In this document: piece by piece, positions 1 through 64,000 of the stretch
How the letters are laid out: each line of letters starts with the position of its first letter
Position numbering within the stretch: the first letter of the stretch is position 1
Assembly (NCBI RefSeq): GCF_006352025.1
Contig: NZ_CP040937.1
Coordinates: forward strand, 124,001 to 188,000
DNA: 64,000 bases
From: Hymenobacter sp. DG01
Lineage (GTDB): Bacteria > Bacteroidota > Bacteroidia > Cytophagales > Hymenobacteraceae
Reading direction: 5' to 3'
The notes under the pieces: model-generated
The model's database searches: none
Told to the model about the DNA's origin: nothing
The model's input: the letters and a program-made list of their open reading frames with translations, nothing else
Program-made: the position numbers and the translations under genes

Positions 1-1
1 T

Positions 2-592
2 ACCTTCAACGGGGGAGGCTTTTACACTAATCAGCAAGCCAACCGCGACATTCACAAGCTGTTTCCCACCTACCGTACGCGGCTGGACGACATCTTGATT
101 TTTGCCCCCTATGCCGAGCTGGGATTGGTAGCCCTCTCGGGAGTAGAGTCACGCGACGACCGGCTGAACACCCTGCTGGTTATCGGCAAGTCGGAGTTAT
201 TCATGCTGGCATCCGTATTCGCGGTCAAAAACCTAACTCGGGAAACCCGCCCCGACGGTTCTGATAACCTTTCCTTCCCGTCAGGGCATACGGCCCAGGC
301 GTTCTTGGCCGCTAGCATCGTGCACACGGAGTTCCGCGACAAAAGCCAGTGGTATGGCATTGGTGCTTATACTATCGCTACCAGCGTAGCGGCCCTGCGC
401 ATGATCAACAACAAGCACTGGCAGAGCGACGTGGTGGCGGGCGCGGGCTTCGGTATTCTCTCCGCACACCTGGGCTATCTTACCCACCGCAACCGCTGGG
501 GCCGGCAGCCGCGCCTGGTAGGCCTGAACGTGGCTCCGGCCTATTTTGGCGGTGGCACATCCGGCCTGACGCTGAGCTGGCGCGCTCATTAA
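2..592 (+). CDS. PAP2-family phosphatase, 5' end outside the window
   Basis: Membrane-associated acid phosphatase of the PAP2 superfamily, which removes phosphate from lipid or isoprenoid phosphates. The frame is open from base 2, so the N-terminus lies upstream of the window. The three catalytic blocks are all visible: K-x6-RP (KNLTRETRP), PSGH (SFPSGHTAQAF) and R-x5-H-x3-D (RMINNKHWQSD). The C-terminus is short and polar with a beta-like end (GLTLSWRAH), as in Bacteroidota PAP2 proteins that pair the catalytic core with an outer-membrane-like tail. The natural substrate cannot be told from sequence. It is followed 12 bp later by a frameshifted membrane-protein gene on the same strand, so the two may once have been co-transcribed. 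Confidence 0.9.
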   Translation, partial: TFNGGGFYTNQQANRDIHKLFPTYRTRLDDILIFAPYAELGLVALSGVESRDDRLNTLLVIGKSELFMLASVFAVKNLTRETRPDGSDNLSFPSGHTAQAFLAASIVHTEFRDKSQWYGIGAYTIATSVAALRMINNKHWQSDVVAGAGFGILSAHLGYLTHRNRWGRQPRLVGLNVAPAYFGGGTSGLTLSWRAH

Positions 593-604
593 CTGGCTGG
601 CCTC

Positions 605-1413
605 ATGCAGACCGCGCTGAAGAAAATCCCGGAAGTCACCCTACTCTTCTGGGTGATGAAGATCTGTGCCACCACCTTGGGCGAAACGGCCGGGGACCTG
701 CTGGCGCAAACCCTGAACGTGGGTTACGGGGTTAGCTCCCTATTGCTGCTGGGCGTGTTCCTGGTCGTCCTGGCTGCCCAGCTAGTTGTCAGTCGGTACA
801 TCCCCGCGCTGTATTGGGCCGTGATTCTGGCCACCAGCACGGCGGGCACCACCATGTCAGACTACATGGACCGGACCATGGGTTTAGGCTACGCTACTGG
901 TTCAGCGTTGCTGGTAACGCTGCTGGCCGTAATACTGGGGCTATGGCGGCTTAACGAAAAACCCTCTCGGTCAGTACGATTACCACTCGCCGGGGGGAGC
1001 GGTTTTACTGGACTGCCATTCTATTTTTCAACACGCTGGGCACGGCCTTGGGCCACTATATGGCCGACTACTCCGGCTTAGGGATCGCCGGAGGGGCGCT
1101 GCTTATTGGATCCCTGCTAGCCCTGGTCGTGCTGGCGTACTACTTCACCCACCTGTCGCACGTGCTCCTGTTTTGGGTGGCGTTCGTGCTCACCCGCCCG
1201 TTCGGAACTACGTTCGGCGACTTGTTAACCAAACCCTTGGCTAAACATGGCCTTGGCTTCGGCACGCAGGGATCCTCGCTGACTCTATTTGCGTTACTGG
1301 TTATTCTAGTCGCCTACACCACCTGGCGTCCCCATCGCGCTGACCTGGCAAATCCACGTCCGTTATACCCGAAGGGTAGATATTTCGCGGCAAGCGCACT
1401 AGATGCTTTGTAG
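605..1413 (+). pseudogene. COG4705/DUF347-type membrane protein, frameshifted
   Basis: Multi-pass inner-membrane protein resembling the COG4705 (DUF347 repeat) family of unknown function. Repeated segments of the type TxG(E/D)xxGDLL / TTxSDYMDR are spaced between hydrophobic helices. The first frame (605 to about 958) ends its recognisable homology at WRLNEKP. The family pattern resumes in another frame at TLSVSTITTRRGERFYW and continues through GTALGHYMADYSG to the stop at 1413. The break falls in the A-run at 956-960, where one extra A would restore a single reading frame. It is therefore either a 1-nt deletion or a sequencing error in a homopolymer. It lies directly downstream of the PAP2 gene. 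Confidence 0.75.
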
Positions 1414-1654
1414 CCGGATGGTGCGATAGGAGGGTAGTAGAGTATCCGCGGCTCAGCAGTTTTTCCTGCGCAGCAGTTGGTATTATGAATTAATGACTTA
1501 GAAGGTTTGTGAATTAGTATTTTTTCGATTTCCATGGAATTACACTAAGTTAGTTCCCACCAGCTAGGGCCTCAGGTCCGGGGGGAGTGAGGATTTTTAG
1601 CCCTCCTGATAGAGTAGCATACCCTCTGCTACTTTGGCCGCCCCGTGCGGCTGA

Positions 1655-2578
1655 ATGCCCTTACATATACATACCCTACTTACGCCAGTGAAAAATACCC
1701 CGCTCAACCTATGTAACACGCGCCCCCATGGCGGTGAATACGGCCTGTACGTTGCGCTACGAGAACGGGCCGACAATGTCATGAATGCGGAAACCGAGTC
1801 AATTTACGGCCACAAACCCGCTCGGTACCTGCTGCAGGAAATAGCGGCCGGCCACAAAGCGTACTCGGAGTTGCTGATCAGTGAAGGCACCGCCATTGGG
1901 AGAAGGGAAACCAAAGAAATCCTGCAGGAACTGGCCCTACTGCACACCCACTTCTGGCAGCCAGGCAGAGTTTTGCGGGTCCGCTTTCTGGGTGGGGAGG
2001 CGCATGTGCACCGTCAAATTGAGACAATCGCCAAAACGTGGGAAACCCATGCCAACATCACGTTTGACTTTATTACGCAGGGGGAGGCGGAAGTAAGAAT
2101 TAGCTTTACCCGTAGCGGCTCTTGGTCCTTGGTAGGCACGGATGCGCTGACGGAACGCGATCAGAATAAAGCCACGATGAATTTTGATCTCTCGGATGAA
2201 ACGACCAGTCCGGACGCTTTCCCGGCTACGATACTGCACGAATTTGGCCATTGCCTGGGGTGCGTGCACGAGCATCAGAGTCCGGCAGCTGCTATCCAGT
2301 GGAACAAGCCCCTGATCTACAGCCGCCTGTTTCAAGCCTACGGGTGGGATCGGCAGAAAGTGGACACCAATTTCTTTGAACAAGCGGAAAAAGAGCTTAT
2401 CACGAATTCCGGGTATGATCCGCTTTCGATTATGCACTATAGTTTCCCCCCAGATTTCACCGTCCCCCACACGCATAGGCCGCCTAATACCCAGCTTTCT
2501 GCCCAGGACATTGCGTTCATTGGTCGGTGTTATCCTTTTCCTGCGTCGAGCAGCGCATCCACGCTACTGAAGGGGTAG
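1655..2578 (+). CDS. Astacin-like (M12A) zinc metallopeptidase
   Basis: Predicted zinc endopeptidase of the metzincin clan. The zinc site HExxHxxGxxHExxxP is complete (HEFGHCLGCVHEHQSP, first His at about residue 195). A Met-turn S-I-M-H-Y follows about 65 residues later (Met about 260), as in astacins. The N-terminal 100 residues do not resemble a standard prodomain and no clear signal peptide is seen. The upstream ATG at 1655 is used, but an internal ATG at about 1781 is possible. No Shine-Dalgarno sequence helps choose between them. Neighbouring DNA is decayed, so it stands alone. Whether it is exported is unclear. Confidence 0.85.
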   Translation: MPLHIHTLLTPVKNTPLNLCNTRPHGGEYGLYVALRERADNVMNAETESIYGHKPARYLLQEIAAGHKAYSELLISEGTAIGRRETKEILQELALLHTHFWQPGRVLRVRFLGGEAHVHRQIETIAKTWETHANITFDFITQGEAEVRISFTRSGSWSLVGTDALTERDQNKATMNFDLSDETTSPDAFPATILHEFGHCLGCVHEHQSPAAAIQWNKPLIYSRLFQAYGWDRQKVDTNFFEQAEKELITNSGYDPLSIMHYSFPPDFTVPHTHRPPNTQLSAQDIAFIGRCYPFPASSSASTLLKG

Positions 2579-2685
2579 GGGCTGCACGTTAGCTCTTCTG
2601 GCCAATTTGACGCGCTACCTCGTTCTTATTACGGGTGCATCAAGCTTAACTGCGTCGGCCAGCCGCAGCAGACTGGGTGACACTA

Positions 2686-3330
2686 CTAAAAGCAGGGGCA
2701 GGGCCAGCAGTAGCCCCCAATAACGGCAATGGCCAGGGTCAGTAAGGCAGAAATAGCGGCCAGCGCGGTCATCAGCTTAGGCCGCAGGCGGGCGACAATA
2801 GCGTAGCCGATGGCCTGGTCCACGGGGTTACCCTCGGCGCGGTTGTCAGAAAATGGCTGCAGCGTGAAGATTGCATTCTCCCCGATGATGTCCACCACCA
2901 TAATCAGGCCGGTGCACGAGCTTACATGGAGGGGAGTGGGGGTGAAGTGCTGCGCCAGGCTGCCGCCGGCCGGCCCAGAACGGCCACCAGCAAAAGCAGT
3001 CCCGCGGCCTTCACGTCCCTAAATAGAAACAGCCCCACGGCAAATACGAGCAGGCACGCCGTAATCAGGATGGTGAGTAGCTCTTGAAACGACTGCTGCT
3101 GCTCGGCGTAGGATCCCCCGTACTACTTGAAGTAGCTGCCCGGCGGCAGGGGCACCAACTGGGCCAGTCACTGCTGGATGTCGCGCATGACTCCGCCTGG
3201 GTCGCGGTCGTCGAGGCGGGCGGTGACGCTCATCATAGCTTGCAGGTTTTCCGCACCAGCTCCGCGTCGGCAGCGCTGATGCGGACCGCCACCAGTATAC
3301 ACACGCGGCAGCAAAGCGAGCAATGGGGTG
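2686..3330 (-). pseudogene. Decayed membrane-protein gene
   Basis: Read on the minus strand this stretch keeps protein-like pieces in changing frames. There is a piece containing SVTARLDDRD, then YAEQQQSFQELLTILITACL followed by a hydrophobic run ending in LLLLVAVLG, and finally MVVDIIGENAIFTLQPF with a second hydrophobic stretch near the end (2686-2901). In-frame stops (for example around 3120) and frame changes separate them. The pieces suggest an N-terminal soluble part followed by two transmembrane helices. The family was not recognised and the exact limits are approximate. Confidence 0.4.
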
Positions 3331-3427
3331 AGTGGATAGGCAAAAGCACGGGAATTGAGTGAGGCAGCAAAACAAGCACTCAAATCTGCAGGAAAATTGC
3401 AGCACCTTGTACGTATTACGCCAGCTT

Positions 3428-3540
3428 GCTCTGCATGTATTGCCTAGTAAGGAGGCGTCGGCCCCAAAACCAAAAAAGCGAACCGGTAGTAGTTCGCTTT
3501 TTTGAAAACATCATGCAGAGCACCAGAGTAGAGCCGACGC
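3428..3540. other. Nested and interleaved inverted repeats (possible structured RNA)
   Basis: A perfect 12-bp hairpin (3472-3483 with 3492-3503) sits inside two further complementary pairs. One is GCTCTGCATG at 3428-3437 with CATGCAGAGC at 3512-3521. The other is GCGTCGGC at 3455-3462 with GCCGACGC at 3533-3540. The two outer pairs are interleaved (A-B-A'-B'), the order that allows a pseudoknot and not a simple long hairpin. No convincing gene occupies the region. Confidence 0.5.
3472..3503. terminator. Bidirectional terminator-like hairpin
   Basis: Perfect stem AAAAAAGCGAAC / GTTCGCTTTTTT with an 8-nt loop. The A-run and T-run flanks would make it work as an intrinsic terminator in both directions. 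Confidence 0.7.
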
Positions 3541-3706
3541 AGGCAGGCCAAACTCGCGCAAAGCTCTGCTCTAACTGGTATTGACCAACCAGTCAAAGTC
3601 CAGTACCGGCTAGGACCGGAGTGTGCGTCACTACGCAAGCTTGCCAGCCCGCGATGCAAGTGTAGGTGTGAGGTTACCCGTAAGGACAAGTCCAAGGCTT
3701 AGCGGG

Positions 3707-3743
3707 AAAGATTCGACGCCTACAAAGTAGGTGTCGAATCTTT
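3707..3743. terminator. Terminator downstream of the 3797-4705 gene
   Basis: Fourteen-base stem AAAGATTCGACGCC with GGTGTCGAATCTTT, including one G-U pair, around a 9-nt loop. A T-rich run follows on the plus strand and an A-rich one precedes it. It lies 54 bp beyond the stop codon of the minus-strand membrane-protein gene. Confidence 0.65.
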
Positions 3744-3796
3744 TCTTCTGAACTACTGCCTTAACTGCTTGCCTTTTGCGACGTTAGGCAATTCGG

Positions 3797-4705
3797 TCAG
3801 AGATTTTGGGTGCCGGTTCCTGCATATCCAGTTATGCTCTCGATGGGTAAGGGAACCGCATTGCCATTAACCAGCACGTAGTAATTTTTTTCCGAGATGT
3901 ACACCACCTCGACAGGTGCCTGCAGCACAGCTGGGGAGGTAATAGCCCCACTTTTTACCAGCTTGTCAAGCGCTTCTGCCTGCAGGTAAAAGCGGGTGAA
4001 GTAGGGCCGCCCACCGCCCAACTGCAACGGCATCCAGCGATAGAAGAGCACTCCGTATAACACGCACGCTACCAGGAGAAAAGTAATGCCTGCTATAGCA
4101 GTCCACACTGCTCGCTGGAGCGAAGGTTTTTCCCTAATCCGGCGCATCTGCCGAACTATTACTTGGCAGACCACTCCACTGGAGATGAAGTACAGGATGA
4201 GTAAGCTCATGCCATATACGCCTACCCATATTATTACAACAGCCAGTAGTAGGTAGAACCACGGCAGTCCATGCTTTTTGCCCCAGTTAGGGGTATCCGC
4301 AGCCGGTTTAAGCGCCGCAAATAAGCATATACTGGCTGCAACAAATGCGCCGGCTATGATCACTACTTTCATGGGCGTAACCGATTCAGCCGTTGCCGAG
4401 AAGCTCCCCGTTATGGTGAACGCAACGCATCCATACCCAAGAGCTCCCAGCACGGCAAACGCGGCATCCACGATAGGTATAGGTACCTGCTCTTGTTCGT
4501 GCGTGCTATAGTAGGCTATTAGTACGGGAGGTAGCGTAAAGCCTAAGAAGCTGATGCCCGCTTTGATATAGTTAAAGCTCAACCAACTTGCTTCTGTCAG
4601 ATTGTGAGTCGCTAGGTACATATTCACAATCAGGTAACCGGCCGCGTAGAGGGCGAACAATCCCATGGTTACAAGTGATTCGGACGACACTTCAGATACT
4701 TTCAT
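3797..4705 (-). CDS. Polytopic membrane protein of unknown function
   Basis: A 302-residue protein with about seven hydrophobic segments. Examples are near residues 12-30, 48-66, 80-102, 113-132, 150-172 and a strong one near 205-228 (ITFLLVACVLYGVLFY). A soluble C-terminal part of about 75 residues contains VVYISEKNYYVLVNGNAVPL. The family was not recognised. The ATG at 4705 begins a polar N-terminus immediately before the first helix. It is transcribed alone and followed by a strong hairpin terminator. The lack of charged active-site motifs argues against an enzyme, and a sensor or scaffold role would be a guess. Confidence 0.75.
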   Translation of the reverse strand: MKVSEVSSESLVTMGLFALYAAGYLIVNMYLATHNLTEASWLSFNYIKAGISFLGFTLPPVLIAYYSTHEQEQVPIPIVDAAFAVLGALGYGCVAFTITGSFSATAESVTPMKVVIIAGAFVAASICLFAALKPAADTPNWGKKHGLPWFYLLLAVVIIWVGVYGMSLLILYFISSGVVCQVIVRQMRRIREKPSLQRAVWTAIAGITFLLVACVLYGVLFYRWMPLQLGGGRPYFTRFYLQAEALDKLVKSGAITSPAVLQAPVEVVYISEKNYYVLVNGNAVPLPIESITGYAGTGTQNL

Positions 4706-5024
4706 GTAGGGTAAGTAAAATAGAAAGTTAAACTACCACGTGTGTCAGAGGCTTATCAGCCTTCTTTGCCCACTCTCAGTGATCTTATACCGGGCCTAAC
4801 GTACCTATACGAGCTGAATACAATGCTATTGCGGCGTGATAGTTTTACTAATAGCACACGTTTCCGCGCTCCGGGCAACTAGTCAGGTGCTGTAGTTGCT
4901 CAGTTTGCTGTCCGGCAGGAAGTAAAGGTTATTAAACGGCTGGCCGATCGTTTCTTCTTATCCGATAAGCGTGTATATTCCAACACGTAGATACCTGTTG
5001 TACCCATAACCACTACCAATTACC
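4706..5024. other. Intergenic, no gene recognised
   Basis: About 320 bp between the divergent membrane-protein gene and a tiny basic ORF. It probably holds the promoters of both. No repeat or conserved motif was seen. Confidence 0.4.
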
Positions 5025-5153
5025 ATGGCTATCAAACCCGGCCCTAAGCCTAAGAAAGAAGATGGTACTCCGGACAGAAGAAGACGGGTCACGGAAGAAA
5101 ACAGACCGAAACACCCCGATCTGAAACCGCATAAGCATAAGAAAGGCGACTAG
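5025..5153 (+). CDS. Small basic protein, 42 residues
   Basis: The ORF starts ATG GCT ATC AAA and encodes a very basic, Pro/Lys/Arg-rich peptide beginning MAIKPGPKPKKEDG and ending in KPHKHKKGD. It has no hydrophobic segment. Short Lys/Pro-rich proteins of this kind are common in Cytophagales genomes and are of unknown function. Nucleic-acid binding is plausible from charge alone. It is followed by perfect palindromes (5165-5183 and 5224-5272), which fits a real transcription unit. The small size keeps confidence moderate. Confidence 0.5.
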   Translation: MAIKPGPKPKKEDGTPDRRRRVTEENRPKHPDLKPHKHKKGD

Positions 5154-5164
5154 TCGGCCTTCCT

Positions 5165-5183
5165 GCGACTTACAGTAAGTCGC
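5165..5183. repeat. Perfect 8-bp hairpin
   Basis: GCGACTTA-CAG-TAAGTCGC lies 12 bp after the stop of the 42-residue ORF. It has no T-run, so it is a weak terminator candidate. Confidence 0.45.
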
Positions 5184-5223
5184 CTTGACGAGGTCTCAAC
5201 GCCCCACAACAGTATGCGCCACG

Positions 5224-5272
5224 GCAAAGCCCCTCGCTCGCTATCCTCAGGAAGTGACGCGAGGGGCTTTGC
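5224..5272. terminator. 14-bp inverted repeat
   Basis: GCAAAGCCCCTCGC (5224-5237) is perfectly complementary to 5259-5272 across a 21-nt spacer. It lies between the convergent 42-residue ORF and the minus-strand 84-residue gene, so a shared terminator is likely. Confidence 0.5.
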
Positions 5273-5378
5273 ACAGGGTTCGCTATGACCGTGCTGGCCG
5301 TGTAGTGCTTACTCCCCGGGTTACACGCGTAAGCTATTTGCGCCTCTTGGTAGACAATAGCTAATCTGCCTACCCGGT

Positions 5379-5633
5379 TCAGTGCGAAAGAGCAGACGCG
5401 GACGCCGGCTCTCCGGCTTGCTTATCGTCCTTTTTGCTCAGATAGACCAGCAGCCCCACGGCTGCGAGAGCGCCTAGTTTGCAAGCCGTTGGATGTTTCT
5501 GATAGAACTTCACTCCTTTTTTGGCTTTACCGAGCAGAACCTCGCTTTTTTCAATACCCTTCAGGGCTAAGTCAGAAAAGGATTCCTTGGCTTTTTTACG
5601 AGCCCGCTTGTACCGCGTGACGGATTGATTCAT
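5379..5633 (-). CDS. Small single-helix membrane protein
   Basis: An 84-residue protein with a long, strongly basic N-terminus (RYKRARKKAKESF). One transmembrane helix lies near residues 51-65 (LGALAAVGLLVYL), followed by a basic stop-transfer KKDDK and a short polar tail. The layout resembles small stress-associated YtxH/DUF883-like membrane proteins, but the family was not established. It is monocistronic, with about 100 bp separating it from the TOPRIM gene upstream on the same strand. Confidence 0.65.
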   Translation of the reverse strand: MNQSVTRYKRARKKAKESFSDLALKGIEKSEVLLGKAKKGVKFYQKHPTACKLGALAAVGLLVYLSKKDDKQAGEPASASALSH

Positions 5634-5741
5634 AGAATGGGGTAGTGTAGTTAGAAGTGGCCTTGATTAAAAGTTTAGTCCCAAAATTACGGCTTCCTAA
5701 AACAACGCCGCTTTCGCCGCAAACCCACTTTGTTTGAAGGC

Positions 5742-7295
5742 TTATCTGTTTTTGAAATAGGTGGTTGCCCGGGTAAAATCCTGGGCTATGTCCAAAATTT
5801 GATTGATTTCCGTAGGCAACTGGTCCACATCGACGCGGAGCGAAATCAACTTAGCAAACGCGACTTTATCGAAAGTGGCCTGCTTTTTCTGAAACATTAT
5901 GCGCTTCACGTTGGAGAGGAAGTCTTTCGTGGTGTCGAAGTCAGATACCAAAATTTCTTCACCATCGGGATACAATTCATTGAGCGTTTGCACGGCATAG
6001 GGTAATTCGAACAAGTCCTCGAAGGTGCCCTGTTCGATGAATACCATCCGGTACTTGTGCTTGTTATCTTTCACGATACGCTCGATGTTGTCCCGCTCCT
6101 TTTTGGCATCCGAATCCAGCAGGCAAATCATCTTGCGGTTTGGGTATTTGGCCCGGAACGTGAGGAAATCGGCGGCAAGCTTCTCCTTGGACTTGGAGTT
6201 GTACACTTGAATGCCGCGCTGTGACAAGATGAAGTGTTTGCGGAAGGCAAGAATGGGAATCGCGATTTCCTCGCTCTCGCCTTCCACTAAAATCAAGCAT
6301 TCTGGATTGTCGATGCGGTTTAACTCGGGGAGAAACTGATTCAGGTGCTTGGCCAAGTTTTGTGTATAGTTATCCCGAAACTCCTGCAAGTGCAAGAGTC
6401 CAATAGCAATGCCCAGCTTCTTGTTATCAACCAAGTATTTGTACTGCAGTACTTCCTCTGGTACTTCAATGGTCGTTTTGTCCCCGCAGCACGGGCAAAT
6501 GACATCGTCCCTAAAGTGCGCTTTATTGGCTGCCGCCAAGCGCCGAATAGCGGCAAAGTCCTCTTTGAAAGAAGTAAGTTCGGGCTCCTGCTCAAACCCG
6601 GTGAGGCCGTAGCGTTTGAATAATTCGTGGTCAACCGGAAAATAGGAGTTTCGCAAGGCCTCCGGCATTCCAAATGAGGGTGCTTGAACTTTCGCAACGG
6701 CCGAAAAGGCAATGGCAAGACGTTCGAACTGATGGCGCAACGCGGCATTGTAGCGGTTCTGGAAAAGAGCCAACTCCGTCAGCGGCGGGAAGTTCATGAG
6801 CCGAAACAGCAGCAGCAACTCTTCCCGGCGCGTGCGAGGCAGTAGGGAAGGTGGCAATAGATTGGCCAAGCCGTTGCCGAAGCCCAGGCGGGTAAGGCCT
6901 GTTTTCTCCGCAACATCCTGAAAATCCGACTCCAGTTGCTCGTCTGTGATCTGCGTCAGCGTTTGTAGATCGTCCAACTCGCGAGTGGTGGCCAGCTCCG
7001 CCGTGAGTTCACAGAGCAGCATGGTGTAGGGTGTAACCTCCATCTGCCAGGTATGCTCGTAAGGAAAAAGAGGCAAGAATTCCTCATATAGCAGTTCCAG
7101 AGTTGCCTTCCACAGTGCTTGGTATAAGAAAAACTTATCGGTGATGAGTAGAACTTCATCAGCCTTAGGCGGCTCAACTATAAGTAGGCGCAGCAAGCTG
7201 TTGATACTGTCGTCAACCTCAAAGTGCAGCACGCGGTTGCATGCGCCCTTGATAACGCCTAAATAGGCTTCTTTCACAACTGGTTTGAAATCCAT
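5742..7295 (-). CDS. Orphan TOPRIM-domain protein (OLD-like nuclease candidate)
   Basis: A 517-residue protein whose C-terminal part has the TOPRIM signature: LILVEGESEEIAIP (Glu about 338) followed by LLDSDAKKE (Asp about 394 and 396), then EQGTFEDLFELP. This is the arrangement seen in OLD-family DNA nucleases such as the GajA subunit of Gabija. Unlike those proteins it has no Walker A/B ATPase in the N-terminal half, which is alpha-rich and unrecognised. A CPCC pair at about residues 266-269 precedes a short beta segment. It is encoded alone on the minus strand, flanked by decayed DNA. A nuclease role in defence or repair is inferred from the TOPRIM domain only. Confidence 0.7.
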   Translation of the reverse strand: MDFKPVVKEAYLGVIKGACNRVLHFEVDDSINSLLRLLIVEPPKADEVLLITDKFFLYQALWKATLELLYEEFLPLFPYEHTWQMEVTPYTMLLCELTAELATTRELDDLQTLTQITDEQLESDFQDVAEKTGLTRLGFGNGLANLLPPSLLPRTRREELLLLFRLMNFPPLTELALFQNRYNAALRHQFERLAIAFSAVAKVQAPSFGMPEALRNSYFPVDHELFKRYGLTGFEQEPELTSFKEDFAAIRRLAAANKAHFRDDVICPCCGDKTTIEVPEEVLQYKYLVDNKKLGIAIGLLHLQEFRDNYTQNLAKHLNQFLPELNRIDNPECLILVEGESEEIAIPILAFRKHFILSQRGIQVYNSKSKEKLAADFLTFRAKYPNRKMICLLDSDAKKERDNIERIVKDNKHKYRMVFIEQGTFEDLFELPYAVQTLNELYPDGEEILVSDFDTTKDFLSNVKRIMFQKKQATFDKVAFAKLISLRVDVDQLPTEINQILDIAQDFTRATTYFKNR

Positions 7296-8439
7296 CGGTT
7301 CTTATCGTTGATTGCCTCATGGCCGCCACTGGGAGCTGGTCAGGAAGGGTACCTACGGCGTTTTTAACGATTAGATAGACTTCGGGTCTAGTCAGCGCGT
7401 GGTCACCCAAAGCAAGTACAGGTAAAAATTCTACCAACGGGAAATTCCATTCTATTTTCCCGCCGGGCGGGCCGTAGCACTGCCGCCGGTTGGCCCCCCC
7501 GTGTGGTGGGGCGGCTGGACCTGATGCGCAACCGACTTGCCTTATCCGATGCTGGCTGGCGGGGGCCTTATTGTTCGGGGCCCTGGCGCTGCTGCTCGAG
7601 CTGCCATGCGGGCGAAGAAGCAGTTTGTGCGCGAGCAGCAGAGCTGGGTGGGCTACGTCAACCAAACGCGCTTCTCCCGGCGCTGGGGCAGCTGGGATGA
7701 CCTGCATATGCGGCAGCACGACCACTTCGTGATCTGCTGATGGCTCAGGTTGCGCATCAGGCGCAGGTTTTTTAGGCGAAAATGCAAGCTCATGGGCGAA
7801 GGTTTTTACAAAGCTGTGGGGTGGCAAGGAGGAAAGCCAGCAGGTTCCACCTTTTCACCACGGAGGTAGCGTGAGTGCTACACCACAGGCTACCCAAGGC
7901 GTTTGCAGACAACAGATGTCGTATGAGTAACGGTAGAAGCCGAGTGAGTCGCCCGTATGGATATTCAGGCAAAAGCCCCCTATCCTGGAGAATGTTAGGC
8001 AGATTGAGTAGCAGGAGTTATAGGGTCAGCAAACCAGCGCAAATAGGAATTAGAAGGCTAGCCAAAAGGGCATTGTTACGTTAGATATTATTTATTGAAT
8101 ATAATGACATATAAAATATCACTATTCAGCGATGTATAACATCTGGGTTGCAAAATGCTGGCTACATGTGCAATGTATTGCAATAGAGCAGTTTAATGAT
8201 AGTGCACAGAACAGGGTATATACGAACTGTCTTCCTATATATGGATGGGCAGAAGGTAGCTGTTGGGAACATGCGTAGGGACCGAATGCCATGGTTATGC
8301 TATCAATTGGCGATATGCCGCTACTAGACATCGCCGCATTACCAGGAAGTCAATATGCTGTCCGTATTCGATGTCATTACTATAGGTGGTTACTTCCGAC
8401 GGAGCCGAAGCATAAAGCAGCAATAAGCCAGTTGCTCCG
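7296..8439. other. Long gap with decayed sequence
   Basis: No intact gene was supported in these 1.1 kb. Near 7500-7740 (+) there is a protein-like remnant ending RRWGSWDDLHMRQHDHFVIC, preceded by hydrophobic pieces in other frames, so a small membrane-protein gene may have decayed here. From about 8080 to 8300 the sequence becomes AT-rich and carries no clear repeat. Confidence 0.35.
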
Positions 8440-8784
8440 ATGAAGTCAATTACTGCTCTGCCTGAGTTCCGATATGCATTGCTACTTGCCTTGGCTGCAG
8501 GTACATGGATATTAATGTATACTCTATGGAGCTATAATACAGTAGAGAGCGGAAGGCCTGCTTGGGAAGATGAGGCATCCTTTCTTATAGTTATCCCCGC
8601 CTATTTCTTATTTATCTGTACCTGCTTTGGCGCCTGTGCCTATCTTTCCCATTCGTGGCAACGCTGGCGCGATCCAACATATCCGCGGGCTGGAAGGGTA
8701 GCATTCGTACTCTTGTTTTCGCCAGCTGCACTGATGTTCCCGCTGTGGTGCCTCAACATATTAAGCACCCTGATACATCCATGA
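8440..8784 (+). CDS. Small membrane protein, three helices
   Basis: A 114-residue protein with hydrophobic segments near residues 12-30, 47-68 and 86-108, and a Trp-rich cytoplasmic loop (SHSWQRWRDPTYPRAGR). The family was not recognised. It ends about 100 bp before parA and shares its direction. A repeat-bearing region separates the two, so it is probably not part of the partition operon. Confidence 0.6.
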   Translation: MKSITALPEFRYALLLALAAGTWILMYTLWSYNTVESGRPAWEDEASFLIVIPAYFLFICTCFGACAYLSHSWQRWRDPTYPRAGRVAFVLLFSPAALMFPLWCLNILSTLIHP

Positions 8785-8834
8785 CAGCAGCCGACTACCA
8801 AATAGTAGCGTTCTATTGCTAGTTCAAATTGAAC

Positions 8835-8853
8835 AACTAGTTTTACAACTAAA
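8835..8853. repeat. Partition-locus repeat copy 1 (upstream of parA)
   Basis: AACTAGTTTTACAACTAAA lies 33 bp before the parA start and next to the near-palindrome GTTCAAATTGAAC (about 8822-8834). The core CTAGTTTTACAACTAA recurs at 9559 and inverted at 9938 and 10667. It is a candidate operator or centromere site for the small ParB-like protein. Confidence 0.55.
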
Positions 8854-8885
8854 TAGACAACCCATACCAGTTCAAATACGACAAC

Positions 8886-9545
8886 ATGATCTACACAGTA
8901 GGTGGCATTAAAGGAGGCAGTGGTAAAACCACGATAGCAACGAATCTGACGATCTACCTGCTCCAGCAAGGCCGTGACGTCATCCTCATTGATGCCGACG
9001 ATCAGGAGTCGGCTACGGACTTCACGTCTTTTCGTCACCAGTCACTAGACGGCGACTTGGGTTACACCGCCGTTAAAGTGACGGGCCGCGAACTCAATGC
9101 TCAGGTGCAGCGCTTGGCCACGAAATGCGACGACATTGTCATTGATACTGGTGGCCGGGATACCGTCAGCCAGCGCTCGGCTCTGACCATCTCGCACGTG
9201 TACCTGGTTCCATTTGCTCCCCGCTCGCTCGACATCTGGACGCTACGCAAAGTGGAGAACCTGATAGCCGAGGTAGCTCCATTCAATCCCGGGTTGTGTT
9301 CGCTCACCTTCATCAACAAGGCCGACGCCCGCGGCACCTACAAGGAAGAAGCGGCGGAGTTGTTGCGGGGCTCTGAGTACCTGCAGTTCCTAGAGACATC
9401 GGTAGGCAATCGTATCTCCTTTGCTAATGCTGCAGCTGCTGGGCTGGGTGTATTGGAGATGAAATCCACAGATGACAAAGCCACCGCCGAAATCAACGAG
9501 CTGTGCCAGAGCATGCAAGCAGCAATAGAAGCAACTAGAAAGTAA
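8886..9545 (+). CDS. parA: ParA-family partition ATPase
   Basis: A 219-residue ATPase of the ParA/MinD superfamily that would drive segregation of this replicon. The deviant Walker A box KGGSGKTT is at about residues 9-16, the A' segment is LIDADDQESA and the Walker B-like segment is DDIVIDTGGRD. There is no N-terminal helix-turn-helix, so it is a short type Ib ParA, which usually pairs with a small ribbon-helix-helix partner. That partner follows 76 bp downstream. Upstream and downstream copies of a 16-17-bp repeat fit autoregulation by the partner. The start ATG at 8886 directly precedes the conserved beta strand. Confidence 0.92.
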   Translation: MIYTVGGIKGGSGKTTIATNLTIYLLQQGRDVILIDADDQESATDFTSFRHQSLDGDLGYTAVKVTGRELNAQVQRLATKCDDIVIDTGGRDTVSQRSALTISHVYLVPFAPRSLDIWTLRKVENLIAEVAPFNPGLCSLTFINKADARGTYKEEAAELLRGSEYLQFLETSVGNRISFANAAAAGLGVLEMKSTDDKATAEINELCQSMQAAIEATRK

Positions 9546-9558
9546 ACCATTTACGCAT

Positions 9559-9575
9559 CTAGTTTTACAACTAAA
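9559..9575. repeat. Partition-locus repeat copy 2
   Basis: CTAGTTTTACAACTAAA, a direct copy of the repeat in front of parA, lies between parA and the parB-like gene. Confidence 0.55.
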
Positions 9576-9621
9576 AAAACTTGTTTAAACAGATGCGTTA
9601 CGACAATATAAAGTACAACCC

Positions 9622-9930
9622 ATGGCCATCAAGAAACCTAAACTGGGCCTCCCTCCTACGCCTCCGACTTCATTGTCTAATGCTGCGATGCAGGAGATGA
9701 TCAACAAGGGGGGATCAGTGCTCGAGCCGGCTACCAGTACTGCCAAAGCGGAGCCTGAAGAAGACAAACTCAAGTCCTTTACCTTCAAAATCTACGAGAG
9801 CGAGTTGGCGCAGATTCGAGCTATTCAGGACAGCTTGCCGAAGCGCGACCGTATTTCAATTCACGACTTTGTATTGGCTGCCGTGAAGGAAAAGATTGGA
9901 AAGATGACGAAAAAGAGCAACTCGAAATAG
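9622..9930 (+). CDS. Small ParB-like centromere-binding protein
   Basis: A 102-residue protein placed directly after parA. The N-terminal half is Pro/Ser/Glu-rich and probably flexible (PTPPTSLSNAAMQEM). The C-terminal 50 residues look like a ribbon-helix-helix fold: a strand FTFKIYESELAQI, helix LAQIRAIQDSL, then ISIHDFVLAAVKEKI. Such proteins bind centromere repeats and stimulate ParA. The repeats at 8835, 9559, 9938 and 10667 are the natural candidate sites. Family membership was inferred from gene order and the predicted fold, since sequence conservation in these partners is low. Confidence 0.7.
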   Translation: MAIKKPKLGLPPTPPTSLSNAAMQEMINKGGSVLEPATSTAKAEPEEDKLKSFTFKIYESELAQIRAIQDSLPKRDRISIHDFVLAAVKEKIGKMTKKSNSK

Positions 9931-9940
9931 TTGCTCTTTT
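9911..9940. terminator. Terminator of the par operon
   Basis: Perfect 12-bp stem AAAAGAGCAACT / AGTTGCTCTTTT with a 6-nt loop containing the parB-like stop codon. The T-rich right arm fits an intrinsic terminator. Confidence 0.75.
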
Positions 9941-9953
9941 AGTTGTAAAACCA
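9938..9953. repeat. Partition-locus repeat copy 3, inverted
   Basis: TTTAGTTGTAAAACCAG is close to the reverse complement of the repeat in front of parA, with one change. It follows the par terminator. Confidence 0.5.
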
Positions 9954-10058
9954 GTTGATAGTGTAGAGTTATCTGAAAGTCGAAAATACAGTGAATTAGG
10001 TAGTTTGACCGTTTTCATGGACAGCTTAGCCATGGAGCCGAGTGTGATGGTTGAATGG

Positions 10059-10502
10059 TTATTCTGGAGCCGTCGGCGCGGGAAGGGGGTAGTGGGTACG
10101 CCACCACTCGCGTAGGAAGGGTGAGAGGCGAAACGCCTCCTCGTCTAGGTTGGCTTCTTCCGCCTGCCAGACGCACCAATACTCGGCCGTCGTGACGAGC
10201 GCTTCAGGGTCGTGGTATAACAGCGCCTTGATATGGGGCCACGCGGCCCGTAATTCGTCGTCGGTCAACGCGCCGTTAGAAGCCGCTTCTAGGATCAATT
10301 CCAGCACGACGATGCGTCGTGCCGGGGCGGCGTGACCATTGATTTGACCGTACAAGCAGAAGTATTGCGCCAAGTCTGCCGTCTCCGCCACCTCCCACGG
10401 CCAGTCCTGCATGCCATCGTGGTATCTAAGCCCTAACTGCTGGGCAGCCCATTGCGCAGCCTCAGCGGTCCAGTACTGCGGCGGTGGAACGGGTTTTTGC
10501 AT
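10059..10502 (-). CDS. Hypothetical acidic protein
   Basis: A 147-residue Trp- and Ala-rich, mostly alpha-helical soluble protein (for example WTAEAAQWAAQQLG and LREWWRTHYPLP). It has no signal peptide, membrane helix or recognisable catalytic motif. It is encoded on the minus strand between the par operon and the Fic module, convergent with par. The ATG at 10502 is the first in frame. Function unknown. Confidence 0.6.
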   Translation of the reverse strand: MQKPVPPPQYWTAEAAQWAAQQLGLRYHDGMQDWPWEVAETADLAQYFCLYGQINGHAAPARRIVVLELILEAASNGALTDDELRAAWPHIKALLYHDPEALVTTAEYWCVWQAEEANLDEEAFRLSPFLREWWRTHYPLPAPTAPE

Positions 10503-10666
10503 AACGAAGCGAAGGAGACAACTAAGGGTTCTGGATAATGATCAATTTCCTGAATGTGCTATCGTTCCGTTTTCTCACAGGCCCCTACGATTGGTACATT
10601 GACTGTATGAATCACAACGATGCAACATTGTTTTAAACTAAATATAGAAGTTATATATGTTGTAGA

Positions 10667-10683
10667 ATTAGTTGTAAATCTAG
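10667..10683. repeat. Partition-locus repeat copy 4, inverted and diverged
   Basis: ATTAGTTGTAAATCTAG overlaps the stop codon of the Fic gene. It matches the inverted par repeat with one mismatch and one missing base in the T-run. Confidence 0.4.
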
Positions 10684-11450
10684 CTGCTCAAAAAATAGTG
10701 ATTCAATGATTTAATGTGCTGGGATACCATGAATATTCGAAACACATCTAAATCCTCACTCTGACGGCTGGCCTCCAACGCTGCGAAGTATTCTCTCTTG
10801 TCCTCGCGGAACACAACAGTAAGAGGCTGCCCGAAATACTGTTGGATGTAGTTCATCAGCAGACGGGAGGTGCGGCCGTTGCCGTCATTGAATGGATGGA
10901 TGCTTACAAGCTGCTGGTGTGCATCAAAGGCAATGTACAGTTGGTCCTGCAGCGTTGTGGCGGTATTCATGCGTTGACGGAGCCTCTGAGTAAGCTGCTC
11001 CACCATGGCAGGGACTTTCTGGGCATTGGGGAATGAACTGGCACCCATGATGGATACCTTGTCGACGCGGAAGTCGCCCCGGGCAGCATCCGTACTACCC
11101 AGGATGCTGTTGGTCCGCAATCCGGTGGTCCGCATCACGGCGCCGGCCATCTCCTGCAGCAGTTGCACCGAGACGGGGCGCTTCTCGTCGGCCCACTGCA
11201 GGGCCATATCCAATGCCTGCGCGTGGTCGGCCAGCATGTCGTAGCCATCCCACGGCAATGTCGGATCGATGACAGCCTCTTCCTTCACCAGGAAGTCGAA
11301 GGCCGACTGTACGGTTACCCGCGACCCCTCGATCATCGTTGAGTGGGCCGATACTAGCACGTGGTTCAACTGTTGACGTGATAGCCGGTCCGCCTCGGGC
11401 AGTTGGTTTACCAAGGCTGTCAGACGCTCAATTTCCTCCCACTCACTCAT
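10680..11450 (-). CDS. fic: Fic-family AMP-transferase (class II type)
   Basis: A 256-residue Fic-domain protein that would transfer AMP or another nucleotide from NTP to target proteins. The active-site loop HPFNDGNGR is complete (catalytic His about 185). An N-terminal inhibitory motif of the form [S/T]xxxE[G/N] is seen as STMIEG (Ser 37, Glu 41). This would place the autoinhibitory helix in the same chain, as in class II Fic proteins. The gene overlaps its upstream neighbour by 4 bp (ATGA), so the two are translated together, as in toxin-antitoxin operons. On a plasmid the likely role is stabilisation or host modulation. Confidence 0.88.
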   Translation of the reverse strand: MSEWEEIERLTALVNQLPEADRLSRQQLNHVLVSAHSTMIEGSRVTVQSAFDFLVKEEAVIDPTLPWDGYDMLADHAQALDMALQWADEKRPVSVQLLQEMAGAVMRTTGLRTNSILGSTDAARGDFRVDKVSIMGASSFPNAQKVPAMVEQLTQRLRQRMNTATTLQDQLYIAFDAHQQLVSIHPFNDGNGRTSRLLMNYIQQYFGQPLTVVFREDKREYFAALEASRQSEDLDVFRIFMVSQHIKSLNHYFLSS

Positions 11451-11737
11451 GCTGCCATGGCCTGGCGCAGGCGGTCAACGTCAACGGTGGACAATGCGAC
11501 CGGGTATTCCAGACCGGAGACGTGAACGACCTGGTGGGCCCAGGCCGCCAGATCGTGCGCGTAGATGACGGGCCGGTCAGTGGCATCATGATATACTGTC
11601 TTGCCTTGCATAAAAGCCTCTACGCTGGCACGTAGCGGAGCCGGGATGTCCTCCAGGGCCTTGTCCTGTGGATCGGTCAGTAAGTGCGTCAGATAGGCTC
11701 TGAGTGCACGATAAGCTTCTTGGTTGTGAGAGGTCAT
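11447..11737 (-). CDS. Small partner of the Fic protein (putative antitoxin)
   Basis: A 96-residue protein, largely alpha-helical, containing TVYHDATDRPVIYAHDLAAW. It lies upstream of fic with a 4-bp stop/start overlap, the order typical for an antitoxin. It lacks the [S/T]xxxE[G/N] motif of class I Fic antitoxins. That motif is inside the Fic protein, so this partner may act differently, for example as a DNA-binding regulator. The family was not recognised. Confidence 0.6.
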   Translation of the reverse strand: MTSHNQEAYRALRAYLTHLLTDPQDKALEDIPAPLRASVEAFMQGKTVYHDATDRPVIYAHDLAAWAHQVVHVSGLEYPVALSTVDVDRLRQAMAA

Positions 11738-11762
11738 GGCAGGGTAGGGGAGAAGCTTCAGA

Positions 11763-12700
11763 CTACGCGTTCTTGGCCGGTGATTTGAGCCCGAGCACAG
11801 TTAATAGCAGACCGGCCGGGTTCTTGTTGGCTTTAATCTTATCCGTTTTCAGACGGTACATGAATTTGAACAGCTCATTTACGAGTCCTTCGTCCCCGAT
11901 GATCTGGGCAACGAGCTTCTGGTCCTTGATGCCGAGCGACTCCAGGTGCCGGCGAGCCATCAGGAGCTTCGCCTGCTCGGGGGATTCGTCGAACGGAATC
12001 GGGAGCTGCTTGGGCTGCTGTTTGGTCACGTAGAAGCGCACGGCGTTGAAGGAGCGCCCCTGCTTGAGCAGGGTGTACCCGATCTTGAGCTCCGTATTCT
12101 CATTGATCTGGCGCACGGCAATGTCGAGTACCTTGGCCTTCAGGTCGCTGATGCGCTGAAACTGCTCCGGCTCTCTCCCCTTGGGATCTTTGAGCTTAAG
12201 CATGTGCTTGAACTCATCCAGATCGTAGGTTTTCGTTTCCCCGATATCCTTCCACTGCGAGGCCAGCTGGTAAATACGCTTGGCATACTTGCTGGAGATC
12301 TTCAGGGCGGAAAATAGCTGGTAGGAGGTGAAGTTATTCTTCAGCTCGAACAGGTACGGCCGAATGTCTTCCGAAAGGCGAATTCGCAGGAAGCCCTGGC
12401 CCTTGACGTACTCCACCTTCTGAAACATCCACAGCTGCACGTACGAATGGTCGTTCTCCACCTCGAACATGCGCGAGCCCATGGACTCGGTGGCTTCCTT
12501 CAGTTGCTTGTAGTGCCACTCACGCCCGGTCATGGCCACTACCTCGTTCATGTGAATTTGGTACTCCTGATTGGGCTTATCTCCCGGCGTAGCTTGGAGA
12601 GCAGAAAGAATAGGAGATCCAGCTGACAAGCTGTGTAATCATAGCGGGCCGTAGTGATGGCATTATGCTGCCTGACTTCCAGTGATTCAGATGCTTCCAT
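11763..12700 (-). CDS. rep: Rep_3-type replication initiator with apparent -1 frameshift
   Basis: Initiator protein of the Rep_3 (RepB) superfamily, which binds iterons to start plasmid replication. The main frame (12629 down to 11763) contains both winged-helix domains, for example YELF-like LRIRLSEDIRPYLFELKN, SSKYAKRIYQLA and LDEFKHML. Its only in-frame start is a TTG at 12629 with an unnatural leader. The true family N-terminus is present in another frame from ATG 12700: MEASESLEVRQHNAITTARY, then DYTACQLDLLFFLLSKLRR. The two join if one base is added near the GGGAGA around 12580. No classical slippery heptamer is obvious. It is either a sequencing error, a real mutation with internal initiation, or recoding. 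Confidence 0.8.
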
Positions 12701-12771
12701 AGGTAGGCGGGATAGATGACAAATATAGAGAGATAGCTAAAAACGACAACCGTTTTTACAAGGCGTTTTTA

Positions 12772-12863
12772 ACTGATAAAAAGTCGTTTTTACCTTACAT
12801 AATGACTGATAAAAAGTCGTTTTTAACTGATAAAAAGTCGTAGTTCGCTGATAAAAAGTCGTA
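12772..12863. repeat. Iteron array of the replication origin
   Basis: Four direct copies of the core CTGATAAAAAGTCGT start at about 12773, 12806, 12827 and 12848. The last three are spaced about 21 bp apart (two helical turns) and the first is offset by 33 bp. The array sits just upstream of rep, as is usual for Rep_3 plasmids, and is followed by a long AT-rich stretch (about 12980-13110) suited to strand opening. Confidence 0.88.
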
Positions 12864-13157
12864 CTAAAAGCTTGTAATAAGCAGTAAAACAGCAAGTTGT
12901 GAGCCTTGCAAATAGACAAATACCATAAAAATACACAAGTTGTTGATACGCGCGCAAGTCCAAAACAATAGCTTTTAAGGTATAGGTATATAACGTGGGC
13001 GGTTGGGAGAAAAGCAGCAAAAGGAGAAGCACAAAAAAGTTCATAATTAAATTTTGTGATTGTATTATTTTAATACTTAATTATACTATTTATTTATTGG
13101 GTTTCATGTGTTACATACTCCCTTAAGGTTTCTTACCATTCCGGCTAGCGGGTGAAC

Positions 13158-13259
13158 AACGACTTTTTATCAGTCAACTAGGTCTTCTGAGTAGCGGCAC
13201 TCTCGTCAAAACATTGATTGGTGACGAGCTAGCCTACTTTGACTGATAAAAAGTCGTTT
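13158..13259. repeat. Distal iteron pair in inverted orientation
   Basis: One inverted copy (ACGACTTTTTATCAGTC, about 13158-13175) and one direct copy (GACTGATAAAAAGTCGT, 13241-13257) flank about 65 bp. They match the main iterons and can pair with each other as a 15-bp stem. They may serve as a handcuffing or regulatory site, or mark the far border of the origin. Confidence 0.75.
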
Positions 13260-13414
13260 CTAAAAGTGGCCAGTTACCTGATTGTTGCGCTATGTCACCT
13301 GAGTGTTGACCATCCTACTAAAATTACTCCAAGTCCCGCCGCTGCTATAAGAAGGACTGCTATAGCGATTCAGCCCAATCAGCATACCTTTACTTTGTTC
13401 CTTTCTTTACCGCT

Positions 13415-13902
13415 GTGCGCCTAGTATTCCTGGCTTTCTACCTCAGCTCTTTTCTGTTGGATGCCTTCCTGAGCTGCTCCGGCTCAAAACCTCCTGTTCC
13501 CACGAAAACCATGAGCTTTTCGGTTGACGGGCAGAAGTACACTGCCTCCGCCAACCTCTAGGCCGTTCAACGGACGGACAGTATCCTTATCAGCACCTAC
13601 GTTCCCCAAGTTACACCAGCCCGGCACTCAGCCTCTATGTAAAATTTCCGAAGGAGGTGGGTATATATAACCTTACCACTCCGGCGGTCGGGAGCATGTG
13701 TTTCGACCGGAGCGCTCCCGATAGTCCAGAGGGGTACTACGCCGGAACCACCGCTAGCCAGGTGGTGGGCAGCGGCACCAACACAGTCACTGAGTATGCT
13801 GGCGGCACCGTTACCGGCACATTCCACTTTGCCGGACATAGCCTAAGCACAGGGGCTACAAAAACTATCTCCGATGGCAACTTCAGCACTCAAGTGCAGT
13901 AG
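13415..13902 (+). pseudogene. Lipoprotein pseudogene (DUF6252-like)
   Basis: The first part reads as a lipoprotein leader (VFLAFYLSSFLLDAFLSCSG) followed by MSFSVDGQKYTASANL and then a TAG at about 13559. The frame continues as AVQRTDSILISTYVP. It then shifts by one base near 13605 to YTSPALSLYVKFPKEVGIY and runs to the stop at 13900-13902. The pattern FSVDGQKYTA...GTFHFAG resembles small Bacteroidota lipoproteins with one beta-rich domain, similar in style to the gene at 51483. One in-frame stop and one frameshift make it non-functional. Confidence 0.6.
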
Positions 13903-14766
13903 CCAATAGTCGTAAACGTAAAGCCCGCCGAGGCCCTCATAGGTCGCGCCATCGTTCACTTAAAGGGTGATTTAGGAAGGCCGCGAACGGCAGTAGTGAT
14001 TGGGACACGGTTTGGAGCTTAGGGTAATTTTATCCCTCGCTGCTATAAGAAGGCCAAATCCTACTTGATAAGTGCTTCGCACAATCTGCCCCGTTGCAAC
14101 AAGGACCTCTACTAGGCGACGCTTATCTGCCGCGGGCAGCTACTGCACTTTTTCCCGCAAGTGAATAAGTACGTTGGCCTGCCGGTCATCGGGCACACGT
14201 TTGATGCGGCGCAGTGCGTTGAGCAGCTGCCGCATGCCTATTTCTTCCAGCCCGCCGGCGCCGGCGTTGCGCACGTAGCGGACGCGCACGGTGCCTATTT
14301 GCCTAGCCAGCTTGGGCCGGGGCAATTTCAATCTCGCCGGGGACCTATGTAGTCAATCCGCGCCGGTTGAATTTGCCATTGCTATGTTCATCCTTACGCA
14401 ACGCCGTGCTATATCACTTGCCGCAACAGATGGTCGCTTAAATCATGCCTCAATGCACCAAAAACCGTACTCTGGATCACCAAGAAGTGGTAGCACCATT
14501 GGAATCTACGGTATAGTCCTTATCCATAATAGGTTATACTCAAAATAGGAAAATATTCATCCGACTTGTAATTCCACATTCTATATTTGTTGCGACTTGG
14601 TGCGCCAACCACCTACATTCCGTCCTATTCCCCGTTGGCCATTCCTATTGCTGCTAAAGCCTCTCGCCTTTGAAGAGCGGCCGTCTGATTACCTCCAGTT
14701 AGGGTAACAGGTATTCTTGTGCCTAGTTCATCCGACCAGTATAGTTTCTCATATATCGTTGCTTGC
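13903..14766. other. Gap before the Rhs locus
   Basis: No intact gene was recognised. The 14140-14350 part has coding-like GC-rich composition in both directions, but no family was identified. The last part before 14767 probably contains the promoter of the Rhs gene. Confidence 0.35.
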
Positions 14767-17700
14767 ATGAAGCACCTGCTACGCTCTGGTTCTTTTATTT
14801 TCCCGCTATTGGTAAGCCTAGTCACAGCTTCCCAAGCGCAAACGACCGGACCGACCGGCTTGACAAACGGTTTAGTCACCTGGCTGCAATTGGATGAGCA
14901 AGCAGGCAATCTCGCTCAAGATGTGTCCGGCTCCGGCCATTCTGCCTTTATAGATAATGGGACAGCTGGTGTAGTTTCCGGCCGAATTGTGGATAGTGGT
15001 GCATTATTCCTATCTGGATCTAAGACACTACGTATACCACTTTCTTGGCAACCCGCCCGCTTCACTATTTCTTGGTGGGTAGCTCCTAATACGCGGGGGG
15101 CTTGGACGCAAGCTGTCAAAGCTGGCTGGTGGGGTGGCTTTCTCTTCCATACCTCACCAGATGGAACTATTTATGCAGGGACGGATCTAGGTAACCGGAT
15201 TACAACAGCCCCAGGAACATTTGAAGTAAATGCGTCATCGTCACAATTGAGATGGCAACTATATACGTTTACCTTCGAAAAGGATGCTGCTAGTGATGCG
15301 ACTACTGGTACAGGACGGCTATACAAGAATGGAATAGAGGTTGGAAGTCGTACCACCATGCGTTTACCTAATGCGTGGACAGAATTAACTTTCGGCTCAC
15401 CAGACAGCCAGTTTTCTGCTGATGGATATTATGACGATGTACGTGTCTATGATCGGGCCTTGTCCACAACGGAGGTACTGCAGCTAGTTTCAAACACAGC
15501 TAAAATACATACACCACCTTCTGCTCCTTCGCAGGATCTGGCTCGAAACTGGCGCATGAGCCGCTCATACGACGAGAATGGGAATGTCGTTGGCGAAAGC
15601 AAATCATTTACTGACGCACTGGGTCGTGGTATACAAAGTCAGGTAAAAAACCAAACAGCTGGTCATATTCTGGCTACGCAGACGGTGTATAGCTCTGGGG
15701 GTAAACCGGTGCTTTCCACCTTGGCCGCCCCCATCAATAATGCTGCATTCAGTTACAAAGAGAAATTTTTTACAGTAGGCGGATACGATTACGGCCCTAT
15801 CAATTTTGAGGGGGCCAAATCCTCTAACCCGGATGTGCCAGACTATACAGGAATCGGCACCCTACGTTACTACTACAGCAGCCAGAACGCGCTGGAGCCG
15901 TTAACTCCCGCAACCGCCTATCCCTTTAGTCTAACAGAAGAATATGGCGGACCCTTAGGAGGAATAAAGCGCGCTGCAGGACCTGGAGAAGTTTTTCGGA
16001 TGGGTGCTGGCCGGGAGACCAAATCCCGGGAGCTTCCCATGCTCAATGAGTTGGATCATTACCTGAGCATGCGGTCCTCGTTTGTCCCTACTCCAACGGG
16101 AGTATCGCTGAAACTTCAGGGCCTCAAGTCAATCAGCGTCGACACGGAAGGAAAAGAGAGTATTTCCTTCGCCGATAAAGAAGGACAAGTGCTGGCCACT
16201 TGCCTGAGTGGACCTCAATACACGGGAGTGGTTGTAGAGGCAGCCATTCACTCTGACCCAGCTAATACCTCGGGATTACCTGTATACCAGGACATTCACA
16301 TTCCAGCTGCCGGGCCAGCAACTTTAACAATTGGGGGGGATGGTTCCCTGGATATTCTTAATCTCACCACGGATGCTGTAACATCCTACTCGTATCCGTG
16401 GCCTACGATTTCGCTGGCACCTGGTTTCTACCGTGTCCTCTCCACCCGGAACAACCAATCGGTTCGTTACCTGGCACGTTACGGGGACTTCAGCTATTCC
16501 TTCTATGATGATGCTCGCCGGGTAGTAGCGACTGTCGCGCCCAGAGGAGTAGGTTCACTTGCAACTCAAGCGGGTAATGCGCCCACTGGAAGGGTCGGCC
16601 AATGGTCGTTTAATGAAGGAACCGGCGTAACTACGGCAGAATCCTCTGGTAATCCCCTTTCAGGTACTCTCCTAAATGGGGCTGCTTGGACTGCTTCTGC
16701 AGGTACTTCCGGAACTTTGTGCGGATTAAAAACAGAGCACCAGGGAACACTCGATCTGAACGCGCCCGCCGGCACTCGTATTACAGGTATCAAGTCAGCG
16801 CGGTACGGTACCGGGCAGGGAAATGACTGTGCTTCCTTTACGTTTGATCCGGCCTGTAGCGCTGATGTAACGGACCGGGTAAGCAGCTTGGCTGCAGCAC
16901 AGCTCGCAAATAATCCGGCAGTAATTTCTATCTCAGCCGATAACAATACACTTGGTATTGATCCGTGTGGGGGACAAGTGAAGGTATTGAAAATAGAAGC
17001 TACTTATATCCCATCGAATCCACTGACATCTCCAGCAGGCGGAAGTTGTGTGCTATTCGATGGACAGGATGACTACGTTCGCGTTGGAGATGCCCCAGCA
17101 TTACGGATGACGAATACATTGACTTTGGAGGCGTGGATTTATCCTACTGCCAACAAAGACGGCATCATCCTGAACAAAGAAAACGAATACGAAGTAGCTC
17201 GTTTTGCCGATGGCTCCATCCAGTGGGCCTTTGCCAATACTAACCCGGGGTGGGCCTGGGTTAACACCGGTATTGTAGTTCCTCTCAATACCTGGGCACA
17301 CATTGGCATCACTTACGATAATGGTGTCGTGAAGGCCTACCTGAATGGAGTGCAAGTAGGTACCGCGTACGCCGGTGCTGGTTCAATCCGCTACAACGGG
17401 GGGGAATTCTGGATTGGAGGCAGACAATGCTGCCCGCAGTTTTTCCAAGGTGCACTTGACGAAGTGCGGGTGTGGAACACCATTGTTCAGCCCTCGACAA
17501 GCTCTACAACGCAACCGGCCTTCACTACCCGTTACACCTACAGCGGAGTAGGCACACTACTTAGCACGGAAAGCGTTGACAAGGGCAAATCGGAGTACGT
17601 GTATGCCCGCGACGGTCGCATCCGCTTCTCACAAAGTGCTCTCCAGAAGCAGCAAGGTCGGTTTTCCTATAGCAATTACGACGAGGTAGGCCGGGTGGTA

Positions 17701-20700
17701 GAATCCGGGGAATACACCATGGCTACGGACCTGAGCCAAGGGTTTGTATTTGAGAATCATCTCACCGCCAGCCCGCGAACGAACAGTGTTCTACAACTAC
17801 TGGAAGACCGTACCCCCAGTGGCGGCCTGGACCAGGCCCGCTGCTCGCAACGCAACCAGGTATGGTACGATGAAGCCACTGGTGACGTGCCGGATCCTGA
17901 CCGTACTCAGGAGTTCGTGCTAGGGGCCGTGGCCAAAACCAGCAACGGCAGCAGCACGACGTGGTACAGCTACGATGACCAGGGCCGCGTGACTTGGCTA
18001 GTGCAGCAAGTGCCGGGCGTGGGCAAGAAAACGGTAGACTACACGTATGATTTCTTGGGTAACGTGCTGGAAGTGGCCTACCAGAAGGGGCAGCCGGATG
18101 CTTTCTACCACCAGTACGAGTACGACGCCGACAAGCGCCTGCGTAGCGTGTATACCTCTACCGACGGGCTACCGACGAGCCGTACGCTACAGGCGCGCTA
18201 CCATTATTACCTGCATGGCCCGCTCAAGCGGGTGGAACTGGCAGGCAATCTGCAAGGGCTGGATTACGCCTACACGGTACAGGGCTGGCTTAAGAGCATC
18301 AATAACGCGCAGAAAGGCCTTGATCCTGGTCAGGACAGCCCCGCTAGCACCGGGATGCTTAAAGACCTGTTTGGTATGCGGCTGGATTATTTCGATGGCG
18401 ACTACCGGAGCCGGCAGCTGACGGCCCCGAACCTGACCAGCTCGACCAGTCAGCCCATTGAAACCCATTACGATGGCAGCGTACGAGCCAACAGCTGGCA
18501 CACGGCCGCCGCTACCAAAGTGCACAGCTACGCTTACCGTTACGATGCGAAAGGTCAGCTGCTGCAGTCTGACTACGGTGAGCTGATCGGCGGTTCCCTC
18601 CTGCAATACAACACCGACCCCAATCTGAAGCCGTTTGAGGAAGGTAACCTGAGCTATGATGCGCACGGCAATATTCAAACCATGCGCCGCCGCGATGGTG
18701 CAGGTTTCGCCACCGATGATTTTACCTATGAATATACTCCGGGCACCAATAAACTGGCGCGGGTAAAAAACCAGGCGGGCAACGCGGAGTTGGAGTACGA
18801 GTATGATGTGAATGGACAGATGACTCGGGAATTAGACTACCGGGGGGGGCGTTCTAAGTTTTTAAGCTACGATGTAACGGGCAAAGTAACGGGCGTGTAC
18901 CGGGATGCGGCGCGGCGTAATTTGCTAGCCACGTATACCTACGACGACCGGGGTTTCCGCTCATCTAAATCCGTATATGACAGCAATGGCTACCAAGTAG
19001 AACGAATCACCACCTACGTGCGCGACGCGGCTGGCAACGTGCTGGGCACCTACGAGCAGGGGGCTGGCAAGGCCCAGCAGCTCACCGAGCTGCCGCTCTA
19101 CGGCTCCAGCCGCCTGGGCATGCTCACCCGCGTGGAGGACAACACCGGCACCAACGCCTTTGATGCCCGCTACGAGTTGAACGACCAGCTCGGCAATGCC
19201 CGCGTGGTATTCCACCGGCCCACTACCGCCACCTATCTGGCCACCATGGAAGATGGGCAGCGTGAAACCGAGGAAAGCCAGTTTGAGAACCTACCCGCTA
19301 CCCGTGTTGCTGGGGTTGCGTGGCAGGGCAGTTACTCGGCCCGTATCCGGTCCTCTGGTGCACCAGTGGTGGGCCCGAAGAAGACGATCCTCAATGTGCA
19401 GAAGGGCGACACCGTTACCTTCTCATCCATGGTACACTACGCGGCCAACAACCAGGGCCGCCCAGCAGCCCGCTCCATTACGCCCTACGCCGTAGCCGGG
19501 GCCATGGTAGCCGGGGTGCCGCAGGGCGTAGCCCAGCCCACCCCGGAAGGCACTTCCCGCCTCAGTAAGCTGGGGCAGGCACTTAGCCGCCTTACCGCCG
19601 GAGTATCTCTTGACCTGCTGGGCCAACGAGTTGCCCGGACTGCTAGCCTGGCGGCTGTTCCCCCAGTGTACCTGCGCTACCGGCTCTACGACCCGGCAAA
19701 CAACCAGACCATCCAGGAAGGCACCGTGAATGCCACGGCGCAGGCCGGCATGGCTTGGGAGGAGTTGAAAACCGGTGTGCGGATGAGCCAGGGTGGTAAC
19801 TTGGAGTTGACCACCGTTAGCGCCTCCTTCGATAACGATGCCTTCTTCGACCAAATTACAGTGGAGCATACTGGTGGAGCCATTGTACAGGAGCAACACC
19901 AGTATGCCTTTGGCTCCCCGCTCACGGGTCTCAACTACGTTGTTGGAAACAAGCGCTACCGCCATGGCTACCAGGGCCAGTTCACCGAGAAGGATGAGGA
20001 AACCGGCTACGACAGCTTCGAGTTGCGCCTTTACAATAGCCGCATTGGTCGGTGGATGTCATATGACCCAGAAGGACAGTTTTATTCACCTTACGTAGGA
20101 ATGGGGAATAATCCTGTGTCGGATGTAGATCCAGATGGAGGGCTTTCGCACCCTCCAGGTACAGGTTTATCAAAACTAAAAAATATAAATTCTGGGTATA
20201 TGAAAGTAGCTACTGATGCAACTAGTGTGTCAACAAGAACTTCTACGGGACTCGCATTAGTCAAACTAGCAGCTTCACAAAGAAATGTGCCTGATGTAAC
20301 AGAGAAATTCGATAATCAACTAAAGCAGACATGGGATTATTTTTCTGATGCCAATGAGAAGTTTAATACTGCATACAATCAGGCTATTGAATCTGGCAAT
20401 GGCAAAAACGTACAAGATGTATTGGTAGAAAGAATTAAATTTTTTAGCGATAAAGTAAAAACAGGGGCGCCTTTCGATATAAAGCAAAAAGGCAAAGGAT
20501 ATACACCTAGAGAACTTGGTGGCGAGTTTGTTAGATATCATGGCATAGTAATGAGATACGATGATTTTGGGAACTATAATTATGGCTTGGCTGCTAAAGC
20601 TTTCGGTATTTCCCTTGAATTTGCAAAAAAAGCAGCAGGACTTAATCAATTATCCAAAATATTTTCAAGACCTAGTCTAGTATTTCCAACCAATATAGAT

Positions 20701-20796
20701 GGGCTATTTGATGACCCAAGGGATACACAAATGATAATTAGAGGTTATAGTCATCCCATGATTAGAAACGCGTATCTCAAGCCTGGAAAAAAATGA
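14767..20796 (+). CDS. Rhs polymorphic toxin with LamG domains
   Basis: A giant secreted protein (2009 residues from ATG 14767, which starts the signal peptide MKHLLRSGSFIFPLLVSLVT). A first LamG-like domain begins at VTWLQLDEQAGNL. A second is split around WSFNEGTGVTTAESS and VRVGDAPALRMTNTLTLEAW. YD/Rhs repeats follow (YDDQGRVTWL, YDFLGNVLEV, YEYDADKRLRS). The Rhs core motif SRIGRWMSYDPEGQ...NPVSDVDPDGG ends near 20140. The last 215 residues are a separate toxin tip with FVRYHGIVMRYDDFGNYNYG. From memory this resembles polymorphic toxin type 44, but that is not certain. The tip and following gene are AT-rich, unlike the shell. Confidence 0.88.
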   Translation: MKHLLRSGSFIFPLLVSLVTASQAQTTGPTGLTNGLVTWLQLDEQAGNLAQDVSGSGHSAFIDNGTAGVVSGRIVDSGALFLSGSKTLRIPLSWQPARFTISWWVAPNTRGAWTQAVKAGWWGGFLFHTSPDGTIYAGTDLGNRITTAPGTFEVNASSSQLRWQLYTFTFEKDAASDATTGTGRLYKNGIEVGSRTTMRLPNAWTELTFGSPDSQFSADGYYDDVRVYDRALSTTEVLQLVSNTAKIHTPPSAPSQDLARNWRMSRSYDENGNVVGESKSFTDALGRGIQSQVKNQTAGHILATQTVYSSGGKPVLSTLAAPINNAAFSYKEKFFTVGGYDYGPINFEGAKSSNPDVPDYTGIGTLRYYYSSQNALEPLTPATAYPFSLTEEYGGPLGGIKRAAGPGEVFRMGAGRETKSRELPMLNELDHYLSMRSSFVPTPTGVSLKLQGLKSISVDTEGKESISFADKEGQVLATCLSGPQYTGVVVEAAIHSDPANTSGLPVYQDIHIPAAGPATLTIGGDGSLDILNLTTDAVTSYSYPWPTISLAPGFYRVLSTRNNQSVRYLARYGDFSYSFYDDARRVVATVAPRGVGSLATQAGNAPTGRVGQWSFNEGTGVTTAESSGNPLSGTLLNGAAWTASAGTSGTLCGLKTEHQGTLDLNAPAGTRITGIKSARYGTGQGNDCASFTFDPACSADVTDRVSSLAAAQLANNPAVISISADNNTLGIDPCGGQVKVLKIEATYIPSNPLTSPAGGSCVLFDGQDDYVRVGDAPALRMTNTLTLEAWIYPTANKDGIILNKENEYEVARFADGSIQWAFANTNPGWAWVNTGIVVPLNTWAHIGITYDNGVVKAYLNGVQVGTAYAGAGSIRYNGGEFWIGGRQCCPQFFQGALDEVRVWNTIVQPSTSSTTQPAFTTRYTYSGVGTLLSTESVDKGKSEYVYARDGRIRFSQSALQKQQGRFSYSNYDEVGRVVESGEYTMATDLSQGFVFENHLTASPRTNSVLQLLEDRTPSGGLDQARCSQRNQVWYDEATGDVPDPDRTQEFVLGAVAKTSNGSSTTWYSYDDQGRVTWLVQQVPGVGKKTVDYTYDFLGNVLEVAYQKGQPDAFYHQYEYDADKRLRSVYTSTDGLPTSRTLQARYHYYLHGPLKRVELAGNLQGLDYAYTVQGWLKSINNAQKGLDPGQDSPASTGMLKDLFGMRLDYFDGDYRSRQLTAPNLTSSTSQPIETHYDGSVRANSWHTAAATKVHSYAYRYDAKGQLLQSDYGELIGGSLLQYNTDPNLKPFEEGNLSYDAHGNIQTMRRRDGAGFATDDFTYEYTPGTNKLARVKNQAGNAELEYEYDVNGQMTRELDYRGGRSKFLSYDVTGKVTGVYRDAARRNLLATYTYDDRGFRSSKSVYDSNGYQVERITTYVRDAAGNVLGTYEQGAGKAQQLTELPLYGSSRLGMLTRVEDNTGTNAFDARYELNDQLGNARVVFHRPTTATYLATMEDGQRETEESQFENLPATRVAGVAWQGSYSARIRSSGAPVVGPKKTILNVQKGDTVTFSSMVHYAANNQGRPAARSITPYAVAGAMVAGVPQGVAQPTPEGTSRLSKLGQALSRLTAGVSLDLLGQRVARTASLAAVPPVYLRYRLYDPANNQTIQEGTVNATAQAGMAWEELKTGVRMSQGGNLELTTVSASFDNDAFFDQITVEHTGGAIVQEQHQYAFGSPLTGLNYVVGNKRYRHGYQGQFTEKDEETGYDSFELRLYNSRIGRWMSYDPEGQFYSPYVGMGNNPVSDVDPDGGLSHPPGTGLSKLKNINSGYMKVATDATSVSTRTSTGLALVKLAASQRNVPDVTEKFDNQLKQTWDYFSDANEKFNTAYNQAIESGNGKNVQDVLVERIKFFSDKVKTGAPFDIKQKGKGYTPRELGGEFVRYHGIVMRYDDFGNYNYGLAAKAFGISLEFAKKAAGLNQLSKIFSRPSLVFPTNIDGLFDDPRDTQMIIRGYSHPMIRNAYLKPGKK

Positions 20797-21230
20797 GAAA
20801 AATCACGATAGTTTCCTTGTTAATTTCATGTTCATGTAGCGACAAAAAAATACATGACCAAATATATTTTAATGATAATTTCAATAAAGTTCAAAATACT
20901 ATAATTGAAGTAGATAGCATGCTAAAAAGTAATGCATTTGAAAATTTCGATATAGACCTTGAGAGTGATCCAATTAAAATAATTTCAGATACAATTAATA
21001 CTAGTTTACTGAATAAATTAAAAATACTTAAAAACAATAATATAACGTATATATATAAAGATAATTTCAGTAATTATATATTTTTTGGTTATTTTAGCGC
21101 TAGCAACGAAGATCCGATATATATGAGACAAATAATTGTAGGTAAAGAGGATAATAACGTAATACTATATTATAATAATATTATAACGAAGAGAGAAAGA
21201 TTAATTTTAATTTCCCCAAAAAACATATGA
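20793..21230 (+). CDS. Putative immunity lipoprotein for the Rhs toxin
   Basis: A 145-residue protein starting inside the toxin stop codon (ATGA overlap). The N-terminus is a short lipoprotein-type leader (MRKITIVSLLISCSCSDKK). The mature part is Asn/Ile/Lys-rich, with no catalytic motif. Position right after an Rhs toxin tip and the shared low GC content are the classic marks of a cognate immunity gene. A lipoprotein location would suit a toxin that acts in the periplasm or is met there. The family was not recognised. Confidence 0.7.
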   Translation: MRKITIVSLLISCSCSDKKIHDQIYFNDNFNKVQNTIIEVDSMLKSNAFENFDIDLESDPIKIISDTINTSLLNKLKILKNNNITYIYKDNFSNYIFFGYFSASNEDPIYMRQIIVGKEDNNVILYYNNIITKRERLILISPKNI

Positions 21231-21712
21231 TAAAATTTCAGATTTTAATTCTACTAGTTTCTTCCTTGCTGCTAACTGAGTGTAAAACCTTAGTAAGGTA
21301 TATAAACCCCACTAAGTTGATGCAAGGTTACCAAGGTGCCATTGTCAAGCGTGCGGCTTTTACGGCCAAGGCCAAGACCTGGCAGTTGAACCTGGATTCG
21401 CTGACTAAGGAGCTGAGCGCCTTGCCGCCCTCGGCTACCCAGGCCCGCAAAGCCAAGGAGCAGCAGTACCTGCAATACCGTGAGGCCTTGCAGCAGCAGG
21501 CTGCGGCTGAACAGCAGAAGCTGGATAAGGAGGTGCTGGATGAGGTGAATGCCTACATCAAGCAGTACGGCAAGGAGAAAGGCTACGACTTTATCCTAGG
21601 CGCTACCGACAACGGCAACATCGTGTACGCCGCTGAGGGCACCGACGTAACCGAGGAGGTACTGAAGGGCTTGAACGAGCAATACGCCAAGCAGCATCCC
21701 GCCACGCCATGA
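21227..21712 (+). CDS. OmpH/Skp-like lipoprotein
   Basis: A 161-residue protein with leader and lipobox (LLLTEC). A long charged coiled-coil follows (AKTWQLNLDSLTKELSALPP onward) and ends in the OmpH-type tail YGKEKGYDFILGATDNGNIV / VTEEVLKGLNEQYAK. Skp/OmpH proteins are periplasmic chaperones for unfolded outer-membrane proteins, so this one may hold the Rhs protein during export. It overlaps the immunity gene by 4 bp. Its first 25 codons are AT-rich like the immunity gene, while the rest is GC-rich. This places a recombination border inside the gene near 21300. Confidence 0.8.
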   Translation: MIKFQILILLVSSLLLTECKTLVRYINPTKLMQGYQGAIVKRAAFTAKAKTWQLNLDSLTKELSALPPSATQARKAKEQQYLQYREALQQQAAAEQQKLDKEVLDEVNAYIKQYGKEKGYDFILGATDNGNIVYAAEGTDVTEEVLKGLNEQYAKQHPATP

Positions 21713-22326
21713 GCCACGCTTTCCTGAAGCGGCTGGTGATATTGGCCGGCTTAGGTGGGAGCCTTACCGGCTGCTGCTCGAGCAGCTTGGAGGCCCCGGC
21801 TTTGCGCGCCTACGTGCAGGACCCGGCCCATGGCTTAGTGCAGCACACTACCGTTGGTAGTGCTGAACTCACCTGTGCCTACCGTCCCACCGAATTGCTG
21901 GTGGCCCAGGAACTGGCCAACCCCAACAGCATCACCGCGTCCCCAGATTCGGTGCGGCGGCAGTTTGCGGGCCGGCAGTACTTCACGTTGTCGCTCGCTC
22001 AAGATGGGGCCGAAATCGAAAATCAGTTCATCACCAACCCCACGGCCCTGACCAATGCCTTGGCCTACCTCAATACCGGTATTGCCGCCGATGTATTTCT
22101 GGTAACAGCCGGTCATGACTCCATCCCGGCCCTGACCAGCGCCTACCCCCGGCAATACGGGGCTACGGGTCGCTCCACAGTGCTGCTCATCTTCCAGGCC
22201 TCCGGGCTACCGCAAAACCAAGATTTTCAGCTGGTCTACCGCGACACACATTTTGGCCTGGGCACCGTGCAGTTTTCCTTCAAAGGCCCTGATGTAGTGG
22301 CCATTCCCACCCTGAAACTTCCCTGA
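21709..22326 (+). CDS. Lipoprotein of unknown function in the Rhs operon
   Basis: A 205-residue protein with an N-terminal leader and a Cys-rich lipobox region (LGGSLTGCCSSS). The mature part is beta-rich, with VFLVTAGHDSIPALTSAY and a final FQLVYRDTHFGLGTVQF segment. It overlaps the OmpH-like gene by 4 bp, so it belongs to the same transcript. The family was not recognised. An accessory role in surface display or export of the Rhs proteins is only an inference from position. Confidence 0.7.
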   Translation: MSHAFLKRLVILAGLGGSLTGCCSSSLEAPALRAYVQDPAHGLVQHTTVGSAELTCAYRPTELLVAQELANPNSITASPDSVRRQFAGRQYFTLSLAQDGAEIENQFITNPTALTNALAYLNTGIAADVFLVTAGHDSIPALTSAYPRQYGATGRSTVLLIFQASGLPQNQDFQLVYRDTHFGLGTVQFSFKGPDVVAIPTLKLP

Positions 22327-22380
22327 CGGCTACTTCTGGTCGTCCTTCTCTGCCTTATATCGACTTACCGCTACTCCCTT

Positions 22381-25300
22381 ATGTTTTTTCGTAATCGTGT
22401 GCTGGTGCGGGCAACCGCCAGCCTGCTGCTGCTGGAAACCGTTGTCAACCTCGTGCTGCCAACCTTGTCCTACGCCAGCATGGGTCCCGGGCAGCCAGAA
22501 TTCACCAGCTACGAAGCACCCGGCTCCACCGACATGGTGAACATGACCACCGGGGACTTCACCTTCAACATCCCGGTGCTTGACATTCCCGGTCCCGAGC
22601 GCAGCTTCTCGCTTCCGCTTACCTACCGCGCCGGTATCCGGCTAGAGCAAGAAGCTTCCTGGGTGGGGTTAGGCTGGTCGCTCAACCCTGGTGCCATTGC
22701 CCGCGGCCTCAACGGCTACCCCGACGATGCCGTGAACGACCCCAATACGACTACCTACAAAAAAACCTATGCCAAAGGGTGGACCGGCGGCATACCCGGC
22801 GTGCTGGATTTGGCCTGGGATTCGAATACTGGCCACAGTGGTACCGCCGATCTGATCGGCTTAGCCAGCGTGGGCTGGGAGAACGGAAAAGTAAATTCCG
22901 GGGACCTGATCGGGGTGAAATATACCAAGGGGCAGGGCATCAGCGTCGACCCCATCCGCATGGCAGGAGCAGCCCTGACCGTTGCCAGTGTCGGAGCCGC
23001 CGGCTCCGTGTCGGCCGGCGCGGCAGTAGCTGGGAAGCAGCTGGGCCAGAGCGTGGGAACAGGGGTAGCCATGAGTATGATGCTCGGCAAATCCGGTGGT
23101 TCTGGTGGCGGCTTCAACCGCCCGATCGTTAAGAAGGAAAAGCGCTTTTTACACACCAACTATTGGGTCTTCTCCAACGACACGAAAGCGGAGATGATGT
23201 ACGGCTCGTTGTATTTCGACAACATGGGCCGGGCGGTGAAGTCAAACGCTCCCGAGCAAGCCAATCACCCTACTCTGTTTGAGGGCTCCACCAGGATAAG
23301 TGATGCCAACAAGCCCACCACCTTTGAATATTTCCGGCGTTATGGCACCGATGCCACTGAAACCCGGGAAGTAGGCGCCGACCTGCAACAGTATGTCGGC
23401 CCCAAGGATGATAGCTACCTTGCCACGAACCTGCGCCCCCTCAGTATCGCCCACGACGATTTTTCCGTGATGGGAGAAGGAGTATCGGGCAGCATCCGTC
23501 CTTTCCGCATGGAAACAGGCACTTTGTCTTTTCCGAAAAAGATGGCGGAAAAGCATGACAAATATAACCTGGTACCGTTCCTGGGCGGCTACAAGCCCAT
23601 GTTCCGGTACGAGAGTGCGCTTTCCAATGGGTACGATTACCATTCCTATGCTCCTAACGGAGTGGACGAAGTAGGAGTGGAAGGCTCTCCCAATCAAAAT
23701 ACCATCAGCCTTACAGACCAACGGCTGTTTTCGCGTTCCACTTCCGCGAACCGGACCGCGCCGGCCCGTACCGGCATTGTGTACAGTTCCAACTCACCAG
23801 ATGAACAGCTGTTCCTGGCGAAAAACCCCTACGAAACCATGCGTCTGGTGCAGGGGAAGCGTATCAAGTGGTATTCCAACGCCGAGATTGAAAGCTTCTA
23901 CGCCACCTCGCCTGACGGCAATGGCAATGGGTTTCTTGAGTTTGCGAAGCCTCAAACCAAGGCGGCTGTGAAGCGGGTGCGGGACAGGCTGGCAACCCGA
24001 GATTGCCCGCCACCTCCTCCTACCAAGGATTTGTGCCAGTACTGCGGCAATTGCGAAACGCAATACTGGATCTATAAGGACTCGGTCTACACGACAAACA
24101 ACACGTTTCGTAAACTGATGCCCCGGGGAAGCATAGGCGCTTTCGCCATTACGGCCGAAGACGGCACTACATATCACTACTCGCTGCCTGTTTATCATTA
24201 CAACCAGTTCAGCCGAAGCTATGAGTTAAATCCCACTGAAGGGGACAAAGGAGTATCCACTCAAACTATCGGCCAGCGGGGCCGGGACTACGGTTACGCC
24301 ACGGCGTGGCTGCTGACGGCTATTACCTCCGCTGACTATGTTGACCGAGGGCAACGCGGCCTTGTTGACGAGCAAGACTGGGGCGGCTGGGTGAAGTTTC
24401 AGTACGGTCGCTTCTCATCCCGCTATAAGTGGCGCCAGCCCTACGTTGGACAAGGCTATTCCGAGTCCGACATGAACACCGCTAACTTCTCAGAAGGTGC
24501 TAAACAGACGTACTATCTGAACTCCATCAGCACCCGGACGCACACGGCGTTTTTTATCAAAAGCGTACGTAACGACGCGCGCGGGCACTTCTCGCAAGCA
24601 GACAGTACACAATCCAGCCTAGCTATCGACGAAACCAGCCCCTCATCCTCTTTGCGACTGGACGAGATTGTGCTGCTCAACAACCAAGACGTACGAAAGC
24701 TGGAAGTCACCAACGGTATCCGATCTGCCAATGATATCGGTCCGGATATTCCTGCCTTCCGGCTTAGCAGTAACAATGGGTACGATATTGCCGGCAACAA
24801 CGCCACCTATAAAAGCGAGCTTGGCAACCGGGACACGTATGAATTTGTGTTGGATCAGCACGATGTGCAGGCAGATAGTCGCATCCGCAACTTCCTAACT
24901 GAGCGCGCTTTAAAGCGCATTCTTTTTAACTACAGCTACACGCTCTGCCCAGGTACATCCAGTTCTTTCCCCAGCCTCTCGGATCTCCCACCGATGGATG
25001 AGGCCAATGCCAGTACCAAGCGCACGGGTAAGCTGACCTTAGAAAGCGTGTCTACCTACGGGCCCCGCAATACAAAGTTGATTCCTGACTTCGTCTTTAC
25101 CTATGGAAACAATCCCAGTTACGATAAAGATAAATGGGATGGGTTTGGTATGTATAACTCGGCTGGTACGTACTCCAACACAACGCATAATCCCTCCACT
25201 AATATTGCAACGGCTACGCAGGATGGCGCAGCCTGGTCGCTGACGGAGGTACTCAATCCGCTTGGCAGCCGTATGCAGATACGCTATGAGAGGGACCAGT

Positions 25301-27558
25301 ACGGAAGTGTTTCAGAGTTTCCGACCGGAAAACTTACGGTCAGATCGGATGCTAGAACAAACGTCATCCAGACGCCATCGGGTTCGACAACTGACCTGAC
25401 CAAATATTTCAAAGTAGGTGACTTCATTACACTAGACGGAACTATTTCTTGGAGATGGGGACCATGTGGTAGTGACCGGGACACGGGTATTGGTTCGGGA
25501 GATGAGGCTTATACAGGAACCGTACAGATATTGAGCGTCAGTTCATCTGCCATTACTGTATCTAGTGCTCCTCAGGCTCCCACCACCAACGGGCCTAACT
25601 GTCCCATAACGGTAGCTAGTTTTGTGGGAACAGTACCAGTTCCCGAAAATCGTCCTGGAGGCGATATCCGAGTTGCGGCCGTAATAACCCGGGATGAAAA
25701 CAATACCGCCTCCACGGTTTTGTACAAATACCAACACTACGGCCGTCCTGATGCTACCAATAGCTCCGGGGTAATTTCTAAGCTACCGGAGTTCATTACG
25801 CGGCAGGAGCAAGACTTCTACAGCTGGTTTGACTATCCGGCTACTTCTGTTATCTACGGCAGCGTATCCGTACTGCGCGGGTCATTTCGCAACGGCGATG
25901 AAAGCGACTATGATCAGCGGGAGGAATTTACTTTCTGCACCCCGCGCTCAAGCATGGTTCGGCAAGCTGCCAGCAACACCCAAACCCTCACAACTACCTT
26001 ATCCTCTTCCTTGCAACTGGAGCGGCGCATTAACAAAACGACTGTGGACGTGGGCATGATTGCTCAACCATTATCCATTCGGCGCTACAACCGTCGTGGA
26101 CAAGAAGAATTTGCTTCCACATTTGCTTATGCCAACGCCGTGGATAACCAGTATGGCATTGCAGGACAAGGACGCTTTACCGAAGGGGTGATGACTGCCG
26201 AACTGCTGGAGGGAAACCGCTACCGGGTGAATCGCTCGGTGAAAGAGTATGTCCCCACTATCTTGACCACCACGCGCACGGTTGCTAACGGTATCCGGAC
26301 AGAAAATACGAGCACCGTATTCGATTTTTATACGGGACAGCCCTTAGAGACAGTTTCCAGGAACTCACTTGGCATTGCATACCGCAATGTCACGGTGCCA
26401 GCATATATGCTTAATCCGTTTGCGGCAATGGGTCCAGCTGCACAGAAGCATGATAACAGCAACATGCTAACGCAGGAAGCAGCTTCCTACATCTACAAAC
26501 AGGTTGGCAATGGCCCATGGAATGTAATTTCGGCGTCCATGCAGACATGGAATAACAACTGGACTGCCTATCGGCGCTACGATGAAAGTGGTACCTCGGA
26601 CCGGTACTTGGAAGCGGCTAATCAGGGCAAGAACGTATGGCGTCAGCATGCTTCGTATGAATGGAACGGCATTAAGCTTAATCCGGATGGCAGCTACGCC
26701 GATTTTGTTGATTTCAATTGGTCACAATTAGGAGTAGCCGGCCAAAATGTGAACTGGTTGAAAAACTCAGAGATAATGCGCTACGACGTGTACTCGAAAG
26801 TACTCGAGAGTCGTGATATCAACCGGCAGGCAAGCAGTAAAAAGTACGGCTATAACGGAACTCAGGTGCTGGCGGCTAGTGCCAACGCCCAGTATACCGA
26901 GATGGCTTACTCCGGTGCTGAGGACCAAGTCCGTTTCACGAACGGCAGCGTTCATTTTGGTGGGGAAATTCGCAACGGTGGTACCCAAAGCACGGATAAA
27001 TACCACACAGGCCTTTACAGCAGTAAAGTGCAAGGAGTACAGGAAGGATTCACTTACAAGGCACTTATTGGCCCCGAGGTGATACCTGGTCGGCGTTACC
27101 GGTTGAGTACCTGGGTGCATGAATCAGATGCTAGTCGCTCCGGTCAACTGTATGCAATTATTGGCAGCACATTGCTAGGGGCAGCAACGATTAATTCTGC
27201 CTCCGCTAAAAAGGCTGGTGAATGGTACCTGTTAAACTTGTACGTAACCGTTCCGCAGGGCAACACTGGCCAGACACTTCAGGTCGGCTGCAGAAACACT
27301 GGAAGCGGCACCGTGTATTTTGATGACTTCCGGTTCCACCCACTGCAAGCACCATTGACAGCCTACGTGTATGACGCACACACAGGCCAGCCCACACATA
27401 GCTTAGATAACGACAATCTATACACCCGCTACGAGTATGATGCTGCCGGTCAGTTAGTGAGAGTGTATAAGGAAACCTTGACCCAGCCTGGTCAAACCGC
27501 TTCAGCGGAAAAAAAGATCAAAGAAATTCAGTACAACTACGCCCGGGGATTGCAATAA
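22381..27558 (+). CDS. Giant Rhs-shell-like secreted protein without a toxin tip
   Basis: A 1725-residue protein with a hydrophobic N-terminal leader (SLLLLETVVNLVLPTLSYA). An N-terminal domain typical of Bacteroidota Rhs-associated proteins follows (PGQPEF, STDMVNMTTGDFTFNIPVLD, then EASWVGLGWSLNPGAIARG). A Gly/Ala-rich hydrophobic stretch lies near residues 195-235. Long beta-rich regions follow, and a Cys-rich patch (CQYCGNCETQYW) occurs near residue 555. The end has a carbohydrate-binding-like domain and a last YD repeat (YTRYEYDAAGQLVRVYKE). There is no Rhs core DPxGG motif and no C-terminal toxin. It may supply a separate half of the shell encoded by the gene at 14767. Confidence 0.75.
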   Translation: MFFRNRVLVRATASLLLLETVVNLVLPTLSYASMGPGQPEFTSYEAPGSTDMVNMTTGDFTFNIPVLDIPGPERSFSLPLTYRAGIRLEQEASWVGLGWSLNPGAIARGLNGYPDDAVNDPNTTTYKKTYAKGWTGGIPGVLDLAWDSNTGHSGTADLIGLASVGWENGKVNSGDLIGVKYTKGQGISVDPIRMAGAALTVASVGAAGSVSAGAAVAGKQLGQSVGTGVAMSMMLGKSGGSGGGFNRPIVKKEKRFLHTNYWVFSNDTKAEMMYGSLYFDNMGRAVKSNAPEQANHPTLFEGSTRISDANKPTTFEYFRRYGTDATETREVGADLQQYVGPKDDSYLATNLRPLSIAHDDFSVMGEGVSGSIRPFRMETGTLSFPKKMAEKHDKYNLVPFLGGYKPMFRYESALSNGYDYHSYAPNGVDEVGVEGSPNQNTISLTDQRLFSRSTSANRTAPARTGIVYSSNSPDEQLFLAKNPYETMRLVQGKRIKWYSNAEIESFYATSPDGNGNGFLEFAKPQTKAAVKRVRDRLATRDCPPPPPTKDLCQYCGNCETQYWIYKDSVYTTNNTFRKLMPRGSIGAFAITAEDGTTYHYSLPVYHYNQFSRSYELNPTEGDKGVSTQTIGQRGRDYGYATAWLLTAITSADYVDRGQRGLVDEQDWGGWVKFQYGRFSSRYKWRQPYVGQGYSESDMNTANFSEGAKQTYYLNSISTRTHTAFFIKSVRNDARGHFSQADSTQSSLAIDETSPSSSLRLDEIVLLNNQDVRKLEVTNGIRSANDIGPDIPAFRLSSNNGYDIAGNNATYKSELGNRDTYEFVLDQHDVQADSRIRNFLTERALKRILFNYSYTLCPGTSSSFPSLSDLPPMDEANASTKRTGKLTLESVSTYGPRNTKLIPDFVFTYGNNPSYDKDKWDGFGMYNSAGTYSNTTHNPSTNIATATQDGAAWSLTEVLNPLGSRMQIRYERDQYGSVSEFPTGKLTVRSDARTNVIQTPSGSTTDLTKYFKVGDFITLDGTISWRWGPCGSDRDTGIGSGDEAYTGTVQILSVSSSAITVSSAPQAPTTNGPNCPITVASFVGTVPVPENRPGGDIRVAAVITRDENNTASTVLYKYQHYGRPDATNSSGVISKLPEFITRQEQDFYSWFDYPATSVIYGSVSVLRGSFRNGDESDYDQREEFTFCTPRSSMVRQAASNTQTLTTTLSSSLQLERRINKTTVDVGMIAQPLSIRRYNRRGQEEFASTFAYANAVDNQYGIAGQGRFTEGVMTAELLEGNRYRVNRSVKEYVPTILTTTRTVANGIRTENTSTVFDFYTGQPLETVSRNSLGIAYRNVTVPAYMLNPFAAMGPAAQKHDNSNMLTQEAASYIYKQVGNGPWNVISASMQTWNNNWTAYRRYDESGTSDRYLEAANQGKNVWRQHASYEWNGIKLNPDGSYADFVDFNWSQLGVAGQNVNWLKNSEIMRYDVYSKVLESRDINRQASSKKYGYNGTQVLAASANAQYTEMAYSGAEDQVRFTNGSVHFGGEIRNGGTQSTDKYHTGLYSSKVQGVQEGFTYKALIGPEVIPGRRYRLSTWVHESDASRSGQLYAIIGSTLLGAATINSASAKKAGEWYLLNLYVTVPQGNTGQTLQVGCRNTGSGTVYFDDFRFHPLQAPLTAYVYDAHTGQPTHSLDNDNLYTRYEYDAAGQLVRVYKETLTQPGQTASAEKKIKEIQYNYARGLQ

Positions 27559-27589
27559 TCTTCAGTATTGCCCCTTTACCTTTAAGTCT

Positions 27590-29323
27590 ATGAAAATGGT
27601 ACGCTTCCGGCTGCGCTCAGCTTGTCAGAAATTCTTGTTGCAGAAATCGACTACATACGCCTCCCGATCGTTAACTAACCGGCAATTCGGCTCCTTACTG
27701 TTAGGAGTAGGGCTGGTACTTGCAACACACGGAGCGAATGCTCAATTAGTGGCACCAGTTAAGGACTGGGACCGAGTGTATGGGGGATATGAAACGGAAC
27801 GGCTGAATGTGGTTATCCCCACGGCGGATGGCGGGTATTTGCTGGGACAACATTCCCAATCCGGTGCGGGAGGAACCCGTACCCAGCCCTCTCAAGGAGG
27901 TGCTGATTACTTCATTGTCAAAATTGGAGCGGACGGATCCACGCAATGGGACCGACGCTACGGCGGAACGGGGGATGATAATATCACCTGTATCAAACAG
28001 GCTCCTGATGGCGGATATTTTTTGGGCGGGACTACGCGTTCGGAAAAGTCCGGCGACGTTTCGCAGCCGCACACTGGACCGTTTAGCTACGGCGAGTCAA
28101 TCGAAGATTTCTGGATTGTGCGGATTGATGCCCAAGGTAATAAGCTGTGGGACCGACGAGCAGGGGGCGACTTTTATGATAATGCCCGAGCTATGTGCCT
28201 GACGCCAGATGGAGGCGTGTTGGTTGCCGGAGGCTCCAATTCGGAGGCCAGTGGCACCAAAAGTTATAACAACCGGGGGGTGTTCGACATGTACTTGGTC
28301 AAAATTGATAAGGCGGGTATAATAGAATGGGACGAGCAATTTGGTGGCGCAGGAGATGAAGAGGCATTCGATTTGCAGCCTACAACGGATGGTGGCTACC
28401 TGCTGGCTGGTTATTCCGATACTCCTGTAGGACCGCACAAAACGTCTGCCAGTAAGGGCAAGCTGGACTATTGGCTGGTGAAGCTGTCTGCTGATGGCAA
28501 AAAGCAATGGGACCGATCCTACGGAGGCGATGAAACGGAATACCTCACGACCTTGACGCCTGCCTCGGATGGCGGCTGGCTCTTAGGTGGCCGCACTTAC
28601 TCCGGTGCTTCAGGCGATAAAAGCGAAGCTTCCCGCGGTAATCTGGACTATTGGGTCTTGCGCCTAGACGCACAATACAACAAGGTGTGGGATAAAACCG
28701 TCGGCGGTGCAGGCGATGACGTGATGACTACCGCGGCTGTTACGCCGGGTAACGGATGGTTACTGGGCGGTACAACCAACTCTGACGCCTCCGGCGATAA
28801 AACGCAGGGCTCACAAGGAATGCGCGACTACTGGGTAGTCAGCCTGACGCCCCAGGGCACGAAACAATGGGATGCCCGCTTCGGCGGTGGCTACGATGAA
28901 ATCATGACCGGGGTGTTACCTGCTGCCGATGGGGGCATTTTGCTCAGCGGCACCTCCCTGTCGTTGCGCTCGGGGGATAAATCTACCAACAGCATCGGGC
29001 TGGGCAGTGGCTGGTTAGTTAAGCTACGGAGCGGTGGATTCGTTACCTCCGCTCGTACACCTGCTGGACATGATGATGCTTGGCAAGTATATCCTAATCC
29101 CGCACATGATTACCTCTCTGTTCGCAAAATACAAGGTAGAAATGAGCAGGCTTCCTTTGAACTGCGAGATGCGATGGGACGCCTAGTAAGGCAAGCCACC
29201 CTGAGTGCTGCTGGTACGATTCCTTCCAGTATATCCTTAACGGGCGTGCCTACAGGAGTATATTCCTTACTCATCACAGACGCCAATGCGACTCGCTATG
29301 TACATCGCATCACGATACAGTAA
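27590..29323 (+). CDS. T9SS-exported repeat protein
   Basis: A 577-residue secreted protein. The signal peptide is slightly internal (LLLGVGLVLATHGANAQ). Six or seven repeats of about 60 residues follow the pattern WDRxYGGxGDDxxxxxxxxxDGGYLLGGxTxS, probably forming a beta-propeller. The last 75 residues are a type A T9SS sorting domain (VYPNPAHDYLSV ... LTGVPTGVYSLLITD). In Bacteroidota such proteins are anchored on or released from the cell surface. It follows the 1725-residue gene by 31 bp and may be the last gene of the Rhs operon. Confidence 0.85.
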   Translation: MKMVRFRLRSACQKFLLQKSTTYASRSLTNRQFGSLLLGVGLVLATHGANAQLVAPVKDWDRVYGGYETERLNVVIPTADGGYLLGQHSQSGAGGTRTQPSQGGADYFIVKIGADGSTQWDRRYGGTGDDNITCIKQAPDGGYFLGGTTRSEKSGDVSQPHTGPFSYGESIEDFWIVRIDAQGNKLWDRRAGGDFYDNARAMCLTPDGGVLVAGGSNSEASGTKSYNNRGVFDMYLVKIDKAGIIEWDEQFGGAGDEEAFDLQPTTDGGYLLAGYSDTPVGPHKTSASKGKLDYWLVKLSADGKKQWDRSYGGDETEYLTTLTPASDGGWLLGGRTYSGASGDKSEASRGNLDYWVLRLDAQYNKVWDKTVGGAGDDVMTTAAVTPGNGWLLGGTTNSDASGDKTQGSQGMRDYWVVSLTPQGTKQWDARFGGGYDEIMTGVLPAADGGILLSGTSLSLRSGDKSTNSIGLGSGWLVKLRSGGFVTSARTPAGHDDAWQVYPNPAHDYLSVRKIQGRNEQASFELRDAMGRLVRQATLSAAGTIPSSISLTGVPTGVYSLLITDANATRYVHRITIQ

Positions 29324-29333
29324 ATGCGCATAA

Positions 29334-29888
29334 TCAGGTACTGGCTGGGAAGCTATCATCTGGCTTCTGCTGATGATAGCTTCCCAGCCAGTAATTTACA
29401 CTTAACCACACGGAAAGCTTACCTTTCTTATGCAGGCAATAATTGCTGGAAAGCCATGCAGTAAACGGCTTACTGCTGCGGATCTTGTAGCCTGGTTCAC
29501 GTAAGTGAGCGGCAATTTCCCGCAAGCTCACTACCAGCAAACTACGCAACAGCCGGGCCAGCTGGGCGGCTTGCCTGTGTGCAGGTTTGTCTGAGTGTTG
29601 CGCGGTAACAACTCCCGCAAGTGCATCCTGCTTGCGGGAAGAAATGGCCGTAGTCTTCCTCTGGGCCACGGCGGCCAGGATGCGGTGGATAAATTCATCG
29701 GCCGCCGGTAGGTCAACCGCATTGAAGCAGTTGTGGCTTTCCATGAGCGTGACTATGAAGGCGACGTTGCGGGCTAGCCGGTTGAGCCTAGCCACGAGTA
29801 GCACCGCCTGCTCTTGCTTGGCCCGGGTAATTGCAGGCAGTCGCCATGCTTCAACGCCGCTCGAGACCGTGCTCCCCGTAGCGGCCAG
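29334..29888 (-). pseudogene. Serine recombinase (resolvase family), N-terminally deleted
   Basis: The minus-strand frame encodes the middle and C-terminal part of a small serine recombinase: AITRAKQEQAVLLVARLNRL followed by ARNVAFIVTLMES, then DEFIHRILAAVAQRKTTAIS. The expected N-terminus with the catalytic serine (Y-x-RVS motif) is missing. The frame hits a stop at 29889-29891 and has no proper start there. The C-terminus runs into the long inverted repeat and looks foreign. It is therefore a remnant. Confidence 0.65.
29339..29393. terminator. Perfect 22-bp inverted repeat
   Basis: Arms at 29339-29360 and 29372-29393 are fully complementary around an 11-nt loop. It lies 15 bp after the T9SS gene and ends the transcript from that side. 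There is no long T-run, and the stem is unusually long for a simple terminator. Confidence 0.65.
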
Positions 29889-29903
29889 CTATTCTCATGA
29901 TGA

Positions 29904-30421
29904 CTTCGAAGCTTTCATGCGTCGTAGCTACCTATCACTTTGTTGGGCAAATCATCAAATCCGTGGTGAAAATCCTCTTCTGTGCCTTCGCTCAAGGCTA
30001 GATGCTACTAGCGATACGTCCCATTACCCAACCAAATCAGCTGGGCATGCTCCGTGCCTTCTCCGGGATTACCACGATAAAGTTCTGTTTAGTCTGTTTA
30101 TACTTTTCAAGCAGATGCCAGGAATGAACAATTTCACTCATGAGCATAGATGGGCTACGAAAGACGGAGAGTAGCCAAGGGGAAATCACCAATTGACAGC
30201 TTCAATGTTATAAGCAGAAGTTTCTGCTCCTACTCTTATACTACTAAAGTGGCACACGTAATCAAAAAGCTACTCATCGTCTTTGGCTTTTTACAGACCC
30301 GAGGTATTTTTCCACTCTAAGCATTTATAACCACATAGTAAGGACTGATAAGGTTTACTTATCGGTCCTTATATTGTAGGCGATAAAATGACCGTTTTTC
30401 GCCTCGTTACTCCTATTATAT
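29904..30421. other. Gap between resolvase remnant and integrase
   Basis: No gene was recognised. It ends in an AT-rich promoter-like region and a hairpin (30339-30371) in front of the integrase gene. Confidence 0.35.
30339..30371. repeat. Hairpin upstream of the tyrosine recombinase
   Basis: TAAGGACTGATAAG / CTTATCGGTCCTTA with a 5-nt loop and one mismatch. It could be a terminator or a recombinase crossover-type inverted site, since it lies 60-90 bp before the integrase start. Confidence 0.45.
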
Positions 30422-30430
30422 ATGTTATAT

Positions 30431-31399
30431 ATGTCCACCGAAAGTCAGCTGCCCGTACTGCCTACTTCGCCCGGTGCGCAGGTGCCCGCTCACCTGGTGG
30501 CATCCACCTCTCGCTACGTCGAGTCCGGCCTGCGCGGGGCGGCTAACACCGTGCGCGCCTACGCCGGCGACTGGAAGCGCTTCTCGGCTTGGTGTGAGCT
30601 CCACGAGCTTGCCGCGCTGCCGGCTCCGGTCGAAGCAGCGGTTGGGTTTCTGACGGAGCTGGCCGACGCGGGGAAAAAATTTGCCACCATCCAGCGCCAC
30701 GCCGCCGCCATTGCCAAGGCTCACGAGCTGGCCGGCGTGGATTCGCCTACAGCCGACAAGAAACTTAAGGTGCTACTCAAGGGCATTGCCCGCGAAATCA
30801 AGACCCGCCAAAAGCAGGCCCCGGCATTTTCGCTAGCTAACTTCAAGCGTACCGTCAAGAGCATCGATGTAACCGGGTCGGCTGGATTGCGCAACCGGGC
30901 CCTGCTGCTACTGGGCTTTACCGGAGCGTTTCGCCGCTCGGAGCTGGAGGCGCTTAACATCGAAGATCTGGCCTTCGATGAGGAAGGGTTGGTCGTAACG
31001 CTGTCACAGAGTAAGACCAATCAGATGGGGCAGGCCGAGGAGAAGGCCATTTTCTATTCGCCGGATTCGGCCCTGTGTCCGATCCGGTCACTGCAGGCCT
31101 GGCTGAGGGTACTCGGTCGCACGGAAGGTCCAGTGTTCGTATCGCTGCGCAAAAACAATCAGGTCACCACCCGGCGCATGACTACCAAGTACACCAACCT
31201 GATCGTGCAGCAGCTCTTAGGGCCACAGTTCACGGCGCACTCGTTGCGGGCCTCCTTTGTGACGGTGTCCAAGCTCAACGGCGCCGATGACTCCAAGGTG
31301 ATGAACCAGACGAAGCACAAAACGAGCGCGATGATTCGGCGCTACACCCGGCTGGACAATGTGCGCCAGCATAATTCGGCCAAAGAACTGGGCTTGTAG
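30431..31399 (+). CDS. Tyrosine recombinase (Cre/Xer-like)
   Basis: A 322-residue site-specific recombinase. The N-terminal SAM-like DNA-binding domain contains NTVRAYAGDWKRFSAWC. The catalytic set is visible: Arg of AFRRSELEAL (about 168-169), H-x-x-R in HSLRASFVT (His 270, Arg 273), a KHKT segment and the nucleophile in RRYTRLD (Tyr 305). Single recombinases of this kind on plasmids usually resolve multimers or serve a genomic island. ATG 30431 was preferred over the in-frame ATG at 30422 because the latter adds only three AT-rich codons. It is transcribed alone. Confidence 0.88.
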   Translation: MSTESQLPVLPTSPGAQVPAHLVASTSRYVESGLRGAANTVRAYAGDWKRFSAWCELHELAALPAPVEAAVGFLTELADAGKKFATIQRHAAAIAKAHELAGVDSPTADKKLKVLLKGIAREIKTRQKQAPAFSLANFKRTVKSIDVTGSAGLRNRALLLLGFTGAFRRSELEALNIEDLAFDEEGLVVTLSQSKTNQMGQAEEKAIFYSPDSALCPIRSLQAWLRVLGRTEGPVFVSLRKNNQVTTRRMTTKYTNLIVQQLLGPQFTAHSLRASFVTVSKLNGADDSKVMNQTKHKTSAMIRRYTRLDNVRQHNSAKELGL

Positions 31400-31668
31400 G
31401 ACATGGTCACGTTTGTTGAACGGTCGTTTATGACCTATTGCAAGAAGCTTCCACCGGATGAACTGGAGTAGACCGAGCCAACTAACATTATCATCTATTG
31501 ATGCTACACGGTGAATTCATCCACTATTATAACTGGTTGCGCTGCTTCCCTATCGACCTGCATACTTGTCACTTTTACTAAAGAGAACCAACTCGTGCGG
31601 CACGGATATATTGCCCGTCTTTGACGCTGTCAAGTCAATATCCTCAAGGAGCCGTTATCTCCAGGAGT

Positions 31669-32172
31669 ATGAAAATACTTGTGACCGATAGTTCTAGGTG
31701 AGTGGGACGGGCAATCTACAACCAATTAGCTAGCCAGCATGAGGTAGTGGGTATTCACCGAGCGCTATTTTCCACCATGCGCATGGTTGCGAATTTTGTA
31801 AACACTACCCTGCTGCGAAAAACCCTACAAGGGGCGGATACCATCATCCATACAGCGGCTTTGGATGCTCCTTATGTCGGCATGGTGCCCGACCACGAGT
31901 TTGAGTGGGTGAAAGTTAAGGGCACCCGACTTTTGGTGAAAGCTGCGTAATAGGTCGGCGTGCCGCAGATGGTGTTCACGAGGACTACGGCCGTATTCGG
32001 ACAATCCACATTCTCCAGCAGGGCCACCTGGATCACGCAAGAAACTACGCCGAAGCCGCACAGCATTTACCTCTACACCCAGCTGGCGGGCGAAGTGGTG
32101 CTACGCGCCGCAGCTGAACCCACGCTTGCGGTGGAAATGTTGCGCATATCGCGCTGCTTCCAGAGCCAGTAG
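31669..32172 (+). pseudogene. NAD-dependent epimerase/dehydratase, broken by three stops
   Basis: One reading frame starts MKILVTDSSR and continues with VGRAIYNQLASQHEVVGI, then ADTIIHTAALDAPYV and VKGTRLLVKAA. Together these form the N-terminal Rossmann half of an extended short-chain dehydrogenase. It is interrupted by TGA at 31699-31701 and by TAA-TAG at 31948-31953. The same frame then continues VGVPQMVFTRTTAVFG and YLYTQLAGEVVL. The glycine-rich loop is damaged and the C-terminal third is absent, because the frame ends where the MITE begins. Confidence 0.7.
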
Positions 32173-32445
32173 GGTGTTGTTAAACAAATAGGGCAAAACC
32201 TCCGAGTCCGTGGTCAAATGGCTTAGTCACTTGTGATAAGGTGCAAATGCGGCGTAAGAGCATCGAAAACCTGATAGTCTTACACGCTCCTTAACGCAAT
32301 CGAATATGGGTGGCGATAACGAACGCTAAGACTATCGTTTCGATCATATGCCGAGTAACATATTGGCAAACAGAATACTACTCATGAAAATCAGGCAGTT
32401 GTACTCCTAAGTCGGAGGTTTTGCCCTATTTGTTTAACAACACCC
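32172..32445. mobile_element. MITE with perfect 34-bp terminal inverted repeats
   Basis: The left end (32172-32205, beginning GGGTGTTGTTAAACAAATAG) is the exact reverse complement of the right end (32412-32445). The 206-bp interior has no ORF but has a further internal inverted pair (GATAGTCTTA near 32274 with TAAGACTATC near 32327). No clear target-site duplication is seen. The size and ends fit a non-autonomous element moved by a transposase encoded elsewhere. It truncates the epimerase pseudogene. Confidence 0.88.
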
Positions 32446-32454
32446 AATCTTTTA

Positions 32455-32652
32455 ATGGATAGCAGCACCTTCTGGGAGTTTGTGATAGGTTTCGCAGGCG
32501 TCTTACTCTTGGGCTTTGTCGCCAATGTGCTCCTGCTTTTCAAGGCCCTTTGGCGCCGTGAATACCTCTTGGCCATTGGGTATACACTCGTGGTGGTAGG
32601 AGCAGTGGTCTTGCTCAATGCTCTGCCGACTTACAGTAAAACAGGTGGCTGA
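32455..32652 (+). CDS. Small two-helix membrane protein
   Basis: A 65-residue protein with two clear transmembrane helices (residues about 9-28 and 40-56) separated by a basic loop (FKALWRREYL), giving an N-out or hairpin topology. It begins only 9 bp after the right end of the MITE, so its original promoter may have been displaced or supplied by the element. Function unknown. Confidence 0.55.
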   Translation: MDSSTFWEFVIGFAGVLLLGFVANVLLLFKALWRREYLLAIGYTLVVVGAVVLLNALPTYSKTGG

Positions 32653-32765
32653 GTCCCACGCGGGTATGTATTAACGATAATTTAAATATGGCACGTAGAA
32701 GCTGCGGGTGCTTGTAAGATACGCGGTAAGACAGGCCAAAGATCTTTGCTTACTTATCTTCACCT

Positions 32766-33230
32766 ATGCCTATCCAGCGTAGCCCTATCCAGGGTCCCCT
32801 ATCCCTGACGGACTATTATCAGCACATTGCCGCAAGCACGAACCCCGTTGATCGTTTAGCAGGTGAGCAGATGCTGCAATTACTCACCTTGCTCGACAGT
32901 TTGTTCTCTCAACTACCACTTTGGGGCGTGACATCCATGGCGCGGCTGGGCCTTTCGCCCGACCCGCGTTATGGGAGTGAATGGTGGGTGCTGATCAGGG
33001 CAAACGCAATTCCTGGTTCGTATGAGATCGAGTACCTCATGCCGGCCGATCGGCGCCCCTGGGTAGGAGCGGTAGTACAGGGCACCAGCTACTCATGGGA
33101 GCAAACGACAGAGTACCTGCTGCTGGCCATGCGCGAAAGCGGGGCGTGGGCAGCGAATCCTGCTTTCAATGCTGTACTGGCACACCACCAGTTGGAACAA
33201 GCAAAAGAGGATGACGCTGAGAAGAAATGA
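32766..33230 (+). CDS. Hypothetical cytoplasmic protein
   Basis: A 154-residue soluble protein with a helical N-terminus (TNPVDRLAGEQMLQLLTLLD) and a mixed alpha/beta middle (YGSEWWVLIRANAIPGSYEI). The C-terminus is charged (EQAKEDDAEKK). There is no signal peptide or catalytic motif. The pattern looks like a small immunity-type or SUKH-like protein but is too weak to assign. It is transcribed on its own. Confidence 0.55.
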   Translation: MPIQRSPIQGPLSLTDYYQHIAASTNPVDRLAGEQMLQLLTLLDSLFSQLPLWGVTSMARLGLSPDPRYGSEWWVLIRANAIPGSYEIEYLMPADRRPWVGAVVQGTSYSWEQTTEYLLLAMRESGAWAANPAFNAVLAHHQLEQAKEDDAEKK

Positions 33231-33397
33231 ACTTTATGTTTGCAGAACTTCCCCTTTAGGCCGCCATTCTTGCGTAGGGCCGTGCCACCGCACTGCTTAC
33301 AGATAAGAGTCATCTGAAGCAGTACCCAACATACGCATCACCTACTGGTATGCCATCGTCTGCACAGGTACCTTCCTAGATCGCAACGACTCAAGCA

Positions 33398-33784
33398 ATG
33401 ACTAGATGTATTTTCGGTATACAAACGTTGCTATTAGCATTATTGCTTCATTCCTGCTCTGATAAGACAGATCAAATAAGTACCTCGATTCCCGGAAAAC
33501 CTACTGAATCCGTATCGATTCGTGCTTATAACAGTGGTTTCAGCTTACATCAAACAGTCGTAGTTGAACGCACCACCGATACTGGTATTTTTAGCAAGCC
33601 AACTGCATCGCTAATTGCTACTCGAAATTTATGGAATGCAAAGACTGTGGTAGCGAGGGACTTTTCGTTGACGTGGCGAACGGCTGACTCACTAGTCATA
33701 TCTTCTCCACATTTAGGGAACATGCTTTTTATCGTCTCGACAAATAAGTTAATAGGAGGGCATGAGACAACCAGACCCTGGTAG
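33398..33784 (+). CDS. Small lipoprotein
   Basis: A 128-residue protein with a clear lipoprotein signal (LLLALLLHSCSDKTD). The mature part is predicted beta-rich (SLHQTVVVERTT, DFSLTWRTADSLVIS), similar in layout to small Bacteroidota lipoproteins of unknown function. It is a lone gene 190 bp before the isonitrile operon. Confidence 0.65.
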   Translation: MTRCIFGIQTLLLALLLHSCSDKTDQISTSIPGKPTESVSIRAYNSGFSLHQTVVVERTTDTGIFSKPTASLIATRNLWNAKTVVARDFSLTWRTADSLVISSPHLGNMLFIVSTNKLIGGHETTRPW

Positions 33785-33973
33785 TGTATCAGGGTAGTCA
33801 GCCGAGAACGAGGGGCCAGCAGCCATTGACCGGGCCACGTTTTACGGGTAGAACGGCCAACTACGCTATGCTGAAATGGGAGGCGGCAATCGGTAACGAG
33901 TCCTCCACGTAACTGTTGTATCAACCTTTTAGCCAAGGCCACGCCTGCACCCCACGCTACGTACGCACTCGCC

Positions 33974-35608
33974 ATGACACCACCTTCGAGCTATCTACCT
34001 GCGGCTGCTTCCCCGCGCCGCCAACTCCTGGATATCGGGTTACGCTTGCTGGAAGAGCAAGGATTTCAGCAGGTATCCCTGGTGGACATTGCCACGGCCG
34101 CCGGGCGGCCCCTGGCGGATGTTTACCGCCATTTCGGTACTAAAAGCGACTTTGTGCTGGGCTTTTACCAGCGCCTGCACGACGAGTTGGAAGTGAAGAT
34201 CTCGGACCTGCCAATCGGCTCGGTAGCATTACGCTTTCAGACACTAGTGCGCTGGAAAGTAGCCTTGCTGCTGCCCCAGCAACGCTTGCTTCGCTCGCAG
34301 CTGGCCAATCTGCTCGACGCGGAGGCACCCGCGGGCGTGCTCAGCCCTGAAACGGAGAGCATCCGGCTGCGCGGGCTGGCCTTATTTGAACTCGTGGTGA
34401 GCGGGGCCGCGGATGCTCCCGCGCCGGAACTACGGTCAGCCTTGGCTCAGACCCTCTACGCGGCTCATTGGGGCGTGCTGGCGCTGCGCCTGCTTGACCG
34501 CTCAGCCGATGGAAAAGCAACTGATGAGCTGCTGCAGCTGTTCGGGGCCGGGCTCGAGCTTACCACGCCTAGCCTGGCTACCCTGCTGGGGCCGCTGCTG
34601 TTAGGGCAGGTATCCGGGGCTGTAGCCCATTTCCTGAATCTGGACCCGACTGTTGACTTCGACGTGGCCCGCCGCATTGCCAAAGTGCTGCTACGGCATC
34701 GCAAGGTGCTGCCAACCGGCCCCGACGAGACGGTCACCAATGAAGAGCAAAGTATTGCTCTGCACCTGCCTAAGCTACACTACTACATCCGCCAGGGCCT
34801 GCCCATCCACCTGATTTTGCCCGCCTTTCCGGCCAAGTCGCCCAACCCCCAGAAGGTACTGGGCAAGCTCCCGGACCTGGGCGAGGAAATTGCGCTGACC
34901 TTTCTGCAGAGTCTCTGCGACGAGATCCGGCAGGTATACGCGCCCGGCGCCCGGCTGAGCATCTGCGCCGACGGGCGCGTCTTCGCCGACTTGGTGCAGG
35001 TCAGCGACGCGGACGTGTCGGCCTACAACGAGGAGTTGAAGCGGCTGCTCCGGCAATTGAATACGCCCGATCTGGACGTGGTGAACCTGGAAGACCTGCT
35101 GGCTACGGATTCATTCGACAAGGCCCGCACCTGGATTGCCGGCCAGTACGGGGAGCCGTTGGAGGATCTCAAAGCCCGGGTGCGGGACACGGAGCACCAC
35201 CGGGCCATGTTCAATGGCATTCACCGCTTCGTCTCCGAAGACCGCCTGACCCTGGAGCCGACCAAAAGCAAGAGCCGCGTAAAGGAGGAAAGCAAGGAAG
35301 TGGCGTACGAGGTTATCCGGCGCAGCAATGCCTGGACCCGCCTGCTGGCCCAGGAGTTCCCACACGCCGTACGCCTGAGTATTCACCCGCAGCACCCCTA
35401 CTCCGACAAAATTGGCCTGCGCATGACCCGGGCCGTGGATGACTGGATCACGCCCTGGCACGGGGTGGTGCTGCTGCGCGATAACGAGTATGTGCTGCTG
35501 AAGCGCTACCAGGCCGAAGCAGCCGGGGCCGAGCTGGTGCAGAAAGACGGCCGGGCCAGTCACTTCGTCGCCCGCCCGGAAACTGTACCAAACAAGCTAA
35601 ATTTCTAA
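33974..35608 (+). CDS. TetR-PvcA fusion: isonitrile synthase with N-terminal regulator domain
   Basis: A 544-residue protein with two parts. Residues about 15-70 form a TetR-type helix-turn-helix (LLEEQGFQQVSLVDIATAAG, then VYRHFGTKSDFVLGFYQRL) followed by a TetR ligand-binding-like helical region to about 230. From about 235 to the end it matches the DIT1/PvcA isonitrile synthase family: LPAFPAKSPNPQKVLGKLPD (about 284-303), CDEIRQVYAPGARLSICADG and RVFADLVQVSDADVSAYN. These enzymes turn the alpha-amino group of Tyr or Trp into an isonitrile with ribulose-5-phosphate as carbon donor. The fusion to a TetR domain is unusual and could let the enzyme sense its own product or bind DNA. It is followed by a zinc-ribbon gene (14 bp) and a PvcB-like gene. 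Confidence 0.85.
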   Translation: MTPPSSYLPAAASPRRQLLDIGLRLLEEQGFQQVSLVDIATAAGRPLADVYRHFGTKSDFVLGFYQRLHDELEVKISDLPIGSVALRFQTLVRWKVALLLPQQRLLRSQLANLLDAEAPAGVLSPETESIRLRGLALFELVVSGAADAPAPELRSALAQTLYAAHWGVLALRLLDRSADGKATDELLQLFGAGLELTTPSLATLLGPLLLGQVSGAVAHFLNLDPTVDFDVARRIAKVLLRHRKVLPTGPDETVTNEEQSIALHLPKLHYYIRQGLPIHLILPAFPAKSPNPQKVLGKLPDLGEEIALTFLQSLCDEIRQVYAPGARLSICADGRVFADLVQVSDADVSAYNEELKRLLRQLNTPDLDVVNLEDLLATDSFDKARTWIAGQYGEPLEDLKARVRDTEHHRAMFNGIHRFVSEDRLTLEPTKSKSRVKEESKEVAYEVIRRSNAWTRLLAQEFPHAVRLSIHPQHPYSDKIGLRMTRAVDDWITPWHGVVLLRDNEYVLLKRYQAEAAGAELVQKDGRASHFVARPETVPNKLNF

Positions 35609-35622
35609 CCAATACGTATCCA

Positions 35623-35883
35623 ATGGCGCTGCACCTTTGTCCAACCTGTCAACAGAAGGATTTTTTCTGGGGAATGTCCGAAGACGAAAATGGTCAGGAT
35701 GCGACCCTATGGGGATGCGCAGCGTGTCGATATAGTGCGTACGAATATGACGAGCGCCTGGCCCGCCCTTGTCTGCGCTGCCACAACGGAGAAGAGCTGC
35801 TTCTGGTTGATCAACAGCGCCGCTACTGGTGGTGCTCTTATTGCAACCATACGACGACCATCGAGCTACTACACCCCCAATAA
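35623..35883 (+). CDS. Double zinc-ribbon protein in the isonitrile operon
   Basis: An 86-residue protein with four CxxC pairs (CPTC, CAAC, CLRC, CSYC), enough for two treble-clef zinc ribbons. It is rich in Trp/Tyr (RRYWWCSYC) and has no membrane segment. It sits 14 bp after the isonitrile synthase and 102 bp before the oxygenase/prenyltransferase, so it is probably co-transcribed. It may bind nucleic acid or be an assembly factor. No function is known to me. Confidence 0.7.
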   Translation: MALHLCPTCQQKDFFWGMSEDENGQDATLWGCAACRYSAYEYDERLARPCLRCHNGEELLLVDQQRRYWWCSYCNHTTTIELLHPQ

Positions 35884-35985
35884 CCCGCAGAAGCTAATGC
35901 AGCATTAAGATCCGTAACACCCTATCGTATCTCACCCCTCTTTTGTACCTGCGGAGCACATTTTCGCGCTATTCTACGTCCTGCT

Positions 35986-37752
35986 ATGCCTACTTACTTC
36001 CTTACACCCCAAACGCCCTTTGGATTGCTCGTCCAGGCCGATTCGCCCGGCCAAACCATTGCCGGTATACCCGCCGACCAGATCCGGGCGTGGGTGCAGG
36101 AGCACCGACTGCTGATTTTCCGCGGGTTTAGGCTGTTTGATAAAACGCAGTTCGCCCTTTACGCGCAGCAGTTGGGCGAGCCGCTGCAGTGGCCCTTCGG
36201 GGCCATCAACGAACTCAAAGTAAAAGCTGACGCCAAGAACTACCTCTACACGCCCAGCGCCGTGCCCCTGCACTGGGACGGGGCCTTTGTGGGCCGCATT
36301 CCGTACCTGATCTTCTTTCAGTGCCTGAAAGCGCCCCGCGCCGAGGACCGGGGCGGCACCACCTTCGCCGACACGGGCCGGGCGCTGGCCCGGGCCACGG
36401 CCGCGCAGCGGGCCCGATGGGCCCAGGCCACGCTCCGCTACCGGACCGAGAAAATCGTGCACTACGGCGGCACGCTCACCCAGCGGCTGCTGCAGGACCA
36501 CCCGGTTACGGGCGAGCCGACCATCCGTTTTGCCGAGCCCGTGCACGACCTCAACCCCGTTACGGTCGAAGTGCTCGACGCCACCGAAGAGCAGCAGGCG
36601 GCGCTGATTGCAGAGCTGCAAGCTGCCCTGTACGCCCCGGAGGTGTTCTACATTCACACTTGGCAGGACAACGACATCGTGCTGGCCGATAACCACGTGC
36701 TGCTGCACGGCCGCGACGCGTTCCTGAACCCCAATGAGCGCCACATTCAGCGCATCAACCTGCTGGCCCGGCCGGCGCACCGGGGCGTGGCGCAGTTTCT
36801 GAAAAACAGCAAAACCCTGCGCCGCACCGAGTTTCTGATTGCCGAAATCCCCATTTTCCTCATCCCCATCTTTCTCAGCGCCGAGAATTTCCGCTTCCTG
36901 AAAAAGCCGGAGCTGTACGCGGGGCTGGCGGGCATCTACCTGCTCTTCAATTTCGGCGACATGGTCAACGCCTACGCCGACCGCCGCGTGGATGCCGTCT
37001 ACAAAAGCCACTTGTCCAACGCCATTTTCGAGCTGGGACCGGCCGGGGTGCGCTGGCAGATGCGGGCTTCGGTGGCAGGCACCGTGCTCATCAGTCTGTG
37101 GCTGACGTGCCAGACCGGGCGCTGGCAGTTTGTGCCGCTGACCGTTATCGGCTGGGCGCTGGGCTTCCAGTACTCCTGGCGGCCGCTGCACTTTAAGTCG
37201 CGCGGGCTCTGGCAGCTGGCCGCGCAGTGGGCCGTTATCTTTTTCGGGCCCATGGCCTACACGGGCAGTCTGGTGACGCACTTTCCCCGGCCGGCGGTAC
37301 TCACCATGGCGGGGGCTTACGGGCTGCTGCAGGTGGGCGTGCTGATGCTCAACAACGCCGAGGACTACACCGAAGACCAGGCCGCGGGCCTCAACACGGC
37401 CATTGTGGCGCTGGGGCTGCACCGCAGCATGCGGGTAGCGCAGGCCCTGACCGGCGGGGCCGGGCTACTGGCGCTGGGCAGCTTCGCGTACCTGTTCCGG
37501 GCCGAAAAACTGCCCAAAGCCGCCTATGTGGCCTTGCTGCCACTGGCCGGGGCCGTGGCCTACGTGGCCCAGGGCTACGAGACAATCAACCAGAAAATAG
37601 AGGATAAAGACGAGGCCGCCGCCACCGCTGTGCTCAAGGAAAACGGGATGCGGGTGCCCCAATGGCTGAAGGCCACGGCCTACACCAGCCTGCTGGCCGC
37701 CGGCGTGCTTTTTGCCGCCCGCGTGCGGCGGCCCCGGACCCAGCAGTCCTAA
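35986..37752 (+). CDS. PvcB-like oxygenase fused to UbiA prenyltransferase
   Basis: A 588-residue two-domain enzyme. Residues 1 to about 265 are a TauD/PvcB-type Fe(II)/2-oxoglutarate oxygenase: HWD at 96-98, distal His in LLHGRD (241) and the 2-oxoglutarate Arg in RHIQRINLL (256). Residues about 275-588 are an integral-membrane UbiA-type prenyltransferase with NxxxDxxxD (NAYADRRVD, Asn 328, Asp 332, Asp 336), a second Asp box DYTED (460-464) and about eight hydrophobic helices. PvcB enzymes desaturate amino-acid isonitriles, and UbiA enzymes attach prenyl groups to aromatics. One chain would couple both steps at the membrane. I know of no precedent for this fusion. Confidence 0.85.
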   Translation: MPTYFLTPQTPFGLLVQADSPGQTIAGIPADQIRAWVQEHRLLIFRGFRLFDKTQFALYAQQLGEPLQWPFGAINELKVKADAKNYLYTPSAVPLHWDGAFVGRIPYLIFFQCLKAPRAEDRGGTTFADTGRALARATAAQRARWAQATLRYRTEKIVHYGGTLTQRLLQDHPVTGEPTIRFAEPVHDLNPVTVEVLDATEEQQAALIAELQAALYAPEVFYIHTWQDNDIVLADNHVLLHGRDAFLNPNERHIQRINLLARPAHRGVAQFLKNSKTLRRTEFLIAEIPIFLIPIFLSAENFRFLKKPELYAGLAGIYLLFNFGDMVNAYADRRVDAVYKSHLSNAIFELGPAGVRWQMRASVAGTVLISLWLTCQTGRWQFVPLTVIGWALGFQYSWRPLHFKSRGLWQLAAQWAVIFFGPMAYTGSLVTHFPRPAVLTMAGAYGLLQVGVLMLNNAEDYTEDQAAGLNTAIVALGLHRSMRVAQALTGGAGLLALGSFAYLFRAEKLPKAAYVALLPLAGAVAYVAQGYETINQKIEDKDEAAATAVLKENGMRVPQWLKATAYTSLLAAGVLFAARVRRPRTQQS

Positions 37753-37798
37753 TACTGCTGGCAATCATACCTCCCACCTGTATCGCCCCCCGCTCGGC

Positions 37799-38983
37799 AT
37801 GGCTGACCTGCATTCTGCTTCCCCCTTCACCGGATCTGATCCAGCGGAGCATATCTACGATTGCGCCATCATTGGGGGCGGGGTGGCTGGACTGACGCTG
37901 GCCGTGCAGCTGGCCCAGGCCGGGCGGCGGGTCGTGCTGTTCGAGAAGGAAACGTACCCGTTCCACCGCGTCTGCGGCGAGTACATCTCGCTGGAGAACT
38001 ACGACTTTCTGTGCCGCATCGGAGTGCCGCTGGCCGAGATGGACCTGCCGAGAATGACGCGCTTCACCGTGTCCTCCCCTACCGGGGTGGCGCTGCACCA
38101 CCCCCTGGATATCGGTGGCATCGGCATCACGCGCTACGAGCTGGATTTGCTGCTGGCCCGGCTGGCCGCGGCGCACGGGGCCAGCATTCAGGAGGGCACC
38201 AAAGTGACGGATGTGGTCTTTGCAGGCGACGTGTTCACCCTCACCACGGCCGCAGGCGCGACCGTTCGAGCCCGCACGGCCTGCGGAGCCTGGGGCAAGC
38301 ACGCCAACCTCGACGGCAAGCTGCGCCGCCCGTTTCTTGCATCCAGCCGGCAGGGGCGCCAGTTTGTGGCCGTGAAGTACCACCTGCAGCTGGCCGGTGG
38401 CTTTCCGCAGGATTTGGTGGAGATGCATAATTTTCGCGATGGCTACTGCGGGCTCTCGCCGGTACCCGGGGGGGTAACCAACTGCAGCTACATCAGCGAT
38501 GTGCGCAACCTGCGCGCCCACGGCAACAGCGTGGCGGAAATGGAGCGCCAGGTGCTCATGCAAAACCCCTTGTTGCGCCCCTACCTGGAGCAGGCCCAGC
38601 GGGCCGGACAGGCGCCCATCGTCATTTCCCAAATCACGTTTCGGGAGCGCTCCACCGTGGATGCCCACGTGCTTATGCTGGGCGACGCTGCCGGCACTAT
38701 TGCCCCGCTAGCCGGCAATGGCATGAGCATGGGCATGAACGCCAGCTTCCTGCTGCACGGCCTGCTGCTTGAGTTTCTGGAGGGCCGCCTGTCCCGCGCC
38801 GAGTTGGAGCAGCAGTACACGCAGGCCTGGCGCAATCTGCTGAGCCTGCGCATCAGAGCCGGCCGCCTCATTCACCAGTTTTTCGGCCGCCCGGCCCTGA
38901 CAACGCTAGCAATTCGGGCCCTCAAGGGCCTGCCGGGAATTACTGATCAGGTGCTGAAGCTCACCCACGGCAAAAGCTATTGA
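37799..38983 (+). CDS. FAD-dependent oxidoreductase (geranylgeranyl-reductase/halogenase-like)
   Basis: A 394-residue flavoprotein. The N-terminal dinucleotide-binding fold is YDCAIIGGGVAGLTLAVQLA, followed by FEKETYPFHRVCGEYIS (as in geranylgeranyl reductase-type and related flavoproteins). The second FAD motif GDAAGTIAPLAGNGMSMGMN lies near residues 295-320. There is no WxWxIP halogenase signature. It could reduce prenyl double bonds or hydroxylate an aromatic. The ATG at 37799 was chosen because it starts just before the fold, 46 bp after the UbiA fusion gene. An earlier in-frame start would overlap that gene. It completes the putative isonitrile operon. Confidence 0.85.
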   Translation: MADLHSASPFTGSDPAEHIYDCAIIGGGVAGLTLAVQLAQAGRRVVLFEKETYPFHRVCGEYISLENYDFLCRIGVPLAEMDLPRMTRFTVSSPTGVALHHPLDIGGIGITRYELDLLLARLAAAHGASIQEGTKVTDVVFAGDVFTLTTAAGATVRARTACGAWGKHANLDGKLRRPFLASSRQGRQFVAVKYHLQLAGGFPQDLVEMHNFRDGYCGLSPVPGGVTNCSYISDVRNLRAHGNSVAEMERQVLMQNPLLRPYLEQAQRAGQAPIVISQITFRERSTVDAHVLMLGDAAGTIAPLAGNGMSMGMNASFLLHGLLLEFLEGRLSRAELEQQYTQAWRNLLSLRIRAGRLIHQFFGRPALTTLAIRALKGLPGITDQVLKLTHGKSY

Positions 38984-39067
38984 TGAAGTAGTCTCAGTTT
39001 AATAACTACTTTAAGATGTGTTTTACACGCAACGCGTAGCCCTATCCGGTTGCTTGATCAACTACTT

Positions 39068-39328
39068 ATGCGCCCACTGCTGCTATTCGATGATGGCTAC
39101 ATCCTCAACGGGATAGCTCAGGTGTTATTTGTTCCGGTGGTAGTGGTGGCCGCTATATTTCTGCTTGTTGTCACCTTCAAGGCAATCCGTAAGCCAGCCC
39201 CTCAGCAATTGCAAGGCGCTGGCCGTTCGGATGGCGGGTGTGTGATAGCACTAGCCGTGGTGCTGGCGATTCTTCTTGGCTTGTACCTATGGATAAAATG
39301 GATGGCTCAACCCTACTATCTGCGCTGA
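39068..39328 (+). CDS. Small two-helix membrane protein
   Basis: An 86-residue protein from ATG 39068 (a TTG at 39050 is also in frame). It has two transmembrane segments (LFVPVVVVAAIFLLVV and CVIALAVVLAILLGLYLWI) joined by a basic, Gln-rich loop. It follows the isonitrile operon by about 85 bp but has no evident link to it. Function unknown. Confidence 0.55.
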   Translation: MRPLLLFDDGYILNGIAQVLFVPVVVVAAIFLLVVTFKAIRKPAPQQLQGAGRSDGGCVIALAVVLAILLGLYLWIKWMAQPYYLR

Positions 39329-39480
39329 AATGTCTACCGGGCAATCTCATTCGCACTCTGGCGGGGCAGGCCTGCCAGCCGGGGTACGCCGAGGGAACGG
39401 GATCACAGGCCCAGTTAAACCAGCCGGTGGGGTGATCGTGGATGCGACCGGCACCCTGTATGTGACGGGCTCCGCAGTAC
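39325..39480 (+). pseudogene. NHL-repeat fragment
   Basis: The short stretch LIRTLAGQACQPGYAEGTG, then LNQPVG, is a typical NHL beta-propeller blade. After one base change of frame at about 39431 it continues VIVDATGTLYVTGSA. No start or end of a whole gene is present. It is probably the remnant of a larger secreted NHL protein, and the junction may mark a past insertion. Confidence 0.6.
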
Positions 39481-39571
39481 ACGACGCGGCTGGAGGATTT
39501 GCTGCTGGTAGGCTAGACTTCAAAAAACATACTGACTATCCCCCGTCAACGTCGGTTGCTTATGAACGGCA

Positions 39572-39603
39572 AAACCCTGGGGGCTGGGGGGCCTCCAGGG
39601 TTT
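39572..39603. terminator. Hairpin, terminator-like
   Basis: AAACCCTGG (39572-39580) pairs with CCAGGGTTT (39595-39603) around a G-rich loop. It lies between decayed sequence and the minus-strand gene at 39831. Confidence 0.45.
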
Positions 39604-39830
39604 CAAGAAGTGAGTGCAGCTACACCTACCTTCTAACGCAATGGATAGGGAAAGTGCTGAGACGGATTTTAGGTTCACGCTTAAAATTCGGGTACCCCAG
39701 AAGCTGGTCAAGCACAGCAGTTGCTATGTGAGGCTGGAGATGGCAATATGGGCCAGAGTGACACCAGCTTAAGGACGCTGAATGGCACATCTTATTGCAA
39801 CATCCCCATCCTAAGCGATAGCGAATGTTG

Positions 39831-40268
39831 CTATTGTTCTACCGGATATTCCACGGACATCTTTGTGGGAGTAGCTTTTACCGCATTATAAATTGTGTCT
39901 ACACTCTCCGAAAACCAATCTTCTTGGTTAGCCAACTGAAAATGAGTTTGCGCCTCCGGTGACAGCTGTGGAATGACCTGTTGAAGTATAGTTAGTCCAG
40001 TTGTATAAGGGCAACCTATGCCTGCTAGACCCACTAGTTCCCGGCACTCTTCGAATACCTGAATACCTCCCACGACGACTGTTTTTACAAATTCGGCATA
40101 GCGGACCGGATCCTCCCGGAGGGCAGCTAGCAAGACGTGCGCGAATGCTGTATCTATTGCAGTATCTGCGGCATCGGCATTTGTTCCAAGGGGATAGCTT
40201 GACCGAGCATGTTCATCGTAGGTCAGGTCAACCTCGAGCACGACTCTGATTTTTTGAGTAGTGGCCAT
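39831..40268 (-). CDS. Hypothetical cytoplasmic protein
   Basis: A 145-residue protein with a beta-like N-terminus (KIRVVLEVDLTYDE) followed by long helices (AFAHVLLAALREDPVRYAEF). There is no signal peptide or membrane helix. It is divergent from the XRE regulator at 40398. It may be cargo of the recombinase-bearing element that follows. The family was not recognised. Confidence 0.55.
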   Translation of the reverse strand: MATTQKIRVVLEVDLTYDEHARSSYPLGTNADAADTAIDTAFAHVLLAALREDPVRYAEFVKTVVVGGIQVFEECRELVGLAGIGCPYTTGLTILQQVIPQLSPEAQTHFQLANQEDWFSESVDTIYNAVKATPTKMSVEYPVEQ

Positions 40269-40397
40269 ATGTAGTGAATGATGGTTAAAAGGTGAGGGAA
40301 CTAATTGTAATAGACTGGTATAAGGATCCTACCGTACACATACTAGAAGTAATATACGCAGGCAAAATAGGGCAAATTTGCTCTAATTTTTTCTATC

Positions 40398-40658
40398 GTG
40401 AGCGCCCTTTTTTGCGGGGTGAAATACCTTCGGGATCAAGAGAGTCTGCATCACTTCGGTCTTCGGTTGCGGGAAGTGCGGAAAGCCAAGGGGTTTACAC
40501 AAGAAAGCTTAGCAGCGGCCGCTGAGTTGGAGTTCAGTCAGATCGGCCGTATCGAACGCGGGGTAATCAATACTCGGTTGAGTACTGTCTTTGTGCTGGC
40601 CCGCGCATTAGGGATCGATGTGCGTGAGCTGTTTGCTTTCCCAACTGAAACCCAATAA
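40398..40658 (+). CDS. XRE-family helix-turn-helix regulator
   Basis: An 86-residue protein that is almost entirely one Cro/C1-type HTH: FGLRLREVRKAKGFTQESLA, then FSQIGRIERGVINTRLSTVF. It would bind DNA as a dimer. A GTG at 40398 is the first start, and a GTG about 20 bp downstream is equally possible. It is adjacent to a second XRE gene, upstream of and convergent with the recombinase pair, so it may regulate that element. Confidence 0.8.
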   Translation: MSALFCGVKYLRDQESLHHFGLRLREVRKAKGFTQESLAAAAELEFSQIGRIERGVINTRLSTVFVLARALGIDVRELFAFPTETQ

Positions 40659-40718
40659 AAGTAAAGCCAGTCAGCGGTTACATTTAGCTGGCTGGTCGTA
40701 CACTCCACCTAACTTGCA

Positions 40719-40988
40719 GTGACAAAAATAAATAGCGATACGACCGCTTTATTCGGACAGGTGTTGGTGGAGGCCAGAAAACAGCGGCGCATGTCACAGG
40801 CTGCCCTAGCTGTGGCCAGTGAGTTGGACCGCACATTTATTTCTCAATTGGAACTCGGCAAAAAGCATCCCTCTTTACTAACACTTTTTCAACTTGGTAG
40901 TGGGCTCGGGCTTGCACCTTCCGTCTTATTGCGGCGAGTAGAACATGCCTTGAAAGCCAAAGCCCGCGCGGCAGTGCAGCACCTATAA
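40719..40988 (+). CDS. XRE-family helix-turn-helix regulator
   Basis: An 89-residue protein with a Cro/C1-type HTH (FGQVLVEARKQRRMSQAALA, then RTFISQLELGKKHPSLLTLF) and a short basic C-terminus. The start is a GTG at 40719. It lies 60 bp after the previous regulator and resembles it, but the two are diverged. It is convergent with the recombinase genes. Confidence 0.8.
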   Translation: MTKINSDTTALFGQVLVEARKQRRMSQAALAVASELDRTFISQLELGKKHPSLLTLFQLGSGLGLAPSVLLRRVEHALKAKARAAVQHL

Positions 40989-41052
40989 GATTAAGCTGCG
41001 CTGGGCTGCGAAATGATGAGTGCTGCACTGCAGGAGGTGGGCAAATATCAGA

Positions 41053-43218
41053 TCACATCCGTATGGCAATTGTGCCGAGTAACTCCATGGCGTGCACCAA
41101 GGCGTGGCGTTCGGCAGCGGTAAGCGACAGTTGTTCCTGCACCTGAGATAAGCTGTTGCGGGCAGTAAGGGCTAATGATTGAATGGTTTCGTGAGGTTGA
41201 AAACGCAAATGGGCCAACATACCCGTAAGTGCTACCGGCTCCTCGCAAGTAGGAGTTGTCGGCGTAGAGATAGGTGGTGGTACAGGCATAAGCGGTGATA
41301 AATGCGGGACATGCATTGCCTGGAATGCAGATCGAACCGTCTCCGGTACGATTTCTTCGTCATGTCGCAAGTAGTAATCCGTCGACCGGGCGAACTGGTG
41401 ACCTAGCCATTGCTGCACGTGTCGTCGGGGTACGCCAGCCTGGTAGAGTTGAGTTGCCAATGTCGCCCGGCCCCGGTGGCACGTAATACGTCCCCGCGCG
41501 TCGTAATTGCTGATGCCGGCTTTTCGGCACAGGAGAGGGATTAATACTTGGTTGATATAATTAACGCTTAGTGGGCGGCCTCGCCAGACAAATAATAACC
41601 CCCGCCGCCGCTCTTTAGGCGATAGCAGGAGGCGAAGACACCTTTCCCAGGCGTCCAGCGCACGGGCCAGCCGCGTATCGACAGCTTTGTCGAACGGACC
41701 GCTGGATTTGTTAGCGGGTACACGCAGGTTAACAATGCGACGGGCCCGTTTGGCCGACGAACGGTCAAAGTGTTGAGTTGCCGGTAGCCATCGGATGCAC
41801 CCTATTGGTAGGCGCACAATTTCGTCGCGGCGCAGCCCTGCAAATAGCCAGACGGCCGCTAACGCACGCACCATTTCCAACGGGTATGTGGCCTCGACGT
41901 GATAGCCTTTCGGTAACTCAGTTGGTCGGGGCAAATCTGCTTGCGTCAGTGAAAGCCCGGCTTGCTCCAGTCGCTTCCAAATGTCCCATTGGATGACCTG
42001 TGGGTTTGGGCCACACGCTGCCAGCAGATCGGGCGGGGTCCTTAAAAAAATGGCCGGATCGAAGGCGTCGGGCAGCAACTTGGCAGCTTGGCACTCGGTG
42101 AAAAAGCAGCGGACTGCATTGATGATCTGCACCCGCACTGCTGCGCGCAATTCCTCACCCCAGCGTGTGCCTTTGCGCGGGATTTGATCGCGGTTCCAAT
42201 CGCCGACTTTCATGGTGCACACGGCCTCGACGAAGGCCTTGGCTATGCTCGCTGTCCACTGGGCGGGATTGTTTGCCTTGGGAAATACAGCCATTGTCCA
42301 CCGGCCCGCTTTGGCTATGCGCGACCGTTGCGACGCAACAGTTCGTTCTTGCCCATACGTGAGTTTACTCCACTCCTCAATCATCTCCTTCCAAGCAACT
42401 GGCAGCGTATCCTGGGGCTTGGGGCGAGGGCGCTCACGAGGTGGCTTAGGCACCGGCGCAGCAGCTAACGGTTGGGATAGAATGCCAGCTAGCTGAAGTG
42501 CTTGCACGACCGCCAAACAGCCCTGTTGCATTCCCTTCGAGGGGGCACTCAACTGGTAGACCTCTTCCATGACATCTAGCGTCAACTCTTCTAGCATACA
42601 ACTGCGGTTGAGCAGCAACGCCCATGCTGTGCAGACACGAAGACCAGGAATATTGAGGTAATTAACGCCCGCCTCAGCTAATTTATCCGCAACAGCGTAC
42701 CGCGCCCCGTTTACTCGTTTACGCCCGAAAATGCTGCGTGCGGAGGCTGAGAGGTTGCAGTCGGTGATGAACCGATGAATGGTAATGCCTCCTAGCAAGT
42801 ACGCGCAACTGATCAATTGATGTCGTAGATTAGCCTGAGGCAATTGTCGTTCTCCGTGAATGACCCCTTGCCGATGTGCGTAGTCCTGCTGAGTTACACC
42901 AATCGTTTCTAGCCATAAAGTTGTGTCCCACGCCCATAATGTGGTCTGGCGCACATACATTTCTTTCAAGAGCAGAACACAACAGGCATAGGAGTTCCTC
43001 CCGACCTCGTCTGGGTGATTACAATGCGCGAAGACCGCTTTAATGGGACGGATGAGCCGCTCCAAGTACTGAAATTCTTGTTTCCTGTCTCGTTCGTAGC
43101 GTTTCCCCATAATTGGCGGTCGGCTGACCCACTGGGATAGCGCATATTGCTCCAATGGTGTCAAACTCACGCCGCGATCCAACACGTGAGACAGGGCTGA
43201 CCATTCTGGTAAGTTCAT
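41053..43218 (-). CDS. Large tyrosine recombinase (Tn554 TnpB-like)
   Basis: A 721-residue integrase. The C-terminal catalytic domain shows Arg in LFAGLRRDEIVRL, a His-Arg cluster in GRITCHRGRATLATQLY, and GHQFARSTDYYLRHDEE carrying the last His and the nucleophilic Tyr. The long N-terminal half is specific to this class. It overlaps the following recombinase gene by 4 bp (ATGA). Two adjacent tyrosine recombinases of about 350 and 700 residues is the arrangement of Tn554 TnpA and TnpB. A TnpC-like third gene was not recognised. Confidence 0.85.
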   Translation of the reverse strand: MNLPEWSALSHVLDRGVSLTPLEQYALSQWVSRPPIMGKRYERDRKQEFQYLERLIRPIKAVFAHCNHPDEVGRNSYACCVLLLKEMYVRQTTLWAWDTTLWLETIGVTQQDYAHRQGVIHGERQLPQANLRHQLISCAYLLGGITIHRFITDCNLSASARSIFGRKRVNGARYAVADKLAEAGVNYLNIPGLRVCTAWALLLNRSCMLEELTLDVMEEVYQLSAPSKGMQQGCLAVVQALQLAGILSQPLAAAPVPKPPRERPRPKPQDTLPVAWKEMIEEWSKLTYGQERTVASQRSRIAKAGRWTMAVFPKANNPAQWTASIAKAFVEAVCTMKVGDWNRDQIPRKGTRWGEELRAAVRVQIINAVRCFFTECQAAKLLPDAFDPAIFLRTPPDLLAACGPNPQVIQWDIWKRLEQAGLSLTQADLPRPTELPKGYHVEATYPLEMVRALAAVWLFAGLRRDEIVRLPIGCIRWLPATQHFDRSSAKRARRIVNLRVPANKSSGPFDKAVDTRLARALDAWERCLRLLLSPKERRRGLLFVWRGRPLSVNYINQVLIPLLCRKAGISNYDARGRITCHRGRATLATQLYQAGVPRRHVQQWLGHQFARSTDYYLRHDEEIVPETVRSAFQAMHVPHLSPLMPVPPPISTPTTPTCEEPVALTGMLAHLRFQPHETIQSLALTARNSLSQVQEQLSLTAAERHALVHAMELLGTIAIRM

Positions 43219-44267
43219 TGCTGCACCTCATTGCGTTGAGCGAGGCGCACCAGCGCTTGTTCGATACTGTGTTGTGTGGCATCGGGCAACGGATGCAGAT
43301 ATATGCCAGTGCTACTTGGGTGTTGGTGACCAGCATATAAGGATACGTACGGGGATTCCCACCCCTTTGACGCGAAGACGGTAATGCCCAAATGGCGCAT
43401 GGTATGCGTCTTGAGTTGAGGCAGGCGTGTGCGTTGGGCAACACGTTTAATCACGCTTGCCCAAGTCCACACGGAGATGCCCTGCCCCCGGTTGCGTTTG
43501 GATTCCGATATAAACAGTGCCTTATCGGATCCTTGAGCACCATAGTGGTAGAGGTTTAGGTATTGCTGCAGTAAGTGCTTAGTACCTTCGGAATAATATA
43601 CCCGGCGCGCACGTTTCGTTTTGGTAGTTTCAGCACGGATGTACACCATATTGCCTCCACTACCCCGTGCGACATCGCTAATGCGCAGAGCACATAATTC
43701 TGCCCGGCGTAGGGCACATTCAAATGCCAGAGATAACATCAACTGGTTGCGCAGTGACTCTGTCTGCATAACATCCAAGATTCGTCCCCATTGTTCTCCA
43801 TCCGGTATCCACGATATATGCTGCTTGACGGGTAATTCGCCCGCGCAACTGAGGCCGCGTTTTCGTTTTGCGGAGAATCCGTGCCGGATAGGAATGGTAG
43901 TGCGAATGCTTTCCTCCTTTAGATAGAGGTAATAGAGTCGCAACACGGCCAACCGATGTTTGCGACTGCCGTCCGACAATTGTCGTTGTAAGGGGCGATT
44001 ATTTCGAATAATGGGTCGGTCAGTTAGCGCACGGAAGTAGCCTACGACGTCCTGTGATGTAGCGTGGATATAGTCAATCTGCTCTTGAGCACAATGCGCT
44101 AAGTAGTCAGATAATACGTATGAATATGATAAAATCGTACTGTCGGCGTTATATAAGGCTGATTTGAACATCAACCAGTTTAACACAGTAGGGTGGTCCG
44201 CAAAACGCGGTGCGAGCTTAGTAAAGTCCATATTGGCAGACGAAAAAACTATGTCAGTTGTCTGCAA
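43215..44267 (-). CDS. Tyrosine recombinase (Tn554 TnpA-like)
   Basis: A 350-residue integrase, the first gene of the pair. The N-terminal core-binding domain includes ILSYSYVLSDYLAHCAQEQI. The catalytic residues are in ECALRRAELCALRI (Arg), HTMRHLGITVFASKG (His and Arg) and AGHQHPSSTGIYLHPL (His and Tyr). Its length fits TnpA of Tn554. Both proteins would be needed for excision and insertion of the element. The element ends were not located, since Tn554-type elements have no inverted repeats. Confidence 0.85.
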   Translation of the reverse strand: MQTTDIVFSSANMDFTKLAPRFADHPTVLNWLMFKSALYNADSTILSYSYVLSDYLAHCAQEQIDYIHATSQDVVGYFRALTDRPIIRNNRPLQRQLSDGSRKHRLAVLRLYYLYLKEESIRTTIPIRHGFSAKRKRGLSCAGELPVKQHISWIPDGEQWGRILDVMQTESLRNQLMLSLAFECALRRAELCALRISDVARGSGGNMVYIRAETTKTKRARRVYYSEGTKHLLQQYLNLYHYGAQGSDKALFISESKRNRGQGISVWTWASVIKRVAQRTRLPQLKTHTMRHLGITVFASKGWESPYVSLYAGHQHPSSTGIYLHPLPDATQHSIEQALVRLAQRNEVQQ

Positions 44268-44366
44268 AGATAGAGTGGTATATTCTATATATGTTACAAT
44301 TATTTAAATACGTAAATAATCTGTTTAACAGACATTTGTACACTTGTGGCTAAGGTTAAAATTCAA

Positions 44367-44390
44367 GTTGCGACTAAAATTAGTTGCAAT
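44367..44390. promoter_or_regulatory. Imperfect palindrome near the recombinase promoter
   Basis: GTTGCGACTAAAATTAGTTGCA (within 44367-44390) is a near-palindrome whose right half TTAGTTGC also occurs in the perfect palindrome at 59227-59254. It lies about 100 bp upstream of the recombinase start. It may be a regulator-binding site shared across the replicon. Confidence 0.4.
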
Positions 44391-44520
44391 GTGTGATCTA
44401 TATTCCATTCTACTATTATACGCACTCAGGAAACTCTGTGTTACCCGATAGCAACAATAATTGCGCTACACTGGCAGGAAACGAAAGAGGGAGGCCCTAG
44501 CCCCCCTCTCCGTCAGCCCA

Positions 44521-44934
44521 TTAGAACGGCAGATCGTTGTCGTCGTCGGAAGTGAAAGCTCCTGCTTCATTATTGGCCGACTGGCTGCCACCGGTAGTTG
44601 CGGCCGCCGCCTTTTTCCCCACCAGCTCGATGCTAGTAACCCGGACTTCAATGGTTGGTACCCACTCTTTCTGCGCATTCTGATAGCCGCTGGCTTTGGG
44701 CGTACCCTGAATCAGAACCTGCTGCCCTTCTTTGAGGTAGTCGGCAATCGTGGTTTTCTGGCCTTCCTTGCGCCAGATGGTGCAGTCGTACCAGGTAGTC
44801 TGCTCCACTTTCTCGCCGCCTTGCTTGGTGTAGTGTTCATTAACGGCTACGCTGAAGCCGATGGCTTTTGAGCCTTTTACATCGCGTACTACGGCATCTT
44901 TGCCGAGGTTGCCAGTGAGGGTGATCTGATGCAT
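44521..44934 (-). CDS. ssb: Single-stranded DNA-binding protein
   Basis: A 137-residue SSB with a canonical OB fold (MHQITLTGNLGKDAVVRDVK, FSVAVNEHY, TTWYDCTIWRKEGQKTTIAD, YLKEGQQVLIQGTP). A flexible linker follows, ending in the acidic protein-interaction tip DDDNDLPF. Plasmid-borne ssb genes lie in the leading region of conjugative plasmids and help incoming single strands. It starts after a 167-bp gap that shares features with other gaps in this region. Confidence 0.95.
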   Translation of the reverse strand: MHQITLTGNLGKDAVVRDVKGSKAIGFSVAVNEHYTKQGGEKVEQTTWYDCTIWRKEGQKTTIADYLKEGQQVLIQGTPKASGYQNAQKEWVPTIEVRVTSIELVGKKAAAATTGGSQSANNEAGAFTSDDDNDLPF

Positions 44935-45097
44935 TGTGGTAGGGAAAAGAGTGTGAAAAAGGAAAAGTGAAACTGGAAACGCTTGATAGTCTTTTTACGA
45001 ATACGGGGCAAAAACCGCTAATAAATAGCAACAAAAAACAGGCTTTATTAGTCTGAAAACAGCCTTTCTCCCCCTATCGCCCATTTACTTAAGTCAG
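44935..45097 (-). promoter_or_regulatory. Upstream cassette of ssb
   Basis: On the plus strand the block AGCAACAAAAAACAGGC is followed by CAGCCTTTCTCCCCCTATCG and then CCC..TTAAGT. The same order (AAC-AAAAAA, short spacer, CATTTTCTCCCC-ACTGCCC-AAGT) is found upstream of the genes starting at 50944, 61513 and 62719. The part nearest the ssb start is diverged. Confidence 0.5.
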
Positions 45098-45101
45098 GTC
45101 T

Positions 45102-46124
45102 TTACGGGGTGGTTAATTCCTCGTCGAGGGGACCAGGCACCTCGTCATACAGTAATCCATCCAGCAACCGGCCCGCGCCGGTCTTGCCTACCCGCCAGAC
45201 GTGGGTACTGTCGTTTGGCTCCCAGGGCTGATCTCCGGATCGGCCGTAATCGCCGCCGCACAGCTGGCCCTGGGGCACCCATTCCCCCCACTGTTTGAAT
45301 AAGAAACTCACGCCGGCTTCCTGGCACTGCTGCTGCAGGCTGCGCACCCAGGCCGGATGCACCGGCCGGGCTTTCGGCCCCGACTCTCCCCCGACAATTA
45401 CCCAATCCAGGCAATAAGGCAACTCGTTGCCGGGCTGATCAAACGCTGACTGTTCCCGGACCGTCAGCGGCTTCAGGGGCAGGCCAGTCATGGGGTGCTG
45501 AAACCCGAAAATCTCATCCGTAACCCGGATGCGGGTTAGATCCACTGGGCCTAACAGGGGCTCCATGCTGGCAAAGTGGCGCACGGCCGGAATGCTCAGC
45601 AGCCACTGTAGGCGGGAATCAGCAGTAGCTTGATTTTCAACGGAAGTGCCCAGGAATACATTAGCGGGTGGCTCACCCTGCATCCAGTTGTAGAGCCAGG
45701 GGCCAACCGGGTGCATAAAAGGGGAGGTGGCAAAGGCGTACGAAATGCCTTCCATTACCAATTCCGGGCGCTTGGTCAGCAGCAGCCAATCCAGGTGCGG
45801 GGTATCCATAATGAGCATGAACAGCCGTAGGCGCCAGGGTTTCAGCTCATCCCGATCCTCGAATACATCCCCCAGCGAAAGGCAGAAAACCCGCCGCCGC
45901 TCTCCGTCCTGTTGTGCCTGCTTGTTCCACTGCACCGGCAGCTGCCAGTATTTCTCCGCTGCCGGCACTCGCTGGCCCCCAGGTCCCCATTCACCGAGTA
46001 CGGCCGGATTGCGCTTACTCTGCACCTCAGCGTAACAGTTTTTGCAGCCCGCTGATACTTTCTCGCAACCCCGCCAAGGATTAAATGTGTGGTGCGCCCA
46101 TTCGATTTTAGTGTCTTTACCCAT
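45102..46124 (-). CDS. DUF5131 (phage Gp37/Gp68-like) protein
   Basis: A 340-residue protein of the DUF5131 family. It begins MGKDTKIEWAHHTFNPWRGC with a Cys cluster CEKVSAGCKNCYA that resembles a radical-SAM CxxxxxxCxxC site. Later come FCLSLGDVFEDRDE, DWLLLTKRPE and WVIVGGESGPKARPVHPAW. Members occur on phages and plasmids, and their reaction is not known to me. The start at 46124 is preferred over an upstream in-frame ATG at 46205, because the extension would overlap a small membrane-protein gene and does not match the family start. Confidence 0.82.
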   Translation of the reverse strand: MGKDTKIEWAHHTFNPWRGCEKVSAGCKNCYAEVQSKRNPAVLGEWGPGGQRVPAAEKYWQLPVQWNKQAQQDGERRRVFCLSLGDVFEDRDELKPWRLRLFMLIMDTPHLDWLLLTKRPELVMEGISYAFATSPFMHPVGPWLYNWMQGEPPANVFLGTSVENQATADSRLQWLLSIPAVRHFASMEPLLGPVDLTRIRVTDEIFGFQHPMTGLPLKPLTVREQSAFDQPGNELPYCLDWVIVGGESGPKARPVHPAWVRSLQQQCQEAGVSFLFKQWGEWVPQGQLCGGDYGRSGDQPWEPNDSTHVWRVGKTGAGRLLDGLLYDEVPGPLDEELTTP

Positions 46125-46129
46125 CTTGG

Positions 46130-46294
46130 CTACATTTTTTTGGATACTCGTTTCCAGCGACGGACTTGTTTCTGCTGGGCCAGAATCTGAACTACTTCCC
46201 GCCATATGCCAGCGTAGAAGGGTAAAACAAGGCCCACAAACAGCGCGTAGCTCAGCAGCACGAGCAGTAGAAGGAATAGTAGATGTGGGAGCAT
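46130..46294 (-). CDS. Small membrane protein, 54 residues
   Basis: A short ORF with an N-terminal hydrophobic stretch of about 25 residues (starting MLPHLLFLLLLVLLSYALF) and a basic C-terminus (QKQVRRWKRVSKKM). It ends 5 bp before the preferred start of the DUF5131 gene and begins 25 bp after the methyltransferase stop, so it fits neatly into the operon. Single-pass membrane peptide of unknown role. Confidence 0.55.
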   Translation of the reverse strand: MLPHLLFLLLLVLLSYALFVGLVLPFYAGIWREVVQILAQQKQVRRWKRVSKKM

Positions 46295-46319
46295 AGCGGG
46301 GGATTTTAGGAGTGGAGAG

Positions 46320-48347
46320 TTAGGCGGCGGTGGCGTAGCTGCCTTCGTAATCGGCTAATAGATGCAGTAGGTCGGCGTCGCTGAAAGCTTCGTAGATGCT
46401 TTCCACGATGCGCTGACTCATTTTGGGCGGCACACTGTTTCCGATGAATTTCTTCTGCGCTGTAGTGCTGCCCAGCAACACGTAGCCTTCGGGAAAGCCT
46501 TGGATCTTTAGCAGCTCCTCGACCATCAGCATTCGCATCAGCACGTCGGCCAGACCATAGGCCCGCATGAAGTCGCGGATCAGCCGCAGGGTGGGGCTAT
46601 CAGCCGCCTGATGCTGCCAGTGGGTCGGCTCGGTAAGCAGTGGCTCCGGGGTAATGAGGTAATGATGATCTCCCGTGAGCAGCGTGGGGCCTGCTTCGTG
46701 CAATGGCCGGCCAACGTTGTCGAACTTGTTATCCAGCAGCCACGGTTCGGGAGCTACCAGATAGTGATGCTGGCGGCTGGCCAGCAGGGTAGGGCAGGGC
46801 TCATCCAGGCTGCGGCCGGTATTGTCAAAGCTGGTTGGCATCATCCAGGCCTCCGCCCGCAGCACGGCATGATGATCGTTGGTCGTGATGGTACCGGCCG
46901 GCGCATCGAGGGACTGATGGTTGTGCTCCCCGCTGCCGTAGCGCTTATCCAGCCACTGGGTCTGCACCAGGCCCATGCGGTCCTTGGTCGTAATAGTGCC
47001 AGCGGGCTCCAGCAGGCCCGAAACGTTAGAGCCGTTACCGTAATACTTGCTGATGAAAGTGGGCTGAACCAGTCCGAAACGGTTTTCCGTGGTAATGGTA
47101 TTGGCTGGCCCCTGCAGGGACAAATTCCGGCACTCATCGGACCCACCGTTATACTGGGTCAGAAATTCCGGCTGCACTAAGTCCGGTTGAAAACCACAGG
47201 CCAGGGTAGGAGCACTGCTATCGAGGCTCACGCCCGGATTAGCCTTGCCGCTGGGCGGATTGCTGGTGCGCTTCATCAGCCAGCCCGCAGCGGGCTTGGG
47301 CTCGGGACGCAACAAGTCAGTTTTACCGGCCGCTACAGCCTGCAGGTAACGCGTGACCGTGGCCACGTCCGCCCCGGCGATGTACTTGCATAGGCCGGCA
47401 TAGATGCGTTTCAGGGTTTTCTCAACGAGCGGCTTGCTGCGCCCGAAAATGCTCTCCCCTTTCTGTTCCAGATTCAAGCAGGGCCGCACCGGCAGCCAGG
47501 GCTGAGTTCCTACCGTTTTGCCATCGCGGGAGTGCGTAGCCTGAGGCCAGCGTACCGGCAGCCCGGTCTTAGCGAAAATCATGAATAGGCGGACTCTGGA
47601 GGTCCTTTCTCCGTGGTCAGCCGCATTAAGCAGCTTATAATGGCAGCAGTATCCCAGATCCTCAATGCTCTGCTTCCACCGGATAAAATCGCGCCCCTTG
47701 GTCCGGGACTCCGGAACCATAATCGGCGCTTCTTCCCAAACCAGCTCACCCTGCGGGTTGACTACCTGACGTTGCACAGGCTTGCCATTCTTGCGCAGCT
47801 TGGGCTGGCCATCGGGGCGAACTACATCCTCCAGCACTTTCACGCGACGGGTAGCAGGCCGGCCATCCTTATCAAGCTTCTGTACCAACGGCCCCCAGGA
47901 CATAAACTCACGCACATTCTCCACGAAGAAATAGAGTGGGTTCACGGCCCGTATGTAGCGCTCCATGTGCTCAGCTAGGGAACGGGAATCCGCATCGCGG
48001 CTTAAGCCGCCCTTCGCGTTGCTGAAGTTGGTACACTCCAGGGACGCCCATAGCAGCGCCGTTTTAACCAGTAGGCTCGCATCGAGCTTGGTTATATCCT
48101 CAATGAAGTGCCGGGCGGCCGCGTGGTTGCTCTTGTGGGAGGCAATGGCCAGGGCATCATGATTTACTACCTGCGTCGTGGAAACGACTTTCTGCCCATT
48201 GAACCGGGCGGCCTCAAAGCCACTGGTGGTTCCCCCTGCACCGCAGAACAGATCCGTAGCGGTAAACAACATCCAGGCGGCCAGCGCCTGTGCCGCCCGG
48301 TTACGGGCTTGCCCAAATAAAGGCAGCGTAGCATATACTGCGTGCAT
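46320..48347 (-). CDS. DNA (cytosine-5) methyltransferase with repeated target domain
   Basis: A 675-residue m5C methyltransferase. Motif I is FTATDLFCGAGGTTSGFEAA. The catalytic segment is SLECTNFSNAKGG, with Cys in an ECT context instead of the usual PCQ. The ENV motif is FFVENVREF and motif X is KFIGNSVPPKMSQRIV. Between them lie five tandem degenerate units with GPANTITT/AGTITT and HHYLVAPEPWLLDNKFDN-type patterns, probably the target-recognition region. No restriction enzyme is adjacent, so it is an orphan that may protect the plasmid on entry. The start at 48347, 4 bp after the upstream stop, was chosen over 48392. Confidence 0.88.
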   Translation of the reverse strand: MHAVYATLPLFGQARNRAAQALAAWMLFTATDLFCGAGGTTSGFEAARFNGQKVVSTTQVVNHDALAIASHKSNHAAARHFIEDITKLDASLLVKTALLWASLECTNFSNAKGGLSRDADSRSLAEHMERYIRAVNPLYFFVENVREFMSWGPLVQKLDKDGRPATRRVKVLEDVVRPDGQPKLRKNGKPVQRQVVNPQGELVWEEAPIMVPESRTKGRDFIRWKQSIEDLGYCCHYKLLNAADHGERTSRVRLFMIFAKTGLPVRWPQATHSRDGKTVGTQPWLPVRPCLNLEQKGESIFGRSKPLVEKTLKRIYAGLCKYIAGADVATVTRYLQAVAAGKTDLLRPEPKPAAGWLMKRTSNPPSGKANPGVSLDSSAPTLACGFQPDLVQPEFLTQYNGGSDECRNLSLQGPANTITTENRFGLVQPTFISKYYGNGSNVSGLLEPAGTITTKDRMGLVQTQWLDKRYGSGEHNHQSLDAPAGTITTNDHHAVLRAEAWMMPTSFDNTGRSLDEPCPTLLASRQHHYLVAPEPWLLDNKFDNVGRPLHEAGPTLLTGDHHYLITPEPLLTEPTHWQHQAADSPTLRLIRDFMRAYGLADVLMRMLMVEELLKIQGFPEGYVLLGSTTAQKKFIGNSVPPKMSQRIVESIYEAFSDADLLHLLADYEGSYATAA

Positions 48348-48351
48348 GGCG

Positions 48352-48705
48352 CTAGTCGTGCAGTTGCACCATCCAGGCCTGCGCCTCCCCATCCCAGTCT
48401 ACCAGGGCGCGAAAGGCCACGGGTGCGGCCTCCAGTTCACTTAGCAGCTGCTCCCGGCTTAGAGTCCGACCTTCGCGCTTGTAGTTTCCTTGACGCAGGG
48501 AGCCGATAGCTGCCCGGGTAGGAGTGCAGGTCAGGCCTTCCAGCAAGGTAATGGTGCTGCTAAGGCCTACTTCCAGAAAGCTGCTTTCCCCCAGCTCCAG
48601 CCAGTCGCAGCCATGCTGAAAATAAATACCTGCAAGGGCCACATAGGCCGGAATATGTGCCGGAGCTACGGGGGCACTGGGCGGAGGCAAAAGCGCGATT
48701 GACAT
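48352..48705 (-). CDS. Hypothetical protein upstream of the methyltransferase
   Basis: A 117-residue soluble protein (start MSIALLPPPSAPVAPAHIPA) with SFLEVGLSSTITLLEGL and LVDWDGEAQAWMVQLHD. It ends 4 bp before the methyltransferase start, so the two are co-translated. Its start is preceded by TTGCGTTGT-TTATTTATACGC (plus strand), a box shared with other genes in this region. The family was not recognised. Confidence 0.65.
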   Translation of the reverse strand: MSIALLPPPSAPVAPAHIPAYVALAGIYFQHGCDWLELGESSFLEVGLSSTITLLEGLTCTPTRAAIGSLRQGNYKREGRTLSREQLLSELEAAPVAFRALVDWDGEAQAWMVQLHD

Positions 48706-48719
48706 GGCAAAAAGGGATA

Positions 48720-48752
48720 AATGGCGAGTTGCGTTGTTGTTATTTATACGCA
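48720..48752 (-). promoter_or_regulatory. TTGCGTTGT/TATACG promoter box
   Basis: The plus strand reads GAGTTGCGTTGTTGTTATTT then ATACGC, matching boxes upstream of 50944 and 61513 (TTGCGTTGT, then TATACG). It is the likely promoter of the methyltransferase operon. Confidence 0.5.
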
Positions 48753-48956
48753 GCCAGCATAGACATTGTTCTATCTTGCGATTAAATTTAATAGCGCAAT
48801 CTACATGAAAAATTAATAGCTGTACCTTGTCGCAGGATTCATTAGTTTGTGCGAAAAAGTCAGCAGTTGTTGCGCGAAGCATCAGCCCTTACTGCGACTG
48901 ATTATTTATCCCGAACGCCCCTTGTTATCGTGCTTCGGCACTCATGCCCGCTTGTT

Positions 48957-49292
48957 ATGCCCTTTTCTACCGCTTCACCCCTGGAGGCCGTCGATTTAGT
49001 TTGCTGGATTCAGGACGTTACCATTATCGAGGTGCTGGGTGAGCAGGCCTTGCACGTCGCCTTATCCGAAAATGCCGGGCTAGGCGAGTCGCTGGTATTA
49101 CCGCTGGGCTACTTTCCTTTTCTGGAGCGCGAATTGGCCACCGCCGAGCCCGCCTGCGGCTGGGTAGCGGAAGGAGCCGGTATAACCAGCGCGGTTTACT
49201 GGCCCTTACTGGGTCAGCGCTGCACGGTTAATAAGCTGCACTCGCTCTACTTCGAGTACCAGATGGCCACGATGTACGCGGGCCCGTTCTAA
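48957..49292 (+). CDS. Hypothetical protein on the opposite strand
   Basis: A 111-residue protein from ATG 48957 (an earlier in-frame GTG exists at 48849). The sequence is protein-like and beta-rich: AVDLVCWIQDVTIIEVLGEQ, SLVLPLGYFPFLERE. A terminator-type hairpin follows 18 bp after its stop. It is one of the few plus-strand genes in this block, divergent from the methyltransferase operon. The family was not recognised. Confidence 0.6.
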   Translation: MPFSTASPLEAVDLVCWIQDVTIIEVLGEQALHVALSENAGLGESLVLPLGYFPFLERELATAEPACGWVAEGAGITSAVYWPLLGQRCTVNKLHSLYFEYQMATMYAGPF

Positions 49293-49310
49293 AGCCTGGG
49301 GACAAAAAGA

Positions 49311-49337
49311 AAGCGGGCCGCATGGTGCGGCCCGCTT
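49311..49337. terminator. Bidirectional terminator
   Basis: Perfect 11-bp stem AAGCGGGCCGC / GCGGCCCGCTT with a 5-nt loop. It is positioned between two convergent genes (48957 + and 49363 -). Confidence 0.8.
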
Positions 49338-49362
49338 GGTGCAGCCTTCCTGTCGTTCCCCC

Positions 49363-49659
49363 TTACCTGAACGGCAATTTGCTATACACTTCTTCAAATG
49401 AGTGGCCCAGCGCCTCAATTACTGGCCGCAGGTGCTCCTGATCTTCTTCCTCGCCCCCCTGAATGCACTCCCCCCAATCCAAGCTGGCCGGACTCGTGGT
49501 ATGGTCGATCTGGAGCTGCCCATCGGCGTTAAGCGGCATGGTTAGCAGCGCTCCATCCTGCATGCAGTAAGCGGAGCCGGAAGCCAGGTGATAGGCAATC
49601 AGTAGTACGCCCCCGCTCTTATCCGAGCCGTTCTGTTCTGGGGTAGGTGTGCCAGCCAT
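49363..49659 (-). CDS. Hypothetical protein
   Basis: A 98-residue acidic protein (SGGVLLIAYHLASGSAYCMQ, then GGEEEDQEHLRPVIEAL). It is the last gene of a three-gene set with 49677-50012 and 50017-50193, with 17 bp between it and the upstream stop. There is no membrane helix or known motif. Confidence 0.6.
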   Translation of the reverse strand: MAGTPTPEQNGSDKSGGVLLIAYHLASGSAYCMQDGALLTMPLNADGQLQIDHTTSPASLDWGECIQGGEEEDQEHLRPVIEALGHSFEEVYSKLPFR

Positions 49660-49676
49660 GGGAAAGGGAGTAGAGG

Positions 49677-50012
49677 TTAATAGGAAGTAGTAGAAACAGT
49701 CAATCCAGCCGCCTGAGCCTGAAAGGTGGCCTCCTGCCAGGCCTTGGCAAAGTAGCCCTGCTGGATGGCGGCTTGGAGCTGGGCCAAACCTAGAAAGCGG
49801 TATTGCAAACTGGTTTTGCCTAGGGGCTGAAGTAGTTGATCGGCTTCGCTGGCCGTAAAGCAGCCAATGTCTTTACCCGTGGCCAGCACTACGGAACACC
49901 CTGGCCGTTGCCGGCGTCCGGCTGCGGCGGGAAAAATATCATAGATAACCCCGGCTAGCTGGTGCATTTGGCAGTAGACGGCCTGCCCGATGTGAATGCT
50001 GCGTGCTGACAT
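49677..50012 (-). CDS. Hypothetical protein
   Basis: A 111-residue protein starting MSARSIHIGQAVYCQMHQLA, with a central VVLATGKDIGCFTASEADQL and a helical, Gln/Ala-rich end. The ATG at 50012 lies 4 bp after the stop of the acidic protein gene, so the two are translationally coupled. A longer version from 50150 would overlap that gene in another frame and is rejected. Function unknown. Confidence 0.65.
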   Translation of the reverse strand: MSARSIHIGQAVYCQMHQLAGVIYDIFPAAAGRRQRPGCSVVLATGKDIGCFTASEADQLLQPLGKTSLQYRFLGLAQLQAAIQQGYFAKAWQEATFQAQAAGLTVSTTSY

Positions 50013-50016
50013 AAGG

Positions 50017-50193
50017 CTAGTAGTCGTCACCCGCCAAATCGGCGGCAAGCTCCCGGCTCTCGAAATCGTCAGCATCGCTGGAGTAGCCTTCGTTATACTC
50101 GTTGTCAACCTCGTGCGAAGGATCATAGTACCCTTGCTCGTCTCCATCATTCTCTACCGAGTCGGCAAAGGGAGTTTCATCTTCAAAATACAT
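50017..50193 (-). CDS. Extremely acidic 58-residue protein (possible DNA mimic)
   Basis: A short ORF with start ATG 50193 and stop TAG 50017. It has 21 Asp/Glu and only one Arg among 58 residues (about -20 net charge), rich in Tyr and Asn (for example GYYDPSHEVDNEYNEGYSSD). There is no hydrophobic segment. It is the first gene of a tight three-gene set (4-bp gap to the next). Very acidic small proteins encoded near ardC, ssb and methyltransferase genes can imitate DNA to block restriction enzymes, as Ocr and ArdA do. That role here is an inference from charge and place. Confidence 0.65.
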   Translation of the reverse strand: MYFEDETPFADSVENDGDEQGYYDPSHEVDNEYNEGYSSDADDFESRELAADLAGDDY

Positions 50194-50521
50194 ATAGGAT
50201 GGGCGCTTAGTTTGAAGTGGTAAACTACACTAATTATACGTTAGAGCCGCTTTTTTGTTGCTATTTAGCAACACTTGCAACTAAATTTATACGCTTTCAT
50301 TTTACTCATTCTTGCCAACTCCCAATTTCGCTCAATGCTAATCCCCCCCCAGAATAATGCCTAAGCGTGGGCAACTGGTCGAACTTTCAGCCCGCCAGGA
50401 GGCCTGTAAATACTACCGTCTAATTATTAGAATAGTACTACTGTAAAAAAATAATGCGCTTACCCCATTTTCAGCGGCAATTAGAGGGCAGTCGGTGGGG
50501 TTCCCGACTGCCCCCCATTCA
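50194..50521. other. Intergenic region with promoter-like repeats
   Basis: The part near 50235-50295 contains AATTATACG, GTTGCTATTTAGCAAC and CAACTAAATTTATACGC, elements repeated upstream of other minus-strand genes in the block. The remainder up to the hairpin at 50486 shows no gene. Confidence 0.45.
50486..50513. terminator. Terminator downstream of the 50522-50944 gene
   Basis: GGGCAGTCGG (50486-50495) pairs with CCGACTGCCC (50504-50513). It lies just after the stop codon of the minus-strand gene. Confidence 0.6.
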
Positions 50522-50944
50522 TCAGGCCGCAATTGCAAGCGCCTGGCGCTGCTCGTGAAGCTTCAAGGCGCGGTTATCGCGGCGCTTGGTGATGGCGGCA
50601 TTTGTGCGGGCCAACAACTCCAACAGGGAGCCTGCGGTATGGGGCTGCACTACGGCGCAGCGGCCCCGATCTTTTTCTTCGTCATTGAGCAAGTCAGCAT
50701 CCAGAAAATTGCCCAGCATTTCTTCCATTAGCTCGGCCCCCTCAGCAAACCACTTGGCCCCGTCGCCTAAGCCAAATTTTGCTCCAATGGCGTCCGAAAT
50801 TAGGGCGCATAATAGCTCGGCCAACCGGCAGCGGTTGCGGCGAACGTAATACACATGCAGGGCATATTCCAAGGCCACCGGAGAAAGGGTCAGAACTGAG
50901 GGGTTGGCTTCTAAATACCGGCGAGTTTTGCTGAGCGTATCCAT
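50522..50944 (-). CDS. Hypothetical helical protein
   Basis: A 140-residue all-alpha, soluble protein (MDTLSKTRRYLEANPS, then LEYALHVYYVRRNRCRLAEL, GSLLELLARTNAAITKRRD). The ATG at 50944 follows a conserved upstream cassette (GGGGGAAGGTTG box), which supports this start over one at 51004. There is no known motif. Its regulation seems to match that of ardC, so a role early after plasmid entry is possible. Confidence 0.65.
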   Translation of the reverse strand: MDTLSKTRRYLEANPSVLTLSPVALEYALHVYYVRRNRCRLAELLCALISDAIGAKFGLGDGAKWFAEGAELMEEMLGNFLDADLLNDEEKDRGRCAVVQPHTAGSLLELLARTNAAITKRRDNRALKLHEQRQALAIAA

Positions 50945-51085
50945 CTGAAAGGGGGGAAGGTTGGTTGCGTTGTCTTTATATGTATACGGAAATGAGGGCC
51001 GCACCGTATATAATTCTCAACAAAAAACCCCTTCTATTTAACCCTAACAGGCATTTTCTCCCCAACTGCCCATAATTTTAAGTGC
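50945..51085 (-). promoter_or_regulatory. Upstream cassette, copy A
   Basis: On the plus strand, in order: GGGGGGAAGGTTGGTTGCG, TTGT, TATATGTATACGG, ATATAA, TCAACAAAAAACC, TCTATTTAACC, GCATTTTCTCCCCAACTGCC and TTTTAAGTG. The same blocks in the same order occur at 61514-61645. The whole gap between the gene start and the next region is similar, not just a promoter box. Confidence 0.65.
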
Positions 51086-51190
51086 AGGTGTAACCACGGC
51101 TGCCCAGATCCAGTATATTTGCCTAAGAATCATATCGGCAAGGAAGGCGGTTTGCGTTGTAACTTACCTCAGTCCGTTTCGATCTGATAC

Positions 51191-51224
51191 AAAGGGCCGT
51201 CATGTTTACATGGCGGCCCTTTTT
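51191..51224. terminator. Intrinsic terminator
   Basis: AAAGGGCCGTCAT pairs with ATGGCGGCCCTTT (one bulge-type mismatch) followed by TTT. It separates the minus-strand block from the plus-strand lipoprotein gene. Confidence 0.65.
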
Positions 51225-51482
51225 CGTTGCCGCAAGTCGGCCGGCCATGTCCGCCCCGGCAGTTTCCTGCCCCCTCCCCAGCATTGGTTTCTTCTCCTGT
51301 CGGCACTGGCCCGCCAGGTGCAGCCGCATGCCTGCTGTTGCCTTATCTCGTGCACAGAATTTGCGGCAGTATATATAAAGTTCGAGAACCAAAAAACCGC
51401 CTTATATTGCCACTATATTTAGTAGCAAAATGCTACTATTTCTAATTGCTCTGCAACTAAATTTCACTTCATTCAATCGGCT

Positions 51483-52058
51483 ATGAACCCAACCCGCTAC
51501 ATCCATTCCACAGTGCTGCTTTCCTTGCTGGCACTTGGTGCCTGCAAGAAAGAGGAGGCGCCGAAAGCTGTTCTACCGGAAGCTACCCAAACCGGTCAAA
51601 ACACGGCTGGAGCTAAAGTTGACGGGACAGTATGGCTGCCGGTGCAGCAGTTTCTGTACGCTGGCGCCCCCCTGACTGCCCGGTACACAAAGTCGGTTAC
51701 CGGCTATGAGCTGGACCTATACTTTGGACGGTTCCCCGCCGAGGAAAACGACCCTTTCAGTGAAACCAGCATCAACTTCTACGTGCCGGATATCCGCAAG
51801 CCTGGCACCATCCAGCTTAACCAGCAGGCTGACCCCAAATTTACCACGGCCAACCCGGCTTACGCCACTTTCACCTATGGCAAGCCTAGCCCCGACCAGG
51901 TGCTCATCACCGGCCCAGCGGCCCCGGGTACGCTAACGATTACTCGTCTCGATACAGTGGCGCGCGTAGTGGCCGGCACTTACGAATTCCGGGCCCAGGC
52001 CCTGACGGGAACCGGCTCGGTGAACGTGACGGAAGGACGATTCGACCTCAAATACTAA
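51483..52058 (+). CDS. Lipoprotein (DUF6252-like)
   Basis: A 191-residue lipoprotein with signal and lipobox (LLSLLALGACKKEE). The mature part is a single beta-rich domain (AKVDGTVWLP, YELDLYFGRFP, INFYVPDIRKPGTIQL, GTLTITRLDTVARVVAGTYE), a layout common among Bacteroidota lipoproteins next to T9SS cargo. It precedes a large T9SS esterase by 24 bp. Upstream lies CTGCAACTAAATTTC, which may be part of the promoter. Function unknown. Confidence 0.75.
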   Translation: MNPTRYIHSTVLLSLLALGACKKEEAPKAVLPEATQTGQNTAGAKVDGTVWLPVQQFLYAGAPLTARYTKSVTGYELDLYFGRFPAEENDPFSETSINFYVPDIRKPGTIQLNQQADPKFTTANPAYATFTYGKPSPDQVLITGPAAPGTLTITRLDTVARVVAGTYEFRAQALTGTGSVNVTEGRFDLKY

Positions 52059-52082
52059 CGCTTACCACTATACCCTTCCTTC

Positions 52083-55000
52083 ATGAAAAAACTCTTTACC
52101 GGCTTAACCTTATTGCTTGGGGCTGCCACTGCGCACGCACAAACTTTCACTGACCCGCGAAGTCAGTTCACGCAGCTGGTGGACAGCCTGATTTCACCCC
52201 TGGATAAGTCCCGCATCCCTGGGAGCATCCTCTACGACCGGGTACCCGCCACTGCTAACCTGCATTTGTTCACGCAGTATACGGGTTCAAATGCCTCGCA
52301 TTTCTTCCAAAGCTATTTTGAGCTGAAGGAATCGGCATATGGCCTGGCTTCCTTTACCCAGGAGCGTTCCTCCCTGCGGCCCCTGGCGGAAAGCATGACG
52401 ACGGCTGACCGTACCATGGGCGGCGACCTGCCGATAGGCATTCTTGATTATCAGTTTGCAGTACTGGATACCCTGGCGGAAGAACGCGGCACAATCCGCG
52501 AAATCGGCGGGTTATACTACGATGGCTCAGGCTCGCCCTACGAAGCGAAACGGGTCACGGTCATTTCTCCGCTGGCTGACACCGTGGCCGGGCAGGTGCG
52601 ACTGACCATGCCGGCCTTGTTTCAGTTTCAGAATACCAGCCGGCAGCCCAGTCATTGCCTTGTGCAGGTTGGCTCCTCCCAATACACGCTCTCCGGAGGC
52701 GGTAGTGCTCTGGTAACGTTCCCCTCCTCAGGCTATCAGGGACTGACTTTTACCATGTATTTCACGGACGGCTCTAGTGCTATTGCCCGATCTGGTGTGA
52801 TAGTGAAATCAGCCCTGGCTACCCGCCCGAATGGCGTGGTTACCATGCCTATTTCCCCCAATATCATCGGCGGCACCTGGAACGACTACAACGGCCAGAC
52901 TACCTATGGAGAAGGAGAAGCCCTGAGCTATCTGTTCAACCCACAAAGTCAGGCTGATGGCAAGCTCCGCAATCCGTTGATTGTAATGGATGGCTTCGAC
53001 CCCTCGGACAAACGCAAGATTGACCGTATCTACGGGGACTTTTCCCCTCTGATTCCTGCCCTGCAGGTGGCCGGCAAGGAGCGGGATTTGATTGTTCTGA
53101 ACTTTCCTAAAACTCGGCGGCGGGTAGATATGCCTCGTCAGACGGTGTATAAGGACGTGGATGGCGGCGCGGATTACATCGAGCGCAATTCGCTGGTGCT
53201 GGTAGAGCTGCTGAGCCGCATCAAACCGTTGATGGCCGACCCGAATCAAAAGGTTTCCATCATTGGTCCCAGCATGGGCGGGCTAATCTCTCGCTATGCC
53301 CTGGCTTTGATGGAGAAGAACTTTGCCAACTCCGGCAACCCGGCCACCTACAACAACCCCTACTGGAAGCACAATGTAGACTTGTGGTTTTCGTTTGATG
53401 GCCCGCACCAGGGGGCAAACATTCCCATGGGTGATCAGGAGTTTATCGACTACTTCTCCGGTATGTCGGAAGCGGCGGAAAACAACGCAGCCCGCCTGAA
53501 CTCGATTGCGGCTAAACAGATGCTGGTAAATCACCGTCTGGATCAGGGTGGTACCAACTACCACATTCCGTTTATGCGGGCCCTGCAGAACAATGGCTTG
53601 GCCGGTTCCTATGGCTACCCTACGCAGGTTCGCCGCGTCGCCTTGGCCAATGGCATCATTAACGGGCAGATGAACACGGGCGCCGGCACACCAGGGGCCA
53701 CCGGACTGCAGCTGGATGTGGCTCGTATCGCAGGCAATAAGCGTCGCCAGTTTTTTTACCGCAGCACCACGCCGGGCACCCAGATTTCGGCCAATATGTA
53801 TTTCGCCCCTGCGGCCGGCCAGCGGGGTACGGTATTCAACGGGGAAGCCCGCGTAATTGTCGCAATGCTTAAACCCGTGCAGAAGCGCCGGGAAATTAAG
53901 CTAACCAGCGGCTCTCAGGGTAGCTACGACCTGGCCCCAGGCGGCACCTACGATTCACAGTTCCAGATCCAGGACGGTACGTTGAAAGGCAAGCAGCTTC
54001 CTGGCTACGAGTTCCGCTTCTCCAATTTGCGGCCCTTGCACAGCTTTATTCCTACTGTTAGCGCCCTGGGCTTCCAGTATAAGAATATGGCCAACTACAA
54101 CGGTACTGGCCAGCTGCCAAACCCCTATACGGACCTGTCATCGCGCAGCCTCTCCTGCAATGATGAAACGCCCTTTGACTCCTATTATGCCTACCCTTAC
54201 AGCAATGGGGCTCACGTAACGGTGGATGATGGCGCCAAGGCCTTTATTGTGCGGGAGCTGTTTAACGTAACGCAGCCGGCGACCTTCCGCCCCTCGAACC
54301 CCACTACCATCTGCCCCAACGGAACGGCCTACATTTCCCTTAATGACTGTAACCAGCGCCTGAGCAATGTAACCTACAACTGGAGCCTCACCGGCCCTGG
54401 TGCTTTCACCACTTCCGGTACGGGCAGCGTGACCAACGGCGGCACCGTGCAGGCCATCAAAAACAACACTGGCCAGGCCGGCACCATAACCGTTAGCGTA
54501 GTTGCTGTTCGCGCCGGGGCGGCCCCCAGCCCGGCCGTTACCTATTCCTTCCAGGTTACTGCCGGAGGTGACCCACTGGACGCTTACATCACCTTTAACC
54601 AAGGCCAGGTACGCATCTGCCCTTACAGCACTGTGACAGTGCACGCTGAAGGCCTGACTAGCGGTCCCTACACCTGGACCAAGCGCACGATTCGAGCCGG
54701 CACGACTACTACGCCGCAGACAATCACTACGACTAGCCCGGATTTGCCCGTTACGGTACGCTATGATGAAATTGAAGTCACGGTAACGGCTCCTGGTTCG
54801 TGCTCCGGCGTCAATCTGCCTAAATCCTACGTGTATGTTTCGCCTGAGCCCAGCACCGATGGCCGCTACTGCGACCCATACTCCTACTACCTCTCGCCGG
54901 TACCGAGCAATCAGTATTTCATGATCAGCACGGTGGAAAACACTGATCCGCAGCAGGCTCAGGAAGCGATGGCTCTCCCGGAGGAGGAGAACCCCCATGC

Positions 55001-55166
55001 CTACCACGCGGAGCTGTTTAATGACCGCGGCAAAAAGGTTAAGACCGGCAACACCAAAAATGGCAAGCTGCGTTTTGATACGGCTGATCTGCCCAACGGC
55101 ATTTACCACGTCCAACTGCGGCGCGGTAGCCAGACTCAGACCCGCAACCTTATAATTCAGCACTAG
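52083..55166 (+). CDS. T9SS-exported alpha/beta-hydrolase (lipase/esterase-like)
   Basis: A 1027-residue secreted enzyme. It has a signal peptide (MKKLFTGLTLLLGAATAHAQ), a beta-rich N-terminal region, and then an alpha/beta-hydrolase core with nucleophile elbow GPSMGG (Ser about 397), preceded by NPLIVMDGFDPSDKRK, as in PGAP1-like or esterase folds. Ig-like domains with Cys/Thr-rich repeats follow. The last 90 residues form a type A T9SS sorting domain (LSPVPSNQYFMI ... LPNGIYHVQLRRG). It probably acts on lipids or esters outside the cell. It is encoded 24 bp after a lipoprotein gene, likely in one operon. Confidence 0.8.
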   Translation: MKKLFTGLTLLLGAATAHAQTFTDPRSQFTQLVDSLISPLDKSRIPGSILYDRVPATANLHLFTQYTGSNASHFFQSYFELKESAYGLASFTQERSSLRPLAESMTTADRTMGGDLPIGILDYQFAVLDTLAEERGTIREIGGLYYDGSGSPYEAKRVTVISPLADTVAGQVRLTMPALFQFQNTSRQPSHCLVQVGSSQYTLSGGGSALVTFPSSGYQGLTFTMYFTDGSSAIARSGVIVKSALATRPNGVVTMPISPNIIGGTWNDYNGQTTYGEGEALSYLFNPQSQADGKLRNPLIVMDGFDPSDKRKIDRIYGDFSPLIPALQVAGKERDLIVLNFPKTRRRVDMPRQTVYKDVDGGADYIERNSLVLVELLSRIKPLMADPNQKVSIIGPSMGGLISRYALALMEKNFANSGNPATYNNPYWKHNVDLWFSFDGPHQGANIPMGDQEFIDYFSGMSEAAENNAARLNSIAAKQMLVNHRLDQGGTNYHIPFMRALQNNGLAGSYGYPTQVRRVALANGIINGQMNTGAGTPGATGLQLDVARIAGNKRRQFFYRSTTPGTQISANMYFAPAAGQRGTVFNGEARVIVAMLKPVQKRREIKLTSGSQGSYDLAPGGTYDSQFQIQDGTLKGKQLPGYEFRFSNLRPLHSFIPTVSALGFQYKNMANYNGTGQLPNPYTDLSSRSLSCNDETPFDSYYAYPYSNGAHVTVDDGAKAFIVRELFNVTQPATFRPSNPTTICPNGTAYISLNDCNQRLSNVTYNWSLTGPGAFTTSGTGSVTNGGTVQAIKNNTGQAGTITVSVVAVRAGAAPSPAVTYSFQVTAGGDPLDAYITFNQGQVRICPYSTVTVHAEGLTSGPYTWTKRTIRAGTTTTPQTITTTSPDLPVTVRYDEIEVTVTAPGSCSGVNLPKSYVYVSPEPSTDGRYCDPYSYYLSPVPSNQYFMISTVENTDPQQAQEAMALPEEENPHAYHAELFNDRGKKVKTGNTKNGKLRFDTADLPNGIYHVQLRRGSQTQTRNLIIQH

Positions 55167-55187
55167 GCCCTGTAGGCTTTCTCGACC

Positions 55188-55227
55188 GGCCCCGGCTGCT
55201 CATTTACCAATGAGGGCCGGGGCCTTT
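55188..55227. terminator. Strong intrinsic terminator
   Basis: GGCCCCGGC pairs with GCCGGGGCC, with an inner CTCATT/AATGAG stem and TTT following. It ends the esterase transcript. Confidence 0.8.
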
Positions 55228-55429
55228 CGTTTCCTGGCCACTTGAAATATTATAACCATATTTGCAACTAATATTAACTGCACCAACCTATCTATTTACT
55301 GGCCTAACGCTCACACCGCTCTATTTGCCAGTTCTCAGCACTCCCTGTTGCGCGAATACCTTCTGAGTAAGATTCAATTTTTCCTGAAACTAAACCAATA
55401 GCCTCGGGCTGCTGGGCAAACTGCATGCT

Positions 55430-56779
55430 ATGACTCTGAGTAGTACAAATCCTGCTTCTAAGCAGTTTGCCCGGAAACTGAGGCGTTTAAGTATGGCCTT
55501 AGGCACGCTACTGTTTTCGGTAGCCGGCAGTCAGGCCCAGCAAGTGGACTCCGCTGGCATCAGCCGCCGCATCGAGCTGCAGAATGTGGACGTGGCTCCG
55601 TCTGCTGTCGATACGAAAGGGTGGCTGTTGATGGATAACGACATTAAAACGGAACTGGAGGGCGGGGTTAGTAACCTCTACAACTTCAAATTTGATAAGG
55701 CCGAACGGCAGTTCCGCTCCCTGCGCCGTCGGTACGTGCACCATCCTCTGCCGTACTTCCTGATGGGGCTCAGCGCCTGGTGGAAGATTGTACCGACCAA
55801 CGTATCTACCAAGCAGTTCGACAAGGCATTTTTTGCCTACATGGATACTGCCACTACGAAAGCCGAAGCGCTCTATAAGCAGGACAACCAGAACTACGAG
55901 GCCTGCTTTTTCCTTTCGGCCTCCTACGGCTTCTCCTCCCGGCTGCACGCCGAGCGCCACGATTGGGCCAAGGCGACGATTGAAGCCAAGCGGGCCCTTG
56001 ACTACTTGGAAAAAAGCCGCGAGGCCAATGGCCTGAGCCCGGAATTTCTCTTTGGCCAGGCCTTATTCAATTACTACGCCGTCTGGATTGGAGAGGAGAA
56101 GCCCTGGCTGAAGCCCGTGCTGCTTTTCTTCCCCAAAGGCAACAAGGCTCTCGGGCTGCAGCAGTTGCGTAGCGTAACGCAAAATGCCGTGTACACGGCT
56201 CCTGAAGCTAAATTCTTCCTGATGAAGATCCTGACCAGTGAGCGGGAAAACAAGGAGGCGGAAGCCTTCCCGTTGGTGCGCAGCCTGGCCCTGGATTATC
56301 CGGACAATGCCTATTTCCAGCGCTTTTACGCTATGCAGTGCTTTAACCGGGGCGACTTCCGGGAATGCGAGCGGGTAAGCCTGGAAATCCTGGATAAGTA
56401 TAACCAGGGGCTGCAGGGATTCGACGGGTTCAGCGGGCGGTATGCCTCGTACTTTTTGGCTTTCATTCGCAAGAACAAGTACCAAGACGTAGCAAAAGCC
56501 AAATCCTATTATCAGCGCTGCATCGTGTTTTCAGAATCTACGGACCAGACTAAAGGCGGCTACTATCAGTACGCTAACCTGAGCTTGGCCCGGATGGCGA
56601 CGGCGGAGAAGGATGAGAAAGCAGCCCGCCGCTACTATGAAGCTGTGCTGGCCTCTGCTGACCGCAAATCCGATATGTACCGCGAAGCCAAGCAGTTCAT
56701 CAAGACTACCCGGCGCCCTACCAGCTCCCGGGTTACAGATCAGGACCCGCTGCGCACGTTGGTCCACCGCGACAACTAA
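55430..56779 (+). CDS. Periplasmic TPR-repeat protein
   Basis: A 449-residue protein with an N-terminal signal segment (LSMALGTLLFSVAGSQAQ) and a mostly alpha-helical body in pairs of helices typical of tetratricopeptide repeats: YNFKFDKAERQFRSLRRRYV, NYEACFFLSASYGFSSRLHA, NAYFQRFYAMQCFNRGDFRE, YYQYANLSLARMATAEKDEK. It may serve as a periplasmic scaffold. It is monocistronic and ends at a bidirectional terminator shared with the peptide operon. Confidence 0.75.
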   Translation: MTLSSTNPASKQFARKLRRLSMALGTLLFSVAGSQAQQVDSAGISRRIELQNVDVAPSAVDTKGWLLMDNDIKTELEGGVSNLYNFKFDKAERQFRSLRRRYVHHPLPYFLMGLSAWWKIVPTNVSTKQFDKAFFAYMDTATTKAEALYKQDNQNYEACFFLSASYGFSSRLHAERHDWAKATIEAKRALDYLEKSREANGLSPEFLFGQALFNYYAVWIGEEKPWLKPVLLFFPKGNKALGLQQLRSVTQNAVYTAPEAKFFLMKILTSERENKEAEAFPLVRSLALDYPDNAYFQRFYAMQCFNRGDFRECERVSLEILDKYNQGLQGFDGFSGRYASYFLAFIRKNKYQDVAKAKSYYQRCIVFSESTDQTKGGYYQYANLSLARMATAEKDEKAARRYYEAVLASADRKSDMYREAKQFIKTTRRPTSSRVTDQDPLRTLVHRDN

Positions 56780-56792
56780 GCATTTGACAATC

Positions 56793-56825
56793 AAAAAAAG
56801 CCCGGTCAGATCGACCGGGCTTTTT
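56793..56825. terminator. Bidirectional terminator
   Basis: AAAAAAAGCCCGGTC and GACCGGGCTTTTT form a perfect stem with a 5-nt loop. It lies between the TPR gene and the peptide operon, which end facing each other. Confidence 0.88.
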
Positions 56826-56850
56826 CTTTTCTACTCCCTGAAGGGGTTGC

Positions 56851-57000
56851 TTACTGAGCAGTTGGGGCTTCGTGCTCAATGTCGGAGCTATCAGAACCCA
56901 TAGACCAAGCGGTTTCGAGGCGCTGATCCAGGGCTTCTACCTGAAAGTTGGCGGCTACCTGTTCTTCAGTAGCCTTGGCGGAGGTGGAGGGGTTGTTCAT
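56851..57000 (-). CDS. 49-residue putative RiPP precursor peptide
   Basis: A small ORF from ATG 57000 to TAA 56851. The N-terminal two-thirds looks like a leader (MNNPSTSAKATEEQVAANFQ, then VEALDQRLETAW, helical and acidic). The C-terminal part is Ser/Asp/Glu/Ala-rich (SMGSDSSDIEHEAPTAQ) and has no Cys. It is encoded 47 bp after a membrane protease with a PqqD-like domain, the type that binds leaders, and ends just before a terminator. Position and composition suggest a ribosomally made, modified peptide. There is no direct evidence of modification. Confidence 0.6.
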   Translation of the reverse strand: MNNPSTSAKATEEQVAANFQVEALDQRLETAWSMGSDSSDIEHEAPTAQ

Positions 57001-57047
57001 GGTACTTGGAAAATGGTTGATGATCCGAGAAAAGATACCGGGCAGCT

Positions 57048-58244
57048 CTACTCGGCTAGAAGCTGCTGGTTTAATCGGGTAGCCCTGCGGCGGAGAACTA
57101 GACCCAGGAAAAAGCGCCCCCACACGAGGTAGAAGGCGGCGGCTAACAGATGCTGCTGGGTGAGGGGGTTTGTGCCCTGCACCACGCGGGCCATAAGCGC
57201 CGGCAGCTCTCCGGGAAAGCGGGCAATTGCCGGTCCGTGGTGATAGAGGGCCCAGCATGCCAGTAGTAGAAAAAACAGCGTATTGCCCAACCCATAGAGC
57301 AGCCAGAGCAGCTTGCGGCTCAGTAGCGCTTTTCCCTTGCTTGTAAGCACGCGGCGGACGCTGGCACGGGTAAATGCCTGCTTTACCGTCCGGGATGCCT
57401 TAGAAAGAAGATTTGGGGTATTGGTCAAATCGGCTAGCATCCAATACCCATCCCTGCGGATAAAGGGGTTGAACTGCCAGGCCGCCGAAATGGCAATGCT
57501 CGTGCTGGCCAGCAGCAGCGCGGGTTGCGGAGTGCCCAGGTAGGCAAGTGCCAGCCCCGTTGACAGCAGCAGCTGCGCGTAGATGCCGCCCAGGTTGGCT
57601 ATCATGCGTTGGGCTCTGGTCGCCTGCCAGATGCCGGTTATATCAGCGTACAAAACCGGAAAAACGTAGCCATAGAAGCCAAAGCCGATACCTCCGTGCC
57701 GGATACCCAACCGGGCACAGGCGGCGATGTGGCCAGCCTCGTGCAGCAGTATCGAGCCATATAGCAGCGGGATAGCTACCGCATATTCCCCAACGCCAGC
57801 CTCGGAGCCAATGGAGTTCGATGCGAAAACAGCTGTAAGCAGCAGCACCTGTCCCCCCAGCAGTGGCCAGAACAGCGCCGGGCTGAACAGCCAGCGCAAG
57901 GGAGCGGCCAACCGCCCGGCTGCAGCCGGACTAAATAAACTCACCTTCAAGGCAATATGATCCAGCCCTGAGCGCTCCAACCCGGGCTGCCCTTCTTCCT
58001 CCCGCAATAGCGCGTAGCCCCCGAAGCGGCCTGCTACAAGGCGCGTAAACTGCTCGGTGGCCAGCGTGGTCTGAAAGGTCTGATTAAACCGGGCAAGCGC
58101 TTGTTCAGTGGTCGAGGACTGCTGCAGGATCTGGAATAACTCAGCGGCCGCAGTATTTACCAGCAGATGCTGTCCCGCTGGCGTCGATATTAGCCAGGTG
58201 CTCCGATCAAATACGCTCAGGCGGCTGTGTTCCACTACCAGCAT
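57048..58244 (-). CDS. PqqD-like domain plus M50 membrane metalloprotease
   Basis: A 398-residue protein. The first 80 residues (SRLSVFDRSTWLISTPAGQH ... ALARFNQTFQ) look like a PqqD-type RiPP recognition element. The rest is a site-2-type zinc protease in the membrane with LLHEAGHIAACARLG (His about 168, Glu 169, His 172), a hydrophobic run on either side and DGYWMLADLTNTPNLLSKAS as the third-ligand region. Such proteins process or export modified peptides. The start at 58244 is 4 bp after the previous stop and is preferred over 58301, which would overlap it. Confidence 0.8.
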   Translation of the reverse strand: MLVVEHSRLSVFDRSTWLISTPAGQHLLVNTAAAELFQILQQSSTTEQALARFNQTFQTTLATEQFTRLVAGRFGGYALLREEEGQPGLERSGLDHIALKVSLFSPAAAGRLAAPLRWLFSPALFWPLLGGQVLLLTAVFASNSIGSEAGVGEYAVAIPLLYGSILLHEAGHIAACARLGIRHGGIGFGFYGYVFPVLYADITGIWQATRAQRMIANLGGIYAQLLLSTGLALAYLGTPQPALLLASTSIAISAAWQFNPFIRRDGYWMLADLTNTPNLLSKASRTVKQAFTRASVRRVLTSKGKALLSRKLLWLLYGLGNTLFFLLLACWALYHHGPAIARFPGELPALMARVVQGTNPLTQQHLLAAAFYLVWGRFFLGLVLRRRATRLNQQLLAE

Positions 58245-58248
58245 GGGC

Positions 58249-59178
58249 CTAGGCAACAAGCGAAGTAGGAGTGGAAGAATCCTGCGCGGCCTTCCGAGCA
58301 CGGGCCACTACCTGCTGCACCCGGCTCATTTGCGCGGTGTAGGTGGCAATCTGAGGCTCCAGGTAGGTCGCTAACTGGTCTAACCCCAGCCGCTGAGCCA
58401 GCTCCAGGCTATGCTGATAGTGCTTTTTCCCCTGCTCCATCAAGTCATACGCCAGCCCGGACGTATACAAGTACCGGTGCTGCAGGTTGACGGGGATGGC
58501 CTCCGGGTCGATACCTAAGTTGGTTAGATACGCAGCGACCTGCGCATGGGCGTAGGTGTACTGCTTTTGCTCCCAGTCCTGAGCGAAATCCTCTACATCA
58601 TCAAAATACTGGCTGCCGATGTGAATGCTGGCCAGACACTCTAGCAAGGCCTCGACGTGGGTAGTGTCCTGGCCCAGATTGCTCAGGGCGTGAACCATTG
58701 CAAAACAGATAGCCGATTTGCCGGCTGCCAGGTGCTCGAACTGCTGCACCGTCAGGGCCGGCCGCAACTCGGCATACTTCTTCTCCTCCAGGTTGGCGGC
58801 CGTATAACGCTGCTTGCACTGGTGAAACTGCGCCCAAAAGGGGGTGCCCACTGGGAAAAGTGTCGTCAGCCCCTGTACGGCCGTTTCCTGCAGGCTCAGC
58901 ACGTCAAACAGGCGGCGGGTTTGGTGACTAATGCCGCCCGCCGTAGGCTCATCAACCAGCTTATCGACGGTAACGATGAAACTGAAATACAGGTAGCTGT
59001 AGATGGTCAGGTCCCGTAGCTGGGTTTCGCTCACGCGGGGGAACAGCGGGGCCAGGTATTGCGGTAACTCCACGTAGAAAACGTAGGCCTTCAACGTAGG
59101 CTCGGCGCTCAGCTGCTGCTTGAAACGGTCGCTGATAGCGAGCTGTGAAATATAGTGCTGAAGGGCCTCGATAAACAC
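58249..59178 (-). CDS. Class I isoprenoid-biosynthesis-like enzyme
   Basis: A 309-residue all-alpha protein with two acidic boxes like those of prenyl synthases or terpene synthases. The first is FIVTVDKLVDEP (Asp 72 and 76). The second is FDDVEDFAQDWEQKQYTY (Asp 193, 194, 197, 201). The second box keeps the DDxxD form and the first is a DxxxD variant. It is the first gene of the operon with the PqqD-like/M50 protease and the small peptide, with stop and start 4 bp apart. It may make or transfer a prenyl group to the peptide, or bind a diphosphate as a non-enzymatic scaffold. Confidence 0.75.
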   Translation of the reverse strand: MFIEALQHYISQLAISDRFKQQLSAEPTLKAYVFYVELPQYLAPLFPRVSETQLRDLTIYSYLYFSFIVTVDKLVDEPTAGGISHQTRRLFDVLSLQETAVQGLTTLFPVGTPFWAQFHQCKQRYTAANLEEKKYAELRPALTVQQFEHLAAGKSAICFAMVHALSNLGQDTTHVEALLECLASIHIGSQYFDDVEDFAQDWEQKQYTYAHAQVAAYLTNLGIDPEAIPVNLQHRYLYTSGLAYDLMEQGKKHYQHSLELAQRLGLDQLATYLEPQIATYTAQMSRVQQVVARARKAAQDSSTPTSLVA

Positions 59179-59207
59179 GGTGGGTAGGGCTAATCTGGTC
59201 AGTTGCC

Positions 59208-59254
59208 CAAAGGTAGAAACTTACGCCTAACGCAACTAAATTTAGTTGCGTTAG
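59208..59254 (-). promoter_or_regulatory. Promoter with 28-bp perfect palindrome for the peptide operon
   Basis: Read on the minus strand, TACCTTTG (59208-59215) matches the Bacteroidota -7 box TAnnTTTG, about 30 bp before the ATG at 59178. Just upstream, 59227-59254 is a perfect 28-bp palindrome with half-site CTAACGCAACTAAA. It covers the expected -33 position, so it is a strong candidate repressor operator. Related sites occur at 44367-44390 and as half-sites upstream of 51483. Confidence 0.7.
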
Positions 59255-59304
59255 GGTCTTTCTTTTTGCACTTATTCCGCCTTCCCCTGCCGCCCAACTG
59301 AAAA

Positions 59305-59328
59305 GAGCCACCCTGAATAGGGTGGCTC
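59305..59328. terminator. Terminator-like hairpin
   Basis: GAGCCACCCT and AGGGTGGCTC with a GAAT loop. It lies between the peptide operon promoter and the minus-strand gene at 59372, so it stops the latter's transcript. Confidence 0.65.
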
Positions 59329-59371
59329 CAATCCTTGTAGCATGCCTGCCTTAGATCCGCACGCTGCGGGG

Positions 59372-59719
59372 CTAGTGGCCCGCTATGGTTTTGCGGTAGT
59401 GGGTGCTTCCCGGCTGCCGTTCAAACCCCCGCTTCTGTACTAAGTGCGCGGCCAGTAAGGCCTGCACATCCAGAAAGAGCAGATCTACTCCCCGATCCTT
59501 ACAAAGTGCCTCCATCTGCTTCAGAAAGGCCGCAAAGTGGCCATTACCCGGCAAGTCGTTATGCACCATGTTAACGCACAGTGCTGGCGCGGGCAGCAAA
59601 CTTGTCCCGCACCGGTATCCTTTGGGAAAGGTGCACCAGTTACCCGAAATGGTACCGCAGGTAAAATCAGGCAATTCGCCCTCGTCAGCCTCCTCGTGTA
59701 GAATCAAAACTGGATGCAT
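59372..59719 (-). CDS. Hypothetical, acetyltransferase-like protein
   Basis: A 115-residue protein (MHPVLILHEEADEGELPDF, VNMVHNDLPGNGHFAAFLKQ, VQALLAAHLVQKRGFERQPG). The last segment is reminiscent of the final beta-bulge of GNAT folds (HLVQKRGFE), but the family was not confirmed and the acetyl-CoA loop is not obvious. A 22-codon ORF (59723-59791) directly precedes it on the same strand and may be a short leader peptide. Confidence 0.5.
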   Translation of the reverse strand: MHPVLILHEEADEGELPDFTCGTISGNWCTFPKGYRCGTSLLPAPALCVNMVHNDLPGNGHFAAFLKQMEALCKDRGVDLLFLDVQALLAAHLVQKRGFERQPGSTHYRKTIAGH

Positions 59720-59831
59720 GCCCTAGTGACGCATCCAAGATAGAACCCCCTCCTGAGCGGCGGTCAATTGGTTACTCTGGGTGAAATTCATAGACGGCAG
59801 GTAAAAAGTAAATGGTGAGGCCTGTTGTCAC

Positions 59832-60455
59832 CTAGGCCAGTTGTTGAGCCACTGGCCCCCCGGCCAGCACGCCGGCAGCTGCGCCGGATCGGGAAAGAAT
59901 AGCGTCTGCTGCTACGGATAAAATGGCCGCGTCGCCCTGATCAAACAGGGGCAGCTGCTCCCGAAGCACCCGACACAGGGGGCGCCAGAAAGCCGTATCC
60001 GTTATGGCCAGCGCGCGACTGCAGAGTACCCGTCCTTTCCCGGGCGCATCAGCCACCGGCTCCAGCAGTACTAGTTGCAGCGTAGCTGGCATGGCGGTCG
60101 AAGCTTGCTCTAGCCACTTCTCGACCATGGAGCGGGAGCCTTTGCCAAGGTTGATATCCGACACGAGTGCCGGCAACTCACCGACCTGGGCGGCCAGCAT
60201 CACCAATGGGATACCCTCCAGGGGCTCCAGCAAGTTCACGCGCACGTCGGCAAAGCCCCAGGCGTCCAGCAATCTGTTCCGGTCAGCCTCCTCCAGGGCC
60301 TGGCCAGCACGGTGCACCAGCGCTAAGCCTCCGCCCGCCATCAGGCGTAGTTGAGTCACCCGCTTCTTGGGCGGGAGCGGCAACAGGGCATCAACTACAG
60401 GAACAGGCAGCACCACGGGCGGCGGGGAGAGAAATGGGGGACTAAGAGTAAACAT
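59832..60455 (-). CDS. Hypothetical protein
   Basis: A 207-residue protein with a proline-rich N-terminus (SPPFLSPPPVVLPVPVVDAL) and mixed alpha/beta body (LVMLAAQVGELPALVSDINL, MVEKWLEQASTAMPATLQLV). It follows ardC on the same strand after two hairpins. The family was not recognised and there is no signal peptide. Confidence 0.55.
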   Translation of the reverse strand: MFTLSPPFLSPPPVVLPVPVVDALLPLPPKKRVTQLRLMAGGGLALVHRAGQALEEADRNRLLDAWGFADVRVNLLEPLEGIPLVMLAAQVGELPALVSDINLGKGSRSMVEKWLEQASTAMPATLQLVLLEPVADAPGKGRVLCSRALAITDTAFWRPLCRVLREQLPLFDQGDAAILSVAADAILSRSGAAAGVLAGGPVAQQLA

Positions 60456-60485
60456 AGCGCAATCAGGTTTAAATGAGAAATACCC

Positions 60486-60524
60486 ATAGGCTTAGGGCAG
60501 GCTCGATGCCTGCCCTAAGCCTAT
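60486..60524. terminator. 17-bp perfect inverted repeat after ardC
   Basis: ATAGGCTTAGGGCAGGC (60486-60502) is complementary to 60508-60524 with a 5-nt loop. It probably terminates ardC or insulates the next gene. Confidence 0.7.
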
Positions 60525-60536
60525 CGGCGTCCGGAG

Positions 60537-60561
60537 CCTGCCCGGCGTGATGCCGGGCAGG
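60537..60561. terminator. Second hairpin after ardC
   Basis: CCTGCCCGGC and GCCGGGCAGG with loop GTGAT, 12 bp from the first stem. It directly follows the ardC stop codon on the minus strand. Confidence 0.65.
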
Positions 60562-60574
60562 ATGGGCGGGGTTG

Positions 60575-61513
60575 TTATTCGGCCGGGGCTTCTTCGTAAC
60601 TGGGGGCCGACTGTCCTAGGATGTGGTAGGCTGCCTTCTGGGCTAGGCTGGCCGCGCTCATCACCAACGATTTGTCATTGCGCAGAGCCTTCAGCCAGTT
60701 CTGAATATAGGCCGTAGCATTGTCGATTGTGGCGGAAAGGTCAAGCCCTGCGGCGGCACTCAGGAAAGCGGCAGTCATTTCGGCCGTTAGTTCCTCCTTG
60801 GCGTAGGTAGTCGAGCCGAAACCGGCGTTTTCTACCAACTCGGGCCGATTCAGGCGGCGCTGGTGGCCGGTACTGTGGGCCAACTCGTGGAAAAGGGTTG
60901 CGTAGTAGCCTTCCACCGTGTTAAACGACTCCGGGGCGGGCATCAACACTTCATCCACTGATTTGCGGTACAAGGCCTGATCACCTTTGAAGTACAGCGA
61001 AGGACCTTCCAGCTCCCCCATATAATTCACGCAGATGCGCTCGGCCTCGGCTACTGGCTGATGCTCACGGGTAATAAGCTCGGGCAATTTCCAGTCGATG
61101 CCATCAACCTGCGCGATATTGAAAACGGTGGAATAACGCAGAATCGGGAAACAGTCCTTTTCGCCCGTCTGCTTGTTCTCCTTCACATAGTTGGAGAAGA
61201 AAACGACCATCATGCCCTTTTCCCCCTTACGGACCTGACCACCGGCCGCTTTGGCTTGGTTGTAGGTCAAAAACAGTGGGTATTCATACTCCAGCATGGA
61301 CAGCAAAAAAGCGTTGATGCTCTGGTAAACGTGGCCGCTGATGTAATTGCGAGGGGCACCGGCTCCGGCGTTCCAAGGCTTGCGCCACGGAATAATACCG
61401 CCTTCCAGTGCGGTAACAATCCGGTCCGTTACCATCTGGCAAATGTCGGGGCGGGGAGTGGCGGCTTTAGTAGCGGCGGCTTTCTTGGCGGCGGGGGCAG
61501 TTGACTTTTTCAT
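60575..61513 (-). CDS. ardC: ArdC-family antirestriction protein
   Basis: A 312-residue protein with the ArdC layout: an N-terminal ssDNA-binding domain (DICQMVTDRIVTALEGGIIP, PWRKPW, YRGxN-like YISGHVYQSINAF, VRKGEKGMMVVFF) and a C-terminal zincin-like domain with HELAHSTGHQRRLNR (HExxH) and EELTAEMTAAFL supplying the third ligand. ArdC proteins on conjugative plasmids protect incoming DNA against restriction. A Lys/Ala-rich N-terminal extension precedes the fold. Its upstream gap is nearly a duplicate of that in front of the 50522-50944 gene. Confidence 0.92.
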   Translation of the reverse strand: MKKSTAPAAKKAAATKAATPRPDICQMVTDRIVTALEGGIIPWRKPWNAGAGAPRNYISGHVYQSINAFLLSMLEYEYPLFLTYNQAKAAGGQVRKGEKGMMVVFFSNYVKENKQTGEKDCFPILRYSTVFNIAQVDGIDWKLPELITREHQPVAEAERICVNYMGELEGPSLYFKGDQALYRKSVDEVLMPAPESFNTVEGYYATLFHELAHSTGHQRRLNRPELVENAGFGSTTYAKEELTAEMTAAFLSAAAGLDLSATIDNATAYIQNWLKALRNDKSLVMSAASLAQKAAYHILGQSAPSYEEAPAE

Positions 61514-61645
61514 AAGGGGGAAGGTTGCTTGCGTTGTATATATGGGTATACGTAAACGGTCGTCTTTTGCATATAAAAGTCAACGAAAAAACACGTCTAT
61601 TTACCTCATCAAGCATTTTCTTCCCTACTGCCCCGACTCTGAAAG
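61514..61645 (-). promoter_or_regulatory. Upstream cassette, copy C (ardC)
   Basis: On the plus strand, in order: AAGGGGGAAGGTTGCTTGCG, TTGTATATATGG, GTATACG, GCATATAAAAGTCAACGA, AAAAACACGTCTATTTACC, GCATTTTCTTCCCTACTGCC and TGAAAGTAGC. Blocks, order and spacing match 50945-51085. It spans the full gap between ardC and the upstream gene. Confidence 0.65.
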
Positions 61646-61649
61646 TAGC

Positions 61650-61967
61650 TTAGGCTGCCCGTGCGGTGGGGGCTTCCGGTGCATCAAACAGGCCTAGCTG
61701 ATGAGCTGCTGCAGGAGCCTTGGCCACAGCGGGGGCTGGGGTAACGGCCGGCTGCTCGTCGTCGTCCCACGAGGTTAGCTGCCGGCCATATTTCTCTATC
61801 TCCTCGGCTCGCCAGACAACGTGCGCGGCCGTGCGGCGGGGCCGGTGGGGTTGCACAATCGGCCCGCTGTGGCCGCTGGGCCGGATGCAGTAGGTACCCG
61901 CGGCTGCGTGGCACTGCGGGCAGGCAACTTCGCGGTAATCGTAACGGTTGGGGTCCATTTCGGCCAT
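61650..61967 (-). CDS. Zinc-finger protein
   Basis: A 105-residue protein beginning MAEMDPNRYDYREVACPQCH. The motif CPQCHAAAGTYCIRPSGHSG followed by HRPRRTAAH resembles the short CxxC...C...GxxxxxxH zinc fingers found in small plasmid and phage proteins. The C-terminus is Pro/Ala-rich and ends in HQLGLFDAPEAPTARAA, which includes a possible clamp-binding QLGLF box. It lies downstream of the 62002 gene with a 34-bp gap. Confidence 0.65.
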   Translation of the reverse strand: MAEMDPNRYDYREVACPQCHAAAGTYCIRPSGHSGPIVQPHRPRRTAAHVVWRAEEIEKYGRQLTSWDDDEQPAVTPAPAVAKAPAAAHQLGLFDAPEAPTARAA

Positions 61968-62001
61968 GACGGGCAGCGTTGGGCAGTTGGGAGGAAAAAG
62001 T

Positions 62002-62391
62002 TTACAGCAGGTCGCTAATGGTAGCAAAGGCCTGGTTGCCGGTCAGTCGGACCTGACTAGCGGAATAGACCGGGCTTTGGTCCTGCTTGCGGTAGAAGTA
62101 GCAGGCTAGGTAGGGGTCGTAACTGATGGCCGTGGCCGGCTCGGCTACGGTGCTGGTGAAGGTGCCGTGGGCAAAGGCATGCACATTTTTGTGCTTGTCC
62201 CGAATCACGCGCTGGCGCCCTTTTTCCCGGACCTCAAAGGTGACATTCAGCAGGTGCACATCGGGCAGATGGGCTACCACTTTCTCTTTGCCATCAACCT
62301 TGAATAGGATCGACCAATATCCCTTTTTCTGGAGGTTGCGGTAGGCTTTTACCTGCTTGCCTTCTAGGTCAATGGTAAGGGGGCGTATCAT
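62002..62391 (-). CDS. Hypothetical protein
   Basis: A 129-residue beta-rich protein starting MIRPLTIDLEGKQVKAYRNL, with GYWSILFKVDGKEKVVAHLP and KHKNVHAFAHGTFTS. The ATG at 62391 is 13 bp after the stop of the previous gene and is preferred over 62469. It has no signal or known motif, and is probably cytoplasmic. Confidence 0.65.
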   Translation of the reverse strand: MIRPLTIDLEGKQVKAYRNLQKKGYWSILFKVDGKEKVVAHLPDVHLLNVTFEVREKGRQRVIRDKHKNVHAFAHGTFTSTVAEPATAISYDPYLACYFYRKQDQSPVYSASQVRLTGNQAFATISDLL

Positions 62392-62404
62392 CTGACCGGC
62401 CGGT

Positions 62405-62719
62405 TTAGTGAGTAACCGGAGTGGCGCTGGCAGCTTCAAGCAGCAGGCGTGGCTGTTCAGCGTGGGCACCGGCCGCGTAGTAGGTCTGGCTGATTGTTAC
62501 CTTCAGTTCTTCGGGCTGCACGGGAGCAACCCAATCCGTCAGATTAGAGGTCTGAAACCCCAAGGCGCGGAGCACTTCTAGGTTGGCCTCGGAGGCAAAG
62601 GGAACTACGCTAAGCTCGTTGTTATCCGTCGTCTCAAAGCGAAAGGCCCGCAGCGAGTAATCCTGCAACCCAAGCGAGAAAGAAAGAATCAGATAAGGAA
62701 CAGTACACTGCTTTTTCAT
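62405..62719 (-). CDS. Hypothetical protein
   Basis: A 104-residue protein from ATG 62719 (MKKQCTVPYLILSFSLGLQD), with a GGAGG sequence 4 bp before the start, one of the few Shine-Dalgarno-like sites here. The body is alpha/beta (EANLEVLRALGFQTSNLTDW). It is the first of three closely spaced genes running towards ardC. Confidence 0.65.
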   Translation of the reverse strand: MKKQCTVPYLILSFSLGLQDYSLRAFRFETTDNNELSVVPFASEANLEVLRALGFQTSNLTDWVAPVQPEELKVTISQTYYAAGAHAEQPRLLLEAASATPVTH

Positions 62720-62850
62720 AGCCTCCGGGGGTATCACCGTTGCTATTTATACGCAAAACCAGCCTTCAAGTTGGTGCTTTTGTTGCTCTTTAGCAACAAA
62801 AAAGACCGGCAAAACCGGCCTTTTGTCCCTGCTGCCCACTTTCAGAGTAT
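62720..62850 (-). promoter_or_regulatory. Upstream cassette, copy D
   Basis: On the plus strand: GTTGCTATTTATACGCAAAA, later GTTGCTCTTTAGCAACAAAA, a hairpin (AAAGACCGG with CCGGCCTTT) and CTGCTGCCCACTTTCAGAGT. The second half matches the other upstream cassettes (AACAAAAAA, then TCCC-CTGCCC, then A-GT). Confidence 0.5.
62801..62825. terminator. Terminator of umuC
   Basis: AAAGACCGG and CCGGCCTTT pair with one mismatch. It lies about 115 bp after the stop of the Y-family polymerase gene on the minus strand and is part of the upstream cassette. Confidence 0.5.
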
Positions 62851-62940
62851 CTGAATAGAGCCTTTATTCATTGTTCTTAATTAGCTCCCAGTCTGAGAGT
62901 TTTACTTCCTCAAAAAAACCTGAATTAACCGAAACTGCTC

Positions 62941-64000
62941 CTACGACTTAACCCACAGCAGATCTTTAAACCGCGTGGTATAAGCTGGGGTTTTCCACGC
63001 CGCTTTTGCCGTCCAGGGTGCTACTTCCAGGCCTGGGGCCGGTACCGCTGTGGCCAGTCGAACGGTGTTCTTGCCAAAGCGCCGGTTTAGGGCATCCATT
63101 TCCGCCATAATCTGGCTTCGCTTCTCTGATGGGGGCTCAGCGCAAAATAAGGACAGTTGCACCTGGCCGGCCGGCTCCAGCCCATCGAGCACAATGCCCG
63201 CTTTCACATAGCGACCCGGCTGCCACATGGCCGACAACGCGGCCCGCGCCTGAGCCAGCAACTCACTGGTATCTGACGTGGCTACCGGCAGCGTTACCAC
63301 AGCGGAAAACGAATAGGGCGGGGGCTCCAGCCCGTAGCGGCTCTTGCTGATAAAGATGGTCAGAATGTGAGCCGCATCGCCCTGTTTACGCAGCTTCTCG
63401 GCACCTCGGGAGAGAAATGTAGCTACGGCACCCAATACATCGTCAAAGGAGCTGAGGGCCTGGCCAAAGGTGCGGGAACAGCAGATACTTTGCCGGCGTA
63501 GGGTACCGTCCTCGCTCGGCGCCAGCCCCTGACAGGAATAGCCCTGCAGCTCGCGTACCAGGCGCGCGCCGACTACGCCGCCCAGGTGCTTGCGGGCAAA
63601 CGAGTCGGCGCACGCCGCCAGCTCAGCGGCAGTGTAAATGCCCGCGGCCGTGAGCGTCTGCGCGTACTGGCGGCCAACTCCCCAAACATCCTCCACGGCT
63701 ACCTGCTCCAGAGCCCAGCGCCGGCGCTCCTCGGTATCGAGGTACACCACGCCCTGATGCTCAGGGTTCTTCTTAGCGATGCGGTTAGCCAGCTTGGCCA
63801 GCGTTTTTGTGGGGGCCACGCCGACGCAGTTAGGCAAGCCCGTGCGCTTCAGCACCTTGGCCCGCAGATTACGGGCGAAGGTATCCAGGCTACCGCAGTA
63901 GCGCTCCATGCCGTGCAGGTCCATAAAGGCCTCGTCGATGGAATAGATTTCAACCTCGGGGGCGGTCTGCGCCAGGCAGTACATCACCCGCCGCGACATA
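62941..64000 (-). CDS. umuC: Y-family DNA polymerase (UmuC/DinB-like), 5' end outside the window
   Basis: The C-terminal 352 or more residues of a translesion DNA polymerase. The palm motif SIDEAFMDL contains the catalytic Asp-Glu. Next come the fingers/thumb region VGVAPTKTLAKLANRIAKKN and the helix-hairpin-helix VWGVGRQYAQTLTAAGI. The C-terminal little-finger region (SICCSRTFGQALSSFDDVLG, SKSRYGLEPPPYSF) ends with QLSLFCAEPP, a likely beta-clamp-binding motif. The N-terminus extends past base 64000. Error-prone polymerases of this type are common on mobile elements. A UmuD partner is not in the window. Confidence 0.92.
   Translation of the reverse strand, partial: MSRRVMYCLAQTAPEVEIYSIDEAFMDLHGMERYCGSLDTFARNLRAKVLKRTGLPNCVGVAPTKTLAKLANRIAKKNPEHQGVVYLDTEERRRWALEQVAVEDVWGVGRQYAQTLTAAGIYTAAELAACADSFARKHLGGVVGARLVRELQGYSCQGLAPSEDGTLRRQSICCSRTFGQALSSFDDVLGAVATFLSRGAEKLRKQGDAAHILTIFISKSRYGLEPPPYSFSAVVTLPVATSDTSELLAQARAALSAMWQPGRYVKAGIVLDGLEPAGQVQLSLFCAEPPSEKRSQIMAEMDALNRRFGKNTVRLATAVPAPGLEVAPWTAKAAWKTPAYTTRFKDLLWVKS

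Follow-up and report, generated by a model that had tools for sequence, protein, structure and literature searches.

The 64,000-nucleotide stretch of Hymenobacter sp. DG01 DNA analyzed here (the window) raises the question of what is made by a locus in which an isonitrile synthase is fused to a transcriptional regulator, and an Fe(II)/2-oxoglutarate (2OG) oxygenase to a membrane prenyltransferase. We consider it probable that the locus is a compact, self-regulated cassette for a prenylated isonitrile, which would most likely derive from tyrosine; prenylation is predicted, as are its position and the final product. The comparison covered 18 loci: the window, a complete plasmid of H. swuensis, 15 further Hymenobacter records and a distant MAG from Bacteroidota (L017), which is 40-47% identical. 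No paper describing such a cassette was found among the matches listed from the open-access PMC literature.

An ORF check of the window recovered all the frames of the first-pass annotation (Table 1); the start of the FAD gene, which had been placed at TTG 37712, was then moved to the more likely ATG. The cassette is carried here by a 306 kb replicon. The small ORF following gene 1, overlooked in the earlier annotation, gives two zinc-ribbon/finger Pfam matches, both slightly below the cut-off; it has a match in one of the 17 other loci (L019) and is present only in the window and on pHsw1.

Table 1. Features of the isonitrile cassette, in window coordinates.
Feature	Position	Strand	Remarks
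Gene 1: PvcA-type isonitrile synthase with an N-terminal TetR regulator part, 544 aa	33974..35608	+	
TetR part, residues 1-205	33974..34588	+	HTH 18-61 plus C-terminal part; boundary is our choice
PvcA/DIT1 isonitrile synthase domain, residues 232-532	34667..35569	+	PF05141, 3e59
Small ORF of 86 aa between gene 1 and gene 2, zinc-ribbon-like	35623..35883	+	
Gene 2: fusion of a PvcB-type Fe(II)/2OG oxygenase with a UbiA prenyltransferase, 588 aa	35986..37752	+	
PvcB/IsnB domain of gene 2, residues 9-264	36010..36777	+	
UbiA membrane domain of gene 2, residues 275-580	36808..37725	+	
First Asp box N328xxxD332xxxD336 (UbiA domain)	36967..36993	+	Invariant in 18/18; aligns with ChlG box
Second Asp box D460YTED464 (UbiA domain)	37363..37377	+	D460 and D464 invariant in 18/18
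Gene 3: FAD-dependent oxidoreductase of the GG-reductase/monooxygenase superfamily, 394 aa	37799..38983	+	

Pfam searches bear out the proposed TetR-PvcA fusion within one protein: TetR_N matches residues 18-61 (30.4 bits, cut-off 24), and DIT1_PvcA (PF05141) matches residues 269-521 over positions 2-272 of its 273 (266.9 bits, cut-off 26.4). The TetR chain 3c07 aligns over residues 7-194, thus covering the C-terminal domain besides the HTH, and the C-terminal half of the protein matches PvcA (PDB 3e59) with E 1.7e-75 and 257.9 bits. The blocks PAFPAKSPN, DGRVF, NLED, RLSIHPQ and DDW-TPWHG align with 3e59, and the core-block residues are mostly invariant across all 18 sequences. The NCBIfam model of L-tyrosine isonitrile synthase (NF045653) scores 275.1 bits, under its cut-off of 600, so that L-tyrosine is not assured as the substrate. 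A separate PvcA made from an internal start finds no support in the window, where residues 195-268 contain no Met (Met starts only were considered); the same segment is free of Met in 9 of the 18 gene-1 sequences.

The TetR part has median dN/dS values of 0.22 and 0.26; all dN/dS medians given here derive only from pairs with dS of 0.05-1.5, i.e. 69, 121, 132, 135 and 135 of 136 pairs for the five stretches measured. The fused TetR part would let the first enzyme double as the repressor of the operon, sensing a substrate, product or metal. We searched for an operator in the 220 bases upstream of the assumed gene-1 start in the 18 loci and found no inverted repeat or palindrome common to these stretches. 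The 8-mer GCCCGCCA (either strand) occurs in 6 of them, no 9- or 10-mer is found in at least 6 of the 18, and perfect inverted repeats with 6-base arms are present in 11, that of the window at -199. L017 has a spacer-less 16-base palindrome near the start of gene 1.

The proposed PvcB-UbiA fusion likewise holds: a single protein encoded by gene 2 contains a TauD domain (PF02668, 117.7 bits, residues 26-257) and a UbiA domain (PF01040, 53.7 bits, cut-off 34.2, residues 308-536). The active-site motifs that had been read from the window in the first-pass annotation are supported, and the HxD...H metal triad of the oxygenase (H96, D98, H241) and the carboxylate-binding residues R256 and W69, like both Asp boxes of UbiA, are invariant in all 18 loci. 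In the structure model of gene 2 pLDDT falls below 50 at residues 63-106, 243-280 and 332-346, among others, which covers much of the oxygenase active site and adjoins the first Asp box (332-346); because the model is poor at both active sites, both were judged by sequence. A model of the FAD enzyme reached a mean pLDDT of just 45 and was set aside.

Two published signatures distinguish the desaturations catalyzed by such oxygenases: K/R107 with N/H188 for the vinyl isonitrile (PIsnB type) and L107 with C188 for the isocyanoacrylate (PvcB type). The residues M105, Y106, K107 and N188 of PIsnB correspond to A100, F101, V102 and A183 in the window, and in all 18 oxygenases position 102 is V or I and position 183 is A, so that neither pair is found and the sequence does not tell which desaturation takes place. 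The aromatic pocket is A-F-V/I here versus M-Y-K in PIsnB, whose A-F-A mutant apparently loses ligand binding. The absence of the residues typical of the decarboxylating enzyme means that the carboxylate may be kept. A decarboxylated vinyl isonitrile with a prenylated phenol, made by a rhabduscin- or hapalindole-like logic with a new transferase, appears rather unlikely: it draws on a whole-domain similarity of the oxygenase that is slightly higher to PIsnB (193 bits) than to PvcB (180 bits), but is opposed by the replacement of both decarboxylating markers in all 18 sequences.

Assignment of the membrane half to UbiA is based on the above-threshold PF01040 score, the two Asp boxes and a UbiA fold. 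Its nearest named kin are, by weak scores, the BchG/ChlG chlorophyll synthases (52.7 bits versus a cut-off of 212.3). We take this resemblance as a weak pointer to how the domain may work only. Chlorophyll synthases esterify a carboxylate, and the resemblance therefore makes a carboxylate a possible acceptor, besides a phenol oxygen or a ring carbon.

An FAD oxidoreductase had been annotated downstream, and gene 3 indeed matches FAD-binding families in Pfam. Gene 2 is found in every one of the 18 loci and gene 3 adjoins it in 17, in one of which (L016) its frame is broken; L017 has no adjacent FAD gene and carries a 40% homolog elsewhere in the same genome, so the cassette need not include gene 3. 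In a tree calculated with 27 relatives (24 distinct), the 15 gene-3 sequences from isonitrile cassettes form one branch (100/100) nested among these relatives, the neighboring forks being weaker (87/66, 94/95) and some rows long-branched; the alignment included 15 of the 17 sequences, with L016 and L011, whose alignment stops at residue 376, omitted. The genome search for relatives scored up to seven first-look candidates per genome. In 12 of 14 fetched loci the relatives lie beside a type III polyketide synthase (PKS), and type III PKS and methyltransferase genes accompany the family, two of these loci (L065, L078) having no UbiA nearby. On the strength of the tree and these gene neighborhoods we infer that gene 3 was recruited from a type III PKS-associated FAD family (the label is ours), and this association favors oxidation of the phenol ring over the reduction of a prenyl chain that the first-pass annotation had offered as one option. 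The UbiA of the type III PKS clusters was undetected by a profile of the fused UbiA domain, with no match in the 14 fetched loci; among the ORFs of 23 loci this profile gave seven matches at E 1e-3, each of them in a locus that a UbiA search had supplied. A close kinship of the two kinds of UbiA is thus unsupported by profile search.

These data bear on a second alternative, modeled on chlorophyll tail synthesis, in which geranylgeranyl esterification (ChlG) is combined with chain reduction (ChlP): UbiA would use geranylgeranyl diphosphate to esterify the retained carboxylate, and the chain would then be reduced by the FAD enzyme. BchG/ChlG is the best UbiA family for the window, the markers of PIsnB-type decarboxylation are missing, and the best NCBIfam match of gene 3 is the geranylgeranyl reductase superfamily (TIGR02032, 96.9 bits), a model matched by 15 of 15 gene-3 members. 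However, this score lies below the cut-off of 158.8, as do all the geranylgeranyl reductase-type scores listed, the paralog of gene 3 in the same genome matches FAD_binding_3 best, and the company kept by the FAD family, in part without UbiA, points elsewhere. We regard this alternative as unlikely.

It is more doubtful still that the isonitrile is made and desaturated while UbiA serves mainly as a membrane anchor or acts elsewhere (e.g. on a quinone), the product staying unprenylated. The similarity of UbiA to characterized enzymes is modest, and membrane fusion alone could serve localization, but N328, D332, D336, K340, D460, D464, G468 and T471 are invariant in all 18 UbiA domains, a constraint that a mere anchor would not need, and the median dN/dS of the domain, 0.14, is the lowest of the five stretches. 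One alignment of UbiA parts (A6) included 10 of the 18 sequences.

The distribution of the cassette is patchy: it was found in 16 of 120 Hymenobacter genomes (that of the window included), with few flanking genes in common between loci. Beyond Bacteroidota, the contig scan, based on exact short gene-2 peptides, would reveal close relatives only. An origin of the fusions in assembly errors or frameshifts can be dismissed, since both recur together in 18 of 18 loci, 17 of which are public records, one a complete circular plasmid, and all 16 Hymenobacter genomes with PF05141 show uninterrupted frames of 538 aa or longer. A plasmid search with gene 1 returned 14 records, 13 of them from outside Hymenobacter; by best place, 12 of these 13 match only the PvcA part (query residue 232 onward) and one only the TetR part. 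On two annotated plasmids of the three opened, the isonitrile synthase is a stand-alone protein of 312-313 aa beside P450, AsnB and ABC transporter genes, and no UbiA is annotated within 8 kb of it in the (incomplete) PLSDB gene tables; the third plasmid, like a Burkholderia locus, comes with no gene table.

The favored pathway to a prenylated isonitrile thus would run as follows. The PvcA half of gene 1 would form an isonitrile from an aromatic amino acid, with L-tyrosine the likeliest substrate, and the PvcB half of gene 2 would introduce a side-chain double bond using Fe(II) and 2OG, both steps being strongly supported by homology. The intermediate would then pass to the UbiA half in the membrane, whose fold and catalytic boxes suggest prenylation with a prenyl diphosphate as donor. 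Finally, the FAD enzyme may oxidize the phenol ring or, less likely, reduce the prenyl chain. The domain identities behind the order first proposed (isonitrile formation, desaturation, prenylation, redox tailoring) stand, and the order itself is plausible. A bolder version, which we put forward tentatively and with the balance somewhat against it, is an undescribed class of membrane-made meroterpenoid isonitriles, in which the desaturase would hand a carboxylate-bearing isonitrile directly to the fused ChlG-like UbiA, to be esterified or prenylated, and the first enzyme would be the TetR repressor of the operon and, as a trigger enzyme, respond to the substrate or product of its own reaction.

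To our knowledge, the known prenylated isonitriles (hapalindoles) rely on ABBA-type enzymes. A UbiA-fused pathway, if true, would bring lipid-like molecules into isonitrile chemistry, and the cassette hints at a new kind of such compound; a membrane-anchored isonitrile, if made, would suit metal binding or antibiosis. Fusion of TetR to a biosynthetic enzyme would link enzyme occupancy to transcription unusually directly, the oxygenases are a natural third signature for what decides between decarboxylating and plain desaturation, and a set of two or three genes is easily tested. As judged from sequence, the new points are an oxygenase with neither published marker pair, a UbiA domain near the chlorophyll synthases (by weak scores) and an FAD family otherwise seen beside type III PKS. 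Natural isonitriles have roles in virulence and metal acquisition, according to PMC7949033.

Among known systems, BchG/ChlG differ from the UbiA domain described here, which is fused to an oxygenase and scores far below their family cut-offs. Bacteroidota clusters that combine type III PKS, methyltransferase, FAD and, often, UbiA genes contain homologs of gene 3 (up to 47% identity among the candidates scored), but we noticed no isonitrile gene in them. The pvcABCD cluster of Pseudomonas aeruginosa (paerucumarin) has the same succession of PvcA and PvcB, i.e. an aromatic isonitrile followed by Fe/2OG desaturation, and includes a flavin-type tailoring enzyme, a further likeness to the Hymenobacter cassette; we know of no prenyltransferase in it. 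Its PvcA and PvcB are separate proteins and its regulator a separate LysR, whereas each of the two enzymes here is a fusion, PvcA with TetR and PvcB with UbiA. A dedicated regulator, PtxR, adjoining the cluster is another shared trait, described in PMC3639982. The isnAB system (rhabduscin) of Xenorhabdus/Photorhabdus provides the closest oxygenase structure, since PIsnB (7tcl) ranks first among PDB entries for this domain both by sequence and by VIA-align Z, but the K107/N188 markers and the M105-Y106 pocket of PIsnB are replaced here, and tailoring would be by UbiA and FAD enzymes. Rhabduscin itself is tailored by glycosylation. The hpi/amb/wel clusters (hapalindoles, ambiguines, welwitindolinones) combine, as here, an isonitrile synthase, an IsnB-like oxygenase and an aromatic prenyltransferase, and the latter, P1, belongs to the ABBA superfamily, as the first-pass annotation had maintained, and has no (N/D)DxxD motif (PMC4236562). 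Where these clusters use P1, the Hymenobacter cassette has a UbiA domain in the membrane, joined to its oxygenase.

The three open reading frames claimed by the first-pass annotation, a TetR-PvcA fusion (gene 1), a PvcB-UbiA fusion (gene 2) and an FAD oxidoreductase (gene 3), are all present in the window at the positions given there, and sequence comparisons bear out the proposed PvcA identity of the C-terminal half of gene 1, of which residues 232-532 match the paerucumarin-type enzyme PvcA (3e59) at 1.7e-75. Residues 7-194 of the same protein match the TetR chain 3c07 (6.7e-14), while residues 9-267 of gene 2 match the rhabduscin-type oxygenase PIsnB (7tcl) at 7.4e-56 and PvcB (3eat) at 9.8e-52. 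The product of gene 3, whose likelier start is the ATG at 37799, is FAD-dependent according to its Pfam families.

Genes and domains of the cassette and its neighborhood in the window
Feature	Position	Strand	Length or match
Tyrosine recombinase	30422-31399	+
Gene 1	33974-35608	+	544 aa
TetR_N (gene 1)	residues 18-61		30.4 bits (Pfam cut-off 24)
DIT1_PvcA, PF05141 (gene 1)	residues 269-521		266.9 bits
Zinc-ribbon-like ORF, between genes 1 and 2	35623-35883	+	small
Gene 2	35986-37752	+	588 aa
TauD (gene 2)	residues 26-257		117.7 bits
UbiA (gene 2)	residues 308-536		53.7 bits (cut-off 34.2)
Two adjacent tyrosine recombinases	41053-44267	-	721 and 350 aa
SSB	44521-44934
DUF5131	45102-46205

A scan for gene 2 in a one-genome-per-species collection, in which matches require exact short peptides, returned 16 loci, 15 from Hymenobacter and one from a MAG labelled Flavobacteriales UBA6057 (L017); a plasmid search added the complete circular pHsw1 of H. 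swuensis (96.8% identical). Both fusions occur as single open frames in 18/18 loci, window included, one of which is a complete circular record; assembly errors are ruled out as their source. The gene table of pHsw1 names one domain per gene ("L-tyrosine/L-tryptophan isonitrile synthase family protein" and "TauD/TfdA family dioxygenase"), so that the fusions are hidden in annotation. Compared with the window, the Hymenobacter copies of gene 1 are 63-95% and those of gene 2 77-97% identical, whereas the MAG reaches 40% and 47%, respectively; it is these values that point to Hymenobacter as the window's genus. Gene 3 adjoins in 17 of the 18 loci, one of them with a broken copy (Hymenobacter sp. 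CCM 8763, L016 11768-13000, split into two frames as sequenced). The zinc-ribbon-like ORF is shared, among the 17 other loci, with pHsw1 only.

Of 120 Hymenobacter genomes, 16 (window's own counted) carry PF05141, and in every one the open frame reaches 538 aa or more, hence long enough for the fusion. In samples that overlap with this one and with each other, the domain was found in 2/395 genomes of the phylum (both Hymenobacter, one being the window's own), 8/291 of the order (Hymenobacter in every case) and 1/35 of the family to which the MAG belongs (this MAG alone). No gene family in the flanks is common to more than four of the 18 loci, and the cassette looks like a three-gene unit that is either mobile or often lost. 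Its neighborhood in the window, with recombinases on both sides, SSB and DUF5131, is mobile-looking. Like its H. swuensis counterpart, the replicon holding the window (C2; 306,172 bases by subtraction) is most probably a plasmid, given its size and ParA-type (PF13614) matches at 2.2 kb and 272.5 kb (partial at 132.9 kb). In genome G083, a further copy was located 2.36 Mb from the start of contig C1, which must therefore be of chromosome size.

Residues of the oxygenase were numbered from a gene 2/PIsnB sequence alignment, which recovers the PIsnB residues published in PMC9467999. PIsnB H101, D103, H250, R265 and W74 correspond to gene 2 H96, D98, H241, R256 and W69, invariant in 18/18 loci. 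According to the same paper, vinyl-isonitrile enzymes carry K/R at 107 and N/H at 188 (PIsnB numbering), and isocyanoacrylate enzymes L and C. Gene 2 has V or I and A at these positions, and the pocket residues M105-Y106 are replaced by A-F in all 18 sequences; having neither published pair, gene 2 oxygenases thus bear a third signature of their own. The hydrophobic residue at 107 would place them nearer to PvcB, but single changes at 107/188 did not switch selectivity in PMC9467999.

For gene 3, the best NCBIfam matches, the GG-reductase superfamily (96.9 bits) and QhpG monooxygenase (81.6), are both below cut-off, and the nearest PDB entries are flavin halogenases and monooxygenases. Relatives at E 1e-25 or better occur in 55 of 247 genomes of the class. 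Among 14 fetched surroundings of such relatives, a type III PKS gene is close by in 12, a methyltransferase gene in 12 and a UbiA gene in 10, whereas two (L075, L076) lack all three in the fetched stretch. In a midpoint-rooted tree with some long branches, the 15 cassette sequences group on a single branch (100/100) nested among 27 relatives (24 distinct). These neighborhoods and the single cassette branch suggest phenol-lipid metabolism as the probable source from which gene 3 was recruited, which makes oxidation of a ring the simpler guess for its reaction. In Bacteroidota, genes for UbiA, type III PKS, methyltransferase and FAD oxidoreductase recur as a cluster (L066-L074, L077; Pfam identities confirmed on L066 only); no paper on this arrangement was among those listed by a search of the open PMC literature. 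L065 and L078 hold such a cluster with no UbiA nearby; in L065, a chromosomal stretch of the genome to which the window belongs, a gene 3 paralog (6278-7396, minus strand, 44% identical) sits beside type III PKS and methyltransferase genes.

The TetR part of gene 1 is complete by alignment and evolves under constraint, with median dN/dS of 0.22 (HTH) and 0.26 (C-terminal part), compared with 0.18 for PvcA, 0.16 for PvcB and 0.14 for UbiA. No internal Met was found in the linker of the window's gene 1, nor any shared operator upstream of gene 1. In the MAG, a spacer-less 16-base palindrome, AATGAACATGTTCATT, located some 24 bases upstream of where gene 1 starts, is a possible operator, not common to the Hymenobacter loci.

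A different isonitrile cluster layout is seen in two Streptomyces plasmids (L088, L089), where a stand-alone isocyanide synthase neighbors P450, AsnB, MFS and iron-type ABC importer genes. A repressor joined in one chain with the enzyme that opens its pathway would resemble PutA or BirA in action. The window, with TetR fused to PvcA, differs in this respect from P. aeruginosa, where the regulator of the pvc operon is a separate LysR protein, PtxR (PMC3639982).
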